A DNA stretch of 64,000 nucleotides from Sphingobacteriales bacterium (GTDB lineage: Bacteria; Bacteroidota; Bacteroidia; UKL13-3): NCBI GenBank assembly GCA_021299635.1, contig JAJTFA010000002.1, forward strand, positions 1 through 64,000, read 5' to 3'. The notes beneath the pieces are model-generated. The model saw only the letters and a program-made list of their open reading frames with translations. It had not been told where the DNA came from and ran no database searches. The position numbers and the translations under genes were made by a program. This document shows, in pieces, positions 1-64,000 of this stretch (positions are counted from its first letter, which is position 1; each line of letters opens with the position of its first letter).

Positions 1-1
1 G

Positions 2-595
2 TACTCAGGATTAGATTTTGTTGGCATTGAAATGATTACAAAACGTCTTAATATCACTGCAATGGATTCGTTCGAATTTGATTTATGGACTCCAAATTCT
101 ACAACATTTAAATTCAAGCTTGTGGATTTTGGTGCAGATACTTCTTATGGCGGAGGAGATGATAAGGAGCATGAACTTTCAATAACGCCATCACTAAACG
201 GATGGAATCATATATCAGTACCAATATCTGCTTTCACAGGTCTTACCACTAAAGCCAATATAGCACAACTTATTTTTGCCAGTGTGCCATCCGGTTCATC
301 GATTGTTTATATTGATAATGTTTTATTCAGTAAAAAAATGCAAACGTCTCTTTCTTCAGCTTTCCCTGAGCGTGTAGGTATTCATCCAAATCCTGTAAAC
401 AATATCTTAAACATCAATGCGGAACACAAAATTCAACGCATTGTAATTTACAATTCAATGGGTCAAGTTGTATTAAACAGCAGTCCTGAAACACTTCATC
501 CGGTTATTCAGCTCACTGATCTGCCTAACGGAGTTTATTTCGTGCAAGTAACAGTTAATGGTGTTGATACATTTAGTAAAATAAGTAAAGAGTAA
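2..595 (+). CDS. C-terminal part of a secreted T9SS cargo protein (5' end outside window)
   Basis: The reading frame is open from the first bases of the window, so only the last ~198 residues of a longer protein are seen; the ATG at 32 is probably internal. The first ~110 visible residues form a beta-rich stretch like the carbohydrate-binding or jelly-roll modules found in secreted Bacteroidota hydrolases (FEFDLWTPN, then GWNHISVPISAF, then IVYIDNVLF). After a short linker comes a type A T9SS sorting domain: IHPNPVNNILNI, then IVIYNSMGQVV, LPNGVYFVQV and a final FSKISKE. Such domains direct passage through the type IX secretion system and anchoring at the cell surface. The sorting domain is clear. 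The catalytic identity lies outside the window and is unknown. Confidence 0.85.
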   Translation, partial: YSGLDFVGIEMITKRLNITAMDSFEFDLWTPNSTTFKFKLVDFGADTSYGGGDDKEHELSITPSLNGWNHISVPISAFTGLTTKANIAQLIFASVPSGSSIVYIDNVLFSKKMQTSLSSAFPERVGIHPNPVNNILNINAEHKIQRIVIYNSMGQVVLNSSPETLHPVIQLTDLPNGVYFVQVTVNGVDTFSKISKE

Positions 596-620
596 GTTTA
601 GTTTTTTCAATTTGTACTTT

Positions 621-658
621 ATTGGGCAATTGGATTTTTCCGGTTGCCCAATTTTTTT
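621..658 (+). terminator. Rho-independent terminator after the T9SS cargo gene
   Basis: An inverted repeat starting attgggcaa at 621 pairs with ttgcccaat ending at 652. The stem extends inward with wobble pairs to about 13 bp around a loop of ~6 nt. It is followed by a run of seven T. It lies 25 bp after the stop codon. Confidence 0.85.
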
Positions 659-1058
659 AGCTACACTCATCGTAAACCTATTCCGCGATATACAGTGCTA
701 ACTTAGTATAGTAGTAGGTTTCTTTAATGTTTGTACCCTAGCGTAGTAGAGTATTGTTGGTTTAATATGTTGCAAAAATTATAGAACCGGCATCAATTAT
801 TAAGTAGCATATTTTGTACATGTATCATACAGATTTTCTTCTTCACTGTTTGTTGTACAACTACTTGAAGCTATTTATATATAAATAAATGGCATTTATT
901 TTACTTGATTTTGATTATTGGAGATTCGATAAGAAAATTGCTTTATCTGCGTATACTATGGAATATAGGGAATAAGCTTTTGAGGGTTGTGTGCATATTT
1001 AAAACAGTAAAATTGGGAGATAGAGTTGCTAGATGTTTGTCCTAAAAAAGTTCAGCCT
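659..1058. other. 400 bp without a recognisable gene
   Basis: This AT-rich stretch has stop codons in all frames, no codon-like conservation and no tRNA-like or repeat structure that I can see. It leads into two gene remnants (1059-1256 and 1272-1534). The whole 660-1534 stretch therefore looks like a region of gene decay. Confidence 0.5.
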
Positions 1059-1256
1059 TTAAGTTTTAAACTTAAATATAAAGGTCATTGTGCCGTATTG
1101 TTCGTCAGGTCCATCCGTACGTGCAGAAAACTTGGCATCCAATGCGCCCTGTTTGGCTTTTCCCCACAATATATTGCTGGAGTTTGTAGTTCCTTTTTGT
1201 CCGGGCTCGGCTTTTAAAACAAAAGAAAGATAAGAGTAACGTGCTACTTCAATTGC
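1059..1256 (-). pseudogene. Remnant of an unidentified protein gene (C-terminal fragment)
   Basis: On the minus strand 65 codons are open between a TAA at 1257-1259 and a TAA at 1059-1061, with no usable start codon. The translation is protein-like rather than random: it contains VLKAEPGQKGTTNSSNIL, then WGKAKQGALDAKFSART and GPDEQYGTMTFIF. Residue composition is balanced, and a basic C-terminus ends just before the stop, as in a real C-terminal domain. The plus-strand ORF across the same bases is low-quality and looks like its antisense shadow. I do not recognise the family. The best reading is the tail of a gene whose 5' part has been deleted. Chance is still possible. Confidence 0.4.
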
Positions 1257-1271
1257 TTAATGAACTGAAAG

Positions 1272-1534
1272 ATGTTTAATACTTTTGTATATATCGAAGA
1301 AGATATTCTTACGCATCCCGGCACGTTGCAAATCTTAAGCAAACTAGGAAATCCGAAGGTGGTGCCTATTAAGCATTATAAAGATGTGTTTAATCAATCC
1401 GGCTGCTTTTTCATCCTTTTGAAAAAACAGATGAAACGGTTTCATACACTCCGCACGTAAAACAAAAGTTAATTGAAATAGTGGCTAATCGCATTGTTGA
1501 TTATGAGCCACAGGCATCAATAGCCATACTTTAA
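1272..1534 (+). pseudogene. Remnant of a spore photoproduct lyase (SplB)-like radical SAM gene, internally deleted and frameshifted
   Basis: The first ~45 codons from ATG 1272 read FVYIEEDILTHPGTLQILSK followed by VPIKHYKDVFNQS. This resembles the N-terminus of the spore photoproduct lyase family, where an HYKDVF-like motif precedes the conserved QxxFxLQK stretch. After that point the frame loses sense. From about 1412, in another frame, HPFEKTDETVSYTPHVKQ then IVANRIVDYEPQASIAIL runs to TAA at 1532-1534 and looks like the C-terminus of an enzyme. The intervening ~250 residues, including the radical-SAM CxxxCxxC cluster site, are absent. I infer a large in-gene deletion plus frameshift. The family assignment is from memory of the N-terminal motif only. 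Confidence 0.5.
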
Positions 1535-1556
1535 TTGTGCCTTTATTTACCGCTAT

Positions 1557-2435
1557 TTATATCAGGGTATAATTTTTATATTCAAACAGTCTAACTCCGG
1601 TTAATTTCTCAATCGCTTTTAATATTTTTTCTTTAACCGATAACTTCTTTTTGTTGCTATCCCAATCAAAGTGCCAATTCATGCGCTTCAGCCGTTCATT
1701 CATAACCTGAGGATGTGTTCCGGTAAATTTTTGTAAGGAGTCAATAGCAGAGTAATCAAACGCATCGGCTTGTGTCACATTTTTTTTTACCCATTCGTCA
1801 TCATGCCACATTCTATGAAAACTTTTCTGTTTTTCCTGTTGTGAGCGTGGGTCTTTTACCCAACCGTAATGATATACTTTTGCCGCAATGGCTTTAACCT
1901 GCAGCTTTCTGTCATTTATTCTAAACCCTTGTGCATCGCGGTAACTTTTTATGTTTTTAATGTTTCGAATAATGCGCACTTCATTGCGATACCATTTACG
2001 TGAATCTCCTACAAAATCATAGCTGCCATAAAAATGCACATAGCCGAATAACAATCCTTCAACCGCTTCATCATCTTTAAACCGTTTGCAAGATTCAATT
2101 ATTTCATGGTGGTATTGCTCATGCACTACTTCATCACCTTGCAAGTAAAAGCACCAGTCGGCTTTAGGGTTAATAGCTGCAAAGGCTTTATTGGTTTCAA
2201 CGGCCAGCACCCTTCCACCTTCGCGTAAACTATCGTCCCACACGGTTTCAATTATTTTTATTTTAGGAGACCCGATTAATTGAATAAGGCCTAACGTATC
2301 ATCCTCACTCTTGCCAACTGCAACAATATATTCATCAACAACAGGAAGTATACTCAGTATGGATTCCACAATGGGGTAGTCATACTTAATGGCATTGCGC
2401 ACAATGGTAAACCCGCTGATAAATGGCTTGGACAT
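1557..2435 (-). CDS. Glycosyltransferase, GT2-like (GT-A fold)
   Basis: A 292-aa cytoplasmic protein with no signal peptide or membrane segment. The N-terminus (FISGFTIVRNAIKYDYPI, then ESILSILPVVDEYIVAVG) is the nucleotide-sugar-binding half of family 2 glycosyltransferases. WCFYLQGDEVVHEQ at ~93-106 sits where the metal-binding DxD motif usually lies (here GDE). The rest is rich in aromatic and charged residues, as in enzymes that modify surface polysaccharide or lipid-linked sugars. It stands alone, divergent from feoA with a 108-bp gap, and no other glycan gene is adjacent, so substrate and product cannot be named. Family-level call is secure; function is open. Confidence 0.8.
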   Translation of the reverse strand: MSKPFISGFTIVRNAIKYDYPIVESILSILPVVDEYIVAVGKSEDDTLGLIQLIGSPKIKIIETVWDDSLREGGRVLAVETNKAFAAINPKADWCFYLQGDEVVHEQYHHEIIESCKRFKDDEAVEGLLFGYVHFYGSYDFVGDSRKWYRNEVRIIRNIKNIKSYRDAQGFRINDRKLQVKAIAAKVYHYGWVKDPRSQQEKQKSFHRMWHDDEWVKKNVTQADAFDYSAIDSLQKFTGTHPQVMNERLKRMNWHFDWDSNKKKLSVKEKILKAIEKLTGVRLFEYKNYTLI

Positions 2436-2472
2436 GGTGCTAATAACGCTGATTTTTATGAATTATTCATCA

Positions 2473-2495
2473 AAAGGAAAAATCCTTTACATTCG
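2473..2495 (+). promoter_or_regulatory. Candidate operator and -7 element upstream of feoAB
   Basis: A perfect inverted repeat, aaagga-(4 nt)-tccttt, occupies 2473-2488. It abuts TACATTCG at 2488-2495, one mismatch from the Bacteroidota -7 element TAnnTTTG, 48 bp before the feoA start. This position suits a metal-responsive repressor of the Fur or DtxR type, but the repeat does not match a consensus I know. Inference only. Confidence 0.35.
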
Positions 2496-2543
2496 TAGCC
2501 TTAACTGTAGAGGCCCCGCAGGCTTTTCTGTTACTCAAAAAAA

Positions 2544-2765
2544 ATGAAACTGTCTGAATTGCAATTTGGTCAAACCGCTGTGGTTTCTGAAGTGTTGGGA
2601 GAAGACCTTTCGCTTAAACTTTTTGAAATGGGTTTATTACCCGGTGAAGAGGTTGCGCTTGAAAACATTGCCCCTTTTGGCGACCCTATTGCCATTCGCG
2701 TAGGCGAGTATAAAATGTGCCTGCGCCTGCAGGATGCTGAAAATATTGAAATAAAACTGAATTAA
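2544..2765 (+). CDS. feoA: FeoA, ferrous iron transport accessory protein
   Basis: A 73-aa SH3-like protein. KLSELQFGQTAVVSEVLGE followed by LKLFEMGLLPGEEVAL is the standard FeoA/FeoA-like domain pattern (regulating position, turn, then E-x-G-L-x-P-G). It ends IAIRVGEYKMCLRLQDAENI, as in FeoA proteins of usual size (~75 aa). FeoA is a small cytoplasmic partner of the FeoB Fe(II) permease and is thought to modulate its G-domain. The FeoB GTG start lies 8 bp downstream, so the two are co-transcribed. No FeoC follows. Confidence 0.93.
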   Translation: MKLSELQFGQTAVVSEVLGEDLSLKLFEMGLLPGEEVALENIAPFGDPIAIRVGEYKMCLRLQDAENIEIKLN

Positions 2766-2772
2766 GTAAAAC

Positions 2773-4881
2773 GTGAAGCAGGAAATAACCGTAGCACTGG
2801 TAGGAAATCCCAACAGCGGCAAAACATCTTTGTTTAATGCCCTTACCGGTCTTAATCAAAAAGTAAGCAATTTTCCGGGCACCACGGTTGATAAGAAAAC
2901 CGGCTATACCAGGCTTAATGCAGATACACGGGCGCAAATCATTGATTTACCCGGAACCTATAGCCTATATCCCAAATCAGCTGATGAATTGGTTACTTAT
3001 GAAATTCTGCGCAATAAAGCAGAAACAGATTTTCCGGACCTCGTGCTTTTTATTGCCGATGCTTCTAACCTTAAACGCAACCTGCTGCTGCTTACTCAGG
3101 TGGCAGATTTAGGCGTGCCTGTAATACTTGCCCTAAACATGACAGATATTGCAGAGCGTAGGGGCGTTTTTTATGATGTTCAACTTTTATCAGATGCGTT
3201 ACAGGTGCCTGTAGTGCCCATCAATGCCAGGCAAAGAAAAGGCATAGCTGAAATTAAAGCGCATTTGCTAAACGAGCAGAATTACAGCAAACACACCTAC
3301 TATTCTTTAAGCGGAGTAAATGAACAGTTGCTAAATGAGGTATGTGAAATAACTGATAAAAGAAATACGTATGCAGCATTGCAATATGCGATTAACGCAT
3401 CGGTATTGCTAAATACCAAAGCCAGGCAAATTCGTACCTGTTTTGAGAAATATGCTTTTGATACACGGGGTTTTCAGGAAAAAGAAATACTGGCGCGCTA
3501 TCATATCATTGATGAGGCTGTGCGTAAAAGCCGCAGGGAAAAAGCAAATAGCAAGCTCAAATCAATAACTGCGCAGGCAGATAAAATACTTACCCATCGT
3601 ATATGGGGCATTGCCATATTTTTAGGGTTATTATTTTTGGTTTTTCAGGCTATTTTTTCCTGGAGTACTTACCCAATGGATTGGGTTGAGAAAGGCTTTT
3701 TAGTCTCCTCTCAATGGGTAGAAGATACCCTGCCCGCAGGTGTGCTCAATGATTTGTTGGTGCATGGCATACTTGCAGGCCTTAGCGGGGTAATGGTGTT
3801 TTTGCCTCAAATCATCATCTTGTTTGCTTTTATTGCCATACTGGAAGATGTGGGCTATATGGCACGAGTGGGATTTATTATGGATCGCATCATGCGGCCT
3901 TTTGGCATGAACGGAAAATCCGTTGTACCACTTATTAGCGGCATGGCTTGCGCTGTTCCCAGCATAATGGCCTCTCGCAGTATAGAAAACAAAAAAGAAC
4001 GATTGATAACCATTTTAGTTATTCCTTTAATGAGCTGCTCTGCACGTTTGCCGGTTTATACTTTGTTGATCGCTATGCTCGTGCCGGAAGAAGCCGAATG
4101 GGGCCCCTTTAACCTACATGGCATTGTTATGATGCTAATGTACCTGGTTGGCTTTGGTGCAGCGCTGTTTAGTGCCTTTTTATTTAAGCAATTTATTAAA
4201 TCAGAAACAAAAAATTATTTCATGATGGAACTGCCTGGCTATAAGCTGCCGCTGGCCGGTAATATTCTGATTACCTTGTTTGATAAAGGAAAGGCCTTTG
4301 TTTGGGGTGCGGGCAAAATCATTGTTGCAGTTTCAGTGATCCTGTGGGCATTGGCCTCTTTTGGACCAAGAGATGACATGCGGGCCGTGGAAGCCAAGTA
4401 TTTGCAAATGTCCATGGATGCAGGCTCCGGTAAGACGGCTGAAGAACTTGCAACCATGAAGGATGCAGAAAAACTGGAAGTATCTTATGCAGGCGTTTTT
4501 GGAAAGTGGATTGAGCCTGTAATAAAACCGCTTGGTTTCGACTGGAAAATTGGCATTGCCCTTATTACTTCACTAGCAGCCAGAGAGGTTTTTGTTGGCA
4601 CCATGAGCACCATTTACAGCGTAGGCGGTGATATTGAAGACCTCAACAATATTCGTGCAAAAATGGGTAGTGAATTTGATAATCAGACGGGTAAGCCCAA
4701 ATATTCCCTTGCAACAGTTTGGTCGCTGATGATATTTTATGCCTTTGCCCTGCAATGCATGAGTACCATATCAGTGGTGCAAACCGAAACACGCAGCTGG
4801 AAGTGGGCCTCCATACAGTTTGTGTATATGACCGCCCTGGCTTATCTGAGCAGCTTAGCTGTATTTCACCTGTTTAGCTAA
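2773..4881 (+). CDS. feoB: FeoB, GTP-dependent ferrous iron permease
   Basis: A 702-aa inner-membrane protein importing Fe(II). The N-terminal G domain has G1 GNPNSGKT (11-18), G3 DLPGTYSL (~58) and G4 NMTD (~121). A helical spacer follows to ~270, then two Gate domains. The first Gate domain contains KSVVPLISGMACAVPSIMAS and the conserved PLMSCSARLPVY Cys region lining the pore. The second carries LITSLAAREVFVGTMSTIY. The C-terminus has two further membrane helices. The start is GTG at 2773, 8 bp after feoA; no ATG upstream fits. Length and all motifs are normal, so the system should be functional. It is probably iron-repressed, judging only from the candidate operator before feoA. Confidence 0.96.
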   Translation: MKQEITVALVGNPNSGKTSLFNALTGLNQKVSNFPGTTVDKKTGYTRLNADTRAQIIDLPGTYSLYPKSADELVTYEILRNKAETDFPDLVLFIADASNLKRNLLLLTQVADLGVPVILALNMTDIAERRGVFYDVQLLSDALQVPVVPINARQRKGIAEIKAHLLNEQNYSKHTYYSLSGVNEQLLNEVCEITDKRNTYAALQYAINASVLLNTKARQIRTCFEKYAFDTRGFQEKEILARYHIIDEAVRKSRREKANSKLKSITAQADKILTHRIWGIAIFLGLLFLVFQAIFSWSTYPMDWVEKGFLVSSQWVEDTLPAGVLNDLLVHGILAGLSGVMVFLPQIIILFAFIAILEDVGYMARVGFIMDRIMRPFGMNGKSVVPLISGMACAVPSIMASRSIENKKERLITILVIPLMSCSARLPVYTLLIAMLVPEEAEWGPFNLHGIVMMLMYLVGFGAALFSAFLFKQFIKSETKNYFMMELPGYKLPLAGNILITLFDKGKAFVWGAGKIIVAVSVILWALASFGPRDDMRAVEAKYLQMSMDAGSGKTAEELATMKDAEKLEVSYAGVFGKWIEPVIKPLGFDWKIGIALITSLAAREVFVGTMSTIYSVGGDIEDLNNIRAKMGSEFDNQTGKPKYSLATVWSLMIFYAFALQCMSTISVVQTETRSWKWASIQFVYMTALAYLSSLAVFHLFS

Positions 4882-4985
4882 ACAAACTTTCTTTTTGGGG
4901 TGGTGCAACTTTTACCCTGCCAAAGCGTTTACATAAGAAATCTAAAAATCAGTTGCCGTTTAATGAAAATCTTTTATATTTCCCC

Positions 4986-4993
4986 TAAATTTG
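4986..4993 (+). promoter_or_regulatory. Bacteroidota -7 element for rpoD
   Basis: TAAATTTG is an exact match to TAnnTTTG, the -7 element read by the Bacteroidota primary sigma factor. It lies 35 bp upstream of the rpoD ATG. No clear -33 TTG is found at the expected spacing. Confidence 0.5.
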
Positions 4994-5028
4994 CAATCCT
5001 TTAGAAAAGAAGAGGCGATTAATACAAT

Positions 5029-5892
5029 ATGAGACAGCTTAAAATATCAAAACAATTTACCAACCGCGAAAGCAAATCGCTGGATAAATACTTGAACGAG
5101 ATTTCCAAAGTTCCAATGATTGATGCACAGGAAGAAGTGGAATTGGCGCGCAGGATACGCGAAGGCGATCAGGTAGCTTTGGAGCGCTTGGTAAATGCCA
5201 ATCTGCGTTTCGTGGTTTCGGTATCAAAACAATATCAGAATCAAGGTTTAACACTGGGCGATTTAATTAACGAAGGCAATTTGGGCCTTATAAAAGCAGC
5301 AAAAAGATTTGATGAAACCCGTGGTTTTAAATTCATTTCTTATGCCGTTTGGTGGATTCGTCAATCCATTCTTCAGGCATTGGCCGATCAAAGCCGTATA
5401 GTGCGTTTGCCTTTAAACAAAGTAGGTTCTATTGGTCGTATTGGTAGTGTAGCTGCTAAGTTAGAACAACGCTTAGAGCGTGAGCCAACGGTAGAAGAGA
5501 TTGCTGTTGAAATGGATTTACCTTTGCAGGAAGTGGAAAACGCCCTGCGTTCAACCGGTCGTCATTTGTCTATTGATGCACCATTAACTGATGGAGAAGA
5601 CAATACCTTATTGGGTATTTTGGATAGCAACGATGAGCCGCGTCCTGATGTGCAACTGATTAATGAATCATTACAAAAAGAAATTAACCGCGTTATTTCT
5701 ACCCTTTCAGAAAAAGAGAGAGATGTATTGAAATACTATTATGGTTTAGATGGTGGCCCGGCTCATACTTTAGAGGATATCAGTGAGAAAATTGGCTTAA
5801 CACGCGAGCGTGTACGTCAAATAAAAGAAAAGGCACTGAGAAGGTTGCGTAAATCATCAAAAAGTAAAATATTAAAAGCGTATTTGGGTTAA
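5029..5892 (+). CDS. rpoD: RNA polymerase primary sigma factor, RpoD/SigA family
   Basis: A 287-aa sigma-70 protein of the short Bacteroidota primary type, which lacks region 1.1. Region 1.2 reads [20 protein letters not shown]. Region 2, with core binding and -10 recognition, contains [19 protein letters not shown] and [19 protein letters not shown]. Region 3 follows, then region 4 with the helix-turn-helix [20 protein letters not shown]. Its C-terminus is [11 protein letters not shown]. This is the housekeeping sigma factor expected to read the TAnnTTTG promoters seen throughout the window. It is monocistronic: a promoter element lies upstream and a strong hairpin follows 22 bp after the stop. 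Motifs are complete. Confidence 0.96.
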
Positions 5893-5914
5893 TACATCCT
5901 GCGCAAATGGTTGA

Positions 5915-5948
5915 AACATCTGTCGATTGTCTTCGGCAGATGTTTTTT
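5915..5948 (+). terminator. Rho-independent terminator after rpoD
   Basis: aacatctg at 5915-5922 pairs with cagatgtt at 5937-5944. The stem extends inward to ~12 bp and a 6-nt loop containing TTG. A run of T follows at 5943-5948. It overlaps the promoter of the next operon. Confidence 0.85.
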
Positions 5949-5955
5949 ATTTTTG
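5927..5955 (+). promoter_or_regulatory. Promoter of the rhomboid operon, embedded in the rpoD terminator
   Basis: TATTTTTG at 5948-5955 matches the -7 element TAnnTTTG exactly. TTG at 5927-5929 lies 18 bp upstream, fitting the -33 element. The predicted start is near 5962, with the ATG at 5986. This is the best two-box promoter match I found in the window. Confidence 0.6.
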
Positions 5956-5985
5956 AAACATACAGGTCGCATAAAATAATAGCAC

Positions 5986-6819
5986 ATGAGTAATCACAGA
6001 TTGTCTGATTTTTCTATTTTACCTGCGGTGGTCAAAAACTTGCTCATCATAAACGGCCTCTGCTTTTTGGCTTATGTGGTTTTGGCCGATAGGGGCATTA
6101 TCAACCTCAATGAAACCTTGGGCCTGTATTATCCAGAATCTAAATTTTTTAAACCCTATCAGCTCATCAGCCATGTGTTTATGCATGGTTCATTCATGCA
6201 TTTGTTCTTCAACATGTTTTCCTTGTGGATGTTTGGCAATGTGCTGGAAAACTATTGGGGGCCAAAACGTTTTTTCATTTATTATTTTGTTACTGCATTC
6301 GGTTCAGCAGCCTTGCATATTGGTGTAAATGCATTTGAGGTAATGCAAATAAAGCAGGCCATTGCCGGATATATTTCTTCTCCCGGATATGATTCGTTTT
6401 TAGCGCTTCAGGAAAAAATTGATCCAACATTGATTGATAATGACTATTTTCAATCGTTTATGCGTGAGTGGCAAACGCAGAAACAGAATCCTCAACTTAT
6501 ACAAGGCTCAATAGAATTAACCGATGCCATGGTACAGCGCAAGATTAATGTGCCTACGGTTGGGGCTTCGGGGGCTGTTTTTGGACTATTGCTTGCCTTT
6601 GGCATGCTATTTCCCAACACCCAATTAATGATGTTGTTTTTCCCTTTTCCCATTAAAGCCAAATATTTTGTAATGATTTATGGTGCATTGGAGTTATATC
6701 AGGGAGTAGCCAATAACCCTACAGATCATGTAGCTCACTTTGCACATTTGGGTGGAATGTTATTTGGTTTTATATTGATTAAAATATGGAATAAAACCAA
6801 TAGGCATACGTTTTATTAG
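5986..6819 (+). CDS. Rhomboid family intramembrane serine protease
   Basis: A 277-aa inner-membrane protein with about six hydrophobic segments. HVFMHGSFMHLFFNMFSLWM (~63) is the conserved HxxxxHxxxN rhomboid helix. The nucleophile motif GASGAVFG (~198) supplies the serine, and HVAHFAHLGGMLFG (~245) supplies the catalytic histidine. Both residues of the Ser-His dyad are therefore present and the enzyme should be active. An unusually long polar insertion of ~60 residues (about 118-175) separates the N-terminal helices from the serine helix. It is first in an operon with a second rhomboid 8 bp downstream. Substrates are unknown. Confidence 0.92.
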   Translation: MSNHRLSDFSILPAVVKNLLIINGLCFLAYVVLADRGIINLNETLGLYYPESKFFKPYQLISHVFMHGSFMHLFFNMFSLWMFGNVLENYWGPKRFFIYYFVTAFGSAALHIGVNAFEVMQIKQAIAGYISSPGYDSFLALQEKIDPTLIDNDYFQSFMREWQTQKQNPQLIQGSIELTDAMVQRKINVPTVGASGAVFGLLLAFGMLFPNTQLMMLFFPFPIKAKYFVMIYGALELYQGVANNPTDHVAHFAHLGGMLFGFILIKIWNKTNRHTFY

Positions 6820-6827
6820 CGGTTAAC

Positions 6828-7688
6828 ATGAATTTAATTAATGAAATAAAATACACATTCAGTAATAATGATCATGCCATTAAGCGCATCATCATCATTA
6901 ATGTGGCGGTATTTCTAACCTTTGCCATCTTTCATGTATTTGCCTTTTTATTCAGGCTAGATGCAATGGCTGTTCATCATTTTAAAACGCATTTAATGCT
7001 GCCTGCTTCCTTTACTACTTTTATTAGCCAACCATGGAGCCTGTTAACCTGCATGTTTTTACATGATGGCTTTTTTCATATCCTGTTTAATATGTTGTGG
7101 CTGTTTTGGATTGGTAGCTTGTTGCATGAGTACTTAGGAAACCGCAAGGTATACGAAGCCTATTTTGCCGGAGGTGTTTTTGGCGGTCTGGTTTTTATGT
7201 TGTGTTATCAATTGTTGCCGGTTTTTCAAAACCAACTTAGTACCACTTATGCTTTGGGAGCCTCTGCAGGAGTATTGAGCGTAGTTGTTGCTGCAGCAAC
7301 TTTATTGCCCAATTATCCTTTTCAATTATTATTTTTTGGTACGGTTCGGCTTAAATACATTGCTTTAATAAGTGTGTTACTCGATTTTATTAGTATACCT
7401 TCAGGCAATGCAGGTGGACATATTGCGCATATTGGCGGTGCTTTGTTTGGATATTTATACATCAAATACATTTATAAGTATGGAACACTGCTGCCCGATA
7501 AATGGTGGAGCATTTTCAGGGGTAAGTCAAAAGTAAAGATTCACTACCAGCAAACACAGTCTAAAACATGGAAGGCAAAGCCTTCACAAGATGAGATTGA
7601 TCGTATTCTGGATAAAATTTCTAAATCCGGATATGACAGCCTTACCAAAAATGAAAAGGATATGTTATTTAAAGCCAGTAAAGAATAA
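6828..7688 (+). CDS. Rhomboid family protease with C-terminal DUF6576-like tail
   Basis: A 286-aa membrane protein paralogous to the upstream rhomboid. It has MFLHDGFFHILFNMLWLFWI (the HxxxxHxxxN helix), LGASAGVLSVVVAAATLLP with the GxSxG serine (~148), and GGHIAHIGGALFGYL with the catalytic His (~205). Unlike its partner it carries a basic cytoplasmic extension after ~230 ending in KPSQDEIDRILDKISKSGYD then LTKNEKDMLFKASKE, a short helical domain typical of Bacteroidota rhomboids. Its TAA stop overlaps the next gene's ATG by 1 bp. Tandem pairing suggests division of labour or a heteromeric assembly (inference). Confidence 0.9.
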   Translation: MNLINEIKYTFSNNDHAIKRIIIINVAVFLTFAIFHVFAFLFRLDAMAVHHFKTHLMLPASFTTFISQPWSLLTCMFLHDGFFHILFNMLWLFWIGSLLHEYLGNRKVYEAYFAGGVFGGLVFMLCYQLLPVFQNQLSTTYALGASAGVLSVVVAAATLLPNYPFQLLFFGTVRLKYIALISVLLDFISIPSGNAGGHIAHIGGALFGYLYIKYIYKYGTLLPDKWWSIFRGKSKVKIHYQQTQSKTWKAKPSQDEIDRILDKISKSGYDSLTKNEKDMLFKASKE

Positions 7689-8767
7689 TGTTTATTGTTC
7701 ATCGCATTGTATTTGCCTTTAATGGGATTGCATTATTGCTGCTGCTATTATCTTATGCAGCACCTTATATCAGCCCGGCTGTGTTTTGGCCGATTGCATT
7801 TTTAGGATTGGCCTACCCGGTATTGCTTATTATCAATATTCTTTTCAGTATTTACTGGATTTTATTTTTTAAGGTTAAGTTTTTAATGTCTCTAATGGTT
7901 ATTGCCATGGGTTATTCATACATCCCTAAATATGTTCAACTCAATGCCAAAAAGCTTAGTGAAAAAGATGGTGCCCTGGAAGTAGTTAGTTTTAATATGA
8001 AATATTTTGGCGCATATGAAGGAAAGAAACCGGAAGATGCAGATCACTTTTTTGAAGTATTGGATAAGGTGGCTCCGGATATTTTGTGTTTGCAGGAATG
8101 TGAGAATTTTAACACAAAAGCCGAAGGAGCTGCATTTAAAAAATTATATAAGAAAATAGGGGCTTTTTATACGTATAATCTTAGTCAGAAAGATGGTTAT
8201 AAAAGCGCAGACGGACTTATGATTGCAACCAGGTTCCCAATCATTGATTCCGGCATAGTAGAGCGCGATGAACACAGCGATAACTATACCATATTTGTAG
8301 ATATAAAGGTGGGCGAGCAAACGTATCGCATCATTAATACCCATTTGCAATCAATCAGGTTTGAAGAAAAGGAATACAAGGCTGTAAAGGAATTTGATTT
8401 CGAAAATGATACTGTGGTATCCGGTTATAAGAGTATTACGTACAAACTAAAAACAGCATTTTTAAAAAGAGCCAAACAAGCAGAAACTATTCAGCTGTTT
8501 ATTGAGCGATCGCCATATCCGGTTATTGTTTGCGGAGATTTTAACGACTCCCCTACCTCCTACGCGTATCATCATGTAAGGGGAAATTTAAAAGATGCAT
8601 TTATAGAAGCAGCCAGTGGCTTGGGTAGAACATATACCGGAAATGCTCCTTCTTTGAGAATAGATTATATTTTATTTGACGCTTCGCTAGATGCTTTTAA
8701 TTATTATGCAAAGCCTTTTGAATTTAGCGACCACAAGATGGTAACCTGCACTTTAAAATCAAAATAG
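7688..8767 (+). CDS. Membrane-anchored endonuclease/exonuclease/phosphatase family protein
   Basis: A 359-aa protein. Residues 1-~85 contain three hydrophobic helices; from ~95 on lies an EEP (exonuclease III-like) domain. Its motifs are EVVSFNMKYFG, LCLQECE (metal-binding Glu), INTHLQS, VIVCGDFNDSPTSYAY (catalytic Asp/Asn), RIDYILFD and the final FSDHKMV (catalytic His). All catalytic residues are visible. The membrane anchor argues for a phosphodiesterase or phosphatase on a lipid or nucleotide rather than DNA repair. It is the third gene of the rhomboid operon and ends 11 bp from the convergent ClC gene. Substrate unknown. Confidence 0.85.
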   Translation: MFIVHRIVFAFNGIALLLLLLSYAAPYISPAVFWPIAFLGLAYPVLLIINILFSIYWILFFKVKFLMSLMVIAMGYSYIPKYVQLNAKKLSEKDGALEVVSFNMKYFGAYEGKKPEDADHFFEVLDKVAPDILCLQECENFNTKAEGAAFKKLYKKIGAFYTYNLSQKDGYKSADGLMIATRFPIIDSGIVERDEHSDNYTIFVDIKVGEQTYRIINTHLQSIRFEEKEYKAVKEFDFENDTVVSGYKSITYKLKTAFLKRAKQAETIQLFIERSPYPVIVCGDFNDSPTSYAYHHVRGNLKDAFIEAASGLGRTYTGNAPSLRIDYILFDASLDAFNYYAKPFEFSDHKMVTCTLKSK

Positions 8768-8778
8768 CCAAACAGTTT

Positions 8779-10566
8779 TTATACTTCTGTTTTACTCATC
8801 AACTGCTCACGGTACTTGCTTAGCAGGCTCGACTTGGAAATAAACCCTACATAACGATTCTCATGCAAAATGGGAATATTCCATATTTGATGGTCTTCAA
8901 ACTTTTTTATTAGCTGTAATACTGTTTCCTGCTGATAAGCTATTGCAGGTGGTGCGTTCATCAAGTCCTTCACTCTAACCTTGTCATACTTGTCACGCTC
9001 AAACATAATGCTTCGGATATCATCAAGCATAATGATACCCTCTAATTCTTCATCTGCAGAAACTACAGGAAAAATATTCCGCTTGGATGAGGCAACTATC
9101 TGAACCAGCTCACTAAGGGTTTGATTGGGTCTTAGCTTGGAAAAATCGTTTTCAATAAGTGCACTCAAGTTCATTTGATTAAGCAACTCCTCATCCTTGT
9201 CTTTAATGAGAAGCCCTTTATCCGCAAGTACTTTATAGTAAATAGAGTTGGGCTCAAAATAGCGGGTAGTAAAATATGATATAGAAGATACTAGCATAAG
9301 CGGCACAAACAAGACATAACCGCCTGTAATTTCAGCAATTAAAAAGATGCCTGTGAGAGGGGCATGCAATACACCGCTAACGAGTCCGCACATGGCAACT
9401 GCAATAAAGTTAGCCTCATTCAATGTAACAATATTCAGGCTATTCATAAAATGGACGAAAACAAAACCCAGTGTAGCGCCTGTAAATAATGAGGGTCCAA
9501 AAATCCCTCCGTTACCCCCTGCACCAATGGTTATGGCAGAGGCAACAACTTTTATGAGTGCAACAGCCAAAGCAAACAACAAAATAAAAGTGTCGTTGCT
9601 TTGCTGTTTATAAAACAAGCTTCGCTCCAACAAAGATTCATAATTACCGGCCATCAATTCGTTTATCACCCCATATCCCTCTCCATAAAGTGGCGGAAAA
9701 ATAAAAAGAAATAATCCCAGCCCAATTGCGCCTAGAATAGCTTTATGCCAACTATTTTTTCTGCGATGAAAAAAGTTCTCAATCTTAACAGCTGCACGAA
9801 TCATGTATGCTGAAGTAAGACCACAAACACCTCCTAGTAGCAAATAAAAGGGCACTGCATTTAATGCCCAACTATTGGTGGTAAGGAAAAAAAGTTGCTG
9901 CTCACCAAACAATTTAGAAACCAACGCACCGCAGGCTGATGCGATTAGAATTGGGACGAATGCAGGGATGGACAATTCACTCAGTAAAACCTCAAAAGAA
10001 AAAATAACGCCTGCGATTGGGCTGTTAAATACTGCTGCAATGCCGGCAGCTGCGCCACCGGCCAATAATAACGTGCGGTCTTGCCGACTCATCCATAAAT
10101 TTTTTGCAGTGTTTGATCCGAGCGCAGAACCTGTAACAGCAATAGGAGCTTCTAGTCCTGCTGAACCACCAAAACCTATTGTTAGCGCACTGGTAATTAA
10201 ATGTGAATACGTTTTGTGTAGTTCTACACGAGAAGCTTTGTGTGTAATGGCATAGATAATACTGCTCAGTCCTTTATCAAAATTAAGTTTGTAATGAAAC
10301 AAACGCAGGTAGAGCATGGTAAGCAAAATGCCTACTAGCGGATACATCAGATAAAGGTAGTTTTCATATTTAATATCAAAACCACTTTGACAAACCCACT
10401 GAAAAAAATGAACAAGATATTTAAGCAATACTGCTGCCAATCCCGATAAAATACCGGTTATGCCGCTTGCAACCAGTAAAAAGTTTTTGTCGCTGATGTA
10501 TTTTCCCCGTTGCTTAATAAATTCATGAAATAGGATATTAGCTCTTATGCGGAGTATTTTAAACAT
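8779..10566 (-). CDS. ClC-family chloride channel/transporter with C-terminal CBS pair
   Basis: A 595-aa inner-membrane protein. The voltage-gated chloride channel (ClC) core occupies residues ~20-430. It shows the gating-glutamate loop GGSAGLEAPIAVTGSALGS (~133), equivalent to GREGP, and GAGGNGGIFGPSLFTGATLG (~345), equivalent to GIFAP. Residues ~460-590 form two CBS domains (LSELVQIVASSKRNIFPVVS, then YQQETVLQLIKKFEDHQIWN) that usually bind adenine nucleotides and regulate transport. Family length is normal for the CBS-bearing subgroup. It is the last gene of the long minus-strand run, 6 bp after gldH. Whether it is a channel or an H+/Cl- antiporter cannot be told from this reading. Confidence 0.92.
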   Translation of the reverse strand: MFKILRIRANILFHEFIKQRGKYISDKNFLLVASGITGILSGLAAVLLKYLVHFFQWVCQSGFDIKYENYLYLMYPLVGILLTMLYLRLFHYKLNFDKGLSSIIYAITHKASRVELHKTYSHLITSALTIGFGGSAGLEAPIAVTGSALGSNTAKNLWMSRQDRTLLLAGGAAAGIAAVFNSPIAGVIFSFEVLLSELSIPAFVPILIASACGALVSKLFGEQQLFFLTTNSWALNAVPFYLLLGGVCGLTSAYMIRAAVKIENFFHRRKNSWHKAILGAIGLGLFLFIFPPLYGEGYGVINELMAGNYESLLERSLFYKQQSNDTFILLFALAVALIKVVASAITIGAGGNGGIFGPSLFTGATLGFVFVHFMNSLNIVTLNEANFIAVAMCGLVSGVLHAPLTGIFLIAEITGGYVLFVPLMLVSSISYFTTRYFEPNSIYYKVLADKGLLIKDKDEELLNQMNLSALIENDFSKLRPNQTLSELVQIVASSKRNIFPVVSADEELEGIIMLDDIRSIMFERDKYDKVRVKDLMNAPPAIAYQQETVLQLIKKFEDHQIWNIPILHENRYVGFISKSSLLSKYREQLMSKTEV

Positions 10567-10572
10567 GGGCTG

Positions 10573-11058
10573 CTATTCCTTTTCCTGTCTCCACTCCTCC
10601 ACACGTATTCCGGTACTTTTAATATGCATGAGTGTATCTTCTCGCATATTTTGTTCTATTTCAAATCTGTAAAAGCCGCTTTTGGGAAATTTAATACGAT
10701 TGTAAATAGGGAATTGGTAATCATATAAATCACCCAGTCCGTTTCCAAGCCATTTACCGCGCTCATCGGCCAGTTTCATTTCAATTCTCCGCTTGTCTGT
10801 TTGCTTATCAGGACTGGTTGTATGCACCCATAAAAAAATATTGCTGTACTTATAATCAGAAGCAACCCTTAGGTTTACCAATACATTGTAGAATTTAACC
10901 GTGTCCGTAATCTGCACATCAAATGGGATACGATTTTGGTAATGCCATCCGGTAGGCTCCAGATTTTTATTTACCTCATATAACCTGCCGGGGTCGCAGG
11001 AAGCAAGTGCCAACATTAGGCATATAACTAACCATGCTTGTATGCCGCAGTTTTTCAA
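10573..11058 (-). CDS. gldH: Gliding motility lipoprotein GldH
   Basis: A 161-aa lipoprotein with a hydrophobic signal segment and lipobox LASC (Cys21). The mature part matches the GldH family: WHYQNRIPFDVQITDTVKFY, LVNLRVASDYKYSNIFLWVH, and FPKSGFYRFEIEQNMREDTL near the end. GldH is required for gliding in Flavobacterium johnsoniae and occurs widely in Bacteroidota, including non-gliders, where its exact role is unclear. Its ATG overlaps the ricT stop by 4 bp, so the two are translationally coupled. Presence does not prove that this organism glides; no other gld gene is in the window. Confidence 0.9.
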   Translation of the reverse strand: MKNCGIQAWLVICLMLALASCDPGRLYEVNKNLEPTGWHYQNRIPFDVQITDTVKFYNVLVNLRVASDYKYSNIFLWVHTTSPDKQTDKRRIEMKLADERGKWLGNGLGDLYDYQFPIYNRIKFPKSGFYRFEIEQNMREDTLMHIKSTGIRVEEWRQEKE

Positions 11059-12203
11059 TTCTTAGGTTTATTTGGGTTGTTATTATTATTGCGAATCTTG
11101 TTACGGTTATTGCGGTTTTTATTTTTGTTCTTATTCTTATTGCGGGCATCCAATCTGTTAAGGTCACCTGTGCCCATATCATTTTTAAACTCAAACTCAA
11201 CCACTTTCTTTTGTTCTTTTTTAGGAGCCGCTATTTCCGGTTTTTCACCATTTCTATTTTGCGCCTGTATACTTTTAACCTGATCCGTGGAAAGGGATAA
11301 CCAGTCGCCACCAAATTCAAACTCGGGCACAAACCACATCAAACGTTTAAGAATATCGGTTTTAATTAGTTTATAAACACCATTTGCTAGTTCAATCTTA
11401 ATGTGGTCTCCTTCCGGAAAATCCTTCATGGCTTCCAAATAGTTATCGAGCTCAAAATTGAGACAGCATTTTAGCCTTCCGCATTGTCCGGAAAGTTTCA
11501 ATGGATTTAAAGACAGATTTTGATAACGTGCGGCACTGGTGTGCACCATTTTAAAGTCGGTTAGCCAGGTTGAGCAGCATAGTTCTCGCCCGCATGATCC
11601 AATGGCACCAAGCCTGCCGGCTTCTTGACGGTATCCGATTTGGCGCATCTCTATTCTCACTTTAAATGCATCCGCCAGTTTTTTAATTAACTCCCTGAAA
11701 TCTACACGTTCTTCTGCAGTATAGAAAAAAGTAGCTTTACGCCTATCGCCTTGGTACTCCACATCACTTAGCTTCATGCTCAGTCCCAATTGCAATGCTA
11801 TGGTACGTGCCTTATACATGGTTGGAACCTCCAGTTCCTGGTTTTCTTTCCAGCGCTGAACATCTGAATCGTTGGCACGTCTGATTATTTTTCTGAACTC
11901 TTCATCCTCTCTAAGGCCATTTTTTTTGAGTTGAAGCTTAACCAGTTCTCCTTTCATGGAAACCTTACCAATATCGTAACCATTTTCCAGCTCAACCACA
12001 ACAACATCATTCAGAGTAATATCAAGTTTATGGCTATTTCTGTAGTATTCTTTGCGTGTGCCTTTAAAACGAACCTCAATTACATCAAAAGGTTTCATAT
12101 AGGCAGGCAACTCCATCATGCCCAGCCAGTCGTAAGTATTTAATTTATTGCACCCTCCGGTACTACACCCTCCGGAAGAGCATCCGCCAGTTCCACATCC
12201 CAT
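11055..12203 (-). CDS. ricT: RicT/YaaT-like PSP1-domain protein
   Basis: A 382-aa cytoplasmic protein with a PSP1 domain at about 40-290. Diagnostic parts are VVVELENGYDIGKVS, FFYTAEERVDFRELIKKLAD, IGSCGRELCCSTWL and LSGQCGRLKCCLNFE, whose cysteines can hold an iron-sulfur cluster as in the B. subtilis RicAFT complex that helps RNase Y mature mRNAs. The first 20 residues are a glycine/cysteine cluster (six Cys, CGTGGCSSGGCSTGGC). The last ~35 residues are a Lys/Asn/Arg low-complexity tail. Upstream is holB; downstream, with 4-bp overlap, is gldH. No ricA or ricF is present, so the partner set may differ. Family call firm, function by analogy. Confidence 0.88.
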   Translation of the reverse strand: MGCGTGGCSSGGCSTGGCNKLNTYDWLGMMELPAYMKPFDVIEVRFKGTRKEYYRNSHKLDITLNDVVVVELENGYDIGKVSMKGELVKLQLKKNGLREDEEFRKIIRRANDSDVQRWKENQELEVPTMYKARTIALQLGLSMKLSDVEYQGDRRKATFFYTAEERVDFRELIKKLADAFKVRIEMRQIGYRQEAGRLGAIGSCGRELCCSTWLTDFKMVHTSAARYQNLSLNPLKLSGQCGRLKCCLNFELDNYLEAMKDFPEGDHIKIELANGVYKLIKTDILKRLMWFVPEFEFGGDWLSLSTDQVKSIQAQNRNGEKPEIAAPKKEQKKVVEFEFKNDMGTGDLNRLDARNKNKNKNKNRNNRNKIRNNNNNPNKPKN

Positions 12204-12251
12204 GTATTGTTTTATAATTAAACGTGTAAGTAAATGAATATCAATTACAGA

Positions 12252-13379
12252 TTAAGCCTGTTTGGTCTTTATCATGCGTTGGGCAATATACAAAGAAAGA
12301 TTCAAAAAGGTGATGCGCAGGTCGGCATTCCTTTCCAGATGAAAGGTGCTTTGGTTCAACGCTTTGGTAATGTGTTCAATATTGTCATTATTAAAGGCAA
12401 TGGAAAATTTCTCAATAAACTGCCTTTCCTGTTCGCTTAGCTTAATAAGTCGGTGATCGGCATTTTGATATAAAAATACTGCCCTAAGCATATGCAAGCT
12501 GTATCCGGTAAAGCTTTTAATAAACTCTCGTCCGGTTCCGATTATTTTTTCTATGGCTATATTCATGCCATCAATCTTTCGTCCGTAGCAGGCACGCATC
12601 CAGTCAACAAACAGGTCATGATAATCAGACCTGCCTGCACCCGTTAAGCTGTTTGCCAGCGACAGATTGCCTTCGCTCACGCGGGCAATTGTTTCTGCCT
12701 CAGCAAGCTCAATTCCAGCATTTTTAATAAGCGTTTCCGTAATTTCTTCGTCTTTTAGACTTGGTATTTTAAGTGTTTGTGCCCTAGATAGTATGGTTGC
12801 AATTACCTTGTCAGCATCCTGAGCAACTAGAATAATCAAGGTTTTTTCTGGTGGCTCTTCAAGTAATTTTAAGAGAATATTGCCTTCCTGCTTTAAATAC
12901 TCCGGTAGCCATATAATTACTGTTTTGTATTTGGCCTCATAAGATTTGAGTCCTAATTTTCTTATAATATCCCTGCACTCCTCTGCCGTTATGTTGCCCT
13001 GCTTTTTTCCCTCCTCGTCCAATTGCAGCAGCCATTGCAGTTCGCTGATGTAAGGGTTAGTTGTAAATACTTTTCTCCATTCCTCAATAAAATCATTACT
13101 CAGCCTTTTCTTTTCAGGATTGGTTATGGTAGGAAAAGTAAAATGTAAGTCGGGGTGAATGAGTTTTTGTATTTTGATGCAAGAAGCGCATTGTCCGCAA
13201 CTATCTGTATCTGTTGGTTGCTGGCAGTTTATATATTGGGCATAGGCAACAGCTAAGGCCAAAGCACCACTGCCTTCAGGACCCAAGAAAATTTGGGTGT
13301 GGCTGATACGACCGGTTTGAACACTCTGAATAAGGCGTTGTTTTATTTCTGCCTGTCCAACAATATCAATAAACTGCAT
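12252..13379 (-). CDS. holB: DNA polymerase III subunit delta'
   Basis: A 375-aa AAA+ clamp-loader subunit. It starts MQFIDIVGQAEIKQRLIQSV, with the Walker A position GPEGSGALALA (~34) lacking the Lys-Ser/Thr pair needed to bind ATP, as expected for a non-catalytic delta' subunit. The zinc module is CxnCGQCASC (~52-66, CGQCASCIKIQ). Sensor and lid elements follow: LKLLEEPPEKTLIILVAQDA and ILSRAQTLKIP. Delta' acts with DnaX and HolA in loading the sliding clamp. It is 48 bp upstream of ricT in the same orientation, a linkage also seen in Gram-positives between holB and the PSP1 gene. Confidence 0.88.
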   Translation of the reverse strand: MQFIDIVGQAEIKQRLIQSVQTGRISHTQIFLGPEGSGALALAVAYAQYINCQQPTDTDSCGQCASCIKIQKLIHPDLHFTFPTITNPEKKRLSNDFIEEWRKVFTTNPYISELQWLLQLDEEGKKQGNITAEECRDIIRKLGLKSYEAKYKTVIIWLPEYLKQEGNILLKLLEEPPEKTLIILVAQDADKVIATILSRAQTLKIPSLKDEEITETLIKNAGIELAEAETIARVSEGNLSLANSLTGAGRSDYHDLFVDWMRACYGRKIDGMNIAIEKIIGTGREFIKSFTGYSLHMLRAVFLYQNADHRLIKLSEQERQFIEKFSIAFNNDNIEHITKALNQSTFHLERNADLRITFLNLSLYIAQRMIKTKQA

Positions 13380-13431
13380 AAAGATTCAAATAAACGAAAA
13401 ATACAAGAACTTAGGATTATTCAATTGGCGA

Positions 13432-13908
13432 TTACTGCTGTTGCACAGTATCAGCAACTAAAACTAATTCATCTTTGCTGTGCAGTGCCCACATGGCTAG
13501 TAACTCAATTTCATCAGGGTTTAAGCGGGCACTGCTATGTGCAAACGTATAGGAAAATAGTGGCATTTCTTTCTCCCTCACCATTTCGGCAATTTCATCC
13601 AGTTTATGTTTTTGACTTTTGAGCGAATACTCTTTAAATGCAGAAAAATTCAATTCATCCTTACCCTCCTGAACGTGGTTGTCTAACCACCAAGCAAGCG
13701 GCTGTATATTGCTATACCATGGATATGTTGTGTGGTTGCTGTGGCAATCATAGCAAGCGGTTTCAAGCAACTCCTTTACTTCCAAAGGAACACTAACTAC
13801 CTTGGCAATATGAGAATCAGTGTAAATTTCACCTTCGTTCTTTTCAGGTTTTATCGCTTGTATCACAATCAATGCAAGCACTAAAGTGATGATGATTCTG
13901 TTTTTCAT
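13432..13908 (-). CDS. Haem-binding domain protein (periplasmic, CxxCH)
   Basis: A 158-aa exported protein. Its N-terminal hydrophobic segment (IIITLVLALIVIQAI) serves as signal or anchor. One c-type haem motif, C52-YD-C55-H56, lies in ACYDCHSNHTTYPWYSNIQP, followed by LAWWLDNHVQEGKDELNFS. This is the pattern of the Pfam haem-binding (Haem_bd) family common in Bacteroidota, whose members are small membrane-attached monohaem proteins of uncertain redox role. It sits between exonuclease III and holB with gaps of ~50 bp on each side, so it may or may not be in the same transcript. No partner oxidase is nearby. Confidence 0.82.
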   Translation of the reverse strand: MKNRIIITLVLALIVIQAIKPEKNEGEIYTDSHIAKVVSVPLEVKELLETACYDCHSNHTTYPWYSNIQPLAWWLDNHVQEGKDELNFSAFKEYSLKSQKHKLDEIAEMVREKEMPLFSYTFAHSSARLNPDEIELLAMWALHSKDELVLVADTVQQQ

Positions 13909-13962
13909 GGGGTTGTAAGAATTGGTATTTAATCAGATTGTGATAAAATGAATTAAACTGTT

Positions 13963-14718
13963 TTATTCTGCCTCAACCCAAACCGGACAGTGATCACTGT
14001 GAACTACTTGTTGCAAAATTCCTGCTGCCTTAACCGTTACCTGAGGAGTGGTAACACAATAATCAATTCGCCAACCTTTGTTACGTTCTCGTGCAGCTGC
14101 CCGATAGGTCCACCAGCTGTATTGATGGGGTTCAGGATGAAACAAACGGAAAGTGTCAATAAATCCGCTGTCAAGGAACTTGCTCATCCACTCACGCTCC
14201 TCAGGTAAAAAACCTGAGCTGTTCTTATTTCCAACAGGGTCATGTATATCTATAGGCTTGTGGCAAATATTGTAATCACCGCATATCACCAACTTTTTGT
14301 TTTGCTTCTTAAGGTTATGTATGTAATCATAAAAAAAATCAAGCCATTGCATTTTATATCCTTGCCTGGTTTCTCCGCTTGATCCTGAAGGTATATAAAC
14401 ACTGATTACCGACAAATCGCCAAAGTCAGCCCTTACTATTCTTCCCTCTTCATCATACACCTCATTCCCGAAACCATAAGTAACTAAATCAGGTTTATGT
14501 CTTGTAAAAATAGCTACACCGCTATATCCTTTTTTTTGAGCCGAAAACCAGTAGCTCTTGTAGCCAAGCAAATCAAAAGTGCTGTGATCCACTTGTTCTC
14601 GGAGGGCTTTGGTTTCTTGGAAACAATAGACATCCGCTTTGCGTTGCTCCATCCAGTTAAGCAAGCCCTTATTCAATGCAGAGCGTATACCATTGATATT
14701 ATAAGAAACAATTTGCAT
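13963..14718 (-). CDS. xth: Exodeoxyribonuclease III / AP endonuclease
   Basis: A 251-aa EEP-family enzyme of usual length. Motifs are MQIVSYNINGIRSALNKGL, CFQETKA (metal Glu), VISVYIPSG, VICGDYNICHKPIDIHDP (active-site Asp-Asn), WRIDYCVTT and the catalytic SDHCPV at the C-terminus. The long spacing and the GWRIDY motif fit exonuclease III rather than the membrane phosphodiesterase at 7688. It cleaves DNA 5' of abasic sites in base-excision repair and degrades 3' ends. It lies 5 bp downstream of the cyclophilin gene, so they share a transcript. Confidence 0.93.
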   Translation of the reverse strand: MQIVSYNINGIRSALNKGLLNWMEQRKADVYCFQETKALREQVDHSTFDLLGYKSYWFSAQKKGYSGVAIFTRHKPDLVTYGFGNEVYDEEGRIVRADFGDLSVISVYIPSGSSGETRQGYKMQWLDFFYDYIHNLKKQNKKLVICGDYNICHKPIDIHDPVGNKNSSGFLPEEREWMSKFLDSGFIDTFRLFHPEPHQYSWWTYRAAARERNKGWRIDYCVTTPQVTVKAAGILQQVVHSDHCPVWVEAE

Positions 14719-14723
14719 GCTGG

Positions 14724-15323
14724 TTATTTATTTCTCAACTCTTCAAATACTGCTGCTGCCTTAAACTTTTTTGCAGGGCGCCCTTTGCGAATAATTTTTA
14801 CCTTAATAATTTTATCGCCTTGCTGTATGGCGTTAACCACTTCCTGCCCGCTAATGAGATGGCCGAAAATGGTGTGTCTATTGTCTAGCCAGGGGGTTGC
14901 TACGTGGGTAATAAAAAACTGGCTTCCGTTTGTTGCAGGGCCTGCATTAGCCATAGCCAATATACCGGGTCCGGTAAACCTGAATTCAGGAACAAACTCA
15001 TCCTTAAATGAATAACCCGGCCCTCCAGTTCCGTTGCCCAGCGGATCACCACCTTGAATCATGAAATTGGAGATCACCCGGTGAAATGTGAGTCCATCAA
15101 AATATGGAACCCCCGCCCCTTTAGCCGAATTCTTTATTTTTCCTTCAGCAAGCCCAACGAAATTGGCTACTGTAAGAGGCGTTTTATCAAACGAAAGTTT
15201 AATTAGCATTGAACCTTTTGATGTTTCTATCTCGGCATACAGGCCTTTTTCCAACTTTGGTTTGGCAGCATAAATCTGAATAATTAACAGGAATGAAGAA
15301 ATTAAAACGGATATTTTTTTCAT
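14724..15323 (-). CDS. Cyclophilin-type peptidyl-prolyl cis-trans isomerase (exported)
   Basis: A 199-aa protein with an N-terminal signal peptide (MKKISVLISSFLLIIQIYA). The cyclophilin domain has YFDGLTFHRVISNFMIQGGD (catalytic Arg in FHR), then GTGGPGYSFKDEF, then ILAMANAGPATNGSQFFITH and WLDNRHTIFGHLISG. All core active-site residues (R, F, Q, F, H) are in place, so isomerase activity is expected in the periplasm. The ATG is followed by exonuclease III 5 bp after the stop. It adds to the many PPIases in this window (three parvulin-like and two FKBP genes). Confidence 0.92.
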   Translation of the reverse strand: MKKISVLISSFLLIIQIYAAKPKLEKGLYAEIETSKGSMLIKLSFDKTPLTVANFVGLAEGKIKNSAKGAGVPYFDGLTFHRVISNFMIQGGDPLGNGTGGPGYSFKDEFVPEFRFTGPGILAMANAGPATNGSQFFITHVATPWLDNRHTIFGHLISGQEVVNAIQQGDKIIKVKIIRKGRPAKKFKAAAVFEELRNK

Positions 15324-15387
15324 AATAGTTTAAGATTTGTAACACGCAAAATAAAGAAAGTTATATTATTGATTTAACTGAATTATG

Positions 15388-16368
15388 TTATAAATAATTA
15401 AAATAGAATACGAATAAAATGAGTAATAGGAATAAGCCCTCCTTGAGTAAAAATCGTTTATCGCTAATGAAAAAGTACCCGAAAATAATGGCAAGTGGCA
15501 CATTCAGATAATATAGGGCATATACAAAATTGTTATTCTCTACAAATAATCCTGCTACTCCAAAAAGCAGCATCAGGGCAAGGGTTTGAATAATTCTTCG
15601 GGTTTTAACTTTATTTCTGAAAAAATTTTGCTGAAGGTTAAATCCTGAAACTACACTTACAGGAAAAATAATGGCAAAAGGAACCAGATAATCAAACCTT
15701 TTTATGGCTGCACGAAGTATGTCCTTTTCAAAACTCTGTTTAACATATCCCATTAGCTCATTGAGATGATCGGTTAAGTAAAAAACACCAACGGTTAAAT
15801 AAATGGGCAAGGCAATACCAAGCACCGAAACAATTAGATAGCGTAAATTAAATGAAGTGAAAATAATAACACTGATTAGTATGAATGGAAGAAAAATAAT
15901 TAAATCATAATTAAACAAAAGACCTACGCCAAGATAAAATCCCGAATCTAACATGAGCAATAAAGGATTAGCCGACTCATAAAGATAGCAAAGCCTAAGA
16001 AGAAGAACCATTATGAAAAAATTGGAAACCAATTGAGGCGTTAGCTCGGATTGCTCTGGAAAGATGCTGCTTAACAATACAAACATGAGCCCCGGCATGT
16101 ATGTTTCTTTATATAATATATTATGCCTTGAACTGATATAATTAATAAGAATTGCCTGCGTTGATACAAGAAAAATATTCCCTGTTATTGCCCAGAAAGT
16201 TGGATTGCCTAAGTTTTCAATAAAATTAAATACCCATGCAGAGAATGGTGCGCTTTTAATAAAACTATAGTTGTGTGGGCTTAAAATCTCAGGGATACGC
16301 AAAGCTGCTGCCAATAAAACAGTAAGAATGCCTGCAAACAGAGTATTTTGCCTGAATAAATTTAACAA
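15388..16368 (-). CDS. DUF6427-like polytopic membrane protein
   Basis: A 326-aa protein with about eight to ten predicted membrane helices and almost no soluble part. It begins LFRQNTLFAGILTVLLAAAL with RIPEIL, and later has LFNYDLIIFLPFILISVIIF and FFISDKRFLLKEGLFLLLIL. This matches the Bacteroidota DUF6427 family as I remember it. Members are conserved in the phylum but uncharacterised. The gene follows the unknown secreted gene by 10 bp and precedes the cyclophilin by 64 bp. Function unknown; the fold resembles integral membrane enzymes acting on lipid-linked substrates, which is only a suggestion. Confidence 0.7.
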   Translation of the reverse strand: MLNLFRQNTLFAGILTVLLAAALRIPEILSPHNYSFIKSAPFSAWVFNFIENLGNPTFWAITGNIFLVSTQAILINYISSRHNILYKETYMPGLMFVLLSSIFPEQSELTPQLVSNFFIMVLLLRLCYLYESANPLLLMLDSGFYLGVGLLFNYDLIIFLPFILISVIIFTSFNLRYLIVSVLGIALPIYLTVGVFYLTDHLNELMGYVKQSFEKDILRAAIKRFDYLVPFAIIFPVSVVSGFNLQQNFFRNKVKTRRIIQTLALMLLFGVAGLFVENNNFVYALYYLNVPLAIIFGYFFISDKRFLLKEGLFLLLILFVFYFNYL

Positions 16369-16378
16369 GTTCTAAATT

Positions 16379-17863
16379 TTAATTGGTGATACGCAACAAA
16401 GAAAAGCGTTTATCTTTTAAAGTAGAAATGATTACTGTATTTGAAGATACTTGCTTGGACTCAGGTGGCATTATACTAACATAGTAGCTAAGTGCTTTAA
16501 TTAAAATTCGTGTATTCATTTCGCCTTTTGGATTCAATGTAGTTATCATTACATCACTCTCTTCACCGGTATCACTATTATAAATAAATGAAATCCGCTC
16601 ATTAGCATTTAGCAATACAAATGAAGAGTAGTAGCCGGCATCACCAACTGAGCTCTGTTTCTTTTTAATAAAATCTCTGAACTGTGTGGTTCCATCAGCA
16701 TTTTTTGATATGAAGATTACCTCATCATAATTAAACACCATGCGCGATTGTGTTTGAGGTATACCATTAACAAAATAAGTATACATCTGGCGCGACTCAT
16801 AATACTTCTCTCCAACTATTAGACATCCACCATCGCTTCTTGGAATTATCCGTTTTATGTGCAAATCTGTAATGTTTGCTGCATTTTCATTCTGCATGCT
16901 GCCTGCAACTTTGGCAATAAAATATTTATCGAAATCTTCAAAAGTAACCGTGCTCAATTTCGCTGTTTGCATGTTTAAAACATACTGAAAATGACCTGAA
17001 ATCTTATTGCCTTCCTTTTCTTTGGAATAAAAACCGGCAACACATATGCTCTTATGGTAATTATTTACTGCCAAAGCAAGATCGTATATATATAAAGAAT
17101 CCTTAACTATTTCTTGAGTAAGCGGCTTCTGTTCTGAAGGTAAAAAACTATAGAGAAAAAAAGCGCGTAACTCTTTCTCTTTGCTTCTTCTAATAACATT
17201 CTTCGGATAATCTATCAGCATATGAGTACTACCTAGATTATCTGTCTCAACTGCTGATATATAAATATCATCTACATCATAACTAAGTAAATATTCTTTC
17301 TTATAGGTTTGCACCAACTGGTCGTTAAAGCCATATGCATTAATCAGACTGGTGTATTTATCTGTTCCATTTAGCGAAATAAATGCAATTGAAAAAAATT
17401 TCCTGTCGGCAGATACACGCACATAGAACTCAGGTTCTTCTTTAAATAAACCAGAAGACACTTGCAGCAAAACACCAGAACCTGTGGGATTAAAATTATC
17501 GTCAAGCAAGTAGTAAATAATCTCTATTTTATCTTGCTCATAATTTTTTTTGCTGGCAAACATAATAAGTCCGCTTTCCTTTAGCATCATCTTTTCAAGA
17601 TAAACGCCACTGTTTACGGGCAAATCACGTGTTATCTCAAGGGTTAAATTTGGCTTGTATCGCTCAATGGTTAGTTCCTTACTAAAATCATTTGATCTTG
17701 AGCGCAGTAAAAATATGCCGGCACTATTTTGCCCCAAAACCTGTGAGTAGTAGGTTTTTGATTTTACCTTTTGCTGGTTAGACCACTCGATTATTTGCGC
17801 CCGGCCATGAACATTGAGGCACAAAAAAAGGAAGAGGAATATGTGGTGTTTAGAATTTGACAT
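16379..17863 (-). CDS. Secreted protein of unknown function
   Basis: A 494-aa protein with a signal peptide (HHIFLFLFLCLNVHGRAQ, cleavage after A-x-A-like RAQ). The mature part is beta-rich with repeated short strands such as GLIMFASKKNYEQDKIEIIY and GGCLIVGEKYYESRQMYTYF, which suggests a beta-propeller-like or repeat fold. No catalytic motif, sorting domain or lipobox is seen. It is the first gene of the minus-strand series, 10 bp upstream of the DUF6427 gene, and divergent from hflX (76 bp between starts). I do not recognise the family. Confidence 0.6.
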   Translation of the reverse strand: MSNSKHHIFLFLFLCLNVHGRAQIIEWSNQQKVKSKTYYSQVLGQNSAGIFLLRSRSNDFSKELTIERYKPNLTLEITRDLPVNSGVYLEKMMLKESGLIMFASKKNYEQDKIEIIYYLLDDNFNPTGSGVLLQVSSGLFKEEPEFYVRVSADRKFFSIAFISLNGTDKYTSLINAYGFNDQLVQTYKKEYLLSYDVDDIYISAVETDNLGSTHMLIDYPKNVIRRSKEKELRAFFLYSFLPSEQKPLTQEIVKDSLYIYDLALAVNNYHKSICVAGFYSKEKEGNKISGHFQYVLNMQTAKLSTVTFEDFDKYFIAKVAGSMQNENAANITDLHIKRIIPRSDGGCLIVGEKYYESRQMYTYFVNGIPQTQSRMVFNYDEVIFISKNADGTTQFRDFIKKKQSSVGDAGYYSSFVLLNANERISFIYNSDTGEESDVMITTLNPKGEMNTRILIKALSYYVSIMPPESKQVSSNTVIISTLKDKRFSLLRITN

Positions 17864-17939
17864 TTACTTTGCAGCACAAAATAAGTAAGAGTGCGCTAAT
17901 TTTAACATCAATCGTGGTTAAATTATTGCATGATAAAAT

Positions 17940-19106
17940 ATGGCCAAGTTAACGGAAACCGCTAAAAAGCAGGAAAAAGTAGTATTGGTTGGTGTGATTA
18001 ATCAGCACCAGCGGGCAGAGCAGGCAGAAGAATACTTGGACGAGTTGTCTTTCTTGGCTTATACTGCAGGCGGACGTGTGGTAAAAAGGTTTTTACAAAG
18101 GTTGCCTTATCCTAATCCCCGAACATTTATTGGCGAAGGAAAACTGAATGAAATTGCTGCTTACGTAAAAGAATATGAGGTTGATATTGTTGTTTTTGAT
18201 GATGAATTGTCGCCTTCTCAAATACGCAATTTGGAACAAAGCCTTAAGAGCAAAATACTGGACCGTAGCAATTTAATACTGGACATTTTTGCAACGCGGG
18301 CGCGAACCGCTCAAGCAAAATTTCAGGTGGAACTGGCCCAAGCACAATACTTGCTGCCCAGGCTAACCCGCATGTGGACACACCTTTCCAAACAAAAAGG
18401 CGGAATTGGCATGAAAGGACCCGGTGAAACAGAAATAGAAACCGATCGAAGAGCGCTAAGAAATAAAATAAGCAAATTGGAGGATAGGCTTAAAGTAATT
18501 GATAAACAAAACTTTACGCGCAGACAAAACCGCAGCGATAAGATAAGGGTAGCTTTGGTTGGATATACCAATGTCGGCAAATCAACCATACTTAATTTAC
18601 TTAGCAAATCTGACGTGCTTGCAGAAGATAAGCTTTTTGCTACCCTTGACTCAACTGTTCGAAAAATTGTGATTCAGGACATACCCATGCTGCTTACTGA
18701 TACCGTTGGCTTTATACGCAAATTGCCCCATCAATTGGTAGAGTGCTTCAAATCTACCCTAGATGAAATAAGAGAGGCAGATTTGCTGCTGCATGTGGTG
18801 GATGTTTCACACCCTAATTTTGAAGAGCAAATAGAGGTCGTTAATAAAACCCTTGAAGAAATAGGTGCCCATAAAACCCCGAGGCTTCTCGTTTTCAATA
18901 AAATAGATAAGGCTACAGAGAAACTCATTCCTGAACAGCCAGAAGAATTGCCTTATCTGGAGCAGCTAAAAAATACCTGGCTCGCCAAAGAAAATGCCCC
19001 TGTGATTTTCATATCAGCAGTTCAGAAACAAAATATTAGCGAACTCAAAAATCGCCTACTTGAAATGGCCATAAAACTAAAAAGGGAGGCACCCCCAAAA
19101 GCGTAG
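17940..19106 (+). CDS. hflX: Ribosome-associated GTPase HflX
   Basis: A 388-aa GTPase. The N-terminal HflX domain includes PNPRTFIGEGKLNEIAAYVK and FDDELSPSQIRNLEQSL. A linker follows with the hallmark GGIGMKGPGETEIETDRRAL (~155). The G domain has G1 GYTNVGKST (~206), G2 ATLDST, G3 DTVGFIRKLPHQLVECFKST and G4 NKID. HflX binds 50S or 70S ribosomes and helps split or rescue stalled ribosomes. It stands alone on the plus strand with a promoter element for the next operon right after it. Length and motifs are normal. Confidence 0.95.
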   Translation: MAKLTETAKKQEKVVLVGVINQHQRAEQAEEYLDELSFLAYTAGGRVVKRFLQRLPYPNPRTFIGEGKLNEIAAYVKEYEVDIVVFDDELSPSQIRNLEQSLKSKILDRSNLILDIFATRARTAQAKFQVELAQAQYLLPRLTRMWTHLSKQKGGIGMKGPGETEIETDRRALRNKISKLEDRLKVIDKQNFTRRQNRSDKIRVALVGYTNVGKSTILNLLSKSDVLAEDKLFATLDSTVRKIVIQDIPMLLTDTVGFIRKLPHQLVECFKSTLDEIREADLLLHVVDVSHPNFEEQIEVVNKTLEEIGAHKTPRLLVFNKIDKATEKLIPEQPEELPYLEQLKNTWLAKENAPVIFISAVQKQNISELKNRLLEMAIKLKREAPPKA

Positions 19107-19125
19107 GTTATGTAACAGAATTTTA

Positions 19126-19133
19126 TATTTTTG
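19126..19133 (+). promoter_or_regulatory. -7 element upstream of the periplasmic chaperone operon
   Basis: TATTTTTG matches TAnnTTTG exactly and is followed by GCGC. It lies 90 bp before the ATG at 19223, giving an untranslated leader of about 80 nt. No convincing -33 TTG is seen. Confidence 0.5.
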
Positions 19134-19222
19134 CGCTTCATCAAAAAAACAGGCTAGGCTAGCCATCTTGGCTGCTACTTCCTGATATACTTTATACATA
19201 ATTAGATAAACCGTTTGATAAA

Positions 19223-21214
19223 ATGAAAAAGATAGGAATCATTCTTTCAATGCTTAATGTAGTAAGTTTTAATACCTATGCTCAAAAAAGCAAAGTGCCG
19301 GTAAAACAATTGGTTAAACCTGCACCAGCACCTGTCAATCCATGGGTATTTAGCTATGGGCAAGACACCGTTTACAAAAAAGAATTTGAGCGCCTGCTTA
19401 GTAAAAACAGAAATGAAAAAGAGGCTCCAACTGAGGCTGATGTAAGAGAATACCTGGATCTTTATCAGAACTTTAAAATGAAGGTAAAGGAAGCACATCT
19501 GATGCAACTGGATACGCTAAATTCCTTTAAAACTGAATTGGCAGGATACAGAAAACAACTTGCCAACCCTTACCTTACTGATAAAAAAGTAAGTGAGGCA
19601 TTGATAAAGGAAGCATATGACCGTATGAAAGAGGAAGTAAATGCCAGCCATATCCTTATCAATTGTGCAGAAAATGCAATGCCTAAAGACACACTCGAGG
19701 CTTATAATAAATTGATGGAGATAAGAAAGCGTATTCTTAAAGGGGAATCGTTTGATAGCCTGGCACTGCAGTTTTCACAAGATCCTTCTGCACAGAAAAA
19801 TATGGGCCTGCTTGGTTGGTTTACCGCTTTTCATATGATTTATCCTTTCGAAAATCAAGCCTATAAAACACCTAAGGGTCAGGTAAGCCTACCATTCCGC
19901 ACGCGTTATGGCTACCACCTCATAAAAGTTAACGACCGCAGGTCTGCACGCGGTGAAGTAAGAGTAGCGCATATTATGATTCAAACAGGCCCGAGCGCAT
20001 CAGATGAAACCAAAATTGAAGCACGGCTCAAGGCAGATACGGTGTATATGAAACTGCAAAAAGGAGAATCGTTTGAAAGCCTTGTAGCAGCATATTCTGC
20101 AGATCAGTCAAGCAAAGCAAATGGCGGATTAATGAATTGGTTCAGCAGCTTCAGCAATTTTCCTGATGAGTTTAAAGCAGTTGCCTTTTCATTATCAAAA
20201 GGTGAATATTCTAGACCGTTTAAAACGGATTATGGATACCATATCATAAAGCTTGCAGATAAAAGGCCAGTTGCAGAATTAAAAGAACTGGAAGAAAATA
20301 TTAAATCAAAAATTGGTCGCGATTCTCGTGCAGAAAGCAGCAGACTGGTGGTTGCTCAGCGCATCAAGAAAGAAAGCAAGTATATGGAGCACGTGGCTGT
20401 GCTAAAAGAATTTATTGCAGGTATCGATTCATCCTTCTTAAAAGGCACTTGGACACCGGATGAAAGTAAGATTAATGACAAGTCAATTGTAACGATTAAC
20501 GCAAAATCTTTCACCGTGCGTCAATTTGCGGATTTCGTTAAACTTATGCAGGAACCAAGAGAAAAAGAATCTATTTCTATGATAGTAAATGGCTTGTTTA
20601 AAAAGTTTACAGACGAAAAAGCGTTAGAATACGAGGAGTCGGTGTTGGAAGAAAAGTATGAAGATTTTCGTAATCTGATGCAGGAATATCATGATGGTAT
20701 TTTGCTTTTTGATTTAACCGATAAAAAAGTATGGACCAAAGCCGTTACTGATACTGCAGGCTTACAACAGTTTTATGAAGCCAACAAAGCAAAATATATG
20801 TGGAAAGATCGCGTACTTGTGCATACCTACAACTGTTTAAATGAAAAAGCAAAAAAAGAGGCAATTAAAATGGCTGCAGCCGGAAAAACCGGAGATGAAA
20901 TTAAAACCAAGCTCAATAAAAAATTAGTTGGAACTGTTATTATCACTGAATCTAAGCATGAGAAAGGTGAGAATCCCGAAAAAGATAAATATTGGGACAA
21001 AAAAGGTGTCGTTGATGCACCCAATGAAGGAGGAGCATTTAAGTTTTATGTAGTTTCAGGAATAATTACTCCGGAACCTAAGGCACTTAAAGAAGCAAGA
21101 GGGGTCGTTACCAGCGATTATCAAAATCAGTTGGAAAAAGATTGGATCCAATCCTTAAGAAGCAAATATCCGGTTATAGTTAATGAGGAGGTTGTAAAAA
21201 CACTTTTCAAATAA
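19223..21214 (+). CDS. Periplasmic parvulin-type peptidyl-prolyl isomerase with two PPIC domains
   Basis: A 663-aa exported protein (signal peptide ending NTYAQ). A SurA_N-like chaperone segment covers ~40-130. Two rotamase domains follow: the first has ASHILINCAE, FDSLALQFSQDPSAQKNMG and RTRYGYHLIKVND (~137-250); the second has VAHIMIQTG, FESLVAAYSADQSSKANGG and FKTDYGYHIIKLAD (~255-355). The C-terminal ~300 residues form a helical, charged domain without a recognised motif. It is the first of three chaperone genes in one operon ending with surA. Its role is presumably folding or escort of outer-membrane proteins (inference). Confidence 0.88.
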   Translation: MKKIGIILSMLNVVSFNTYAQKSKVPVKQLVKPAPAPVNPWVFSYGQDTVYKKEFERLLSKNRNEKEAPTEADVREYLDLYQNFKMKVKEAHLMQLDTLNSFKTELAGYRKQLANPYLTDKKVSEALIKEAYDRMKEEVNASHILINCAENAMPKDTLEAYNKLMEIRKRILKGESFDSLALQFSQDPSAQKNMGLLGWFTAFHMIYPFENQAYKTPKGQVSLPFRTRYGYHLIKVNDRRSARGEVRVAHIMIQTGPSASDETKIEARLKADTVYMKLQKGESFESLVAAYSADQSSKANGGLMNWFSSFSNFPDEFKAVAFSLSKGEYSRPFKTDYGYHIIKLADKRPVAELKELEENIKSKIGRDSRAESSRLVVAQRIKKESKYMEHVAVLKEFIAGIDSSFLKGTWTPDESKINDKSIVTINAKSFTVRQFADFVKLMQEPREKESISMIVNGLFKKFTDEKALEYEESVLEEKYEDFRNLMQEYHDGILLFDLTDKKVWTKAVTDTAGLQQFYEANKAKYMWKDRVLVHTYNCLNEKAKKEAIKMAAAGKTGDEIKTKLNKKLVGTVIITESKHEKGENPEKDKYWDKKGVVDAPNEGGAFKFYVVSGIITPEPKALKEARGVVTSDYQNQLEKDWIQSLRSKYPVIVNEEVVKTLFK

Positions 21215-21222
21215 CAAGACTT

Positions 21223-22077
21223 GTGCGAAATGCTTTCCTGATTTGCGCAACAACAGTAATGCTTGGGTTAGCATGTAGCAAAAAATCTGCTACGAATGAA
21301 GAGCCACTTGCCAGGGTAAATAACAAATACCTTAACCCATCGGATGTGCAGGATTTATTCTATGCAAATACTGGAGAAGCGGACAGTGCGCGTATTTTGC
21401 AAGTCTATATAGATAACTGGATTAAAAACCAACTGCTGGCTGATATTGCAGAAAAACAGTTGAATGAAAAGGAAAAGAATGTAGCCCGCGAGTTGGATGA
21501 ATATCGTAATTCCCTGCTCATTCATCGATATCAGTCACGTTTGCTGCAAGAAAGATTAGACACCCTGGTTACAGAAGAGGAATTGCTTGCATACTTTGAA
21601 AAGAATAAAAACAACTTTGAGTTGGCAAAAAATATTGTACAGCTTAAGTTTATTAAGATAGATCGCAAGGCAAGTATCCTTCCTGAGCTGAGGCGCCTTT
21701 TTTTATCGCCCGATCTTAAAAGCAAAAAAGAGTTGGCCTCATTATGCGAAAAACATGCAGCCAACTTTTTTCTGGATGATGAGGCATGGCTTGATTTTAG
21801 TGAGGTGCAGAAAGAGCTTCCAATCAAGCAATATGATGAAGAACATTTTCTGAGAAATAATAAATTTCTTGAAATAAATGAGGGCAGGTATATTTACCTC
21901 ATTCTAATTATTGCCTACCGAACTAAAAATACGCTTTCATCGTTTGAGTTTGAAAAGGAGCGAATAAAGAGCGTGGTTATTAATCAGCGAAAGAGTGATT
22001 TATTAAAGCGGTTTGAGCAAAGTATGATAGAAAAAGCAAAGGAAAAAAAGGAGATTCAAAACTATACCATTCAATGA
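21223..22077 (+). CDS. Probable lipoprotein, SurA-N-like chaperone relative without PPIase domain
   Basis: A 284-aa protein starting at GTG 21223, 8 bp after the previous gene. The N-terminus (FLICATTVMLGLACSKK) looks like a lipoprotein signal with Cys18, although Gly at -3 is an imperfect lipobox. RVNNKYLNPSDVQDLFYANT followed by YIDNWIKNQLLADIAEKQLN resembles the N-terminal chaperone domain of SurA/PpiD-like proteins. No complete rotamase domain is visible. Its last codons overlap the surA ATG by 4 bp, indicating translational coupling. It is likely an auxiliary periplasmic chaperone; the exact function is unknown. Confidence 0.65.
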   Translation: MRNAFLICATTVMLGLACSKKSATNEEPLARVNNKYLNPSDVQDLFYANTGEADSARILQVYIDNWIKNQLLADIAEKQLNEKEKNVARELDEYRNSLLIHRYQSRLLQERLDTLVTEEELLAYFEKNKNNFELAKNIVQLKFIKIDRKASILPELRRLFLSPDLKSKKELASLCEKHAANFFLDDEAWLDFSEVQKELPIKQYDEEHFLRNNKFLEINEGRYIYLILIIAYRTKNTLSSFEFEKERIKSVVINQRKSDLLKRFEQSMIEKAKEKKEIQNYTIQ

Positions 22078-23429
22078 AAAAATTAGCCGGCCTCTTATTC
22101 TTTTTTATGGCTTCGTTACCTGCTATCCTTGCTCAGCAGGCAGGGAAAGTTGTAGATCAAATTGTGGCGGTGGTGGGAGATAATATAATCCTACAATCAG
22201 AAATTGAAATGGAGTTTGAACAACTCAAACGGCAGGCCGATGAAGGGCTCAGTGATACACTGAAATGTGAGCTGCTGAGGCAAAAACTTATTGAACGTAT
22301 TTTTCTTAACAAAGCTCAAATGGATAGTATTCCTGTGTCAGAAGAACGAGTGGATACAGAACTTGAAAAGCGAATTAGATACTTTGCTGCACAATTTGGC
22401 GGGGTAAAACCCATGGAAGAGTTTTACGGAAAAACCGTTTCGCAAATTAAAGCCGATAACCGTGAGAAGATTAAAAATGGCATGTTGGTTAATGAAATGC
22501 AAGGTAAGGTGCTGAAAGATGTGAAAGTTTCGCCTATCGATATTAAGAAGTATTACAATGAAATGGCTGCCGAAGACAGTTTGCCTTTTTATAGTGCAGA
22601 GGTTGAAGTGGCCCAGTTGGTTATTGAACCCAAAGTGTCTAAGGAGGCTAAACAACTTGCCTATGAAAAAATAACTGAACTGAGAGAACGCATTATTAAT
22701 GGCGATAATTTTAACTCACTGGCAACATTATACTCTGATGACGGATCGGCAGCGAAGGGTGGCGAACTTGGATTTTTTACACGCGGGCAGATGGTACCCG
22801 AATTTGAAGCAGCTGCATTTAAACTGAAGCCCGATACAATCTCTAAAGTTATTGAAACAAAATATGGTTACCATATTCTTAAATTAATAGATAGAAAAGG
22901 AGATAATATTAATGTAAGGCATATTTTGGTGAGACCTAAAATTTTTAAATCAGACGTTGCTGCTGCTCGTGAGAGGATGGATAGCATTATTTGGCAGGTT
23001 AAAGTAGACAGTATTTCTTTTGAGAAAGCAGTGAAGCGCTTTTCAGATGATAATTTTACCAAAGGCAACGGTGGCTTTATTACTGCGGAGCAAACCGGCT
23101 CAACCAAAATTGCGATTGATGAGTTGGACAAGGAAATTTATTACAAACTGGAGGGGCTAAAACCTGGCGATATGACCGAACCGGAACTGATAACCCTTCC
23201 CGGACCCGATAGGCAGCAAGTGTGGAGGGTTTTCTATCTTAAATCTGAAAGCAAACCACATCGTGCTAACCTTAAAGACGATTACCAAAAATTTCAGGCA
23301 ATGGCTATGCAGCGAAAGCAGCAACGTGCCATGGAAACGTTCATGAACAAAACCAAAAAAGACTTATATATTCAGGTAAACCCACCATATAAAAGTTGTA
23401 ACCAGGTTGTAGAATTTTTAAAAAAATAA
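22074..23429 (+). CDS. surA: Periplasmic chaperone / peptidyl-prolyl isomerase SurA
   Basis: A 451-aa protein with a signal peptide (LLFFFMASLPAILAQ). The SurA N-domain begins VVDQIVAVVGDNIILQSEIE, the hallmark of SurA. Two PPIC domains follow: the first (~175-270) contains FNSLATLYSDDGSAAKGGEL, then GFFTRG and ETKYGYHILKLID; the second (~275-385) contains VRHILVRPKIF and FEKAVKRFSDDNFTKGNGG. SurA escorts outer-membrane proteins to the BAM complex. BamA is encoded at 55680 in this same window. It is the third gene of a chaperone trio and is followed 3 bp later by moxR. Confidence 0.92.
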   Translation: MKKLAGLLFFFMASLPAILAQQAGKVVDQIVAVVGDNIILQSEIEMEFEQLKRQADEGLSDTLKCELLRQKLIERIFLNKAQMDSIPVSEERVDTELEKRIRYFAAQFGGVKPMEEFYGKTVSQIKADNREKIKNGMLVNEMQGKVLKDVKVSPIDIKKYYNEMAAEDSLPFYSAEVEVAQLVIEPKVSKEAKQLAYEKITELRERIINGDNFNSLATLYSDDGSAAKGGELGFFTRGQMVPEFEAAAFKLKPDTISKVIETKYGYHILKLIDRKGDNINVRHILVRPKIFKSDVAAARERMDSIIWQVKVDSISFEKAVKRFSDDNFTKGNGGFITAEQTGSTKIAIDELDKEIYYKLEGLKPGDMTEPELITLPGPDRQQVWRVFYLKSESKPHRANLKDDYQKFQAMAMQRKQQRAMETFMNKTKKDLYIQVNPPYKSCNQVVEFLKK

Positions 23430-23432
23430 CAC

Positions 23433-24395
23433 ATGCAATTTGCTAATGATGTAGAAGCAGCTAACATGCTGCATCAGAAATATCAAACCCTTAAGCAGGA
23501 AATAGGAAAAGTTATAGTTGGCCAGCATGAGGTGGTTGATGCAGTGCTCAACGCCATATTTTCAAATGGCCACGTATTGCTGGTGGGCGTTCCGGGTTTG
23601 GCAAAAACATTGCTTGTACGCACCATTTCTGAAGTGCTGGATTTAAAATTTAGTCGTATTCAATTCACACCTGATTTAATGCCGAGTGATATAACAGGCT
23701 CTGAAATTTTAGATGAAAAAAGAGAGTTCAAATTTATTCGCGGTCCGCTGTTTGCCAATATCGTATTGGCTGATGAGATAAACCGAACGCCACCAAAAAC
23801 GCAGGCAGCCTTGCTTGAAGCCATGCAGGAAAAAAATGTAACCGTTGGTGGTCGTGAACACAAATTGGAAGCACCATTTTTTGTTTTGGCCACACAAAAT
23901 CCAATTGAACAGGAAGGAACCTATCCTTTACCTGAAGCCCAACTCGATCGTTTTATGTTTAATGTGGTGCTTACTTATCCGAAATACGAAGAGGAGTTGC
24001 AGGTAATAAAAAATACAACAGGTAATATGAATGTTACCTTAAAACCTGTTATTTCAGCTGCAGAAATTTTAGCCTTCCAGCAATTGGTGCGTAAGGTTCC
24101 GGTAGCAGATAATGTATTGGAATATGCAGTAAAACTAGTTAGCAAGACTAGGCCGAATTCTGCCAATGCCACAACAAAAGTTAATGAGTATATTGGCTTT
24201 GGTGCAGGCCCGCGTGCAGGACAATTTTTAATACTCGGAGCAAAAGTACATGCCTTGCTAAATGGAAGCTACTCTCCAGATATAGATGATGTGAAGGCTG
24301 TAGCAAAAGATGTATTGCGTCACCGACTAATAAAAAATTACAAGGCGGAGGCAGAAGGGATAAGTGTAGAGGAGATCATTGAAAGTTTGCTGTAA
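23433..24395 (+). CDS. MoxR family AAA+ ATPase
   Basis: A 320-aa cytoplasmic AAA+ protein. Walker A is GVPGLAKT (~50-57). Walker B with the pre-sensor motif is NIVLADEINRTPPKTQAALL (~107-126). Sensor 1 is FFVLATQNPIEQEGTYPLPE, and the arginine finger and lid follow in AQLDRFMFNVVLTYP. MoxR proteins act as metal-cofactor or complex-assembly chaperones, usually paired with VWA-domain or DUF58 proteins. No such partner follows here; instead it sits 3 bp after surA, which suggests co-expression with periplasmic folding factors. Confidence 0.9.
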   Translation: MQFANDVEAANMLHQKYQTLKQEIGKVIVGQHEVVDAVLNAIFSNGHVLLVGVPGLAKTLLVRTISEVLDLKFSRIQFTPDLMPSDITGSEILDEKREFKFIRGPLFANIVLADEINRTPPKTQAALLEAMQEKNVTVGGREHKLEAPFFVLATQNPIEQEGTYPLPEAQLDRFMFNVVLTYPKYEEELQVIKNTTGNMNVTLKPVISAAEILAFQQLVRKVPVADNVLEYAVKLVSKTRPNSANATTKVNEYIGFGAGPRAGQFLILGAKVHALLNGSYSPDIDDVKAVAKDVLRHRLIKNYKAEAEGISVEEIIESLL

Positions 24396-24510
24396 TTAAA
24401 AATAGTAACTGCTGCCATTTCATCTAAATCAGGAACTTTTTTAAGCTTAGGGTACTAGTCAGCAGATTGCCTTTTTACCAATTTGTTGTACATTTATAAA
24501 AAAACAGCAA

Positions 24511-25248
24511 TTGGTTGCTTCATTATTTTTTCTCTGTGCTGCACTTTTATGCGAAATCTTAGGCACAATAGGAGGTTTCGGCTCATCAGTTTTTTTTGTT
24601 CCGATTGCCCAATTTTTTTACCCCTTTCAAGTTGTGCTCGGTTTAACGGGCATTCTCCATGTTTTCAGCAATATCAGCAAGTTGTATTTGTTCAGACAAC
24701 ATGTAAACTACAAGCTGCTATTTTATTATGGTATTCCCAGTGTTGGTTTTGTTGTCTTGGGTGCATACCTTAACACCTTTGTTGAGCTTAAATGGGCGCA
24801 GCTAACATTGGGTATTTTTCTTGTCTGCTTTAGCATTTTTATGCTGTGGTTCCCAACATTCACCTTGCCTGCTACCAAAACCAATGCAGTGGCTTCTGGT
24901 GCGGGTGCAGGATTTATAGCCGGTTTCAACGGAACCGGAGGAGCCATCAGAGGAATGAGCATGGCCGCATTCGGGCTAAGTAAAAATACATTTGTAGCCA
25001 CATCTGCTGCTATCGATTTTGGCGTAGACCTTAGTCGCAGCGCCATTTATCTCGATCATGGTTACCTGCACCGCGAGCAACTTTATCTTATTCCCGGACT
25101 CATCATCATTTCATTTGTAGGCTCTTTAATAGGTAAAATTTTGCTTAATAAAATTAATGAACTCTGGTTTAAAAAGATTATGCTAACTTTGGTTCTCATC
25201 ATTGGTGTTATAATTGTTTATAAGGAAATACTGACATTTAGTTCATGA
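24511..25248 (+). CDS. TauE/SafE family membrane permease
   Basis: A protein of ~245 aa with seven to eight hydrophobic helices. GTIGGFGSSVFFVPIAQFF near the N-terminus and GAGAGFIAGFNGTGGAIRGM at ~130 form the two internally repeated G-rich motifs of the TauE/SafE (DUF81) fold. These transporters export or import organosulfur or carboxylate anions; the substrate here is unknown. The start is uncertain: TTG at 24511 is the best standard codon. The frame is open further upstream with ATT codons, so a few extra residues are possible. Its TGA overlaps the yihY ATG by 4 bp. Confidence 0.8.
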   Translation: MVASLFFLCAALLCEILGTIGGFGSSVFFVPIAQFFYPFQVVLGLTGILHVFSNISKLYLFRQHVNYKLLFYYGIPSVGFVVLGAYLNTFVELKWAQLTLGIFLVCFSIFMLWFPTFTLPATKTNAVASGAGAGFIAGFNGTGGAIRGMSMAAFGLSKNTFVATSAAIDFGVDLSRSAIYLDHGYLHREQLYLIPGLIIISFVGSLIGKILLNKINELWFKKIMLTLVLIIGVIIVYKEILTFSS

Positions 25249-26573
25249 AACCAGTAACATTTTCGTCTTTAAAAGAATTCTTCTCACATGATATCTGGTA
25301 TGTTAAGATAGACAAGTTTCCCCGCTGGCAGCGTGGAGCTATTAAACTGCTGCGAATTGTATTGCTTGCCATACATGATTATACGCAAAAGCAACTGGCA
25401 TTAAGAGCAACGGCACTTACCTTATACACCCTACTTTCCATAGTTCCTGTGATAGCCATGGTATTTGGTATTGCGCAGGGATTTGGGCTTCAGCAATACC
25501 TTACCGATGAATTGAATAAGGCATTTGCCACACAACCTGAAATTTTAAATAACCTGCTGGTATATGTGCAAAATTTATTGGGTAATACCAAAGGTGGTAT
25601 AATTGCCGGATTTGGTTTTGTATTGTTGCTTTGGTCTGTTCTGCAGGTATTGGCAAACATTGAGGATGCTTTTAATTTTATCTGGCATGTGCAAACTCCT
25701 CGCACCTGGGCCCGTAAATTTACTGATTATCTTAGTATCATTCTGGTTGCCCCGTTGTTCATTGCTTTTTCAGGAGTAGCCACCATTTTTATCAGCACGC
25801 AGATTAAATGGGTTGCCCAGGAAATTTCCTTTCTGGGCTCAACCATATCGCAACTCATTATTATTTCCATTCAATTTTTACCTTATCTCACCACTTCATT
25901 GTTGTTTTTTCTGCTTTATCTGGTTATGCCCAATACGCGCGTTAAGCCCGCCTCTGCAGCTTATGCCGGCATTCTTTCGGGTATTGTTTTTCAGGTGTTT
26001 GAGTGGGCCTATATTGCTTTTCAGATAGGTGTTTCAAATTATAATACCATTTATGGCAGCTTTGCCTCTATCCCGTTGTTTATTACCTTTCTTCAATTCA
26101 GCTGGATCATTGTGCTAATTGGTGCTGAAATATCTTATTCTGTTCAGCATGTAGTAGAGTATGAAAGTCGCGTTCAGATGGCAAATCTCAGTCATGAAAT
26201 GAAAATGGTGTATTCTCTATACCTGCTACATCATATTGCCAATAAATTTAAAGCAGGCGATAAAGCACCATCAGTAAGCGAAATGAGCGGAAGGCTTGGA
26301 TTACAAGCTACCATATGTAAAACATTGCTTCATCAATTGGTTATGGCCAAGCTTATTGCCGAAAGTGTTGAGGGGAAAAACAAGGATGCTGTATATTTAC
26401 CCGCAATAGATATTGCCCGTTTAAATATTGCCTTTGTGGTAAATAAATTAGAGAGTACAGGCGAGTTGAGAGTATCAGATTCAGATACGCTTACCAAAAT
26501 TAAACACCTCTACAACGATTTAGAGCTGGCCACTTTTAACAGCGCCTCAAATAAAAATATCACTGAAATATAA
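25245..26573 (+). CDS. YihY/BrkB family inner-membrane protein with winged-helix-like C-terminus
   Basis: A 442-aa protein. Residues ~30-310 are the YihY/virulence factor BrkB domain with six membrane helices: ALRATALTLYTLLSIVPVIA, FGFVLLLWSVLQVLANIEDA and NYNTIYGSFASIPLFITFLQ are typical. After ~310 comes a cytoplasmic domain of ~130 residues (APSVSEMSGRLGLQATICKT, then LVMAKLIAESVEGKNKDAV) resembling a winged helix. Despite old annotation as RNase BN, this family is not an RNase; its role is unclear. It is coupled to TauE upstream by 4 bp; aat follows after 6 bp. Confidence 0.85.
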   Translation: MKPVTFSSLKEFFSHDIWYVKIDKFPRWQRGAIKLLRIVLLAIHDYTQKQLALRATALTLYTLLSIVPVIAMVFGIAQGFGLQQYLTDELNKAFATQPEILNNLLVYVQNLLGNTKGGIIAGFGFVLLLWSVLQVLANIEDAFNFIWHVQTPRTWARKFTDYLSIILVAPLFIAFSGVATIFISTQIKWVAQEISFLGSTISQLIIISIQFLPYLTTSLLFFLLYLVMPNTRVKPASAAYAGILSGIVFQVFEWAYIAFQIGVSNYNTIYGSFASIPLFITFLQFSWIIVLIGAEISYSVQHVVEYESRVQMANLSHEMKMVYSLYLLHHIANKFKAGDKAPSVSEMSGRLGLQATICKTLLHQLVMAKLIAESVEGKNKDAVYLPAIDIARLNIAFVVNKLESTGELRVSDSDTLTKIKHLYNDLELATFNSASNKNITEI

Positions 26574-26579
26574 TGCTGC

Positions 26580-27167
26580 ATGCTCAGTGCCGATGAATTG
26601 ATTTTCGGTTATATGTGTGGGGTTTTCCCAATGGCCGATTCCAGCGAAGAAAATGCCATTTACTGGTATGATCCACAACAAAGAGGCATTATCCCATTGG
26701 ATGGACTCATCATCAGCAAATCGCTTGGTCAAACCCTGCGTAACAAAAAGTTTAACGTTACCATGAATACTGCTTTTGAGGAGGTGATTCGTGCATGTGC
26801 CAATAGAACAAAAACCTGGATTTCGGAAGAGATTATTGAGGCTTACACTAGCCTTCATGAAATGGGTTTTGCCTACAGTTTTGAAACGCGCAATAAAGAA
26901 AATAAGTTAGTTGGTGGACTTTACGGTGTTGCGATTGGCAAGGCTTTTTTTGGTGAATCAATGTTTCACACAGAAAGAGATGCCTCCAAAGTGGCATTGG
27001 TACATCTGGTTAGGTGGCTAAGTCAAAGCAATTTTCTGTTACTGGACACACAATATATTACCGAGCACTTAAAATCATTGGGAGGTATTGAAATTAGCCG
27101 GGAAGAATACCGTAAGCTATTGGCAGCTGCTTTAGGTAAAGCAATAACTAACGACAGAAAGGATTAA
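26580..27167 (+). CDS. aat: Leucyl/phenylalanyl-tRNA--protein transferase
   Basis: A 195-aa enzyme. ELIFGYMCGVFPMAD at the N-terminus, then IYWYDPQQRGIIPLDGL, RTKTWISEEIIEAYTSLHEM, SFETRNKENKLVGGLYGVAI and GKAFFGESMFHTERDASKVA are the conserved Aat motifs. Aat attaches Leu or Phe from tRNA to N-terminal Arg/Lys of proteins, making them ClpS/ClpAP substrates in the N-degron pathway. It ends in a TAA that overlaps the TAA of the convergent pnuC gene (shared TTAA at 27164-27167). Length is slightly short but complete. Confidence 0.94.
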   Translation: MLSADELIFGYMCGVFPMADSSEENAIYWYDPQQRGIIPLDGLIISKSLGQTLRNKKFNVTMNTAFEEVIRACANRTKTWISEEIIEAYTSLHEMGFAYSFETRNKENKLVGGLYGVAIGKAFFGESMFHTERDASKVALVHLVRWLSQSNFLLLDTQYITEHLKSLGGIEISREEYRKLLAAALGKAITNDRKD

Positions 27168-27784
27168 GCTGATAAATTTGTATTCAGCTTTTCTTGCATA
27201 TACGATTGGCGCCAATTATAATAACCTACTATTGAAAGCAAAAAATAGATGGCAGCAAGTGAGGCCATTCCTTTTAAATCGGCATTTATATAAAGCCAAA
27301 TAGAAAAACCATTTAAAGCAATCCAGTAGAGCCAACCTGACAAAATTTTTCTGGATTCTTTATAGGTAGCAATAAAACTGAATATGGTAATAAATATATC
27401 CAAGGTTTTTATTTGTAGTTGAGGGAGCATCAAGCCGGCAGCAAACCATATAATTGCGCATGACAAAAAGCCGCCTGTCAACACGCGTAGTTGCATAGAA
27501 AAATGCCATTTAACAATAGGTCTTTTATGATTAGTGCCTGCATACCAATACCACCAGCCGTAAGCACCCATTGCTGCATAAAATAAATATAAAATAAGTT
27601 GACCCCAAAGCCCATTTTCTGCAAATAAGAAACAACCGGCAACTGAAGAAACAATCCCAAAAAACCAGCAACTTATTTTTTCGCGTGAGAGGAGATAATT
27701 ATACAGGAGTGTGGTTATGATAGCAAACCATTCCAATAAGGAAAAATTAAATACACTTATTAAAGATTTCATTATATCCCGCAA
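27164..27784 (-). CDS. pnuC: PnuC-family vitamin transporter (nicotinamide riboside, or possibly thiamin)
   Basis: A protein of up to 206 aa with about seven membrane helices. LEWFAIITTLLYNYLLSREK, CWFFGIVSSVAGCFLFAENG and MGAYGWWYWYAG (the PnuC YGWxxW motif) place it in the PnuC/SWEET-like family, as do the C-terminal GWLYWIALNGFSIWLYINAD residues. Members move nicotinamide riboside (PnuC), thiamin (PnuT) or riboflavin (PnuX) down a gradient. No thiamin-kinase or NadR partner is next to it, and I see no TPP aptamer in the 235 bp upstream, so specificity is open. The start could be ATG 27784 or the next Met four codons on. Confidence 0.85.
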   Translation of the reverse strand: MRDIMKSLISVFNFSLLEWFAIITTLLYNYLLSREKISCWFFGIVSSVAGCFLFAENGLWGQLILYLFYAAMGAYGWWYWYAGTNHKRPIVKWHFSMQLRVLTGGFLSCAIIWFAAGLMLPQLQIKTLDIFITIFSFIATYKESRKILSGWLYWIALNGFSIWLYINADLKGMASLAAIYFLLSIVGYYNWRQSYMQEKLNTNLSA

Positions 27785-28019
27785 ATAAATACAATATCTA
27801 TAAACTTCTCATCGTAGTTATGATACTTGGGAATTAGGTGCTGATTTTCTGCTATTAGTTGCTATAATTAGCATTTTTAGACTGTTAGTTTTCCCTTTCC
27901 GAAATTTCAAAAGAAAAGCTAATTGCCCTTTAATTATACTCACTCCCCATGCGCAGCCTAAATAAGCCAGCTATTAAACTTTTAACCGGATTTGAATGCA
28001 ATAAAATTTAATCAATTCA

Positions 28020-30848
28020 ATGATTACATTTGAGGCAATGAGCACTCGCAAAAAATTATTTTTATTAGACGGAATGGCTTTGGTTTACCGTGCCTATTTT
28101 GCATTTAGTCAAAACCCAAGAATCACCTCATATGGCTTTAATACATCAGCCATTTTTGGATATGTAAATACGGTATTAGATATTCTAAAAAAGGAGAAGC
28201 CTACACATATTGGTGTTTCGTTTGATACCGCAGCCCCCACTGCCAGACATGAAGAGTACGAACATTACAAAGCACATAGACAAGAGCAGCCTGAGGATAT
28301 AACTAAGTCTTTGCCCTATATCATGAATATTACAAAGGCTATGCGAATACCGCTTTTATTAAAAGATGGTTATGAAGCTGATGATATAATAGGAACGCTT
28401 GCTAAAAAAGCCGAAAAGCAAGGATTTGATGTTTATATGATGACTCCTGATAAAGATTTTGGTCAATTGGTAAGTGAGCATATTTTTATTTATAAACCCG
28501 GAAGGCAAGGCAATGAATATGAAATTTTAGGTGTGCCGGAAGTGCTAAAAAAATGGGAGATAACAGACATAAAACAAGTAATTGATATTTTAGGTATGTG
28601 GGGCGATGCAGTAGATAATATTCCCGGCATACCGGGTATTGGCGAAAAAACAGCCAAAGCCCTTGTTCAAAAATACGGAAGCATGGAGGGATTATATGAA
28701 AACCTGCATGAGCTTAAAGGCAAACAGAAAGAGAACGTTGAAAATAACCGCGAGCAGGCTTTTCTTAGCAAGCGCCTTGCAACTATTGATACAAATGTAC
28801 CTATTGAGTTAATTGAGGAAGATCTGATTCTTGAAAAACCGGATAAAGAAGAAGTAGAAAAGATTTTTACCGAGCTTGAATTTAAAACGCTGGCTAAAAG
28901 ATTATTTGGCACCGAGCCTCAAAATAGCACTATTGAAAATAAAGTGGCAGGATCTGCACCGGGTGCTTTTGATTTATTTAACCAAGGGGAATCTGCCGAA
29001 AAAACAATTGTGCAAGAGGAACCTGCCGCAGCAATGCTTACTATAGAGCAAGTGCCGCATGAATATATTTTACTCGCTACAACAGAACAAATGAAACAGG
29101 CATTACACATTTTACTTCAGCAAAAAGAAGTGTGTTTTGATACCGAAACAACCAGCCTTGATAAAATTGATAACGATATTGTAGGGTTTAGTTTCAGCTA
29201 CAAGCCACATCACGGCTACTATATTGCGTGCCCTGCAGATTTTGATGAAGCCAAAAGCATACTGCAAGTATTTAAACCCCTGTTCGATGATCAGAATATC
29301 ATTAAAATTGGTCAGAATATAAAATATGATTTGAGCATCCTGAAAAGGTACGAAATAGACTTAAAGGGTCCGTGGTTTGATACCATGTTGGCACATTACC
29401 TGATTGAACCTGACTTAAGACACGGCATGGATTACTTATCTGCCATATACCTGAATTATGAGCCGGTAAGCATTGAAACGCTTATTGGCAAAAAAGGTAA
29501 AAACCAGTTGAGTATGCGTGATGTGGAAACAACAAAAATTAAAGAATATGCCGTTGAAGATACAGACATAACCCTGCAACTTAAACACAAATTAGAGCCG
29601 GAGTTAAAAGCAAGAGAGGCTGAAAAATTGCTGCATGATTTGGAAGAGCCTTTAGTGCCGGTGCTGGCCGATATGGAGGCAGAAGGTGTGCGCATTAACA
29701 AACACTTTTTAAATGAATACTCAAAGGGGCTTGAAGGAGAAATAGTTGCGCTGGAGAAAAGAATTATTGAGCTTGCAGGTATTCCTTTTAATATAGCCTC
29801 GCCAAAACAATTAGGAGAAGTATTGTTTGAATTACTTAAGCTAGATCCCAAAGCCAAGAAAACCAAAACCGGCCAGTATCAAACAGGTGAAGATGTGTTG
29901 CAAGGCTTGAGTGAACATGAAATTGTGCGGTGCATTCTGGAAGTTAGGCAGCTTCAAAAATTAAAATCAACTTATGTTGATGCATTGCCTGAATTGATAC
30001 ATCCCTCAACAGGAAGGGTGCATACCTCGTTTAATCAAGCAGTGGCAGCAACAGGCAGATTAAGCTCTACCAATCCTAACTTGCAAAATATACCTATCAA
30101 AACAGACAAAGGCAGAGAGGTAAGAAAAGCTTTCATAGCAAGAAATGAAGATTATGTATTGCTCAGTGCCGACTACTCACAAATTGAACTGCGCATTGTT
30201 GCTTCCATTGCCAATGAGCAAAATATGATTGATGCATTTAGGCAAGGCATAGATATTCATTCCGCAACTGCTGCTAAGGTTTATGGTGTAAGTGTTGCGG
30301 ATGTTACATCCGAACAAAGAAGAAATGCCAAAGCTGTTAATTTTGGTATTATATACGGACAATCTGCATTTGGTTTGTCTCAAAGTTTGGGAATACCGCG
30401 TAAAGAAGCAGGAGCCATCATAGAAGAATATTTTAAGCAATATCCCAGCATTAAACAGTATATGAATGATACCATACAGTTTGCAAAAGAAAATGGCTTC
30501 GTGCAAACACTCATGGGCAGGCGCAGGTATCTGCGAGATATTAATTCAGCAAACTTTACGGTGCGTGGTTTTGCCGAACGCAACGCCATTAATGCTCCTA
30601 TACAAGGCAGTGCTGCCGATATGATAAAAGTGGCTATGATTCGCATACACCAACGTATGAAAAAGGAAGCGTCATTCAAGTCAAAAATGATTCTGCAGGT
30701 ACATGATGAGTTACTGTTTGATGTGCACAAATCAGAAATTGAATTAATGAAAAAACTGGTTAAAGAAGAGATGGAGAAAGCCATGCCACTAAATGTTCCG
30801 GTAATTGCAGAAGCCGGTACCGGAGAAAACTGGCTGGAAGCACATTAA
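28020..30848 (+). CDS. polA: DNA polymerase I
   Basis: A 942-aa three-domain polymerase. The 5'-3' exonuclease is residues ~10-290 (LFLLDGMALVYRAYFAF, DGYEADDIIGTLAKKAE, GDAVDNIPGIPGIGEKTAK). The 3'-5' proofreading domain (~345-540) keeps its acidic residues: VCFDTETTSLDKIDNDIVG, KIGQNIKYDLSIL and YAVEDTDITLQLK. The polymerase domain has motif A (DYSQIELRIVASI), motif B (RRNAKAVNFGIIYGQSAFGL) and motif C (QVHDELLFD). It removes RNA primers and fills gaps. The start is ATG 28020 or, just as plausibly, ATG 28038 (MSTRKKLFLLDGM), because a promoter-like box overlaps the first codons. Confidence 0.96.
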   Translation: MITFEAMSTRKKLFLLDGMALVYRAYFAFSQNPRITSYGFNTSAIFGYVNTVLDILKKEKPTHIGVSFDTAAPTARHEEYEHYKAHRQEQPEDITKSLPYIMNITKAMRIPLLLKDGYEADDIIGTLAKKAEKQGFDVYMMTPDKDFGQLVSEHIFIYKPGRQGNEYEILGVPEVLKKWEITDIKQVIDILGMWGDAVDNIPGIPGIGEKTAKALVQKYGSMEGLYENLHELKGKQKENVENNREQAFLSKRLATIDTNVPIELIEEDLILEKPDKEEVEKIFTELEFKTLAKRLFGTEPQNSTIENKVAGSAPGAFDLFNQGESAEKTIVQEEPAAAMLTIEQVPHEYILLATTEQMKQALHILLQQKEVCFDTETTSLDKIDNDIVGFSFSYKPHHGYYIACPADFDEAKSILQVFKPLFDDQNIIKIGQNIKYDLSILKRYEIDLKGPWFDTMLAHYLIEPDLRHGMDYLSAIYLNYEPVSIETLIGKKGKNQLSMRDVETTKIKEYAVEDTDITLQLKHKLEPELKAREAEKLLHDLEEPLVPVLADMEAEGVRINKHFLNEYSKGLEGEIVALEKRIIELAGIPFNIASPKQLGEVLFELLKLDPKAKKTKTGQYQTGEDVLQGLSEHEIVRCILEVRQLQKLKSTYVDALPELIHPSTGRVHTSFNQAVAATGRLSSTNPNLQNIPIKTDKGREVRKAFIARNEDYVLLSADYSQIELRIVASIANEQNMIDAFRQGIDIHSATAAKVYGVSVADVTSEQRRNAKAVNFGIIYGQSAFGLSQSLGIPRKEAGAIIEEYFKQYPSIKQYMNDTIQFAKENGFVQTLMGRRRYLRDINSANFTVRGFAERNAINAPIQGSAADMIKVAMIRIHQRMKKEASFKSKMILQVHDELLFDVHKSEIELMKKLVKEEMEKAMPLNVPVIAEAGTGENWLEAH
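28025..28032 (+). promoter_or_regulatory. -7 element inside the first codons of polA
   Basis: TACATTTG is an exact TAnnTTTG match, but it overlaps codons 2-5 of the longest polA frame. If used, transcription would begin near 28038, at the second ATG. A chance match is possible; there is no -33 TTG at the right spacing. Confidence 0.3.
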
Positions 30849-30903
30849 ACTTTTTATCCATTAAAGTGTTTGCCCATAGTAATCAATTTCTAATTTTCAA
30901 CTT

Positions 30904-31971
30904 ATGAAAAAATTAATATCATTTTTGTTTGTTCTGGCACTGCTTGCTACAGCTTCGCAAATTGCTTATACCAGTTCAAACTCTGCACCCCCCGTAGGAT
31001 ATACCAATGCACCGGGCAATGGCAATTGCGCAGGGTGCCATGGTGGTTCATCATTGGTAACCTCCGGCAGCATCTGGAATAATATTAGCCTTACATCATC
31101 TGTGCCGCTTGGCTCGTTTCAGCCCAATACCACATACACCATGACCCTCACATTTGCAGACCCTTCACGCACCAAGTATGGCTTTCAGCTGCTTGTGTTG
31201 CCTGTTGCTGCAACAGCATCCAGTGCAAGCGTAGGTACACTAACAGCTACCAATCCATCAGTGAGTGTAAATACTTCCGGCAATCGTTCTTATGTAAGCC
31301 ACTCCAACAGTGGAACAGCGGCACCTGCCAATAGCAGAACATGGGAATTTGACTGGACCACACCGGCAGCATTTAATGGCGGTGCTACTTTTTATGTGGT
31401 CATAAATTCTTCTAATAATAATTTTAGCAGTAGTGGAGATATTATTTATGCCAGAACTTTTGGTGCTACAGTTTTACCCGTTAAATGGCTTCATACCAAA
31501 GTAAATACAACCAATGATGAAAACATTATTGAATGGGCTACTGCATCAGAAACCAATAACAGCCATTTTGATATTGAGAAAAGTGATAACCTGAAAGAAT
31601 GGAGAAGCATTGGCCGATTAGACGGAAAAGGAAACAGCGATGACATAAATCATTACATGTTTGCTGATGAAGAAAAAACAGCTGCATATTACAGGATTAA
31701 GCAAACAGACTTTGATGGTTCATATGCCTATTCAAGTGTGGTATTTGCTGCTGTAAATAATGGCATGCGTCAACTTTTATATAAGCCGGAATCAAAACTT
31801 ATTGAGGTTACCGGCATGCACCATTCACAAACGCTGCAAGTATTGAAACACAACGGAACCTTGGTTAAAACTATTATTGGTGAAGATAAAATTGATGTAG
31901 GTGATTTTAATCCGGGCGTGTATTTTATACAAACCCCTTCAGGATCATTTGAAAAAATATTTATTTATTGA
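30904..31971 (+). CDS. Secreted choice-of-anchor V-type protein with T9SS-like C-terminus
   Basis: A 355-aa exported protein with a signal peptide (FLFVLALLATASQIA). Next comes a CxxCH-containing motif, GNGNCAGCHGGSS (C42, C45, H46), at the head of a reelin-like domain. This is the signature of the 'choice-of-anchor V' module of Bacteroidota. FQPNTTYTMTLTFADPS and TRTWEFDWTTPAAF-like strands belong to it. From ~190 a fibronectin-like region reads WLHTKVNTTNDENIIEWATA. The C-terminus (VLKHNGTLVKTI, then FNPGVYFIQTPSGSFEKIFI) is a divergent T9SS type A sorting domain. It is likely surface-displayed. The CxxCH could bind haem, but this is unproven. It overlaps the convergent permease gene by 7 bp. 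Confidence 0.78.
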   Translation: MKKLISFLFVLALLATASQIAYTSSNSAPPVGYTNAPGNGNCAGCHGGSSLVTSGSIWNNISLTSSVPLGSFQPNTTYTMTLTFADPSRTKYGFQLLVLPVAATASSASVGTLTATNPSVSVNTSGNRSYVSHSNSGTAAPANSRTWEFDWTTPAAFNGGATFYVVINSSNNNFSSSGDIIYARTFGATVLPVKWLHTKVNTTNDENIIEWATASETNNSHFDIEKSDNLKEWRSIGRLDGKGNSDDINHYMFADEEKTAAYYRIKQTDFDGSYAYSSVVFAAVNNGMRQLLYKPESKLIEVTGMHHSQTLQVLKHNGTLVKTIIGEDKIDVGDFNPGVYFIQTPSGSFEKIFIY

Positions 31972-33194
31972 TTTACCTGAGCCATTTGCCTTGCTTTTGC
32001 AGCAGGGTAAAGAGCAGCCACAAAACCAATAGATATAATAGTTGCCATTACCAAAATTAAATCTGAGAGCCTTAATTGCACAGGATAAGCCATGGAAATA
32101 AAATCAGCCGATTTGCTGAGTTTTACAAAACCATAAACTTCCTGAAGTTTAGTAATACAAATGCCAGCTAGCATGCCCAAGCCCCCTCCGGAAATTGCAA
32201 TAAATAGGCTATTCCATTTATAAACAGATGCAATCTCGCTATTTGTTAAACCTAATGCTGAAAGCATTTTAATGTCCTTCTTTTTTTCCATTACCAGTAT
32301 ATACAAAGAGCCTATGGCATTGGAAGAAGCAATGAGCAGAATAAAGAATAAAATTATGTAGCTCATCAGTTTTTCCGACTTCAATACTTTATAAAAGCCT
32401 TCTCGCTGCTCATATCTGCCAAGCACTTTTAGTTCACTACCTGCAAATTCTTTTATTGCCTGCACAACCTTATCCTGTGAGACATTTGGTTTTAATTTAA
32501 TTTCAATTGCGCTAACAGCAGTTTGGCGCTCCAATAAAGGACGTAAAAACTGTAAAGACACCAGTACCATCTTATTGTCTATTTCTTCCTGAATACTAAA
32601 GACCCCTGCAAGCCTTACAGGCGTTTTGGTAAAAGAGCCTTCCGGATTTAACACATCTGTTTCACTGCGCCTGGGCACATAAACTACCATCTGCTGAAAA
32701 ATATCCTGCGGATCTGCAGCGAGCTGCCATGCAATGCCCTGACCCAATAGTGCATAAGAAATATCCTGCGATTGCAATAATAAATTACCTGCAACGATGC
32801 AGCTATCCAAATCGGTCATTTTTAAATACTGCTCATCAACACCTTTTATGGTTGCAATATTTTGCCTGTCGGCATACTTAAGCAATACATTCTCTTCTAA
32901 AACCAATGAAAATATTTCAATTCCATCTAACGTTTTCAGTTGTTTAATGATGGCGTCTGGTTCAAAAACTTTACCCACTGCCGGTGCTATTTTCACCTGC
33001 GGATCAAAACGGTTGTACATGCTCTGAAACATGTTTTCAAAACCGTTGAAAACAGAAAGCACAACAACCAATGCTGCAGCTCCTATAAAATATCCCAATA
33101 AAGAAATGCCGGAAATAATACTGATTAGATTAAAAGAGCCCCCGCTCTTGCGGGAGAAAAAATAACGCTTTGCTATGCCTAGTGATAGCATCAT
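31965..33194 (-). CDS. ABC transporter permease of the LolC/LolE (FtsX) type
   Basis: A 409-aa protein. The first helix region IISGISLLGYFIGAAALVVV with LSVFNGFENMF is typical of LolC/E lipoprotein-releasing permeases. A periplasmic MacB-like core domain (~60-250) follows, then three C-terminal helices of the FtsX domain (YIILFFILLIASSNAIGSLY, then KDIKMLSALGLTNSEIASVY). Such permeases, with a LolD-like ATPase encoded elsewhere, extract lipoproteins from the inner membrane. The gene overlaps tdk by 4 bp upstream. No ATPase gene is adjacent, as is common in this phylum. The LolC/E role is inferred from similarity. Confidence 0.85.
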   Translation of the reverse strand: MMLSLGIAKRYFFSRKSGGSFNLISIISGISLLGYFIGAAALVVVLSVFNGFENMFQSMYNRFDPQVKIAPAVGKVFEPDAIIKQLKTLDGIEIFSLVLEENVLLKYADRQNIATIKGVDEQYLKMTDLDSCIVAGNLLLQSQDISYALLGQGIAWQLAADPQDIFQQMVVYVPRRSETDVLNPEGSFTKTPVRLAGVFSIQEEIDNKMVLVSLQFLRPLLERQTAVSAIEIKLKPNVSQDKVVQAIKEFAGSELKVLGRYEQREGFYKVLKSEKLMSYIILFFILLIASSNAIGSLYILVMEKKKDIKMLSALGLTNSEIASVYKWNSLFIAISGGGLGMLAGICITKLQEVYGFVKLSKSADFISMAYPVQLRLSDLILVMATIISIGFVAALYPAAKARQMAQVNQ

Positions 33195-33787
33195 ATTTTG
33201 GCAGACTGCATGCTTTTCATTCCCTCGTTAAAACAGTGGCGACAACGCGCTTCATAGGTTTCTTTTTCCCCTAGCATTATCAAGTCCATATCATCAGCTT
33301 TTCTAAAAGAGTGCGTGGCCAAATCGCCACAAACCATGCAGATGGCATTCACCTTTGTTACATATTCTGCAACTGCCATTAAGGCTGGCATGGGGCCAAA
33401 AGGTTTCCCCAGATAATCCATATCAAGACCGGCAACAACCACACGCACTCCTTTTTCAGCGAGCGTTTGACATACATAAACTATTTCATCATCAAAAAAT
33501 TGGGCTTCATCTATACCCATCACATCGGCCTCGCAATTCATCAATAAAATATTTAATGACGACTGAACAGGGGTTGAGGGTATTGAATTTGAATTGTGCG
33601 AAACAATCTCCGTATTGTGATAGCGCGTATCAACTGCTGGCTTGTAAATCTCTACATTTAAGTTGGCAATGCGCGCACGGTTAAGCCTGCGTATGAGCTC
33701 CTCTGTTTTTCCTGAAAACATCGAGCCGCATATCACCTCTATCCAACCCTTTTTGTGTGTATTTTGAAATCTTGGTTCTAAAAACAT
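33191..33787 (-). CDS. tdk: Thymidine kinase (type II)
   Basis: A 198-aa cytoplasmic enzyme. The P-loop is GSMFSGKTEELIRRL (~22-36). The catalytic and DNA-salvage motif DVMGIDEAQFFDDEI (~88) follows, then VVVAGLDMDYLGKPFGPMPA (lasso-loop neighbourhood). The zinc site has two Cys pairs, CMVC (~150) and CRHC (~186). It phosphorylates thymidine in pyrimidine salvage. Its stop overlaps the start of the LolC/E-type permease by 4 bp. It is divergent from the unknown gene at 33855, with a perfect 16-bp palindrome between them. Confidence 0.95.
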   Translation of the reverse strand: MFLEPRFQNTHKKGWIEVICGSMFSGKTEELIRRLNRARIANLNVEIYKPAVDTRYHNTEIVSHNSNSIPSTPVQSSLNILLMNCEADVMGIDEAQFFDDEIVYVCQTLAEKGVRVVVAGLDMDYLGKPFGPMPALMAVAEYVTKVNAICMVCGDLATHSFRKADDMDLIMLGEKETYEARCRHCFNEGMKSMQSAKI

Positions 33788-33819
33788 GTAAATTTACTTG
33801 CGGCAGTAAAATAAAACAG

Positions 33820-33835
33820 AAATTTGTACAAATTT
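33820..33835. promoter_or_regulatory. Perfect 16-bp palindrome between divergent tdk and 33855 gene
   Basis: aaatttgtacaaattt reads the same on both strands. It lies 33 bp from the tdk start and 20 bp from the start of the gene at 33855. It contains TTTG and TACAAATTTG-like elements in both directions. It could be a shared operator or the overlap of two promoters. AT-rich chance palindromes exist, so this is tentative. Confidence 0.35.
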
Positions 33836-33854
33836 GAATAATTAATTTAAACCC

Positions 33855-34616
33855 ATGCAGGAAAAAGATATCACTACACAAATTTTAGAAAAACTGGCTG
33901 CTATGGAGCACCTCACACACAGCATGTCGGCACAACATCGAATTGGCACCTTAGACTCAGCTTTGCTTCGTAAAACATGTGTTGACCTTTATGAATTGAT
34001 TTTACAAATTGATCATTCAACGGTAACCCTTTCATCAAAATCAGCAACAGCAGAAACTACGCAAATGATCAAGCCTACAAACGAAGAAACAGATACCCAG
34101 GAAGCCCTGCAGCTTTTTGCAGATGAGCAGGTGCATGAATCTCCTGTGAGTTTAATCAATGATATTCCTCCATTCACAGAAGAAGCAAAAACTGAAGTAT
34201 CCTTACCACCTGCTCAAGAAAAAACAATCATAAACCATTCCGTTGAAAAAGCAGAAGAAATAACACCTCCGTTGGTGCAGGAATTAAACCTGAATAAAGG
34301 AGAAGACGAGTTGCTTCATGAAAAAATTGCAAAAACGGTGAGCACACAAACAGACCTTTCGAAAAAATTTCAGTCGAAGGTAGAAAGCCTTAAGTCTGCT
34401 ATTACACTTAACAGAAAAATTGCATTCGTAAATGAGTTGTTTAAGGAAAATACGGTGGATTATGCATCAGCTATTGAAGCACTGAATAATGCGACTGATT
34501 TATCAGACGCTCATCGCATTTTCAGTGATTTAAAATATAATTTTAACTGGGATGAAAACAATGCGCTGGTAAAAGAACTGGAGGCATTGGTTGTGAAACG
34601 CTACCAGGCTTTTTAA
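33855..34616 (+). CDS. Conserved Bacteroidota protein of unknown function
   Basis: A 253-aa soluble protein without signal peptide. Residues 1-65 are helical (EKDITTQILEKLAAMEHLTH). Residues ~65-165 are a low-complexity acidic linker rich in Glu, Thr and Pro. The C-terminal ~80 residues form a compact domain: SLKSAITLNRKIAFVNELFK, then YASAIEALNNATDLSDAHRI and YNFNWDENNALVKELEALVV. I have seen this C-terminal pattern (nRxxFvxELFxgn, with FNWD near the end) in other Bacteroidota proteins of unknown function. It is divergent from tdk and shares overlapping stop codons with the convergent rpoN. Confidence 0.65.
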   Translation: MQEKDITTQILEKLAAMEHLTHSMSAQHRIGTLDSALLRKTCVDLYELILQIDHSTVTLSSKSATAETTQMIKPTNEETDTQEALQLFADEQVHESPVSLINDIPPFTEEAKTEVSLPPAQEKTIINHSVEKAEEITPPLVQELNLNKGEDELLHEKIAKTVSTQTDLSKKFQSKVESLKSAITLNRKIAFVNELFKENTVDYASAIEALNNATDLSDAHRIFSDLKYNFNWDENNALVKELEALVVKRYQAF

Positions 34617-36097
34617 ATTTCTTTACGCATGCGAGCTACCGGAATATTCATTTGTTCACGGTATTTGGCAACCGTTCTGCGCGCTATGGAATAGCCTTTG
34701 TCCTTTAGTATTTCCATCAACCTCTCATCAGGCAAAGGTTTTCTTTTGTCCTCAGCTTCAATAGCATCTTTCAGAATTTTCTTTACTTCCCTGCTGCTCA
34801 CCTCTTCTCCATCTTCAGTTTGTATGCCCTCGCTAAAGAAAAATTTAAGTGGTATGACGCCATACTCTGTTTGTACATACTTGCTGTTTGCTACACGCGA
34901 AATAGTTGATATATCCAAACCTACCTGCTCAGCAATATCTTTTAAAATCATGGGCCGCAAACGGGTTTCATCTCCTGTTTCAAAATAGGCATATTGGTAT
35001 CGCAAAATTGCATTCATGGTTAGCAGCAATGTTTGCTGACGCTGTCTGATGGAATCTATAAACCAGCGGGCACTATCCAGTTTCTGCTTAATAAACTGAA
35101 CTGTTTCTTTTAATTCCTTTGATGGCTTAGCGGCCTCATCATAACTCTTCAGGGTTTCCATGTAATTTCTGCTAATACGCAAATCAGGAGCATTACGAGA
35201 GTTAAGCTGCACCTCTAACTTACCATCGTGTTCAACCAGAATAAAATCGGGTATGATATATTGTGGTTTAGAATCCGACATGCTTTCGCCCGGTTTGGGA
35301 TTTAAATGTGTAATTACCTGTATAGCCTCCTTCAGTTCGTCATCTGAAATTTTTAGTTGCTTACACAACTTGTCATAGTGTTTTTTGGTAAAGTCGTCAA
35401 AGTAATCCCTAAGCATATCTTCTGCCAACCTCACCCATTTTTTCTGATGGTCTTTACGTTTAAGCTGAAGGAGCAAACACTCCTGCAATGACGTGGCTGC
35501 TATACCAGCAGGATCAAGATTTTGTATTTTATGTAAACAACCCCTCATTTCCTCAAGTTCTGCTTCAATGTTCATAGAAAAAGCCAGGTCATTTTGAATG
35601 GCCTCCAGCGGCCTGCGCAGATAACCATCATCATCAATGGTACCAATTATTTGTTTGCCAATCATTTCCTCCCGCTCATCATCGGCAATGGCATTAAACT
35701 GTTCCAGCAACGATTCGTGAAAAGTAGCTGTTTCGGCCAATGGTGTTTCTTTGCGCTCTTCATCTCCTTCATCGCTCAGATGAAAACCCTCTGCATCATA
35801 ATCATCATTCACATATTCTTTAACATCCAGTGTTTCGTCTACCAGATAATCCTCTACCGAAACATTTTCTTCCGGCTCTGAATCTTCATTGATTTCATTG
35901 TCTTTAAGCGCCTCTGTTTTAGAAATATCTTCATGGGCATCAATATCATCTGCCTTTACCAAAGCAGGATTTTCCATCAATTCTTCCTCAACCCGCTGCA
36001 CCAAATCAATGGAATTAAGTTGCAATAACTTAATAAACTGAATCTGCTGCGGAGACAGTTTCTGAAGAAGTTTCTGCTGTAGTCCCTGTTTTAACAT
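34613..36097 (-). CDS. rpoN: RNA polymerase sigma-54 factor
   Basis: A 494-aa sigma-54 protein. Region I is the activator-responsive N-terminus (QGLQQKLLQKLSPQQIQFIK, then LLQLNSIDLVQRVEEELMEN). Region II is an acidic stretch (~50-125, many Asp/Glu). The core-binding domain follows, then the DNA-binding domain (STISRVANSKYVQTEYGVIP, then LKFFFSEGIQ). The RpoN box ARRTVAKYRE is at ~472-481. It directs transcription from -24/-12 promoters with enhancer-binding activators. No such activator is in the window. Its TAA overlaps the stop of the convergent unknown gene by 4 bp. All regions are intact. Confidence 0.95.
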   Translation of the reverse strand: MLKQGLQQKLLQKLSPQQIQFIKLLQLNSIDLVQRVEEELMENPALVKADDIDAHEDISKTEALKDNEINEDSEPEENVSVEDYLVDETLDVKEYVNDDYDAEGFHLSDEGDEERKETPLAETATFHESLLEQFNAIADDEREEMIGKQIIGTIDDDGYLRRPLEAIQNDLAFSMNIEAELEEMRGCLHKIQNLDPAGIAATSLQECLLLQLKRKDHQKKWVRLAEDMLRDYFDDFTKKHYDKLCKQLKISDDELKEAIQVITHLNPKPGESMSDSKPQYIIPDFILVEHDGKLEVQLNSRNAPDLRISRNYMETLKSYDEAAKPSKELKETVQFIKQKLDSARWFIDSIRQRQQTLLLTMNAILRYQYAYFETGDETRLRPMILKDIAEQVGLDISTISRVANSKYVQTEYGVIPLKFFFSEGIQTEDGEEVSSREVKKILKDAIEAEDKRKPLPDERLMEILKDKGYSIARRTVAKYREQMNIPVARMRKEI

Positions 36098-36143
36098 AAC
36101 CCTGCTACACTAAAAATAATGCCAAATACCTTTTTCAGCACAC

Positions 36144-36170
36144 TTGCCTTGCTAAATATTTGTATTTTCG
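36144..36170 (+). promoter_or_regulatory. Promoter of asnS
   Basis: TATTTTCG at 36163-36170, one mismatch from TAnnTTTG, is preceded by TTG at 36144-36146 with a 16-bp spacer. The predicted start near 36176 puts the asnS ATG at 36199 about 23 nt into the transcript. This argues against a longer TTG start at 36160. Confidence 0.5.
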
Positions 36171-36198
36171 CACTTTAAAATTCAAACAAACATACAAA

Positions 36199-37713
36199 AT
36201 GTATATCAAAGATTTGGGTTTATATGAGGGGAAAGAGGTTACCCTGAAAGGCTGGGCAGCTAATAAAAGAGAAAGCAAGGGTCTGGTTTTTATTATTGTA
36301 CGAGATGGCTCAGGGTTATGCCAAACTGTAGTAGATGCAAGTAAGGTAGCTGAAGATATTTTTGAGGCTGCACGAAAAGTAACACTGGAAACATCACTGA
36401 TAATTAGCGGAATAGTGGTTAAAGATGAGCGCCAGGTTGGCGGATTTGAGCTGCAGGCAAGTCATGTTGAAATTATTCAAACCGCTGTAGATTACCCGAT
36501 AGCAAAAAAAGAACATGGTGTTGATTTTTTAATGGATCATCGCCACCTATGGCTGCGCAGCCAGCGGCAATGGTCCATAATGCGCATACGCAACAGAATT
36601 ATTTTTTCCATTCACCAATTTTTTCAGGAAGATGGATTTGTACAAATGGATGCCCCTATTTTTACCGGTAATGCCTGCGAAGGAACTACCAATTTATTTG
36701 AAACAGAATATTATGGCGAGCAAGCATACCTTTCTCAATCAGGCCAGCTCTATGGAGAAGCAATGGCTATGGCCATGGGAAAAATTTACACTTTCGGACC
36801 AACGTTTCGGGCAGAAAAATCTAAAACACGCAGGCATCTTTCTGAATTTTGGATGATTGAACCCGAGATGGCGTTTTATGACATATTTGACAATATGGAT
36901 TTGATTGAACGTTTCCTTAGGAGAGTGGTGAGTGATGTGTTACAAACATGCAAAACAGAACTGGAAATCATTGGCAGAAACACCTCCGTTTTAGAAAATA
37001 TTATTAAACCGTTTCCACGTTTAACATACGATGAGGCCGTTAGTATTATAAAAGGAGAAAAAGAGGTAAACGGCAAAAATGCCATTACGTCACTTGAAAC
37101 GGAGTTGGAAGTGGTGAAGAAACGCATTGATGAAATACATGCAGAGATAAAAGAACGTGAAGAAAAAATAAAAACCCCCGGCATGAAAAAGGGTGAAATA
37201 GGATTTAATCAGGCTAAAATTGATAAGTTAAAGCAGGAGTTGGATGATATGGAGGAACAGGCACGCAATATTCCGCAATGGCTAAACAGCGCTAAAACAT
37301 TTGAATACGGAAATGATTTCGGAGGCAGTGACGAAACCGTGCTAACACGATTGTTTGATGTACCCATTATGGTATACAACTGGCCACATGCCGTTAAGGC
37401 CTTTTATTTAAAGCGCGATCCGAACGATAGCCGCTTTGCCCGAGGCGTAGATACACTTGCTCCTGAAGGCTATGGTGAAATTGTTGGTGGTGGAGAGCGT
37501 GAAACAGACGAACAATTGCTTATTGAAAAAATTAACGAGCATGAGCTACCTATGCAAGCTTTTGAATGGTATCTTGATTTGAGAAGATATGGTGCCGTGC
37601 CGCATGCAGGCTTTGGCTTAGGTCTTGAGCGCTTGGTAACTTGGATCTGTAAATTGCCTCATGTGCGTGAAAGTATTCCTTTCCCGCGCATGTACGGAAG
37701 ACTACTGCCTTGA
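36199..37713 (+). CDS. asnS: Asparaginyl-tRNA synthetase with a coiled-coil insertion
   Basis: A 504-aa class IIb synthetase. The OB-fold anticodon domain is EVTLKGWAANKRESKGLVFI (~12-31). Motif 2 is FRAEKSKTRRHLSEFWMIEP (~213-232), and motif 3 is GFGLGLERLVTWICKLPHVR near the end. Between about residues 290 and 370 there is an extra charged helical segment (TSLETELEVVKKRIDEIHAE, then QAKIDKLKQELDDMEEQARN) predicted to form an antiparallel coiled coil. This ~80-residue insertion is absent from the E. coli enzyme. The start ATG 36199 (MYIKDLGLYEGKEVTL) is chosen because it fits the family N-terminus and lies downstream of the promoter. It is coupled to the DUF4421 gene through TTGA. Confidence 0.93.
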   Translation: MYIKDLGLYEGKEVTLKGWAANKRESKGLVFIIVRDGSGLCQTVVDASKVAEDIFEAARKVTLETSLIISGIVVKDERQVGGFELQASHVEIIQTAVDYPIAKKEHGVDFLMDHRHLWLRSQRQWSIMRIRNRIIFSIHQFFQEDGFVQMDAPIFTGNACEGTTNLFETEYYGEQAYLSQSGQLYGEAMAMAMGKIYTFGPTFRAEKSKTRRHLSEFWMIEPEMAFYDIFDNMDLIERFLRRVVSDVLQTCKTELEIIGRNTSVLENIIKPFPRLTYDEAVSIIKGEKEVNGKNAITSLETELEVVKKRIDEIHAEIKEREEKIKTPGMKKGEIGFNQAKIDKLKQELDDMEEQARNIPQWLNSAKTFEYGNDFGGSDETVLTRLFDVPIMVYNWPHAVKAFYLKRDPNDSRFARGVDTLAPEGYGEIVGGGERETDEQLLIEKINEHELPMQAFEWYLDLRRYGAVPHAGFGLGLERLVTWICKLPHVRESIPFPRMYGRLLP

Positions 37714-38702
37714 TAAAGCATTACCTAATACCGGTTTTTCTTTTTACTGCAATGGCAGCCGCTGCGCAAACAGCCGGCAACGCTGATACATTGTATATCA
37801 AACAGTTTCAAAAACAGAATAATATTCAGGTAAATGCCTGGAATACCGATGTCGACTTTATTCTTAATCCTCAACTAAAAAATAAAGATTTTTCTGTTCG
37901 CATTTCTCCAAATGTGCGCAACCAAATTGGATTCTCATTTGGGTTAAAGAAGGTAACATTATTCATAGGTGGTCAAATTCCAGGAACCGATTTAAATACC
38001 AATCCATACGGCAAAACGCGTTTTATAGATCTCTCATTTGGTTATTTTAAAAACCGCTGGGGTGGTGAAATTTATTATCGCAATTTTGATGGACTATACA
38101 GAGCAGCTACTGATGCTTCTCCCATACAAGCATTGCCCAATACACGACTCACAAATTATGGTTTAAGCTTATTTTATGCGCTTAACAAACGCTTCTCTTA
38201 TCGCTCTGCCATTTCTCAGCAAGAACAACAACGCATTTCGTCCGGCTCATTTGTGCTGCTTGGCAATATGCACCACCGTAGCCTGGTTTCCGGCAGTTCT
38301 GTTATTCCTTCTTCAATCGATTCAATAGATAACTTTGGTAGTCTTACCAGCTTAATTGATATTCGGTTTTTTACACTCAACATTCGTCCTGGATATGGAC
38401 ATAATTTTGTGTTTAATAACGGCCTGTACTTTATTTCACCTTCTGTATTTGCAGGTGCCGGCATCGGTACATACGAGTATCTGGCAAAAGCAGGCCGCTT
38501 TGATGGCTTTAGTGCAGATTTTGATTTTCATGCCAAACTAACTGCAGGTATTAACCACCATAAATGGTTTGCCAGTATGTTTGTAGTATATGACCGAAGC
38601 CTGAATGTGTTTAATACCAAACAGGTATCTTTACAAACCATTAGTTATGGCATCAATCTAGGCGTTCGCTTGAATAGTTTTTTCCGCATTAAATGGCTGT
38701 AA
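37710..38702 (+). CDS. DUF4421-like outer-membrane beta-barrel protein
   Basis: A 330-aa exported protein with TTG start at 37710 overlapping the asnS stop, and signal peptide LIPVFLFTAMAAAAQ. The mature part alternates short amphipathic strands (FSVRISPNVRNQIGFSFGLK, KNRWGGEIYYRNFDGLY) and ends in an aromatic-rich strand, FFRIKWL, as barrel proteins do. It matches my memory of the Bacteroidota DUF4421 family; function is unknown. It overlaps the next outer-membrane gene by 10 bp, so the two are probably made together. Confidence 0.72.
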   Translation: MIKHYLIPVFLFTAMAAAAQTAGNADTLYIKQFQKQNNIQVNAWNTDVDFILNPQLKNKDFSVRISPNVRNQIGFSFGLKKVTLFIGGQIPGTDLNTNPYGKTRFIDLSFGYFKNRWGGEIYYRNFDGLYRAATDASPIQALPNTRLTNYGLSLFYALNKRFSYRSAISQQEQQRISSGSFVLLGNMHHRSLVSGSSVIPSSIDSIDNFGSLTSLIDIRFFTLNIRPGYGHNFVFNNGLYFISPSVFAGAGIGTYEYLAKAGRFDGFSADFDFHAKLTAGINHHKWFASMFVVYDRSLNVFNTKQVSLQTISYGINLGVRLNSFFRIKWL

Positions 38703-39835
38703 ACACAAAATATTCCCTTGCATTTTTTCTGCTCATTTTATGCAGCAGTAAAATGTTTGCTCAAAAGCAATATTTCATTAGGCGCACATTGGATTGGGGA
38801 TATAAGATTGTTCAGGGCGATTCAACCAAACCGCATAAAAAATATTTCCTTGTTATTCCCTTGTTCTCATATAGGCCCGAAACACGATGGAATATGGGGG
38901 TTTCCACCTCATATATTTTCAGGTCAAAAAATAATGATACAGTCACGCGGCCTTCTGCAATAAGGGTTAATATGGCCTACACACAAAACAATCAGTATTC
39001 GGTTAGGCCGCAAGTTGAGTATTTTTCAAAGGCAAATAAAATCAATATCAGAGCCCAATATTTATTTACCGATTTTACAGAATATTTCTGGGGTGTTGGC
39101 AACAATATGCCATTAGACGATAGAGAACAATACAGTTTCAGGCTTCACCGTTTAAATATAAGAGTAGGATATTTGCTTACCCCTTCATTTTATGCAGGCC
39201 TGCAATACCACTATGAACAGATGTTTGACATTAACGCACCCATGGCAGGTATCTTACGTTCAGGTAATTTTGAAGGTGCAGGCGGTTACTTGGCTTCCGG
39301 CATTGGCCCTACCATTTATTATGATAGCAGAGACAATATCTTTTTTCCGTTTAAGGGCAGTTTTATTGAGTTATCGGCCTGTTTTTATAATTCGGCCTTA
39401 GGCAGCAATTACAAATTCACAGGACTAGCACTTGATGCACGCAAATACATTCGCCTGTGGAATGAAAATGTGCTGGCAGCACAGCTGATTTGGCAAAGCA
39501 CGGTCGGAAATGTTCCTTTCAGAATGCTTCCTGCCGTAGGCAATGAAAATTTTATGCGCGGGTATTACAACGGCAGATTTCGGGATAATAACCTACTGAC
39601 CGCTCAGGCTGAACTTCGTAAAACCGTTTGGGGGCCTTTTTCTATTGCAGCTTTTGGTGGATTGGGAGGAGTAAACGCAAGTGCTAAAAATATTTTTAAT
39701 AATCAACAACTTAATCTGGGGCTTGGACTGCGCATGAAAGCCATACCCAGAGAACGGATGAATATGCGCTTTGATATGAGCTGGATGGGTGATGGCAGCC
39801 GAGCAATATATATCACTATGAATGAGGCTTTTTAA
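38693..39835 (+). CDS. BamA/TamA-family (D15-like) outer-membrane barrel without POTRA domains
   Basis: A 380-aa protein with signal peptide SLAFFLLILCSSKMFAQ. The mature protein is a 16-strand-like barrel: GPTIYYDSRDNIFFPFKGSF followed by IELSACFYNS is the classic D15 strand-turn pattern (Y-x-D-x-R-D-N), and NFMRGYYNGRFRDNNLL contains the R-G-Y/F loop motif of the Omp85 superfamily. No POTRA repeats precede the barrel, so it differs from the true BamA at 55680. Such short members are often outer-membrane lipase or translocator relatives of unknown substrate. It overlaps DUF4421 by 10 bp. Confidence 0.78.
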   Translation: MAVNTKYSLAFFLLILCSSKMFAQKQYFIRRTLDWGYKIVQGDSTKPHKKYFLVIPLFSYRPETRWNMGVSTSYIFRSKNNDTVTRPSAIRVNMAYTQNNQYSVRPQVEYFSKANKINIRAQYLFTDFTEYFWGVGNNMPLDDREQYSFRLHRLNIRVGYLLTPSFYAGLQYHYEQMFDINAPMAGILRSGNFEGAGGYLASGIGPTIYYDSRDNIFFPFKGSFIELSACFYNSALGSNYKFTGLALDARKYIRLWNENVLAAQLIWQSTVGNVPFRMLPAVGNENFMRGYYNGRFRDNNLLTAQAELRKTVWGPFSIAAFGGLGGVNASAKNIFNNQQLNLGLGLRMKAIPRERMNMRFDMSWMGDGSRAIYITMNEAF

Positions 39836-39944
39836 GATTTTGAAATGTGTAGATTTTATCGACATTTGCACCCGCTAAATTTTTACACCGCTGAATAATA
39901 TAATTGATATTAAGCCGCTCCTGCTGGCATCTAAAGCTCCAAAC

Positions 39945-40901
39945 GTGGTTATTACAACACACCATAAACCGGATGCCGATGCATTGGGCTCATCTTTGGG
40001 CTTATATAACTTTTTGCTTCAACTCAATATCCGCGCCACAGTTTTAACGCCTACAGATTATGGCAGCTTTTTAAAATGGCTACCAGGAGAAAATACGGTT
40101 ATTAATTTTGAAGATGAAAGAATACGGGGAGCTGAGTTAGTAGAGAAAGCAAACATCGTTTTTTGCCTTGATTTTAATGCCCTTAAACGTATTAACGAGT
40201 TGGGAGATTTAGTGCGTGCATCTGCTGCAAAAAAGGTGATGATAGATCACCATCTGGAACCGGAAACATTTGCAGATTTTGGTTTGCACACCACTCAGGC
40301 AAGCTCTACATGCGAACTTGTTTTTCATTTCATTGAGCAACTGGGAGAGGTTAAAAAAATAACCCCTGATGTAGCTTCCTGCCTCTATGCAGGGATAATG
40401 ACAGATACTGCCTCATTTAAACACAGCAGCACTTATCCAAGCACACATCGTGTGGCTGCGGTCTTACTTGAAAAAGGTGCTGTTCCCAATAAAATATTTG
40501 AATCTATTTATGATAATTACTCGGCAAACAGAACCCGCTTTATTGGTTATTGCCTGAGTGAAAAACTTCAAATACTTGAAGAATATAATACAGCCTTAAT
40601 TTGCGTAAATGCCGGTGAATTAAAAAAATTTGAAATAATTACCGGAGATACCGAAGGATTGGTTAATTATGGTTTAAGTATAAAAGGAATTAAACTATCA
40701 GCGTTGATCATTGATCGCACCGTGCTGCGCAAGATGTCTTTCAGAGCCAAGGGCAGTTTTCCTGCAAACGAGTTTGCAAGACAATATTTTAATGGTGGTG
40801 GTCATTTCAGCGCTGCCGGTGGCGAAAGCCCCGCCGCACTTGAAGAAGTTGAAAACCAATTTAAATCTGCATTAAAAGCATACAAACACCTGCTTGTTTA
40901 A
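39945..40901 (+). CDS. DHH/DHHA1 phosphoesterase, NrnA-like (start uncertain)
   Basis: At least 318 aa. DHH motifs are ITTHHKPDADALGSSLGL (motif I), IVFCLDFNALK, MIDHHLEPETFADFG (motif III) and AGIMTDTASFKHSSTYPSTH (motif IV). The DHHA1 domain ends GGGHFSAAGGES. The family includes NrnA nanoRNases and pAp phosphatases, which degrade 2-5-nt RNAs or pAp/c-di-AMP products. From GTG 39945 the protein begins directly in the first beta strand. The frame is open upstream to a TAA at 39876-39878 and encodes a plausible missing N-terminal helix (IIDIKPLLLASKAPNV), but with no ATG, GTG or TTG in it. Confidence 0.88.
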   Translation: MVITTHHKPDADALGSSLGLYNFLLQLNIRATVLTPTDYGSFLKWLPGENTVINFEDERIRGAELVEKANIVFCLDFNALKRINELGDLVRASAAKKVMIDHHLEPETFADFGLHTTQASSTCELVFHFIEQLGEVKKITPDVASCLYAGIMTDTASFKHSSTYPSTHRVAAVLLEKGAVPNKIFESIYDNYSANRTRFIGYCLSEKLQILEEYNTALICVNAGELKKFEIITGDTEGLVNYGLSIKGIKLSALIIDRTVLRKMSFRAKGSFPANEFARQYFNGGGHFSAAGGESPAALEEVENQFKSALKAYKHLLV

Positions 40902-40943
40902 TTAACTTGCAGCCATTAATATTAAAACACGACTAACAAATAC

Positions 40944-41780
40944 ATGAAAAAATCAATTTATCTTTTTGCTGCTGTTGCAGCTTTTTTTGCCTCTTGCGGC
41001 AACAAACTGGAAAATACTGAGTCTGGTGTACAATATCAGATTTTTGACCATAATGAAAATGAGCGCATGCCACAAGCAGGTGAGATGCTGTTGCTTAATT
41101 TCAAAATGGCTATTGAATCCAATGATTCTCTGATGATGGAAACCTTTACCGATAATCAGCCACGTTATATTCCTGCAGATGAAGCTTCGCTTAAAGAGGT
41201 TTTTGCAAAACTAGCCAAAGGTGATAGTGCTGTTGCATTTATAAATGCCGATACACTTTATCAAAGAAGTTTTGGAATGCCTAAGCCGGAAAACCTGAAA
41301 GCTGGTGAACGCGTGAAAATGATTATGAAGTTGGTTGATATATTTAATCAGGGTGAGATGGAAAAGAAACGCATGGAGCAAATTAATGAGCTTAAAACAA
41401 AAGACTCTTTGGCACTATCAGGCTACGTCTCAACTTTGCAAAATGTTCAGCAAACTACAAGTGGTTTGCGTTATGTTGCAGAAAAAGAAGGAACGGGAAA
41501 ACAAGCAAAAAAAGGTAGCAGAGTTAATGTAAAGTACAAAGGTTATTTTATGAATGGCGAAGTATTTGATCAGAATATGGATAAAGATGAACCGTTTGAA
41601 TTTGTAGTAGGACTAGGCCAGGTTATTCCAGGTTGGGATGAAGGCTTATCATTAATGAAAGAAGGTGCACGTTACAAAATGATTATCCCTTGGCCATTGG
41701 CATATGGCGAAAGAGGAATGGGCCCGATTTTACCATGCACCAGTCTTATTTTTGATGTAGAATTGGTTAAAGTAAACTAA
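40944..41780 (+). CDS. FKBP-type peptidyl-prolyl isomerase lipoprotein
   Basis: A 278-aa protein with a lipoprotein signal (LFAAVAAFFASC, Cys18). Residues ~165-278 are a full FKBP domain: GSRVNVKYKGYFMNGEVFDQ, FVVGLGQVIPGWDEGLSLMK and GARYKMIIPWPLAYGERGMG. Residues ~25-135 look like a second, degenerate FKBP fold (SGVQYQIFDHNENERMPQAG, then LKAGERVKMIMKLVDI) joined by a charged helix. It is likely an envelope-attached folding factor. The next FKBP gene starts 7 bp after its stop, so they form a unit. Confidence 0.9.
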   Translation: MKKSIYLFAAVAAFFASCGNKLENTESGVQYQIFDHNENERMPQAGEMLLLNFKMAIESNDSLMMETFTDNQPRYIPADEASLKEVFAKLAKGDSAVAFINADTLYQRSFGMPKPENLKAGERVKMIMKLVDIFNQGEMEKKRMEQINELKTKDSLALSGYVSTLQNVQQTTSGLRYVAEKEGTGKQAKKGSRVNVKYKGYFMNGEVFDQNMDKDEPFEFVVGLGQVIPGWDEGLSLMKEGARYKMIIPWPLAYGERGMGPILPCTSLIFDVELVKVN

Positions 41781-41787
41781 TAAGCAT

Positions 41788-42612
41788 ATGAAAAAAGTTG
41801 GCTTATTCTTAATGCTTTTTGCTGCCGTTGGTGTTCAGGCTCAGAAAAAGGCATCACCCGCTAAAACAAAAATTTTTAATCCAGAACTGAACAAGGAATA
41901 TACCACCACATCGGGCCTTAAGTATAAAATTGTTCAAAAAGGAAACGGCCCTAGAGCCGAAAACGGTGCAATGGTTTTTGTACATTACGTGGGTACGCTT
42001 ACCAATGGAACTAAATTCGACAGCTCTCGCGATAGGGGTCAGCCTTTTTCCTTTAAACTTGGAACGGGCGGGGTAATAAAAGGATGGGATGAAGGAATTG
42101 CCCTGCTTAAAGTAGGTGATAAAGCCATACTAACAGTGCCTCCGCAACTGGGATACGGGGAAATGAACATGGGAACAATTCCGCCAAATTCAACCCTGAT
42201 TTTTGAAGTGGAATTAATGGATATAAAATTGCCCACTCAACCCTGGAAACTTTCCAATACAGATACCGTTTCCACGCCAAGTGGTCTTAAATACATTGTA
42301 GTGAGCCGCAATACCGATGCCACAGCTGTACAGGCAGAATCAGGCAAAACGGTTAGTGTGCATTATACCGGCTTCTTGCTTAATGGCAAAGTGTTTGATT
42401 CTTCATACGATAGAGGACAACCCATTGCTTTCCCTTTAGGTCAGGGCAATGTAATTAAAGGCTGGGAAGAGGGTATAAAACTTATGAAAACAGGTGACAA
42501 AATACGCCTGATTATTCCTGCTGAGTTGGGCTACGGTGCGGCAGGAAGGCCTCCTGTTATTCCTCAAAATGCAACCCTGCTTTTTGATTGTGAGCTTATA
42601 AGCATTCAATAA
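41788..42612 (+). CDS. Exported FKBP-type peptidyl-prolyl isomerase with two FKBP domains
   Basis: A 274-aa protein with signal peptide LFLMLFAAVGVQAQ. Domain 1 (~35-150) has VHYVGTLTNGTKFDSSRDRG, GGVIKGWDEGIALLKVGDKA and PQLGYGEMNMGTIPPNSTLI. Domain 2 (~165-274) has VHYTGFLLNGKVFDSSYDRG, GNVIKGWEEGIKLMKTGDK and ELGYGAAGRPPVIPQNATLL. Both carry the aromatic FKBP active-site residues (Y, F/D, W, Y), so both may be active. It is a periplasmic partner of the preceding FKBP lipoprotein, likely arising by duplication. Confidence 0.92.
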   Translation: MKKVGLFLMLFAAVGVQAQKKASPAKTKIFNPELNKEYTTTSGLKYKIVQKGNGPRAENGAMVFVHYVGTLTNGTKFDSSRDRGQPFSFKLGTGGVIKGWDEGIALLKVGDKAILTVPPQLGYGEMNMGTIPPNSTLIFEVELMDIKLPTQPWKLSNTDTVSTPSGLKYIVVSRNTDATAVQAESGKTVSVHYTGFLLNGKVFDSSYDRGQPIAFPLGQGNVIKGWEEGIKLMKTGDKIRLIIPAELGYGAAGRPPVIPQNATLLFDCELISIQ

Positions 42613-42647
42613 TCAGCGAAAGTTTGCCTTAACATAAGCTGTTGCAG

Positions 42648-43442
42648 ATGAGCGATTGTCCATTTACTGATCAGGTAATAGCAAGCCTAGACAATGACTG
42701 GAAAATCGCAGCTGGAACACCCTTTAACTCAAACTTTCCCTGCATTAATCTGCCTTCAAAAAATATTTTTGTGGAGTGTATTGATCTCGTGGAGATAAAT
42801 AAATCACTTCCCGATTCTGCATGCTTTAAAAGTTCAGCAGATACAAATTATACCAGAATAAAATTATGGAGCGATGTGTGGCAAAACCATCGCTCCATTG
42901 TTATTTCAAGGCTGCAAGCATATTCAGGAAAAGGCAGGCATATTCACGGAAGAGATACAGATTGTGTGAGGCTTGACAAACAAACATCACAAACCTTTTT
43001 GAAAATGCACCACCTGCAGGGAAGTACATCGGCCTATTATAAATACGGACTTGTTTGTAATGATGCTTTGGTTGCCGTTGCCACTTTTAGCAAAAGCAGG
43101 GTAATGGCAAACGGGCCGGTATATTATCGCTCCTATGAATTGGAAAGATTTTGTGCAGCAACAGGGCTGCGCATAGTAGGAGGACTCAGTAAACTTGTTT
43201 CGCATTTCTTACAACAACACCAAGCCAAGCATCTGATGACCTATGCTGATGCCGATTGGGGAACCGGTCATAGCTATGCCAAACTTGGCTTTACCTTTGA
43301 AGGCTATGTCGAACCTCAATTATTTTACTGCACCAATAACATTCGTTATGCTGCAAACCGCCTGCCAGTTCATATCAATAAAAACAATTGTCTTATTGCA
43401 TACAATAGTGGTGCATTTAAATATATCCTGAACAGATTGTAG
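42648..43442 (+). CDS. Unknown protein with phage-type GNAT-like C-terminal domain
   Basis: About 264 aa from ATG 42648 (an in-frame TTG lies two codons upstream). No signal or membrane segment. The C-terminal half is distinctive: FLKMHHLQGSTSAYYKYGLV, ALVAVATFSKSRVMANGPVY, YELERFCAATGLRIVGGLSK, LMTYADADWGTGHSYAKLGF and then YVEPQLFYC. This pattern (a small ligand-capturing domain with YADxxWxxGxxYxKLGF) occurs in phage and mobile-element proteins fused to endonucleases and is distantly like GNAT acyltransferases. The N-terminal ~110 residues are unfamiliar. It lies between an FKBP operon and miaA and is probably not cotranscribed with miaA, which has its own promoter element. Confidence 0.6.
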   Translation: MSDCPFTDQVIASLDNDWKIAAGTPFNSNFPCINLPSKNIFVECIDLVEINKSLPDSACFKSSADTNYTRIKLWSDVWQNHRSIVISRLQAYSGKGRHIHGRDTDCVRLDKQTSQTFLKMHHLQGSTSAYYKYGLVCNDALVAVATFSKSRVMANGPVYYRSYELERFCAATGLRIVGGLSKLVSHFLQQHQAKHLMTYADADWGTGHSYAKLGFTFEGYVEPQLFYCTNNIRYAANRLPVHINKNNCLIAYNSGAFKYILNRL

Positions 43443-43473
43443 GGGTGCTTTTCACAATATGGCATGTACCCAA

Positions 43474-43481
43474 TACCTTTG
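43474..43481 (+). promoter_or_regulatory. -7 element upstream of miaA
   Basis: TACCTTTG matches TAnnTTTG exactly and lies 23 bp before the TTG start at 43504. The predicted leader would be about 15 nt. No clear -33 box. Confidence 0.5.
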
Positions 43482-43503
43482 TGTTTACATTAATTGCTAA
43501 AAA

Positions 43504-44448
43504 TTGCAATCAGCATCTCCTTTAATTGTTGTACTAGGGCCTACCGCAGCAGGTAAAACAGCCTTTGCTGCACAAGCGGCCCATCAGGTAAACGGTGAAA
43601 TCATCAGTGCCGATTCCAGACAAGTATATAAGAACCTGAACATTGGCACAGGAAAAGATTATCATGCATATGTGGTAAACGGAAAAACTATACCCTATCA
43701 CTTAATAGACATTGCAGAACCCACAGAGCGGTATCATGTGCATCGATTTATAAAAGATTGCAAAGAAGCTATTGACCAGATTGCCGCTAAAGGATGCATT
43801 CCCATCATGTGCGGAGGTAGCGGCCTATATTTACAAGCTGTTTTAAAAGACTATCAATATACCGCCATCCCTGTAAACCTGGATATCAGAGAGGAATTAA
43901 CGGATAAATCGTTGCCTCAACTGCAGGCTTATTTTAGTCAATTGCCCAAAACAACCTATGCTCAAATAGCCGATTTAAGCACCACTAAACGCTGCATAAG
44001 GGCAATTGAAATTGCAACTTGGCTTGGGCGCAATTCATTACCCGAGCCACAAAAGGTTTTAAAAACACCTCTGATTATAGGACTAAAAAACAGCATAGAA
44101 GAGCGTAGAAAAAATATTGCCAACAGGCTAGATCAGCGTTTGCAAAACGGATTAATTGATGAGGTACAGTTATTGCTAGCTAAAGGCATAAGTGCAAATC
44201 AACTCATCTATTTCGGGCTGGAATATAAATTTGTAACATATTATTTGCAGGGCCAATTTAGTATAGCTGAACTGAAAGAAAAACTTACAATAGCCATACA
44301 GCAATTTGCTAAAAGACAAATGACCTATTTTAGAAAAATGGAACGAGAGGGTTGTAATATCATTTGGCTCGATGCATCCTTACCTATGGAAGATATGCTG
44401 AATTCCTTCCGGCATCACTTTGCTGTTTTAATTAAAAACAAATTTTGA
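43504..44448 (+). CDS. miaA: tRNA dimethylallyltransferase (MiaA)
   Basis: A 314-aa enzyme that isopentenylates A37 of tRNAs reading UNN codons. The P-loop GPTAAGKT (12-19) is followed by the tRNA-binding DSRQVYKNLNIGTGK (~39-53) and PYHLIDIAEPTERYHVHRF. GGSGLYLQAVLKDY (~105) and IGLEYK-like FGLEYKFVTYYLQG follow, then FAKRQMTYFRKME near the end. The start codon is TTG (43504), 23 bp after a -7 element. The sequence is more divergent than typical MiaA in the C-terminal third, as in the second MiaA paralogue of some Bacteroidota. A second copy elsewhere is possible. Confidence 0.88.
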   Translation: MQSASPLIVVLGPTAAGKTAFAAQAAHQVNGEIISADSRQVYKNLNIGTGKDYHAYVVNGKTIPYHLIDIAEPTERYHVHRFIKDCKEAIDQIAAKGCIPIMCGGSGLYLQAVLKDYQYTAIPVNLDIREELTDKSLPQLQAYFSQLPKTTYAQIADLSTTKRCIRAIEIATWLGRNSLPEPQKVLKTPLIIGLKNSIEERRKNIANRLDQRLQNGLIDEVQLLLAKGISANQLIYFGLEYKFVTYYLQGQFSIAELKEKLTIAIQQFAKRQMTYFRKMEREGCNIIWLDASLPMEDMLNSFRHHFAVLIKNKF

Positions 44449-44453
44449 TTCTT

Positions 44454-44609
44454 ATGTCAGGTTGTGGTTATGTCTGTCCAATTTGTGAAGGTAAGGGATA
44501 TGATGAGTATGGAAAGTCTTGTGAATACTGCGCTTCAGAGACAACCTCAACTATAAGTACAGAAGAGTGGATTAAGCAAGAACGTGAAAACCGTTCTTGC
44601 AGCAGTTAA
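44454..44609 (+). CDS. Small CxxC zinc-ribbon-like protein (51 aa)
   Basis: A short frame starting 5 bp after the miaA stop encodes 51 residues. The first 22 include MSGCGYVCPICEGKGYDE and YGKSCEYCAS. This gives two CxxC pairs (CPIC, CEYC) plus an extra Cys4, spaced like one half of a DnaJ-type zinc finger (CxxCxGxG). The rest is hydrophilic (TEEWIKQERENRSCSS). The tight spacing and codon-like composition support a real gene co-transcribed with miaA. Role unknown, perhaps metal binding. Confidence 0.65.
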   Translation: MSGCGYVCPICEGKGYDEYGKSCEYCASETTSTISTEEWIKQERENRSCSS

Positions 44610-44640
44610 AGCGCATGCTTTAAATTACAGAGATATTTTC

Positions 44641-44648
44641 TATATTCG
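44641..44648 (+). promoter_or_regulatory. Possible -7 element for the T9SS protein gene
   Basis: TATATTCG differs from TAnnTTTG at one position and lies 20 bp before the ATG at 44669. No matching -33 TTG was found. Confidence 0.3.
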
Positions 44649-44668
44649 ACTAACTATTCATTTTTCTT

Positions 44669-45412
44669 ATGAAAAAAATACTTGTGTTGTTAACCTTTGT
44701 CTTAGCAATAGATTGCGGTTTGTGGGCACAACCTTGCACGCCTAATCCTGCAATAGGTAGCAACCTCATGCACCCCGATACGCTTCCGTTTGCAATGGTT
44801 GGTTATCCATATAATCAGGTGCTTACTTTTAGGGTTCCTAAAGACTCAACACTGGTATATAATGGCTTTCCCGTACTTGCAACCGTAGACTCTGCAAGAC
44901 TTATTTTTATGGGGGGCATACCTCCGGGTTTTAGCTACGAGTGCACCCCTTCAAACTGCACATGGAAAGGCGGAACACTTGGTTGTGCTACTTTTTTTGG
45001 CCGCACTGATAGTCCTTCTGTTGCAGGTAAATATCCAATAAAAACTTATATCCAGTCATGGATTAAAGCTGCCGGAACTGATTTTATTAGGGTTGACTCC
45101 AGCTCTAATTATAACTTCAGGGTATTGGCATTTAACGGTGGCATAGAGATTGAAAAAGCGCAAACGCTAAGGGTTTATCCAAACCCTGCTAGAAATTATA
45201 TTAAAGTTGAACTGGAAAATCTGCAATCAGAGCTAAACGTTTTGGAAATGCTAGATATAAAGGGAAAAACAGTTTATAAAAAAGGATTTGATAAGCCATC
45301 TGATTACTATATCACAGAAGAAATAGCTACCAGCTCATTATCTCCGGGCCTATATATTATCAGACTAAGCAGTGGTGATAAAATTGCTTTGCGCAAAATT
45401 CAGATCGAGTAA
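44669..45412 (+). CDS. Secreted protein with T9SS type A sorting domain
   Basis: A 247-aa exported protein (signal peptide LVLLTFVLAIDCGLWAQ). The mature N-terminal part (~20-155) is beta-rich with five cysteines (CTPNPAIGSN, YECTPSNCTWKGGTLGCATF) and may be stabilised by disulfides. GGIPPGFSYECTPSN resembles Ig-like putative extracellular modules (PFAMVGYPYNQVLTFRVP). The last ~80 residues are a standard sorting domain: LRVYPNPARNYIKVEL, LEMLDIKGKTVYKKGF and LSPGLYIIRLSSGDK ending IALRKIQIE. It is expected to be exported by the T9SS; function unknown. Confidence 0.85.
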   Translation: MKKILVLLTFVLAIDCGLWAQPCTPNPAIGSNLMHPDTLPFAMVGYPYNQVLTFRVPKDSTLVYNGFPVLATVDSARLIFMGGIPPGFSYECTPSNCTWKGGTLGCATFFGRTDSPSVAGKYPIKTYIQSWIKAAGTDFIRVDSSSNYNFRVLAFNGGIEIEKAQTLRVYPNPARNYIKVELENLQSELNVLEMLDIKGKTVYKKGFDKPSDYYITEEIATSSLSPGLYIIRLSSGDKIALRKIQIE

Positions 45413-45414
45413 AA

Positions 45415-45436
45415 ATCTGAATGGCAATACTCAGAT
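45415..45436 (-). terminator. Terminator-like hairpin for the TonB receptor gene
   Basis: Read on the minus strand, atctga pairs with tcagat (7 bp with a wobble) around an 8-nt loop, followed by five T, 5 bp after the stop at 45441. The stem is short, so efficiency is uncertain. It may serve the convergent T9SS gene as well. Confidence 0.5.
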
Positions 45437-45440
45437 GCTT

Positions 45441-47783
45441 TTATAAACTAATTCGAACCTGCAGGCTAACACTTCTTGGCGGATCAAGTCGTGCTGGCCT
45501 CGTGCCAAACTCACGGTTTGCAATATTGTTTACTAACAACGCAATGGTAATTTGCTGGCCAGCCTGATAGGAGGTTCTGATATTGTGTATCCAGTCTCCT
45601 GCACCAACATTATTTAAAAAATTTCCTATGCCGGGAATAAGCGAATACAATGGCGCATCTATTTTTTCATAAACACTGTAGTACTGAGAATTATAACCAA
45701 TACTCAGTTTTTTATACCTTACTTCAATATCTGCCTTTACCAAATGCCTGTTTCGATAGGTGAGTATAGATGTTCTTTCCTCGGCAGAAAGGCCGTCAAG
45801 GCCATTAAAGAATGCGCGCATATAAGATCCAAAAGATTTTAGGTTAGATGCGGAATCCAAATCAACCGGAAAAGTGTAGGTATAGCCACAAAGGGTGCTG
45901 ATATAAAACTCACCGATACTGCCCTCGCCATCTATTGCAAACTCAATTCCTGCTGCGCGGGTGTTGGGGAAGTTAGTAGCTTTAAACCCTATTTTTCCGG
46001 GGAAAGAATAAAACTGTGGAGGTATTACACTATAATCAATATAAAAGCTGTCTCTAACCCATTGCTTAAACTGAAACTGAATCAAGTTTTGATATTCCTG
46101 CCAGAAAAAACAAGCATCTAATGCGCCATTAAAATTACCAATTTTAAACCCCCGCTTAATCCCTATTTCTGTATACCATCCTCTTTCACTTTGCAATGCC
46201 GGATTGGGAAGAATTTCAAGTGAAGCAACTCGATCCTGAACCAGCCGCTCGGCTATGGTTGCAAACCTAAAGCCTTCGCCATAGGAAGCCCTTAAAAAGG
46301 TATTCTTGCTTGCTTGATAGTTTAAACCGGCTCTGAACAAGGGGCGTTGTGTCTCTTCAATTGGTCCTTGTGCATTAAACTCATAGCGCAAACCTGCTGA
46401 CGTGTTCCATCGGCCACGCTGATATTCCAGCTGAGTAAAGCCTGCAGCCGAGTAAGCCGACTGATTGCCTGGATAAACGTTACCAACGGCCCAAACCCGG
46501 TTTATATAAACTCCGCTAATGGTATTAAAACCTTTAAACCACCTGCGGTTAAAATTCACATCATACGCCTGCAGGTTAGCTACTGCATCGTTCTGGCCCG
46601 GAAAAGCTACAGTATCAACAAATCGGGTAATATTGTAATGCCGCATTTTTAACGAAAGGGTATATTTATTGCCGTGTGTGTAGGTAAGATGCGGGTCTAA
46701 TGACCAGATGCGGTAAAAATCCTGACCGGTTGAACCTGCAAATGGTCTAAGTATATTGCTGTCTGCATCTTCCCAAAGAAAAAACCTTCCACCTTTCTTT
46801 AGCATAAATGTGCCATTTACACCGGTAGCCAAACCTGGAATTTTTTGTGACCTGTAGCGGGTTTTAAAATATGTTCGGGCCCTGTATTGGTCGTTTTGCT
46901 CAATATAGCTTCGCTCTGCATTTAAGTTGGTACTCAACACCAAATCAAACTGACCGAATTTTTGCTTGTGCACCAAGAAGGCGCCTGTTGTGAATGGCTG
47001 AGAGGTGTGCTCCCACCAAATGGTTGTTTTACGCCTGGGGTTATCAAAAATACCCTGATACGTTTGTATATAAGTTTGCGGCTTGTTGGTGGGCCATCCA
47101 GTTTGCAATGCAATGGTTCCGCTGGAAGCAGAGTTGCCATATAAAACAGAGCTTGGACCTTTAATAACTTCTATTTGCTCGGCTGCTTCAATTGGCATTA
47201 AATCCCATTGCACATCACCAACGTCCCCTCCCATCATTGGCATATCATCCAATAAAACCATTACCCTGCTACCCACATTGTAGGACCATCCAACACCTCC
47301 TCTGATAAGCGCCTGACCCTCCACTACGCTTACGCCCGGCACACGGTTCATTACATCAGAAAGCGTATTGGCATTGGTATTGCGAATCAGTGATGGCTTA
47401 ATAATGTTTATTGAAACTGCTTCTCTGGCCACCTCCTTTTCGTGCTTGCTGGCGGTAATAACCGTTCTGCTTAATTCACTCACAAAGGGCTCCATGTATA
47501 TAACAACAGTTATCTGATCATCTTCTGCAAGGCGCACCGCTTGTTCGGTGGTGATATATCCTACTGAGTTTAGTTTTAGCAAACGCTTACCAGGCAAAAC
47601 CCTTATTTTAAAATATCCGTTAGTGTCGCCAATGGCGGCCTTACCATCGTCAGATTTAACAGAAACCATTTTAACCGGCTCACTTGTTCTGATATTTTTT
47701 ACAAGTCCGGTAATAAAGGCCTGCTGCGCCTGCAGTGCATTCGAAATGGCGAAAAGAAATAAAATTATGAGCCTTAAACGCAT
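45441..47783 (-). CDS. TonB-dependent outer-membrane receptor with N-terminal CarboxypepD_reg-like domain
   Basis: A 780-aa receptor with signal peptide LIILFLFAISNALQAQ. Residues ~20-105 are a carboxypeptidase regulatory-like beta sandwich (FITGLVKNIRTSEPVKMVSV). The plug domain follows: NTNANTLSDVMNRVPGVSVV, then VLLDDMPMMGGDVGDV and AAEQIEVIKGPSSVLYGNSA (~200). The C-terminal 22-strand barrel ends RPARLDPPRSVSLQVRISL. It imports an unknown large ligand (siderophore, cobalamin, metal chelate or similar) powered by TonB. No SusD partner, riboswitch or binding-protein gene is adjacent, so the ligand cannot be inferred. Confidence 0.9.
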   Translation of the reverse strand: MRLRLIILFLFAISNALQAQQAFITGLVKNIRTSEPVKMVSVKSDDGKAAIGDTNGYFKIRVLPGKRLLKLNSVGYITTEQAVRLAEDDQITVVIYMEPFVSELSRTVITASKHEKEVAREAVSINIIKPSLIRNTNANTLSDVMNRVPGVSVVEGQALIRGGVGWSYNVGSRVMVLLDDMPMMGGDVGDVQWDLMPIEAAEQIEVIKGPSSVLYGNSASSGTIALQTGWPTNKPQTYIQTYQGIFDNPRRKTTIWWEHTSQPFTTGAFLVHKQKFGQFDLVLSTNLNAERSYIEQNDQYRARTYFKTRYRSQKIPGLATGVNGTFMLKKGGRFFLWEDADSNILRPFAGSTGQDFYRIWSLDPHLTYTHGNKYTLSLKMRHYNITRFVDTVAFPGQNDAVANLQAYDVNFNRRWFKGFNTISGVYINRVWAVGNVYPGNQSAYSAAGFTQLEYQRGRWNTSAGLRYEFNAQGPIEETQRPLFRAGLNYQASKNTFLRASYGEGFRFATIAERLVQDRVASLEILPNPALQSERGWYTEIGIKRGFKIGNFNGALDACFFWQEYQNLIQFQFKQWVRDSFYIDYSVIPPQFYSFPGKIGFKATNFPNTRAAGIEFAIDGEGSIGEFYISTLCGYTYTFPVDLDSASNLKSFGSYMRAFFNGLDGLSAEERTSILTYRNRHLVKADIEVRYKKLSIGYNSQYYSVYEKIDAPLYSLIPGIGNFLNNVGAGDWIHNIRTSYQAGQQITIALLVNNIANREFGTRPARLDPPRSVSLQVRISL

Positions 47784-47886
47784 GGTTTAGAAACCGAAAA
47801 TACACAAAATCCTTTTATTAGCGCAAATTCAGCGAAAGCGCTTCATTTCATTATTAAGCAAAGAATATTGCATATTGCAATGGTAA

Positions 47887-48246
47887 ATGAAAAATATCAG
47901 GCAATATGAGAACCTGCACATTATCCTATGGTTGCTAAAGGATGCCTGTTGGTTGATGAAATTTAAGGAGGGTGCGGTTTTAATGGTGTTACCAACCATC
48001 TTGGTTGCGTTATATTTGGCCTGGAAAACACGCAACAACAAAAAGCATTTTTTACCCAATATTGCCGTCTGTTTATGGATTTGCGCCAATGCCACCTGGA
48101 TGCTTGGAGAGTTTTTTCTATTTCGTTTTGAAACACCAGCATTGCTCTTCTTTACTGCAGGCGTGTTGGTGATTATTTCTTTCTTTTTCTACCGCTTGTA
48201 TAGAAAAGCAAAGCACCAAATAAATCATAACTATAAAAGACTATGA
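47887..48246 (+). CDS. Small membrane protein of unknown function
   Basis: A 119-aa protein with three hydrophobic helices (GAVLMVLPTILVALYLAW, FLPNIAVCLWICANATWMLG, LLFFTAGVLVIISFFFYRLY) separated by short charged loops, with a basic C-terminus (YRKAKHQINHNYKRL). No motif is recognised. It is divergent from the TonB receptor gene (103 bp between starts) and followed by the citrate synthase promoter. Hydrophobic content and clean topology support a real gene. I do not recognise the family. Confidence 0.6.
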   Translation: MKNIRQYENLHIILWLLKDACWLMKFKEGAVLMVLPTILVALYLAWKTRNNKKHFLPNIAVCLWICANATWMLGEFFLFRFETPALLFFTAGVLVIISFFFYRLYRKAKHQINHNYKRL

Positions 48247-48285
48247 ATATTTTCACTTGTATGTCATTTTCTTAAAAACAAATAC

Positions 48286-48293
48286 TAATTTTG
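48286..48293 (+). promoter_or_regulatory. -7 element upstream of citrate synthase
   Basis: TAATTTTG matches TAnnTTTG exactly, 60 bp before the ATG at 48354. No -33 TTG at the preferred spacing; the nearest TTG is 26 bp upstream. Confidence 0.5.
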
Positions 48294-48353
48294 GGCGGTT
48301 TTAAAGTAAAATTTTTATCTAAATAATTAACAAACATATTTTCTCAATCAAGC

Positions 48354-49676
48354 ATGGATCATATTAAAAATAAATTTGCAGAAGTTGCCCTGCCAAAAGC
48401 ACAGGAAATTAAAGCGTTCTTAAAAGAAAATGCAGCACACCCGCTGGGCTCATACACAATGGATTCTGTGGCTTCCGGCATGAAAGGAATGATTGGGCTC
48501 ATTACCGAAACCTCTTTACTGGATGCAGAAGAAGGCATTCGTTTCAGGGGTTACAGCATTCCTGAGTTGAAAGAAAAATTACCTCGCTTGGAAGGAACGG
48601 ATGAACCATTGCCTGAAGGCCTTTTTTACCTAATGCTAATGGGAGAATTGCCTACCTATGATGAAATGTATGAAGTAGGCAGTAACTGGACCAAAAGGGC
48701 AATAGTACCAAAGCATGTTTTTAATGTGATTGATGCCTTCCCAATAAATACCCATCCCATGACTCAGTTCTCGGCTGCTATCATGGCTATGCAAACAGAA
48801 TCTGAGTTTGCTGCAGCATATCGCAAAGGAGTAAATAAAAAAGACTATTGGGTGTATACATTCGAGGATTCGATGAATTTAATAGCTCGCCTGCCGCGCG
48901 TTGCAGCCTATATCTACAGAAGGATGTATAAAAACAACGAGCATATAGAACCAAATCCTAAACTGGATTGGGCAGCAAACTTTGCTCACATGCTCGGTTA
49001 CGGAGATAATGATGGATTCAAAGAATTAATGCGCTTATACATGGTTATTCATGCCGACCATGAAGGCGGCAATGTATCTGCACACACCACGCACCTTGTT
49101 GGCTCAGCATTAAGTGATCCTTATCTCGCTTTCTCTGCTGCCATGAATGGTCTTGCCGGACCTTTGCATGGTTTAGCTAATCAGGAAGTAATTCGCTGGG
49201 TATTGGAATTGCAAAATGAGTTGGGTGGCGGAAAACCAAGCAAAAAAGATATAGAAGATTATCTCAATAAAACAATTGCTGATGGCAAGGTTGTTCCGGG
49301 ATATGGGCATGCCGTTTTGCGCAAAACCGACCCTCGCTTTACCGCACAAATGGAGTTTGCCAAAAAGCATATGCCAACTGATGAGTTGGTAAATATTGTT
49401 TGGGATATTTATGATGTTACCCCGGGTATACTTGGTAATATTAAAAAAATTAAAAACCCTTGGCCTAATGTTGATGCCCACTCCGGTGCATTGTTAGTTC
49501 ACTATGGAATGAAAGAATATGATTTTTATACCGTATTGTTTGGCGTGTCAAGAGCATTGGGTGTTTTAGCCTCACTCATTTGGGACCGTGCTTTAGGCTT
49601 CCCACTGGAAAGACCAAAATCGGTAACTACAGATTGGCTCAAGGCACAAATTGCCAAATCAAAAGCATCTGCTTAA
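48354..49676 (+). CDS. gltA: Citrate synthase, eukaryotic-like type
   Basis: A 440-aa enzyme condensing acetyl-CoA and oxaloacetate at entry to the TCA cycle. DHEGGNVSAHTTHLVGSALS followed by DPYLAFSAAMNGLAGPLHGL contains the first catalytic His region and is strikingly like mitochondrial citrate synthase. PGYGHAVLRKTDPRFTAQ supplies the second catalytic His and its neighbouring Asp/Arg. The N-terminal RGYSIPELKEKLPR is the substrate-binding region. Motif wording places it with the eukaryotic-type dimeric enzymes rather than with the NADH-inhibited hexameric E. coli type. lptE begins 4 bp downstream; other TCA genes are not in the window. Confidence 0.95.
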   Translation: MDHIKNKFAEVALPKAQEIKAFLKENAAHPLGSYTMDSVASGMKGMIGLITETSLLDAEEGIRFRGYSIPELKEKLPRLEGTDEPLPEGLFYLMLMGELPTYDEMYEVGSNWTKRAIVPKHVFNVIDAFPINTHPMTQFSAAIMAMQTESEFAAAYRKGVNKKDYWVYTFEDSMNLIARLPRVAAYIYRRMYKNNEHIEPNPKLDWAANFAHMLGYGDNDGFKELMRLYMVIHADHEGGNVSAHTTHLVGSALSDPYLAFSAAMNGLAGPLHGLANQEVIRWVLELQNELGGGKPSKKDIEDYLNKTIADGKVVPGYGHAVLRKTDPRFTAQMEFAKKHMPTDELVNIVWDIYDVTPGILGNIKKIKNPWPNVDAHSGALLVHYGMKEYDFYTVLFGVSRALGVLASLIWDRALGFPLERPKSVTTDWLKAQIAKSKASA

Positions 49677-49680
49677 AAGT

Positions 49681-50202
49681 ATGTTACGTAATTTCTATTA
49701 CTTCATTTTAATATTTTGCGCTGCAGCCGGATTGTCTATAACACTTTCCGGCTGTGGCTTTTATTCACATACGGGCGCATCCGTTCCGCCTGATGCCAAG
49801 ACATTCTCCGTTAGCTACATCTCAAACACGGCTAGCATTGTGGCGCCTGCGCTAAGTCAGGTACTTACAGAAAAGCTAAAAACAAAGTTTATTAACGAAA
49901 CACAGCTAAAGTTGGCACAATCTGACGGAGACTTACAGTTTAGCGGTAAAATAACAGACTACCGAACCGCTCCCGTTGCTGTTCAGGGCAATCTAACAAA
50001 TGCCGTTAACAGACTTACTTTGACCGCTGAAATTACGTTTGAGAACAAGAAAGATGAAACAAAGAATTTCACTCAAACATTTACTAATTTTGTTGACTTT
50101 CCTGCTTCACAAAATTTTGCAGCCGTAGAAAACGAATTAATTGTAAAGGTTACTGATATGATGGTAACCGATGTTTTTAACAAGGCTTTTATTAATTGGT
50201 AA
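49681..50202 (+). CDS. lptE: LPS assembly lipoprotein LptE
   Basis: A 173-aa lipoprotein from ATG 49681, 4 bp after the citrate synthase stop. A longer start inside gltA would spoil the signal peptide. The lipobox is LSGC (22-25). The mature part begins GFYSHTGASVPPDAKTFSVS and contains LSQVLTEKLKTKFINETQLK, then GDLQFSGKITDYRTAPVAVQ, the usual pattern of Bacteroidota LptE. LptE plugs the LptD barrel that places lipopolysaccharide in the outer membrane. It is the first of a conserved-looking trio with the unknown gene at 50257 and secG. Confidence 0.85.
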   Translation: MLRNFYYFILIFCAAAGLSITLSGCGFYSHTGASVPPDAKTFSVSYISNTASIVAPALSQVLTEKLKTKFINETQLKLAQSDGDLQFSGKITDYRTAPVAVQGNLTNAVNRLTLTAEITFENKKDETKNFTQTFTNFVDFPASQNFAAVENELIVKVTDMMVTDVFNKAFINW

Positions 50203-50256
50203 GGCTACCTGTATTCACAAATTTTTGTTTAATTCGTGGGTTGAAGCAGGACAAAA

Positions 50257-51120
50257 GTGAACAAGTCAGAATTCATTACCTTAATTGAGCATCCCGAAAA
50301 TCTGGAGAAAGTGCATGTACAAGCACTGAAAGGTATTATTGCAGATTTTCCTTACCTGCAGCAAGCACATAGTATTTTAACCAAAGCGCTTTACTCTCAA
50401 AAGCATTATGAGTTTGAAAAGCAACTCAAAAGTACCGCTTTAATGGTACCCGACAGAGAGGTGCTGTATGCTTATATTCATGATATCAAGGCTGAGAAAA
50501 ATGCACCCGCAGTTTCTGTTTTGCAGGAGGTAAATATCCCCGTTATAACAGAAGAAATCGCTGTGATTGAGGTACCTGCTGGAGAACTTCCTACAATTGA
50601 GAAGGACGAAAGGGCCAGCACTGTAACTGAAACCCCTAAGCTAATAGTTGAGCCTGATCAGGAGTTAACCTTTTTAGAATGGTTACAGCGCAGCAAACAA
50701 CCTGTTCTGGTTATACCAGAAAATGACTCAGCTAAAGTTGAGGGTACACTCCAAAGTCTTCCCAATATAGAAACAGCCGATTTTATAGTTGATGCAAAGG
50801 AAGAAAAAGATGCAAAAGGGAATACGGCAAAACCTGCCTCCAATATTCACGATTTTGAAAATATTTTAGATAGATTTATACGGGAAAACCCAAGTATAAG
50901 TAGGCCCAAGGCTGAGTTTTATAACCCGGTTAATGTAGCCAAGCAAAGTGTTGAAGAGGATGAAGACCTTGTAACAGAAACACTTGCAAATATTTATTAC
51001 AAACAGGGGCACTACAAAAAAGCTATTCGTACCTACGAAAAATTATGCTTGATTTATCCTCATAAAATGGCTTACTTTGCCTCCCTTATTCAAAAAATAA
51101 AAACAGAAAATAAAGATTAA
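50257..51120 (+). CDS. Conserved unknown protein with TPR-like C-terminus
   Basis: A 287-aa soluble protein starting at GTG 50257. The N-terminus is conserved-looking (EFITLIEHPENLEKVHVQAL, then IIADFPYLQQAHSILTKAL). It is followed by a long acidic, low-complexity linker (~85-235) and a C-terminal tetratricopeptide-like helix pair (LANIYYKQGHYKKAIRTYEK, LCLIYPHKMAYFASLIQKI). No signal peptide. Its position between lptE and secG, 1 bp before the latter, is familiar in Bacteroidota and suggests a link with the envelope or Sec export. The name and function are unknown to me. Confidence 0.7.
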   Translation: MNKSEFITLIEHPENLEKVHVQALKGIIADFPYLQQAHSILTKALYSQKHYEFEKQLKSTALMVPDREVLYAYIHDIKAEKNAPAVSVLQEVNIPVITEEIAVIEVPAGELPTIEKDERASTVTETPKLIVEPDQELTFLEWLQRSKQPVLVIPENDSAKVEGTLQSLPNIETADFIVDAKEEKDAKGNTAKPASNIHDFENILDRFIRENPSISRPKAEFYNPVNVAKQSVEEDEDLVTETLANIYYKQGHYKKAIRTYEKLCLIYPHKMAYFASLIQKIKTENKD

Positions 51121-51121
51121 T

Positions 51122-51493
51122 ATGTTCGTATTTGTATCTATAGTAATTATTGTAGCATGTATATTGCTAACACTTATTGTTTTAATTCAAAACCCAAAAG
51201 GTGGAGGAATAGCTGCCAATTTTGTTTCACCCAATCAAATAATGGGTGTTAAAAGAAGCACGGATGTGGTTGAAAAAGCCACATGGATTTTAGCAGCAAC
51301 GCTTATTGTATTAGCTCTGGGAAGCAATTTCTTTCGCCCATACGGTGAGGCAACCACCAACACAGTTGACAGTAGAATTAAAGAAAATATTGAAAACACA
51401 GTTGTTCCTGCAGCCCCACAACAACAAGCTCCTGCAGTAGCGCCTGCCCAACAGGATGCCCAACCCGACCCGAATTCAGCACCTGCCCAATAA
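51122..51493 (+). CDS. secG: Preprotein translocase subunit SecG
   Basis: A 123-aa inner-membrane protein with two helices. The first is FVSIVIIVACILLTLIVLIQ, followed by the SecG signature NPKGGGIAANF and then TDVVEKATWILAATLIVLAL. A Pro/Gln/Ala-rich hydrophilic tail (~85-123) is typical of Bacteroidota SecG. It assists SecYEG-mediated export. It follows the unknown gene by 1 bp and is closed by a strong terminator, so lptE-unknown-secG is a defined unit, possibly with gltA. Confidence 0.9.
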   Translation: MFVFVSIVIIVACILLTLIVLIQNPKGGGIAANFVSPNQIMGVKRSTDVVEKATWILAATLIVLALGSNFFRPYGEATTNTVDSRIKENIENTVVPAAPQQQAPAVAPAQQDAQPDPNSAPAQ

Positions 51494-51502
51494 AAGATTA
51501 TA

Positions 51503-51534
51503 AAATCCCGATAGTGTCTATCGGGATTTTTTTT
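51503..51534 (+). terminator. Strong Rho-independent terminator after secG
   Basis: A perfect 12-bp stem from aaatcccgatag pairs with ctatcgggattt around a 3-nt loop (tgt), followed by a run of eight T. Confidence 0.92.
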
Positions 51535-51633
51535 GCCTTTACCAAAATTGCGCAAGGCAAGGCAATCCAATGGGTTGCTTACACAATAATATTTCCTTAT
51601 TTGTTTTTTTCAGTACTGCTCATACTTTTGCGG

Positions 51634-51716
51634 CTGTCTTTAGGGGTGGCTGTAACAAGTCTGAGATAATACCCTTGGAACCTGATCGGGATAATGCCTG
51701 CGAAGGGATAAGACGG
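51634..51716 (+). ncRNA. TPP (thiamin pyrophosphate) riboswitch aptamer
   Basis: All hallmark elements of the THI box are present. P1 is ctgtctt (51634-51640) paired with aagacgg (51710-51716), 7 bp with one wobble. After ggggtg come ctgagataatacccttg at 51661 (pyrimidine-sensor helix), then gaacctgatcgggataatgc (51678-51697), then cgaaggga closing the core. Ligand binding should repress the downstream TonB receptor gene by transcription termination: a hairpin with a T run lies at 51782-51813. Confidence 0.95.
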
Positions 51717-51781
51717 AAAGCATAGCTTTTCGGTGCGTACATCAAACCGTGTATTCACATCCAAGTGGTAAACAAATATCT

Positions 51782-51813
51782 GCAGCAACCTGCCCCGGTT
51801 GCTGTTTTTGTTT
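51782..51813 (+). terminator. Expression-platform terminator of the TPP riboswitch
   Basis: cagcaacc (51783-51790) pairs perfectly with ggttgctg (51797-51804) around a 6-nt loop, followed by TTTTTGTTT. It stands between the aptamer and the receptor ATG at 51833, so it fits regulated attenuation rather than hiding a ribosome-binding site. Confidence 0.85.
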
Positions 51814-51832
51814 AACTATTTAGTTCTATTTT

Positions 51833-54046
51833 ATGTTACGTTTTTCTTTGTTAGTATGTATGGGCTACCTGCTTATGATGACCGGCTATGCTCAACCTGT
51901 TGCCGATACCTTAATCAACAAAACCATTCAGGAAGTTGTGCTGGTTGGTATTAGAGCCGGAAAAAATATACCGGTTACCTATACCAATATTACAGCTGCA
52001 CAATTAAAGCAAATTTACTATGGGGCCGATTTGCCTACCGTATTGCAAAATACGCCCGCCATACATGCATATAGTGATAATGGCACCGGTGTAGGCTACA
52101 GTTATTTCAGGCTACGGGGCATGGACCAAAGCCGCATTAACCTTACCGTTAACGGAGTGCCTGTGAACGACCCCGAAAATCAGGGAACCTTTTTTAACAA
52201 CTTTGCTGATTTGGCCAGCAGTGCTCATTCCATTCAAATTCAGCGGGGCGTGGGCACATCTACCAACGGTACGGCAGCTTTCGGAGGCAGTATTAATATT
52301 TTAACCCGTACCTTAAGCGATAAAGCCGGTGGAGAAATAAACCTGGGATATGGGTCATTTAATACACGCAGAATAACAGCCGAGGCACAGAGCGGAAGAC
52401 TAAATAATAAATACGCCATGTATGTGCGTCTATCCAATCTGGCAACTGATGGTTTCCGAGAGCGCTCGGGTAGTGAAATTACATCTTATATGTTTAGCGC
52501 TGCGCGTTTTGGCACCAAGTCGGTTCTTAAAATAAATGCATGGGGTGGTGATGCACAATCGCAACTCGCCTACATCGGAGCGGATGAAGCAACCTTAAAA
52601 ACCAACCGAAGAGCCAACCCACTTGCGCAAGGCGAGCGTGATCGCTTTCAACAGCATTTTTTCCAGTTGCAATATCAGCGCAGTTTCTCATCCAATTCAG
52701 GAATCAATGCCTCGGCCTATTATGTGAGAGGCAGTGCTCCACAATTTCAGGTGTATTTTCCGGCATCATCGTTTTTCCCCTACTCGTTTTACAATATGCC
52801 TGAGCCCATTGTTGGTGCAGATACCATACGCGAAACCAATGCAATGGTGTCTTACCGGCTTGACCAACAATTTTATGGCGGTTTTGCCAACTACTACTAT
52901 CATGTCGAAAAACTGAAAGTAGATGCAGGAATTCATGTAAACAGTTTTACTGCAGATCATTTTATGGAGGCGCAGCGTATGGATGCATTTCCGACAGGTT
53001 TTTCAGAAGGCCATCGTGTATATTTTAATACCGGTTATAAGCAAGAGGCTTCTGCATTTGTAAAAGCAAATTATAACCTTACGGCCCGTGCATCAGTTTT
53101 CGGAGATGTGCAGGTGCGTTCGGCCTTTTTCCGTTATAGCGCACAAACCATGCAATACGCGGCACCACCTTTTACTTCTGAAAATATGCAGTGGACCTTT
53201 ATAAATCCGAAAGTGGGTGGTAAATTCAGTGTGAATGAATGCGCAGACATCTATGCAATGGCTGGAATATCCGGACGTGAACCCACCCGATTTGATTATT
53301 TTCAGGATGATTATGCCACACGTAACGTAAAGCAGGATGACATAAAACCGGAGTATGTAACCGATATTGAAACAGGTGTGCGCATGAATACGCGTTCACT
53401 GCAACTGAATGCGAATGTTTACTACATGGATTTTACCAATGCCATTATCAATACCGGTCAGGTTAATGCTTTTGGTTATCCGATAACCACAAACGTTGCG
53501 GCCAGCACGCGCAGCGGATTGGAGCTAGATGTGACATGGAAAATAAATAAGTATATTTCGTTAACTCATGCTGGCAGCTATAGTCATAACAGCATACAGA
53601 AGATTACACAATTTTATACAGACAGTACGTTTAGCAGTATCGGTTTTGCTTATAAACAAACCTCGCCTGCACTTACACCTGCAGTCATTGTGAACCAAGG
53701 CATACGAGTTAACCCATTTGACTGGTTATATACCGAAATCAATGCACGGTATGTATCACAACAGTTTGTAGACAACAGCTCAACAAAAACGGCAGCAGTT
53801 GCGGAATACACGGTTACAGATTTGCGCCTGGGATTACAGCTTAAACAATGGCTAAAGCAACAAGTAGCGCTTACGTTTCATGTCAACAACCTCTTCAATC
53901 AATCTTACAATGCGTGGGGTAATGCAGGCATGTTCAGCAATGTAGTGGACTACCGCCCGGACGGAACCACAGCCGGCACAATTACTCCTGTATTTTTTGT
54001 GGCACCACCACGTAATTTCTTTATTACCCTAAGCTGGAAATTATAA
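51833..54046 (+). CDS. TonB-dependent outer-membrane receptor, probably for thiamin
   Basis: A 737-aa receptor with signal peptide LVCMGYLLMMTGYAQ. It has a plug (LPTVLQNTPAIHAYSDNGTG, then RINLTVNGVPVNDPENQGTF and IQIQRGVGTSTNGTAAFGGS) and a 22-strand barrel ending in NFFITLSWKL with terminal aromatic strand. No CarboxypepD-like N-terminal domain is present, unlike the receptor at 45441. It lies behind a complete TPP riboswitch and terminator. TPP-controlled TonB receptors in Bacteroidota are implicated in thiamin or precursor uptake (established family knowledge); the ligand here is inferred from that. No inner-membrane transporter or thi gene follows it. Confidence 0.88.
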   Translation: MLRFSLLVCMGYLLMMTGYAQPVADTLINKTIQEVVLVGIRAGKNIPVTYTNITAAQLKQIYYGADLPTVLQNTPAIHAYSDNGTGVGYSYFRLRGMDQSRINLTVNGVPVNDPENQGTFFNNFADLASSAHSIQIQRGVGTSTNGTAAFGGSINILTRTLSDKAGGEINLGYGSFNTRRITAEAQSGRLNNKYAMYVRLSNLATDGFRERSGSEITSYMFSAARFGTKSVLKINAWGGDAQSQLAYIGADEATLKTNRRANPLAQGERDRFQQHFFQLQYQRSFSSNSGINASAYYVRGSAPQFQVYFPASSFFPYSFYNMPEPIVGADTIRETNAMVSYRLDQQFYGGFANYYYHVEKLKVDAGIHVNSFTADHFMEAQRMDAFPTGFSEGHRVYFNTGYKQEASAFVKANYNLTARASVFGDVQVRSAFFRYSAQTMQYAAPPFTSENMQWTFINPKVGGKFSVNECADIYAMAGISGREPTRFDYFQDDYATRNVKQDDIKPEYVTDIETGVRMNTRSLQLNANVYYMDFTNAIINTGQVNAFGYPITTNVAASTRSGLELDVTWKINKYISLTHAGSYSHNSIQKITQFYTDSTFSSIGFAYKQTSPALTPAVIVNQGIRVNPFDWLYTEINARYVSQQFVDNSSTKTAAVAEYTVTDLRLGLQLKQWLKQQVALTFHVNNLFNQSYNAWGNAGMFSNVVDYRPDGTTAGTITPVFFVAPPRNFFITLSWKL

Positions 54047-54160
54047 TTACGCATAAAAAATAAGGCATATTTGCATAGCCGAATAGGCGCATGTACATTT
54101 GCAATAACAGCCTGTCGGGGGGTAGACGAAAGTTGGGTAGGGAAGTTCTAATTTTAAATT

Positions 54161-54244
54161 GCGCGGGTGGCGAAATTGGTAGACGCGCTGGTCTCAGAAG
54201 CCAGTGGGGTAACACCTGTAGGAGTTCGACTCTCCTCTCGCGCA
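54161..54244 (+). tRNA. tRNA-Leu (anticodon CAG)
   Basis: An 84-nt cloverleaf. Acceptor stem gcgcggg pairs with ctcgcgc (54237-54243) with discriminator A. The anticodon stem ctggt/gccag encloses loop ctcagaa with anticodon CAG (54194-54196), reading CUG. A long variable arm (tggggtaacacct) marks a class II tRNA. The T arm is aggag-ttcgact-ctcct. CCA is not encoded. Confidence 0.97.
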
Positions 54245-54248
54245 CGCA

Positions 54249-54299
54249 GTAAGCGAGAGAAACCTGTGCGGAAACGTACAGGTTTTTTTGTGCAACAAA
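54249..54299 (+). repeat. 51-bp post-tRNA repeat, copy 1
   Basis: This 51-bp block begins gtaagcgagagaaacctgtg. It recurs 197 bp downstream with a single mismatch (gcggaaacg here, gcggcaacg there). It contains a terminator hairpin closed by a GNRA tetraloop. It starts 4 bp after the tRNA-Leu gene. Confidence 0.9.
54261..54290 (+). terminator. tRNA-Leu terminator (in repeat copy 1)
   Basis: aacctgtgcg pairs with cgtacaggtt (10 bp, one wobble) across a gaaa tetraloop, followed by seven T. Confidence 0.9.
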
Positions 54300-54365
54300 A
54301 AAAGAGTAGAAGTTTACCCCGATGCTGAAGATGTGCGAGGAACGAGCAACAGCTCCGCAATCGGG

Positions 54366-54379
54366 GACTCTCCTCTCGC
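54366..54379 (+). repeat. Partial duplicate of the tRNA-Leu 3' end
   Basis: gactctcctctcgc at 54366-54379 is identical to 54228-54241, the T-arm and acceptor 3' strand of tRNA-Leu. It is followed by cacg, again like the sequence after the tRNA. No cloverleaf precedes it. It is framed by an inverted repeat ccccgat (54317-54323) and atcgggg (54360-54366). Confidence 0.75.
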
Positions 54380-54445
54380 ACGGCCGAGCGTAAAGAAATG
54401 ACCCCGATGGGTTATTTTAGCGAGGAGCGAGACTGCAGGGGGAGC

Positions 54446-54496
54446 GTAAGCGAGAGAAACCTGTGCGGCAACGTACAGGTTTTTTTGTGCAACAAA
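54446..54496 (+). repeat. 51-bp post-tRNA repeat, copy 2
   Basis: Second copy of the block at 54249-54299, 50 of 51 bases identical, offset 197 bp. It again carries the GNRA-capped terminator. Confidence 0.9.
54458..54487 (+). terminator. Second terminator (in repeat copy 2)
   Basis: Same 10-bp stem as the tRNA terminator, with loop gcaa, followed by a seven-T run. It would stop transcription that reads through the first terminator. Confidence 0.85.
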
Positions 54497-54502
54497 TGGC
54501 GT

Positions 54503-54542
54503 AGAAAAAATAAACAGGCCACCTCTTTCGAGATGGCCTGTT
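54503..54542 (-). terminator. Terminator of the bamA-skp operon
   Basis: On the minus strand aacaggcca pairs with tggcctgtt (9 bp, 54513-54521 with 54534-54542) around a 12-nt loop. It is followed by tattttttc, ~20 bp after the stop of the last skp gene. It may be weakly bidirectional. Confidence 0.85.
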
Positions 54543-54560
54543 AAAACATTTATCCATTCC

Positions 54561-55109
54561 TTATTTGCCCGGGGCAGGAGAAGGCTCAGGAGTAGTTGTA
54601 ATATTTAATTTCTTTTTTACTGCAGCCATCAAATTATCACCCTCTGGTTTATAAAGAATAGGTGTGCCGGGGCTGCTATCAAAAACGTAAGCAATGCCCT
54701 GTGCCTTTGCTACCTCTGTTATGGCTGTTTTTGCTTTATCAACAATAGGCTTTAGCAAATCCTGTTCTTTCTTGCGAACATTTTCTTGCGCTGTTTCCTG
54801 AAACTCTTGCAAACGGGCTTGAATATCTCTCAGTTCTTTTTGCTTATACTCTTTAATGGCATCATTCATCTTGGCTTCGCCCTTTTGGTATTCATCATAC
54901 TTCTTCTCCAGTTCTGAGCTCATTTTTTTCATTTCTTCCTGTAGCTGTTTTCCAAAAGCTTCCATTTCACCGGTTGCTTTTTTATACTCAGGCATCTGGG
55001 TCATCAAATCCTGAAACTCAATATAGCCGAATTTTTGTGCATGTACCTTACCTGGTGTAATTGCTACTGCCAGTAGCAATACAAATGCAATTGTTGTGAT
55101 TCTTTTCAT
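54561..55109 (-). CDS. Skp/OmpH family periplasmic chaperone (second copy)
   Basis: A 182-aa exported protein (signal peptide FVLLLAVAITPGKVHAQ). The mature part starts FGYIEFQDLMTQMPEYKKAT. A long charged coiled coil (~45-120, LQEEMKKMSSELEKKYDEYQ) follows, then the conserved VYVFDSS-like AQGIAYVFDSSPGTPILY end of Skp proteins. The trimeric 'tentacles' hold unfolded outer-membrane proteins. It ends with a Pro-rich tail. It is 14 bp downstream of a paralogous Skp gene and last in the operon after bamA. Confidence 0.9.
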   Translation of the reverse strand: MKRITTIAFVLLLAVAITPGKVHAQKFGYIEFQDLMTQMPEYKKATGEMEAFGKQLQEEMKKMSSELEKKYDEYQKGEAKMNDAIKEYKQKELRDIQARLQEFQETAQENVRKKEQDLLKPIVDKAKTAITEVAKAQGIAYVFDSSPGTPILYKPEGDNLMAAVKKKLNITTTPEPSPAPGK

Positions 55110-55123
55110 TGTTTTACTATTAC

Positions 55124-55669
55124 TTATTTTTTCTTGTTAGTGTCTTTATCTGTTTTGTTTATGGCAACACCCAATTCGGCTAAAACTTCATCGCTTTTAT
55201 CGTATTTGGCATTGGAGTATAACATTATAAACTCACCCGATTTGGCAAATATAAAGTCAAGAGCGCTTTGTTTGGCAACTTTTTGTATGGCATCAAAGAC
55301 CCGATCCTGGATTGGCTTTATTAATTCCTGCCTTTTTTTAAATAATTCGCCCTCATAACCAAACTTTTGGTTTCGGTAATCACGAAGCTCCTTCTCCTTT
55401 AATTTAATTTCTTCTTCTCGCTTTTTTCTTAAGTCCTCTGTGAGCAAAACCTGTTCTGCTTGAAAATCGCGATACATTTTATCAATGTTTTGTTGTTTTC
55501 TTTCTACTTCCTTTTGCCAATCCTCACTCAACTGATCCAGCTGTTTTTGGGACGATTTATATTCAGGCATCAAATCAAGTATATATTCGGTATCTACGTA
55601 GCCAAATCGTTGTGCTTGCGCAAAACAAGTAAGGGCAAGTGCCAATATAATGAATACTATTTTTTTCAT
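55124..55669 (-). CDS. Skp/OmpH family periplasmic chaperone (first copy)
   Basis: A 181-aa exported protein (signal peptide IVFIILALALTCFAQAQ). It begins RFGYVDTEYILDLMPEYKSS, has a long coiled coil (LDQLSEDWQKEVERKQQNID, then LTEDLRKKREEEIKLKEKEL), and ends in ALDFIFAKSGEFIMLYSNAK. The family pattern with LDLMPEY at the start of the coil is typical of Bacteroidota Skp. It lies 10 bp downstream of bamA, fitting its job in passing outer-membrane proteins to BamA. Its tail is Lys/Asp-rich. Confidence 0.92.
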   Translation of the reverse strand: MKKIVFIILALALTCFAQAQRFGYVDTEYILDLMPEYKSSQKQLDQLSEDWQKEVERKQQNIDKMYRDFQAEQVLLTEDLRKKREEEIKLKEKELRDYRNQKFGYEGELFKKRQELIKPIQDRVFDAIQKVAKQSALDFIFAKSGEFIMLYSNAKYDKSDEVLAELGVAINKTDKDTNKKK

Positions 55670-55679
55670 TTAAGCCTTT

Positions 55680-58244
55680 TTAAAATTGCTGCCCTAACAG
55701 AAAATGAATATTTCCCTTATTGGCAGAACCCTGAAACGGAACATCATCAAACCCGTATCCGTAATCTAGTCCAATCATGCCAAACATAGGCAAAAATATC
55801 CGAACACCAACTCCGGTAGAACGATATACAGAGAACGGTGAAAAATCTTCATACCTTGACCATGCTTTGCCTGCTTCAAAAAACACCAGTGGGTATACCG
55901 TGGCAGACGGATTAAGAGAAACGGGGTATCTTAACTCCATCGTATATCGGTTATAAATAAGTCCGCCCTGCTGCACCACCCTGCCCGCTTGTGGATTAAA
56001 CACCAAAGGTGTAAGTGAATTATCTGAATAGCCACGCAGCGCAATCAATTCACGACCATCGAGGCTAAAGCCCATTAAACCGGAGCCACCTAGCCAAAAA
56101 CGCTCAAATGGCGTATAGCCCACATCTTTATTATATTGACCAATGAAACCAAAATTAGCCCGAGACATAAAAACCAGATTGCCTACCAGTTTCGCATACC
56201 AGGTGGCATCAAATTTCCACTTATGAAACTCCAGCCACCTCATTTTTTCAGAAGCATCAATGGTTTTGTAATCGCGTCCGTTAATTAAAGAATATGGAGG
56301 GGTGAATTGAACTGAAAATGTAATATTGGACCCTTGCCTTGGATAAATTGGCTGATCAACTGAGTTCCTTGAGAGTACAACTCTAAAATTGAGGTTATTT
56401 GAAGCCCCGGGAGGTATAAAGTTTAAAAAGCTCTCGCCTGTTGTGCTCACTTCATTAAAGTATCTCTGATAGGTTAATGAGTATTGAAGGGTGAACCAAT
56501 CGTCAGGAAACTTTAAACGTTTACCCAAACCAATGGTTGCTCCACTTGTCCAAAGTGCTGTTCTTCTTGAATCGCCAATGCTAAGTCCGTTTGATTGAAT
56601 AGATAGGAATACCGAGGCTGAAAAAGAGTTTGGTTTTTTACCTCCTAGCCATGGTTCTGTGAAGGAAGCATTATAAGACTGAAAAAATGTTCCATTTGTT
56701 TGTGCGCGCAAAGAAAGCCTTTGTCCGTCTCCACTTGGAATGGGGTTCCAAGCTCTTTTGGTAAACATGCGCTTGGTAGAAAAGTTATTGAGAGAAAGGC
56801 CGAGTGTTCCCACAACCGTACTTGCCCCCCAGCCGGCTGAAAGTTCTATCTGGTCATTAGGCTTTTCCTCTACTTTGTATTCAATATCAACAGTTCCGGC
56901 CTCAGGGTTTGGCACAGGGTTTACATTTAATGCCTCAGGATTAAAATATCCAACCTGCGCAAGCTCTCGCAAGGATCGTGTTACATCTGATCTGCTAAAT
57001 AGTTGTCCGGGTTTGGTTCTAAGTTCTCTTAAAATAACATGATCACTTGTTTTGGTATTTCCTGATACGGTAACTTTATTAATTCTAGCCTGAGCGCCTT
57101 CATTTATCCTAATTTCAAGATCTATTGAATCGTTTTCAACCAATACCTCAACAGGCTGTACATTAAAAAAGAGGTAGCCATCATCCATATAAAGAGTGCT
57201 AATATCCAAGCCATTCTGATTCATGTGCAATCTGGTATCTAAAGTTGATTGGTCATACACATCTCCTTTGTTAATTTTAAGGATACTCATCAACTCTTCA
57301 GTGTTGTATTTGCTGTTACCAATAAACCTTATATCCCTGAAATAATATTTGTGTCCTTCACTCAAAACGATTTTAATATTAAGATTCTTGGGGTCGTGGC
57401 GATAAACAGAGTCTGAAACAATTTCTATATCTCGAAAGCCAAGAGAAAGATATTTTTCAATGATACGCTGTTTATCCTCCTGAAACTTATCATCCTCATA
57501 CCTGGATTTGGCAAACAAACGGTGGCGAGATTTGGTATCTTTAAATAGCTTTCTGATCTTTTTATCGGTAAGAGCTGCGTTGCCTACAATATCAATTTCA
57601 TTTATTTTAATTTTGAAGCCCCTATTTACAGTAATTTTAAGCCTTGCTGTATTTTTTATCGGGTCATCTGTTTCCTGCTCAAATATTGCATCTGCATCTA
57701 AAAATCCTTTTTCTCTAAAGTGGCCTTTTATTTCGGCACGCGTTGCGGCAAGCATATTGTCTGTAATAATTTGGCCTGACTTAAGCGATAGCTCTTCTCT
57801 TAAAGTATTTGCCTTGCCTTTTTTAAGCCCTTTAATTGAAAAAGTGGAAAGCCTTGGTTTTTCCTGCAAAAATATTTCGAGTGCTATTTTATCATTCTGT
57901 ATTTCAAAAATTCTGATTTGAACATCATCAAACAGCTTTTGTTTCCATAAATTGGAAATGGCTTTTGAAATGTCATCAGAGGGAATTTTTATTTTTTGCC
58001 CTACTGTTAGCCCAGATAAAATTTGCAACACGCTTTTGTCGTAAAAATTGGTACCGGTAATAACAATATTTACAAGCTCATACGTTTGGGGTCTTGAATA
58101 ATCTACTATGAATAGTGCCGGGGATTTTGAGGTGCTATCGGCCTGAGCAAATACGTTTATTGGCGCGGAGAATGCCGCACAAATAAAAAGCAGATAAAGA
58201 AAACCTTTATACCTACTGGGCCATTTGTTCGCTGGTTTTTCCAA
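55680..58244 (-). CDS. bamA: Outer membrane protein assembly factor BamA
   Basis: An Omp85 protein of ~854 aa with five POTRA domains followed by a 16-strand barrel. POTRA segments include YELVNIVITGTNFYDKSVLQ, KINEIDIVGNAALTDKKIRK and YFRDIRFIGNSKYNTEELMS. The barrel contains ELSAGWGASTVVGTLGLSLN, the loop-6 RGY motif in ELIALRGYSDNSLTPL, and ends GNIHFLLGQQF with a terminal Phe. The frame is open further upstream within uppS. TTG at 58244 is chosen because it gives a proper signal peptide (KGFLYLLFICAAFSAPINVF). Overlap with uppS is then 32 bp. BamA inserts barrels delivered by SurA and Skp. Confidence 0.93.
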   Translation of the reverse strand: MEKPANKWPSRYKGFLYLLFICAAFSAPINVFAQADSTSKSPALFIVDYSRPQTYELVNIVITGTNFYDKSVLQILSGLTVGQKIKIPSDDISKAISNLWKQKLFDDVQIRIFEIQNDKIALEIFLQEKPRLSTFSIKGLKKGKANTLREELSLKSGQIITDNMLAATRAEIKGHFREKGFLDADAIFEQETDDPIKNTARLKITVNRGFKIKINEIDIVGNAALTDKKIRKLFKDTKSRHRLFAKSRYEDDKFQEDKQRIIEKYLSLGFRDIEIVSDSVYRHDPKNLNIKIVLSEGHKYYFRDIRFIGNSKYNTEELMSILKINKGDVYDQSTLDTRLHMNQNGLDISTLYMDDGYLFFNVQPVEVLVENDSIDLEIRINEGAQARINKVTVSGNTKTSDHVILRELRTKPGQLFSRSDVTRSLRELAQVGYFNPEALNVNPVPNPEAGTVDIEYKVEEKPNDQIELSAGWGASTVVGTLGLSLNNFSTKRMFTKRAWNPIPSGDGQRLSLRAQTNGTFFQSYNASFTEPWLGGKKPNSFSASVFLSIQSNGLSIGDSRRTALWTSGATIGLGKRLKFPDDWFTLQYSLTYQRYFNEVSTTGESFLNFIPPGASNNLNFRVVLSRNSVDQPIYPRQGSNITFSVQFTPPYSLINGRDYKTIDASEKMRWLEFHKWKFDATWYAKLVGNLVFMSRANFGFIGQYNKDVGYTPFERFWLGGSGLMGFSLDGRELIALRGYSDNSLTPLVFNPQAGRVVQQGGLIYNRYTMELRYPVSLNPSATVYPLVFFEAGKAWSRYEDFSPFSVYRSTGVGVRIFLPMFGMIGLDYGYGFDDVPFQGSANKGNIHFLLGQQF

Positions 58245-58956
58245 ATCTTCTTTCGCGGTTTTGATAATTAATAATTGCTTCAAACAAATCTTCTTTGGTA
58301 AAATCCGGCCAAAGCTTTGGGCTGAAATACAATTCACTGTAGGCAATTTCCCAAAGTAAAAAATTGCTAATTCGTTGCTCTCCGCTAGTTCTAATCATCA
58401 GTTCCGGATGCGGGTAAGCCGAGGTGGAAAGGTGTGTATTAATTATATTTTCATCAATCGCTTCGGGTTTAATTAAGCCCTCGTTAACCTGTTTGGCTAT
58501 TTCCTTAACCGAATTCACTATGTCCCACTTTGCACTGTAGCTTAACGCTAAAACGAGGGTCATTCGTGTGTTTTTTTCGGTTTCTCTGATTGATTCTTCT
58601 AATTCTGCTCTGCATTTAACTGGAAGGTCTTCTCTGTTTCCGATACTTTGCAGCCTAATGCCATTTTTCATTAGGGTAGGCGTTTCCTTTCTGATGGTTG
58701 AAACAAGCAGTTCCATCAAGGCGTTTATTTCCTCCTTGGGTCTGCTCCAATTTTCGGTTGAAAAAGCATAAAGTGTAAGGTATTGAACACCGAGCTCAGC
58801 GCAGGCTTCAGCTGTTTCTCTTACTGCTTTTACCCCATTTTGATGGCCAAAAATTCGAAACTTACCCTTACCCTTGGCCCAACGGCCATTGCCGTCCATA
58901 ATGATGGCAATGTGTTTAGGAAGTTTATCTAAAAGTATATTCTGCTTTTGACTCAT
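58213..58956 (-). CDS. uppS: Undecaprenyl pyrophosphate synthase
   Basis: A 247-aa cis-prenyltransferase. HIAIIMDGNGRWAKGKGKFR (~16) carries the catalytic Asp and the DGNGRWA motif. GHQNGVKAVRETAEACAELG, YLTLYAFSTENWSRPKEEIN (~80) and the C-terminal PHPELMIRTSGEQRISNFLL with EIAYSELYF are all canonical. It makes the C55 lipid carrier for peptidoglycan and surface glycans. In the operon it follows the PorG-like genes and overlaps bamA. Confidence 0.96.
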   Translation of the reverse strand: MSQKQNILLDKLPKHIAIIMDGNGRWAKGKGKFRIFGHQNGVKAVRETAEACAELGVQYLTLYAFSTENWSRPKEEINALMELLVSTIRKETPTLMKNGIRLQSIGNREDLPVKCRAELEESIRETEKNTRMTLVLALSYSAKWDIVNSVKEIAKQVNEGLIKPEAIDENIINTHLSTSAYPHPELMIRTSGEQRISNFLLWEIAYSELYFSPKLWPDFTKEDLFEAIINYQNRERRFGKTSEQMAQ

Positions 58957-58977
58957 TTAAAAGGGCAAGGTGCGAAA

Positions 58978-59775
58978 TTAATAAAATCTTGCACACTTAA
59001 TCCTACTATAAAATCTGTAGGTTAAACTAATGCCGCCCATTATATACCAGTCATCAAAATCGCTATTGCCCCTTCTAAATCCTTCTTTGCTGGTAAATGG
59101 TTGCCCTGAAATCTCAACCGATCGATCACTTAATAAAGCAGCCAACTGCCCATTTTTCTCTAAGATAGATAGTACATTAGGGTAGGTACCGCTCACGTCA
59201 TCCAGATAGTCTGAGTAAAGCCTCCTAAAGCCCACATTCCCTTCAAGTGCAATATGTTTAGTCATACGCCACTTAAAACCCATTCCAAAAGGAACAGAAA
59301 CAGCTAGTGTGCTATATTTTTTCCCTTCAGTTTGAATATTGGATAAATCAATCCAAAGCCCATTAGCATTGGCCTGCGGGTTAAATCCCGTTGCTGCAAC
59401 ACCTGCAAAAATATAAGTCGTATATGGCTTGTCAAGCACGCCTACGCCATACTTAAGAAAATTGAACTCGACAAGCGTAGCCATTTCATAAATGCTTGAA
59501 CGGAAACTAAGGTTTCTGTATTGATTCTCTTTAAAATTCTGATCGCTTCCTGATACCATCCCAACCGAAAAAGAACCTGTAAAAGCAAATGATGATGAGA
59601 TATTGTATCGTCCGAAAATCGCTCCTGCAGGTTTTGTTTCAGTTAAAACGGGGGTTGGTGCAAGGTCTCCAAAATAATTGCTAAAGCCAATAGTTGTTCC
59701 AATCTCAACTTCCTGACCAAAGGCCGAAGATAGAGCTACCAAAGAAAAACATAAGCAGAAGAAGGATTTATGCAC
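58978..59775 (-). CDS. PorG-like outer-membrane protein (DUF6089), copy 3
   Basis: A 265-aa exported protein (signal peptide SFFCLCFSLVALSSAFGQ). The N-terminus VEIGTTIGFSNYFGDLAP, the middle TYIFAGVAATGFNPQANANG, and YSDYLDDVSGTYPNVLSILE followed by WYIMGGISLTYRFYSRIKC match the DUF6089 family, which includes PorG of Porphyromonas gingivalis, an outer-membrane barrel that associates with the PorK-PorN ring of T9SS. It directly precedes uppS in the operon, where the single porG lies in P. gingivalis (gene order from memory). The two paralogues lie just upstream. Confidence 0.82.
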   Translation of the reverse strand: MHKSFFCLCFSLVALSSAFGQEVEIGTTIGFSNYFGDLAPTPVLTETKPAGAIFGRYNISSSFAFTGSFSVGMVSGSDQNFKENQYRNLSFRSSIYEMATLVEFNFLKYGVGVLDKPYTTYIFAGVAATGFNPQANANGLWIDLSNIQTEGKKYSTLAVSVPFGMGFKWRMTKHIALEGNVGFRRLYSDYLDDVSGTYPNVLSILEKNGQLAALLSDRSVEISGQPFTSKEGFRRGNSDFDDWYIMGGISLTYRFYSRIKCARFY

Positions 59776-59787
59776 GTTAATAAAACG

Positions 59788-60642
59788 TTAGAACTTAGGG
59801 CATTTCATTCCTTGAGGGACAAATCTATACGTTATCGTAATGCCACCCAAAATATAAATATCATTAAGCGGCATCCATTTTTTGGACCTACTCCTGCCTT
59901 CTGCAAAAGTTGGAAAACCTAAAGGGTTAACTTCGGCACTGCGGTCGGCCAAAGCACCTGCAACTTCACCACTCGCCCTTCTTACCACATTGTTATTGGC
60001 AAACTTTCCGCCTATATCATCCAAGTAATTTGTAAATGTATATCGCAAACCCGCTTCAATTCCGAATGTAAGATGCTTACCGAACCTTTTCTTGAGGCCA
60101 ATACCTAATGGTATTGAAATCTGTGTTAATGCATACTTTTCACGGTCATTATATTCAGTGGTGCCTTGTCCTTCGGTTCCAAGCGGCTGTAACTCGTACT
60201 CTCTTCCTTTATACGTGGTTCTTGGATTAAAGTTAAAAATTGCCAAGCCTGTAAACAAATAAGGGATGACCCTATTGGTGCTATTGTACCCCAACTTGTT
60301 TTTAATCAAGTTTAATTCAAACTGGGCTGAGACTTCAAAAATATCGCTTATAAAACTCAGATTGCGTAACTTGTCTCTACTGCTCGTGCTAATGGAATCT
60401 GCTCCGGAAATTCTTCCATATCCGATAAAACCTTTAACAGCCCATCGTTCATTAATATTATATCTGCCAATTATAGCTGCTGAAGGATAAATGTGAGAAG
60501 CAGATAATTGCTGACCGTTTAAATCACCATAATATGTTGAAGCTCCCAATAAAACACCAAACTCAATACTTGTTTGTGCACGAATTGCTCCGGGGAGAAT
60601 AAGTAACGCAAATATTTTTAGCAGACTGATTTTAACCTTCAT
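59788..60642 (-). CDS. PorG-like outer-membrane protein (DUF6089), copy 2
   Basis: A 284-aa paralogue of its neighbours (signal peptide ISLLKIFALLILPGAIRAQ). It has IEFGVLLGASTYYGDLNGQQ, the mid-barrel FTGLAIFNFNPRTTYKGREY and the family's NYLDDIGGKFA, and it ends GGITITYRFVPQGMKCPKF, with the same C-terminal Cys-Pro pattern (CPKF, CPRF in copy 1). It lies 12 bp upstream of copy 3, so the three are cotranscribed. Compared with copy 3 it has an extra loop around residues 120-150. Confidence 0.82.
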   Translation of the reverse strand: MKVKISLLKIFALLILPGAIRAQTSIEFGVLLGASTYYGDLNGQQLSASHIYPSAAIIGRYNINERWAVKGFIGYGRISGADSISTSSRDKLRNLSFISDIFEVSAQFELNLIKNKLGYNSTNRVIPYLFTGLAIFNFNPRTTYKGREYELQPLGTEGQGTTEYNDREKYALTQISIPLGIGLKKRFGKHLTFGIEAGLRYTFTNYLDDIGGKFANNNVVRRASGEVAGALADRSAEVNPLGFPTFAEGRSRSKKWMPLNDIYILGGITITYRFVPQGMKCPKF

Positions 60643-60698
60643 TAGACAATCTAAGGATTAGAGTAACTGATTAGCTAGCCACATTATTATTATTCTGA

Positions 60699-61553
60699 TT
60701 AATAAAACCTAGGACATCTAATCGCTTTTCCAAAACTGCGACCTCTAGCCCCTCCTACTTGTTTGCCTAGTCTATATGCAATGGTTAAGGAGCCAATAAC
60801 ATATATGTCGTTAATATTAAATGATGAGCCCCCCATTTTTCCTCGTAAATCTCCGGGATTTTTATTTGCTAATGTTGAACTGTAGGCGTCTTTTGTAAGT
60901 TCTGGGAAGGGGGTATTGTCCGGATCCTGATATACATCCGTGCCACCAATATCATCTATATAGGAAGTTGAGGTATATCTTAAACCAAAGTCAAAACCAA
61001 CCATATAATTTCTGTATATATAATACCTGAATCCTACACCCATAGGTATACAAATAGCTATATCACTATAATCCACTCCAGATAATCTAAGAGCCCTTAA
61101 ACTCTGTACCTGTCCACTCGGAAGTATTGTCTGAGGCTTGTAATAAAAAGCCCCAACCCCTAAATAAATATAAGGGATCAGTGGATTTTTTAATATTCTT
61201 CCTGAATTCCTATCTTCAATCAGGTTAAACTCTAATACGCCTGAAGCTTCTAGAATATCTGTGAAGAAATTCCAATTCCGTTGGTTTTGCCAGGTACTTT
61301 TTGTACTTAAAGCATCATCACCGGATACCCTTGCATACACACCATTGGCACTTATTGCGAACCTATCTCCTAAATGATACCTTAAGAAGGCCCCAGCACT
61401 ATATCTAGCCGTAGAAGGGCTGAACTCGTTTACAACATCCCCATAGTAATAAGTCCCTCCAATGGAAACACCAATATCTACCTTTTGAGCAAAAAGGAAA
61501 TTCACGCTGTTAATCAACAAGATAAACGACAGATAAGGCTTTTTAAAAGTCAT
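60699..61553 (-). CDS. PorG-like outer-membrane protein (DUF6089), copy 1
   Basis: A 284-aa paralogue (signal peptide YLSFILLINSVNFLFAQ). VDIGVSIGGTYYYGDVVNEF, the mid-barrel YIYLGVGAFYYKPQTILPSG, TSYIDDIGGTDVYQDPDNTP and the end GSLTIAYRLGKQVGGARG, with a final CPRF, place it in DUF6089. All three copies keep the (Y)I/LDD(I/V)(S/G)G loop motif and a C-terminal Cys-Pro/Cys-Ala. It follows nadK by 83 bp and precedes copy 2 by 56 bp. Which copy supplies the T9SS role is not decidable here. Confidence 0.82.
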   Translation of the reverse strand: MTFKKPYLSFILLINSVNFLFAQKVDIGVSIGGTYYYGDVVNEFSPSTARYSAGAFLRYHLGDRFAISANGVYARVSGDDALSTKSTWQNQRNWNFFTDILEASGVLEFNLIEDRNSGRILKNPLIPYIYLGVGAFYYKPQTILPSGQVQSLRALRLSGVDYSDIAICIPMGVGFRYYIYRNYMVGFDFGLRYTSTSYIDDIGGTDVYQDPDNTPFPELTKDAYSSTLANKNPGDLRGKMGGSSFNINDIYVIGSLTIAYRLGKQVGGARGRSFGKAIRCPRFY

Positions 61554-61636
61554 TTTAAGTAAGTTCTTATTTACATCAAAAGTAGCCTAAATATCTGAAA
61601 ACTCAATGGTTTTTTTGCATCTGAAAGAATCAGGCT

Positions 61637-62521
61637 CTAAATATTTCGATTATCCAATCCCCACATAAGCTTTTTTCTTAGGGTTTTAAGATAATTTTCC
61701 TGATTGAGCCTTGCAATCTTAAAGTTGAAATCCGCCTTTTTTATGGCCAACTGTGTACTTGTGTTTATCGTTTCAGATCTGGAATCTAATGAGATCAGGA
61801 AGGAAGTGCTTCTACCCTCAACTTCAAAGGTAATAACCTGATTATCTGGTATTACCATTGGTCTTACATTCAAGTTATGTGGGGCAATTGGCGTTATAAG
61901 AACGCTTGATGAACCAGGATATAAAATTGGCCCTCCACAACTCAAAGAATAACCGGTAGATCCTGTTGGTGTTGAAATAATTAATCCATCTGACCAATAA
62001 GAATTTAAAAACTCTCCGTTAAGATAGGTATGTATGGTAATCATAGCGGAGCTATCCTTCTTATGAATTACAAAATCATTCAGTGCGTAGTTGGCTCCTC
62101 CAAACATTGCTTCGCCTGATACGAGTTGAAGACATGACCGCTCTTCAATTGCATAATGTCCCTTCAGAACCTGATCAACCAAGATATCAATTGGAACCTC
62201 TGCGTCTGCGGCCAAAAAGCCGAGACGGCCAGTATTTATTCCAAGCACCGGAATGGGCTGCTTGTGAACATAAGCCATTGTATCCAGTATGGTGCCGTCA
62301 CCACCAAAAACAATGAGCATATCCAAATCAAGTTTTTTAACCTCGCTGGCATCTGCAAAAGTTTGTGTTTGAGTTACCTTTATACCATTGGCTACGCATT
62401 GGGCCAGAAACAACTCCTCTGTTGCGTAATCAACCTCACGCAGATGCAGGGAATTATAGAGTTGCTGAATCTTTTCTGCAAATTCTTTTTTATAAATTCT
62501 GCCATATATACCAATTTTCAT
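61637..62521 (-). CDS. nadK: NAD kinase
   Basis: A 294-aa cytoplasmic enzyme phosphorylating NAD to NADP. MLIVFGGDGTILDTMAYVHK (~70) carries the GGDGT motif. GINTGRLGFLAADAEVPIDI, YALNDFVIHKKDSSAMITIH and LIISTPTGSTGYSLSCGGPI (~180) are all conserved. The C-terminal LDSRSETINTSTQLAIKK is typical. It sits 3 bp downstream of the CBS gene and upstream of the PorG-like genes. Confidence 0.96.
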   Translation of the reverse strand: MKIGIYGRIYKKEFAEKIQQLYNSLHLREVDYATEELFLAQCVANGIKVTQTQTFADASEVKKLDLDMLIVFGGDGTILDTMAYVHKQPIPVLGINTGRLGFLAADAEVPIDILVDQVLKGHYAIEERSCLQLVSGEAMFGGANYALNDFVIHKKDSSAMITIHTYLNGEFLNSYWSDGLIISTPTGSTGYSLSCGGPILYPGSSSVLITPIAPHNLNVRPMVIPDNQVITFEVEGRSTSFLISLDSRSETINTSTQLAIKKADFNFKIARLNQENYLKTLRKKLMWGLDNRNI

Positions 62522-62524
62522 AAT

Positions 62525-63187
62525 TTAGGTATTAAGGTATTTAAGCAACCAATCAAGCCTGCCAGACATATCAGATGGTGAATCAGAAAACTGATGTACA
62601 GAAGTAATAACATAACCGTATCTTTCCAGAGCGGAAAGAACACTCTTTACCTCGGTTGTATTAAGCTTTAAGGAGGCCGTTATCTTGCTGCTTTCCTTAT
62701 CTACCGGAAATAAAAATAAGCCAATTATTTTTTGATCATTGTATTCAATAATCCTGGAAAGCTCTGCCAGAGAATAATCTCTTGGGTTAAACTCCAGATT
62801 AATTATCGATCCGGGCTGAGCAAGTGATGATTCGCCTAATATGCTTAATAAATGGGTGGAAGTGACAATGCCTTCATACTTGCCTTCATCTGATTGTATT
62901 ACCGGCAAACAAGAAAGCCCTGAAACTGAAAACAGTTTAATCAATTCAAAAATATGATCGCGGGATTGCGGCAGCTTTATCTGATAAGGCTTAATATATT
63001 CATCAACTTTATCCGATTCCTCTTGCTGCATGATGTCATCTATTAAAACCATTCCCAAAACCTTATTCTCACTTACAACAGGCAGTTGCTGCTGCTTCCA
63101 GTCTTCAAAAAATATTTTTGCTGCAGAAATTTTATCCTCCTTTTTCAGAGAAAACACTTCGTTAGATAATAAATCAGATACTAGCAT
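62525..63187 (-). CDS. CBS-domain protein with an ACT-like C-terminus
   Basis: A 220-aa cytoplasmic protein. Two CBS motifs span ~1-140 (FSLKKEDKISAAKIFFEDWK, QLPVVSENKVLGMVLIDDIM, then LIKLFSVSGLSCLPVIQSDE and YEGIVTSTHLLSILGESS). The last ~75 residues (PRDYSLAELSRIIEYNDQKI, then IGLFLFPVDKESSKITASL) look like an ACT/MgtE-type regulatory fold. It lies 6 bp after the alpha/beta hydrolase and 3 bp before nadK. A sensor of adenine nucleotides or NAD near nadK is a reasonable inference; the actual ligand is unknown. Confidence 0.82.
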   Translation of the reverse strand: MLVSDLLSNEVFSLKKEDKISAAKIFFEDWKQQQLPVVSENKVLGMVLIDDIMQQEESDKVDEYIKPYQIKLPQSRDHIFELIKLFSVSGLSCLPVIQSDEGKYEGIVTSTHLLSILGESSLAQPGSIINLEFNPRDYSLAELSRIIEYNDQKIIGLFLFPVDKESSKITASLKLNTTEVKSVLSALERYGYVITSVHQFSDSPSDMSGRLDWLLKYLNT

Positions 63188-63193
63188 TGTTTA

Positions 63194-63961
63194 TTAGGCA
63201 GAAAATACTGTTGCCAGAAATGTATCAACGATATGGTTAAACTCAGACGGCTTTTCCATCATTGGTGCATGCCCGCATTGTTCTAAAAAATGCAGTTCTG
63301 AGCGTGGGAGCAACTCATGGAACTCTTCAGCCACTTCCGGAGGGGTAATGGTATCCTGTTTACCCCATATTAAGCAGGTTGGTTGTGTAAAGCCCGGTAA
63401 ATCTTTACGCATGTTATGGCGTATTGCTGATTTTGCCATCGTTAATATGCGTAAAACCTTTCCTTTGTCCTGAAGCGTATCATATACTTCATCAACCAAT
63501 TCATCAGTTGTTGAAGCTGGATTGTAAAAGGTTAATTGAATGCGCTCTCTTAAATAAGCTTTATCCCCTTTCTTGGGGTAAGATGCCCCAAATGCACTTT
63601 CATATAAACCCGAACTGCCGGTTAGCACCAATGAATTTACTTTTTGCGGGTATTTTTTAATAAACACCAACCCCACATGGCCACCCAATGAATTGCCCAG
63701 AAAATTGACTCGCTTGAACCCTTTATAATCAATAAATTCATTGATAAAATTGGCTAAACCCTCCACGCTTAATGAAAGAATATTCATCTCAAAAATCGGC
63801 ATGAGTGGTATAACTACCTTGTATTTTGGGGAAAAATGATTTAGAACATCTTTCCAGTTGCTTAACGCCCCAAATAATCCATGAAGCAGCAAAAGAACCT
63901 CTCCCTCTCCTTCCTCAATATATTTAAACTTGCCTTCTTGTTTTAAGTTAACTTCCATCAA
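63194..63961 (-). CDS. Alpha/beta hydrolase
   Basis: A 255-aa soluble hydrolase. The oxyanion loop is LLLHGLFGALSNWKDVL (~28). The nucleophile elbow is GNSLGGHVGLVFIKKYP (Ser ~92). The acid lies in LIWGKQDTITPPEV (~204) and the His in LEQCGHAPMMEKPSEF (~233). The Ser-Asp-His triad is therefore intact. Starts MM-E: either Met is usable. It is the first gene of the operon leading to nadK, PorG-like genes, uppS and bamA. Substrate unknown. Confidence 0.88.
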   Translation of the reverse strand: MMEVNLKQEGKFKYIEEGEGEVLLLLHGLFGALSNWKDVLNHFSPKYKVVIPLMPIFEMNILSLSVEGLANFINEFIDYKGFKRVNFLGNSLGGHVGLVFIKKYPQKVNSLVLTGSSGLYESAFGASYPKKGDKAYLRERIQLTFYNPASTTDELVDEVYDTLQDKGKVLRILTMAKSAIRHNMRKDLPGFTQPTCLIWGKQDTITPPEVAEEFHELLPRSELHFLEQCGHAPMMEKPSEFNHIVDTFLATVFSA

Positions 63962-63979
63962 TAATTATTACGCGTGAAA

Positions 63980-63987
63980 CAAAGATA
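63980..63987 (-). promoter_or_regulatory. -7 element of the minus-strand envelope operon
   Basis: On the minus strand TATCTTTG matches TAnnTTTG exactly, 18 bp upstream of the hydrolase start at 63961. A -33 box would lie beyond the window edge. Confidence 0.5.
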
Positions 63988-64000
63988 TAAAAATTAAACA

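Follow-up and report, generated by a model that had tools for sequence, protein, structure and literature searches.

Why do pieces of a tRNA gene and of its terminator recur, interleaved with palindromes, directly behind tRNA-Leu(CAG) in the Sphingobacteriales contig JAJTFA010000002.1? The window analysed here comprises 64,000 nucleotides (positions 1–64,000 of this contig), and a first, sequence-only reading of it offered three possible origins for the interval 54161–54542: a tandem duplication that includes the tRNA tail, a decayed integration site, or a small structured RNA made from the tRNA transcript.

ARAGORN finds a single tRNA gene in the window, tRNA-Leu(CAG), which is intact (54161–54245, + strand; Rfam RF00005) and is the source of the copies that follow it. 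Its trailer and terminator (54246–54299, +; hairpin 54261–54286 with a GAAA loop, then a T run) hold a 51-nt block (54249–54299) that recurs as a second trailer and terminator copy at 54446–54496 (+). The two blocks are 98% identical; their one mismatch, noticed at the outset, changes the GAAA loop to GCAA, both of the GNRA type. Equally borne out were the 14-nt copy of the tRNA 3′ end between the blocks and the inverted repeats around it: GACTCTCCTCTCGC, located within tRNA-Leu at 54228–54241, is found again at 54366–54379 (+) as a displaced copy of the 3′ half of the tRNA, while CCCCGAT (54317–54323) pairs with ATCGGGG (54360–54366) and occurs once more at 54402–54408. Aligning the spacer to the tRNA accounts for this layout: GTAGAAGTTT A CCCCGAT...ATCGGG GACTCTCCTCTCGC lines up with GTAGGAGTTC GACTCTCCTCTCGC of the gene. 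According to this alignment, the spacer reproduces the T-arm of the tRNA, with a CCCCGAT...ATCGGGG hairpin inserted in, and splitting, the T-loop. The 5′ half of the T-arm copy (GTAGAAGTTT for GTAGGAGTTC in the tRNA; 54306–54315, +) is degenerate; the insert, hereafter element A, spans 54317–54366 (+), and a relative of it was found behind tRNA-Asn in another member of the family. A further hairpin element of 62 nt, core B, precedes block 2 (54380–54441, +; stem 54396–54404/54409–54417, loop CGAT), and an 8-bp direct repeat, GAGCGTAA (54386–54393 and 54442–54449, +), could be due to chance or be a target duplication. The tail is thus duplicated, as the tandem-duplication proposal had it, but a simple tandem duplication is ruled out, because a hairpin interrupts the T-loop of the copy and another hairpin element precedes terminator 2.

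On the upstream side of tRNA-Leu, a TPP riboswitch (51632–51725) lies above a gene that, from its frame, is TonB-dependent-receptor-like (51833–54046). Between block 2 and the OmpH-like gene, the inverted repeat AACAGGCCACCTC/GAGATGGCCTGTT (54513–54542) is probably the terminator of the latter.

A genome search for further copies of the block, using a 326-base query (54220–54545), gave no second place at E ≤ 0.001 in the 2.31-Mb assembly, which is 94.5% complete; the block is therefore not a stock tRNA terminator, and this candidate was rejected. A scattered REP-like repeat in the window's genome was rejected as well, GCGAGGANCGAG occurring only twice, both times at the window locus. A viral link was sought with two exact patterns, which gave 0 matches among viral contigs. 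As for the folding of the repeat region, the stretch 54161–54500, which includes the tRNA and both terminators, folds better as a whole than 100 of 100 shuffles (z −5.3), whereas the two inserts taken alone are unexceptional, 54310–54380 being matched by 50 of 200 shuffles and 54366–54460 (+ strand) by 15 of 200.

To see how other tRNA genes compare, direct copies of the last 30 tRNA nucleotides were sought within 700 bp downstream in the window's genome, a same-genus genome and genome G028 (99 tRNAs by Rfam, 100 loci by ARAGORN). A copy of at least 12 nt exists at 15 of the 100 loci, as against at most 9 nt at the other 85, which places the tail copy beyond chance. In the window's genome the tRNAs concerned are Leu-CAG, Ala, His, Glu, Phe and Asp. 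As read by eye (like further split positions described below), the break in the Phe, Asp and His copies falls within the T-loop, at GGTTC or GGTTCGA: tRNA-Phe is followed by four tandem copies of the form TGTCGGGGGTTC / ccccgagcactcgggg / CTCCCACACCAC, the Asp copy reads GGTTC / ccccgagtactcgggg / CGTCCGC and the His copy GGTTCGA / tcccgat...atcggga / CCATATT. In the Ala copy the insert immediately precedes TTCGA. Three split copies are present at tRNA-Phe of the same-genus genome, so that unit numbers vary between the two genomes, and two at its tRNA-His before the contig ends. The hairpin differs from locus to locus both in sequence and in position, being placed in the T-loop, in the D-loop, before the T-arm or in the anticodon region. 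Behind tRNA-Leu(GAG) of the same-genus genome (locus L169), two near-whole tRNA-Leu copies carry tcccgatgaataatcggga or a one-base variant of it in the D-loop; the counterpart in the window's genome is a decayed copy. Since contigs of several relatives end inside split-tRNA arrays (C1 and C2 of G001, C51 and C41 of G028, C46 of G013), short-read assemblies probably under-count them.

Core B has a distribution of its own. Its model gave 31 hits (E up to 0.1) in 17 of 64 genomes of the family, which are the same 64 that the order-level search covered. A tRNA is present at 22 of 30 hit loci, some of them overlapping: 21 times it is tRNA-Glu and once the tRNA-Leu of the window. Among the eight loci that lack a tRNA, three are contig-edge copies with Glu tail sequence (L031, L064, L091); three of the other five share a single contig of G054, G025 contributes one, and the copy in G055 lies next to the remnant of a Glu-like tail. 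All three copies in the window's genome lie behind tRNAs, tRNA-Glu being followed by two units of about 178 bp, and in G028 one contig carries four units after tRNA-Glu and a second contig has two at its edge. The stem covaries, both sides having changed at 6 of 18 predicted pairs in a 14-copy alignment. In contig C183 of G054 (L092), core B lies within larger repeats (about 540–797, 2740–2990 and 5786–5960) that have inverted ends like CACGCGCATTTCCGAATGCGTGTG and sit between protein genes, away from tRNAs; this repeat looks like a non-autonomous palindromic element.

At tRNA-Asp and tRNA-Ala of the window's genome, a small GIY-YIG frame (PF01541) is found between the tRNA and its displaced copy. 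The dN/dS of these two nuclease genes relative to the same-genus genome is 0.148 (Asp) and 0.160 (Ala), values that, as sequence-based estimates, show purifying selection on both. Both genomes have a third GIY-YIG frame behind tRNA-Leu(CAA), close to where the contig ends; in the window's genome the contig end cuts it. The domain search of the window's contig with PF01541 gave no GIY-YIG match and, the gene being present at Asp and Ala of the same genome, we call the unit of the window nuclease-less. The Pfam name for the nuclease clade denotes the domain only, and NCBIfam provides no name above cut-off. By sequence, the nearest solved structures are those of UPF0213 (E 4e-14) and of SLX1 (E 2.5e-8), a structure-specific nuclease, a kinship that would suit an enzyme meeting hairpins. 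UPF0213-like proteins are nevertheless different, as they group apart, and none of the nine from the same bacterial family has a same-strand tRNA upstream in its locus. Phage and plasmid relatives of the nuclease are at most 45.5% identical among the matches listed, and no tRNA is annotated within 1.5 kb of the two inspected, although the plasmid table lists no RNA genes at all.

A profile built from 11 tRNA-linked proteins places this nuclease subfamily in 171 of 295 genomes of the class (E up to 1e-10). We analysed 70 of the class loci, namely the best 30 matches and 40 hand-picked among the matches listed, down to near E 1e-20; since the choice favoured strong matches, was made in part for tandem arrays, drew on a few genomes twice and included members of the query profile (L262, L263, L265), the 70 loci are not a random sample. 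In this non-random sample, a same-strand tRNA lies 2–184 bp upstream of the nuclease at 53 of 70 loci, and a displaced 3′ copy of at least 10 nt follows at 38 of these 53, being absent at 15. Nine of the remaining 17 loci have the mirror plan, in which an 11–30-nt piece of the tRNA 5′ end is followed by the nuclease frame and then by the intact tRNA; by eye, seven of the nine pieces stop at a hairpin within or close to the D-loop. The last eight loci conform to neither plan. Hairpins with an arm of at least 7 stand at 30 of 37 junctions compared with 236 of 1000 random windows from the same loci (L296 was excluded from the count, its match being a run of N). Ends of the CCCG..CGGG or TCCG..CGGA type, a pattern defined after the hairpins had been seen, occur at 25 of 37 junctions and in 95 of 2000 random windows.

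The window locus may also retain a trace of the mirror plan. Upstream of tRNA-Leu, a hairpin right arm, cctgtcggggg, is followed by GGTAGACG (54111–54128, +), a copy of the D-arm piece at 54178–54185; by this likeness, 54111–54128 looks like the remnant of a mirror arrangement. Comparing the locus with relatives, as the sequence-only reading had suggested, revealed a fuller 5′ form in the same-genus genome, two contigs of which end within the tRNA-Leu locus: TCCCGACTTGTCGGGA stands directly before GGTAGACG in two places, which are separated by a copy of the tRNA start, GCGCGGGTGGCGAAATT. Synteny traced through the OmpH-like gene (13 loci) was informative only for the same-genus contig, the six loci scanned (L011–L016) being without a tRNA. 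On that contig (L011, positions 5547–10129, CANGVA010000002.1), 4.6 kb separate block 2 from a third half terminator next to the OmpH-like gene; this stretch contains frames of 570 and 477 amino acids and two small ones and, beyond the repeat, had no match in the window's genome.

In a tree of the nucleases, from which six rows (three fragments and three duplicates or contig-edge copies) and one of the nine UPF0213-like proteins (L224) were excluded, 27 tRNA-linked proteins separate from 8 UPF0213-like ones at 100/99 support. Eight rows that lack an upstream tRNA group among the tRNA-linked proteins, and the tree leaves most inner forks unresolved. The tRNA isotype changes 13 times on this tree, whereas 300 shuffles required 18.5 changes on average and never fewer than 15; related nucleases therefore tend to share a tRNA, with switches, as would be expected of a site-specific but mobile nuclease.

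Tandem arrays on both sides of one tRNA were found in the complete relative G062 (one contig of 3,236,529 bases). Behind its tRNA-Asn, eight tandem units of about 410 bp each consist of tail, terminator, nuclease frame, T-arm 5′ half and a palindrome, which is CCCCGATAGCTATCGGGG in all but the outermost unit, and before the same tRNA there are 11 units of 80 bp in which TCCCGATAGCTATCGGGA replaces the AGCT of the D-loop. Counted from the tRNA outward, the downstream units differ from their consensus at 2, 2, 2, 0, 1, 0, 7 and 20 positions, and the upstream units at 0 positions eight times, then at 7, 5 and 7. Near-identical inner units and diverged outer ones fit growth beside the tRNA, and also decay at the array ends. 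In a genome of another family, tRNA-Met is arranged in this way too: its two split junctions are separated by 403 bp, and a palindrome interrupts the nuclease frames.

Three known systems invite comparison. At tyrT/tyrV of E. coli K-12, units with a period of 178 bp read AAGGTTCGACTC / hairpin-rich insert / AATCCTTCCCCCACCACCA, the last part being the final 19 nt of the tRNA, and are annotated as a small RNA, RttR (RtT, RF00391, in Rfam), which is thought to arise as a structured RNA from the read-through tRNA transcript. Tandem units behind a tRNA, a tRNA 3′-end copy and a T-arm split by a hairpin are thus common to both cases, but the sequences differ, one tRNA is concerned there and many here, and no GIY-YIG gene is seen in the E. 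coli units. The RtT model matched four times in E. coli, in none of seven relative loci at the gathering score, and nowhere in 54000–54600 of the window at E up to 1. In T-even phages, the free-standing homing endonuclease SegB, a GIY-YIG enzyme, has cleavage sites inside tRNA genes, RAWTSGAAC being the motif favoured in vitro (23 of 83 sites), and a tRNA locus is amplified in tandem only if SegB is present with its catalytic residues (PMC13096335). It therefore provides, in the available text of that report, the example of a GIY-YIG enzyme beside tRNA genes that cuts them and drives their tandem amplification; unlike the genes described here it belongs to a phage, its description as available contains no split tRNA copy or hairpin junction, and the likeness drawn here is one of enzyme type and setting. 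Reversed, the reported SegB motif resembles the T-loop GTTCRANTC, although it fits only part of the tRNAs concerned here (Asp: GTTCGAGTC). Finally, integrative elements that target tRNA genes by means of tyrosine recombinases likewise keep the gene whole and leave a fragment copy; here, in contrast, the unit leaves no room for an integrase, is far smaller, exists in 5′ and 3′ types and has a hairpin at the junction.

The window locus, where a displaced tRNA fragment split by a hairpin stands beside the intact tRNA, is built like the tRNA-linked GIY-YIG elements, and in our judgement the interval is probably a nuclease-less member of a Bacteroidia family of tRNA-splitting GIY-YIG elements. The sequences show the common anatomy, i.e. 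an intact tRNA next to a displaced fragment of its own that is cut by a hairpin at or near a loop, plus a terminator copy; they also show the linkage to tRNAs and the tandem arrays, as well as fuller members that have the GIY-YIG gene between tRNA and fragment, can form tandem units and include a mirror type 5′ of the tRNA. Our inferences concern cutting and movement, and the part that the hairpin plays. The nuclease would cut the tRNA gene in or near a loop, and repair at short repeats would insert or duplicate the unit, regenerating an intact tRNA next to the cut while the old tRNA half is pushed outward with the hairpin kept at the junction; arrays would result from many rounds of this process. 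The unit of the window may have been moved in trans or may have lost its own gene, and possible sources in trans are the nuclease genes that this genome keeps at tRNA-Asp and tRNA-Ala and, cut by the contig end, at tRNA-Leu(CAA). Several observations count against the splitting model: the displaced copy is lacking at 15 of 53 loci and either plan at 8 of 70, the hairpin varies by locus in sequence and site, core B is free of tRNAs in some genomes, the divergence of outer units fits ordinary decay equally, and the unit of the window has no GIY-YIG frame, a degenerate T-arm half and inserts that fold ordinarily. The model also leaves the survival of the intact tRNA beside a cutting nuclease unaccounted for.

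The same units could be read as ordinary tandem duplications of tRNA 3′ ends, made by slippage or unequal crossing-over, whose useless copies dispersed palindromes later entered, the nuclease genes being passengers. Palindromes of the CCCGAT..ATCGGG type do exist away from tRNAs: a phylum-wide pattern search for the T-loop palindrome matched in 64 of 395 genomes, mostly chance or dispersed palindromes, and among 30 fetched loci 25 were without a tRNA, many of them chance matches, the five with one including a locus of the window's own genome. Moreover, one such palindrome lies within a nuclease frame, and the number of Phe units differs between close relatives (4 and 3). We nonetheless consider this account unlikely, since the hairpins recur at the loops of different tRNAs, the nuclease clade that accompanies the units is linked to tRNAs in its own right, and mirror-image 5′ units argue against 3′-end duplication of the ordinary kind.

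Two other explanations deserve mention. If the interval were a small RNA locus, in which the read-through tRNA transcript gives a structured RNA whose hairpins are kept by selection, the covariation of the core B stem, the terminators kept in both blocks and the E. coli tyrT repeats, which combine the same split with an annotated small RNA, would all speak in its favor. Yet the strand of core B, which is that of the tRNA at Leu and the opposite one at Glu, makes one conserved RNA unlikely, and Rfam returned nothing above cut-off besides the tRNA in 54000–54600 (two other-strand matches at 54507–54600 were far below it), so we hold this explanation to be improbable. We give very little credence to the scar of an integrase-driven genomic island, even though tRNA 3′ ends are common attB sites and, in the same-genus genome, block 2 and the third half terminator are 4.6 kb apart with other genes in that space: the units, of 80–410 bp, are too small for an integrase, the small frame of the longer ones is the GIY-YIG nuclease, a hairpin-split copy does not resemble an att duplication, and copies occur on the 5′ side of tRNAs as well. 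The decayed integration site of the sequence-only reading was nevertheless near the mark, inasmuch as relatives have fuller tRNA units with a GIY-YIG gene; it is the integrase that does not fit.

Beyond the window, the tRNA-splitting elements may amount to a categorically new class of selfish element, a proposal that we take seriously while stopping short of calling it probable: a GIY-YIG nuclease would cut tRNA genes in a loop and, 5′ or 3′ of the gene, would spread by restoring a whole tRNA next to the displaced half with its hairpin cap; the unit of the window would be a derivative that lacks the nuclease, and the E. coli tyrT repeats an orphan product of the same process. In the open full-text literature on GIY-YIG enzymes and tRNA genes, tRNA tandem repeats, tyrT and palindromes, a scope that leaves subscription journals and bioRxiv mostly outside, this arrangement is absent, by title and opening of the abstract, among the matches listed, SegB being the nearest. 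As tRNA genes must stay intact, splitting a copy while leaving a whole one would be a neat solution for a parasite of essential genes. If true, the proposal would explain the tandem arrays, tRNA fragments and contig breaks beside Bacteroidia tRNA genes, and would give a role to a widespread clade of small nucleases and an origin to the tyrT repeats of E. coli.
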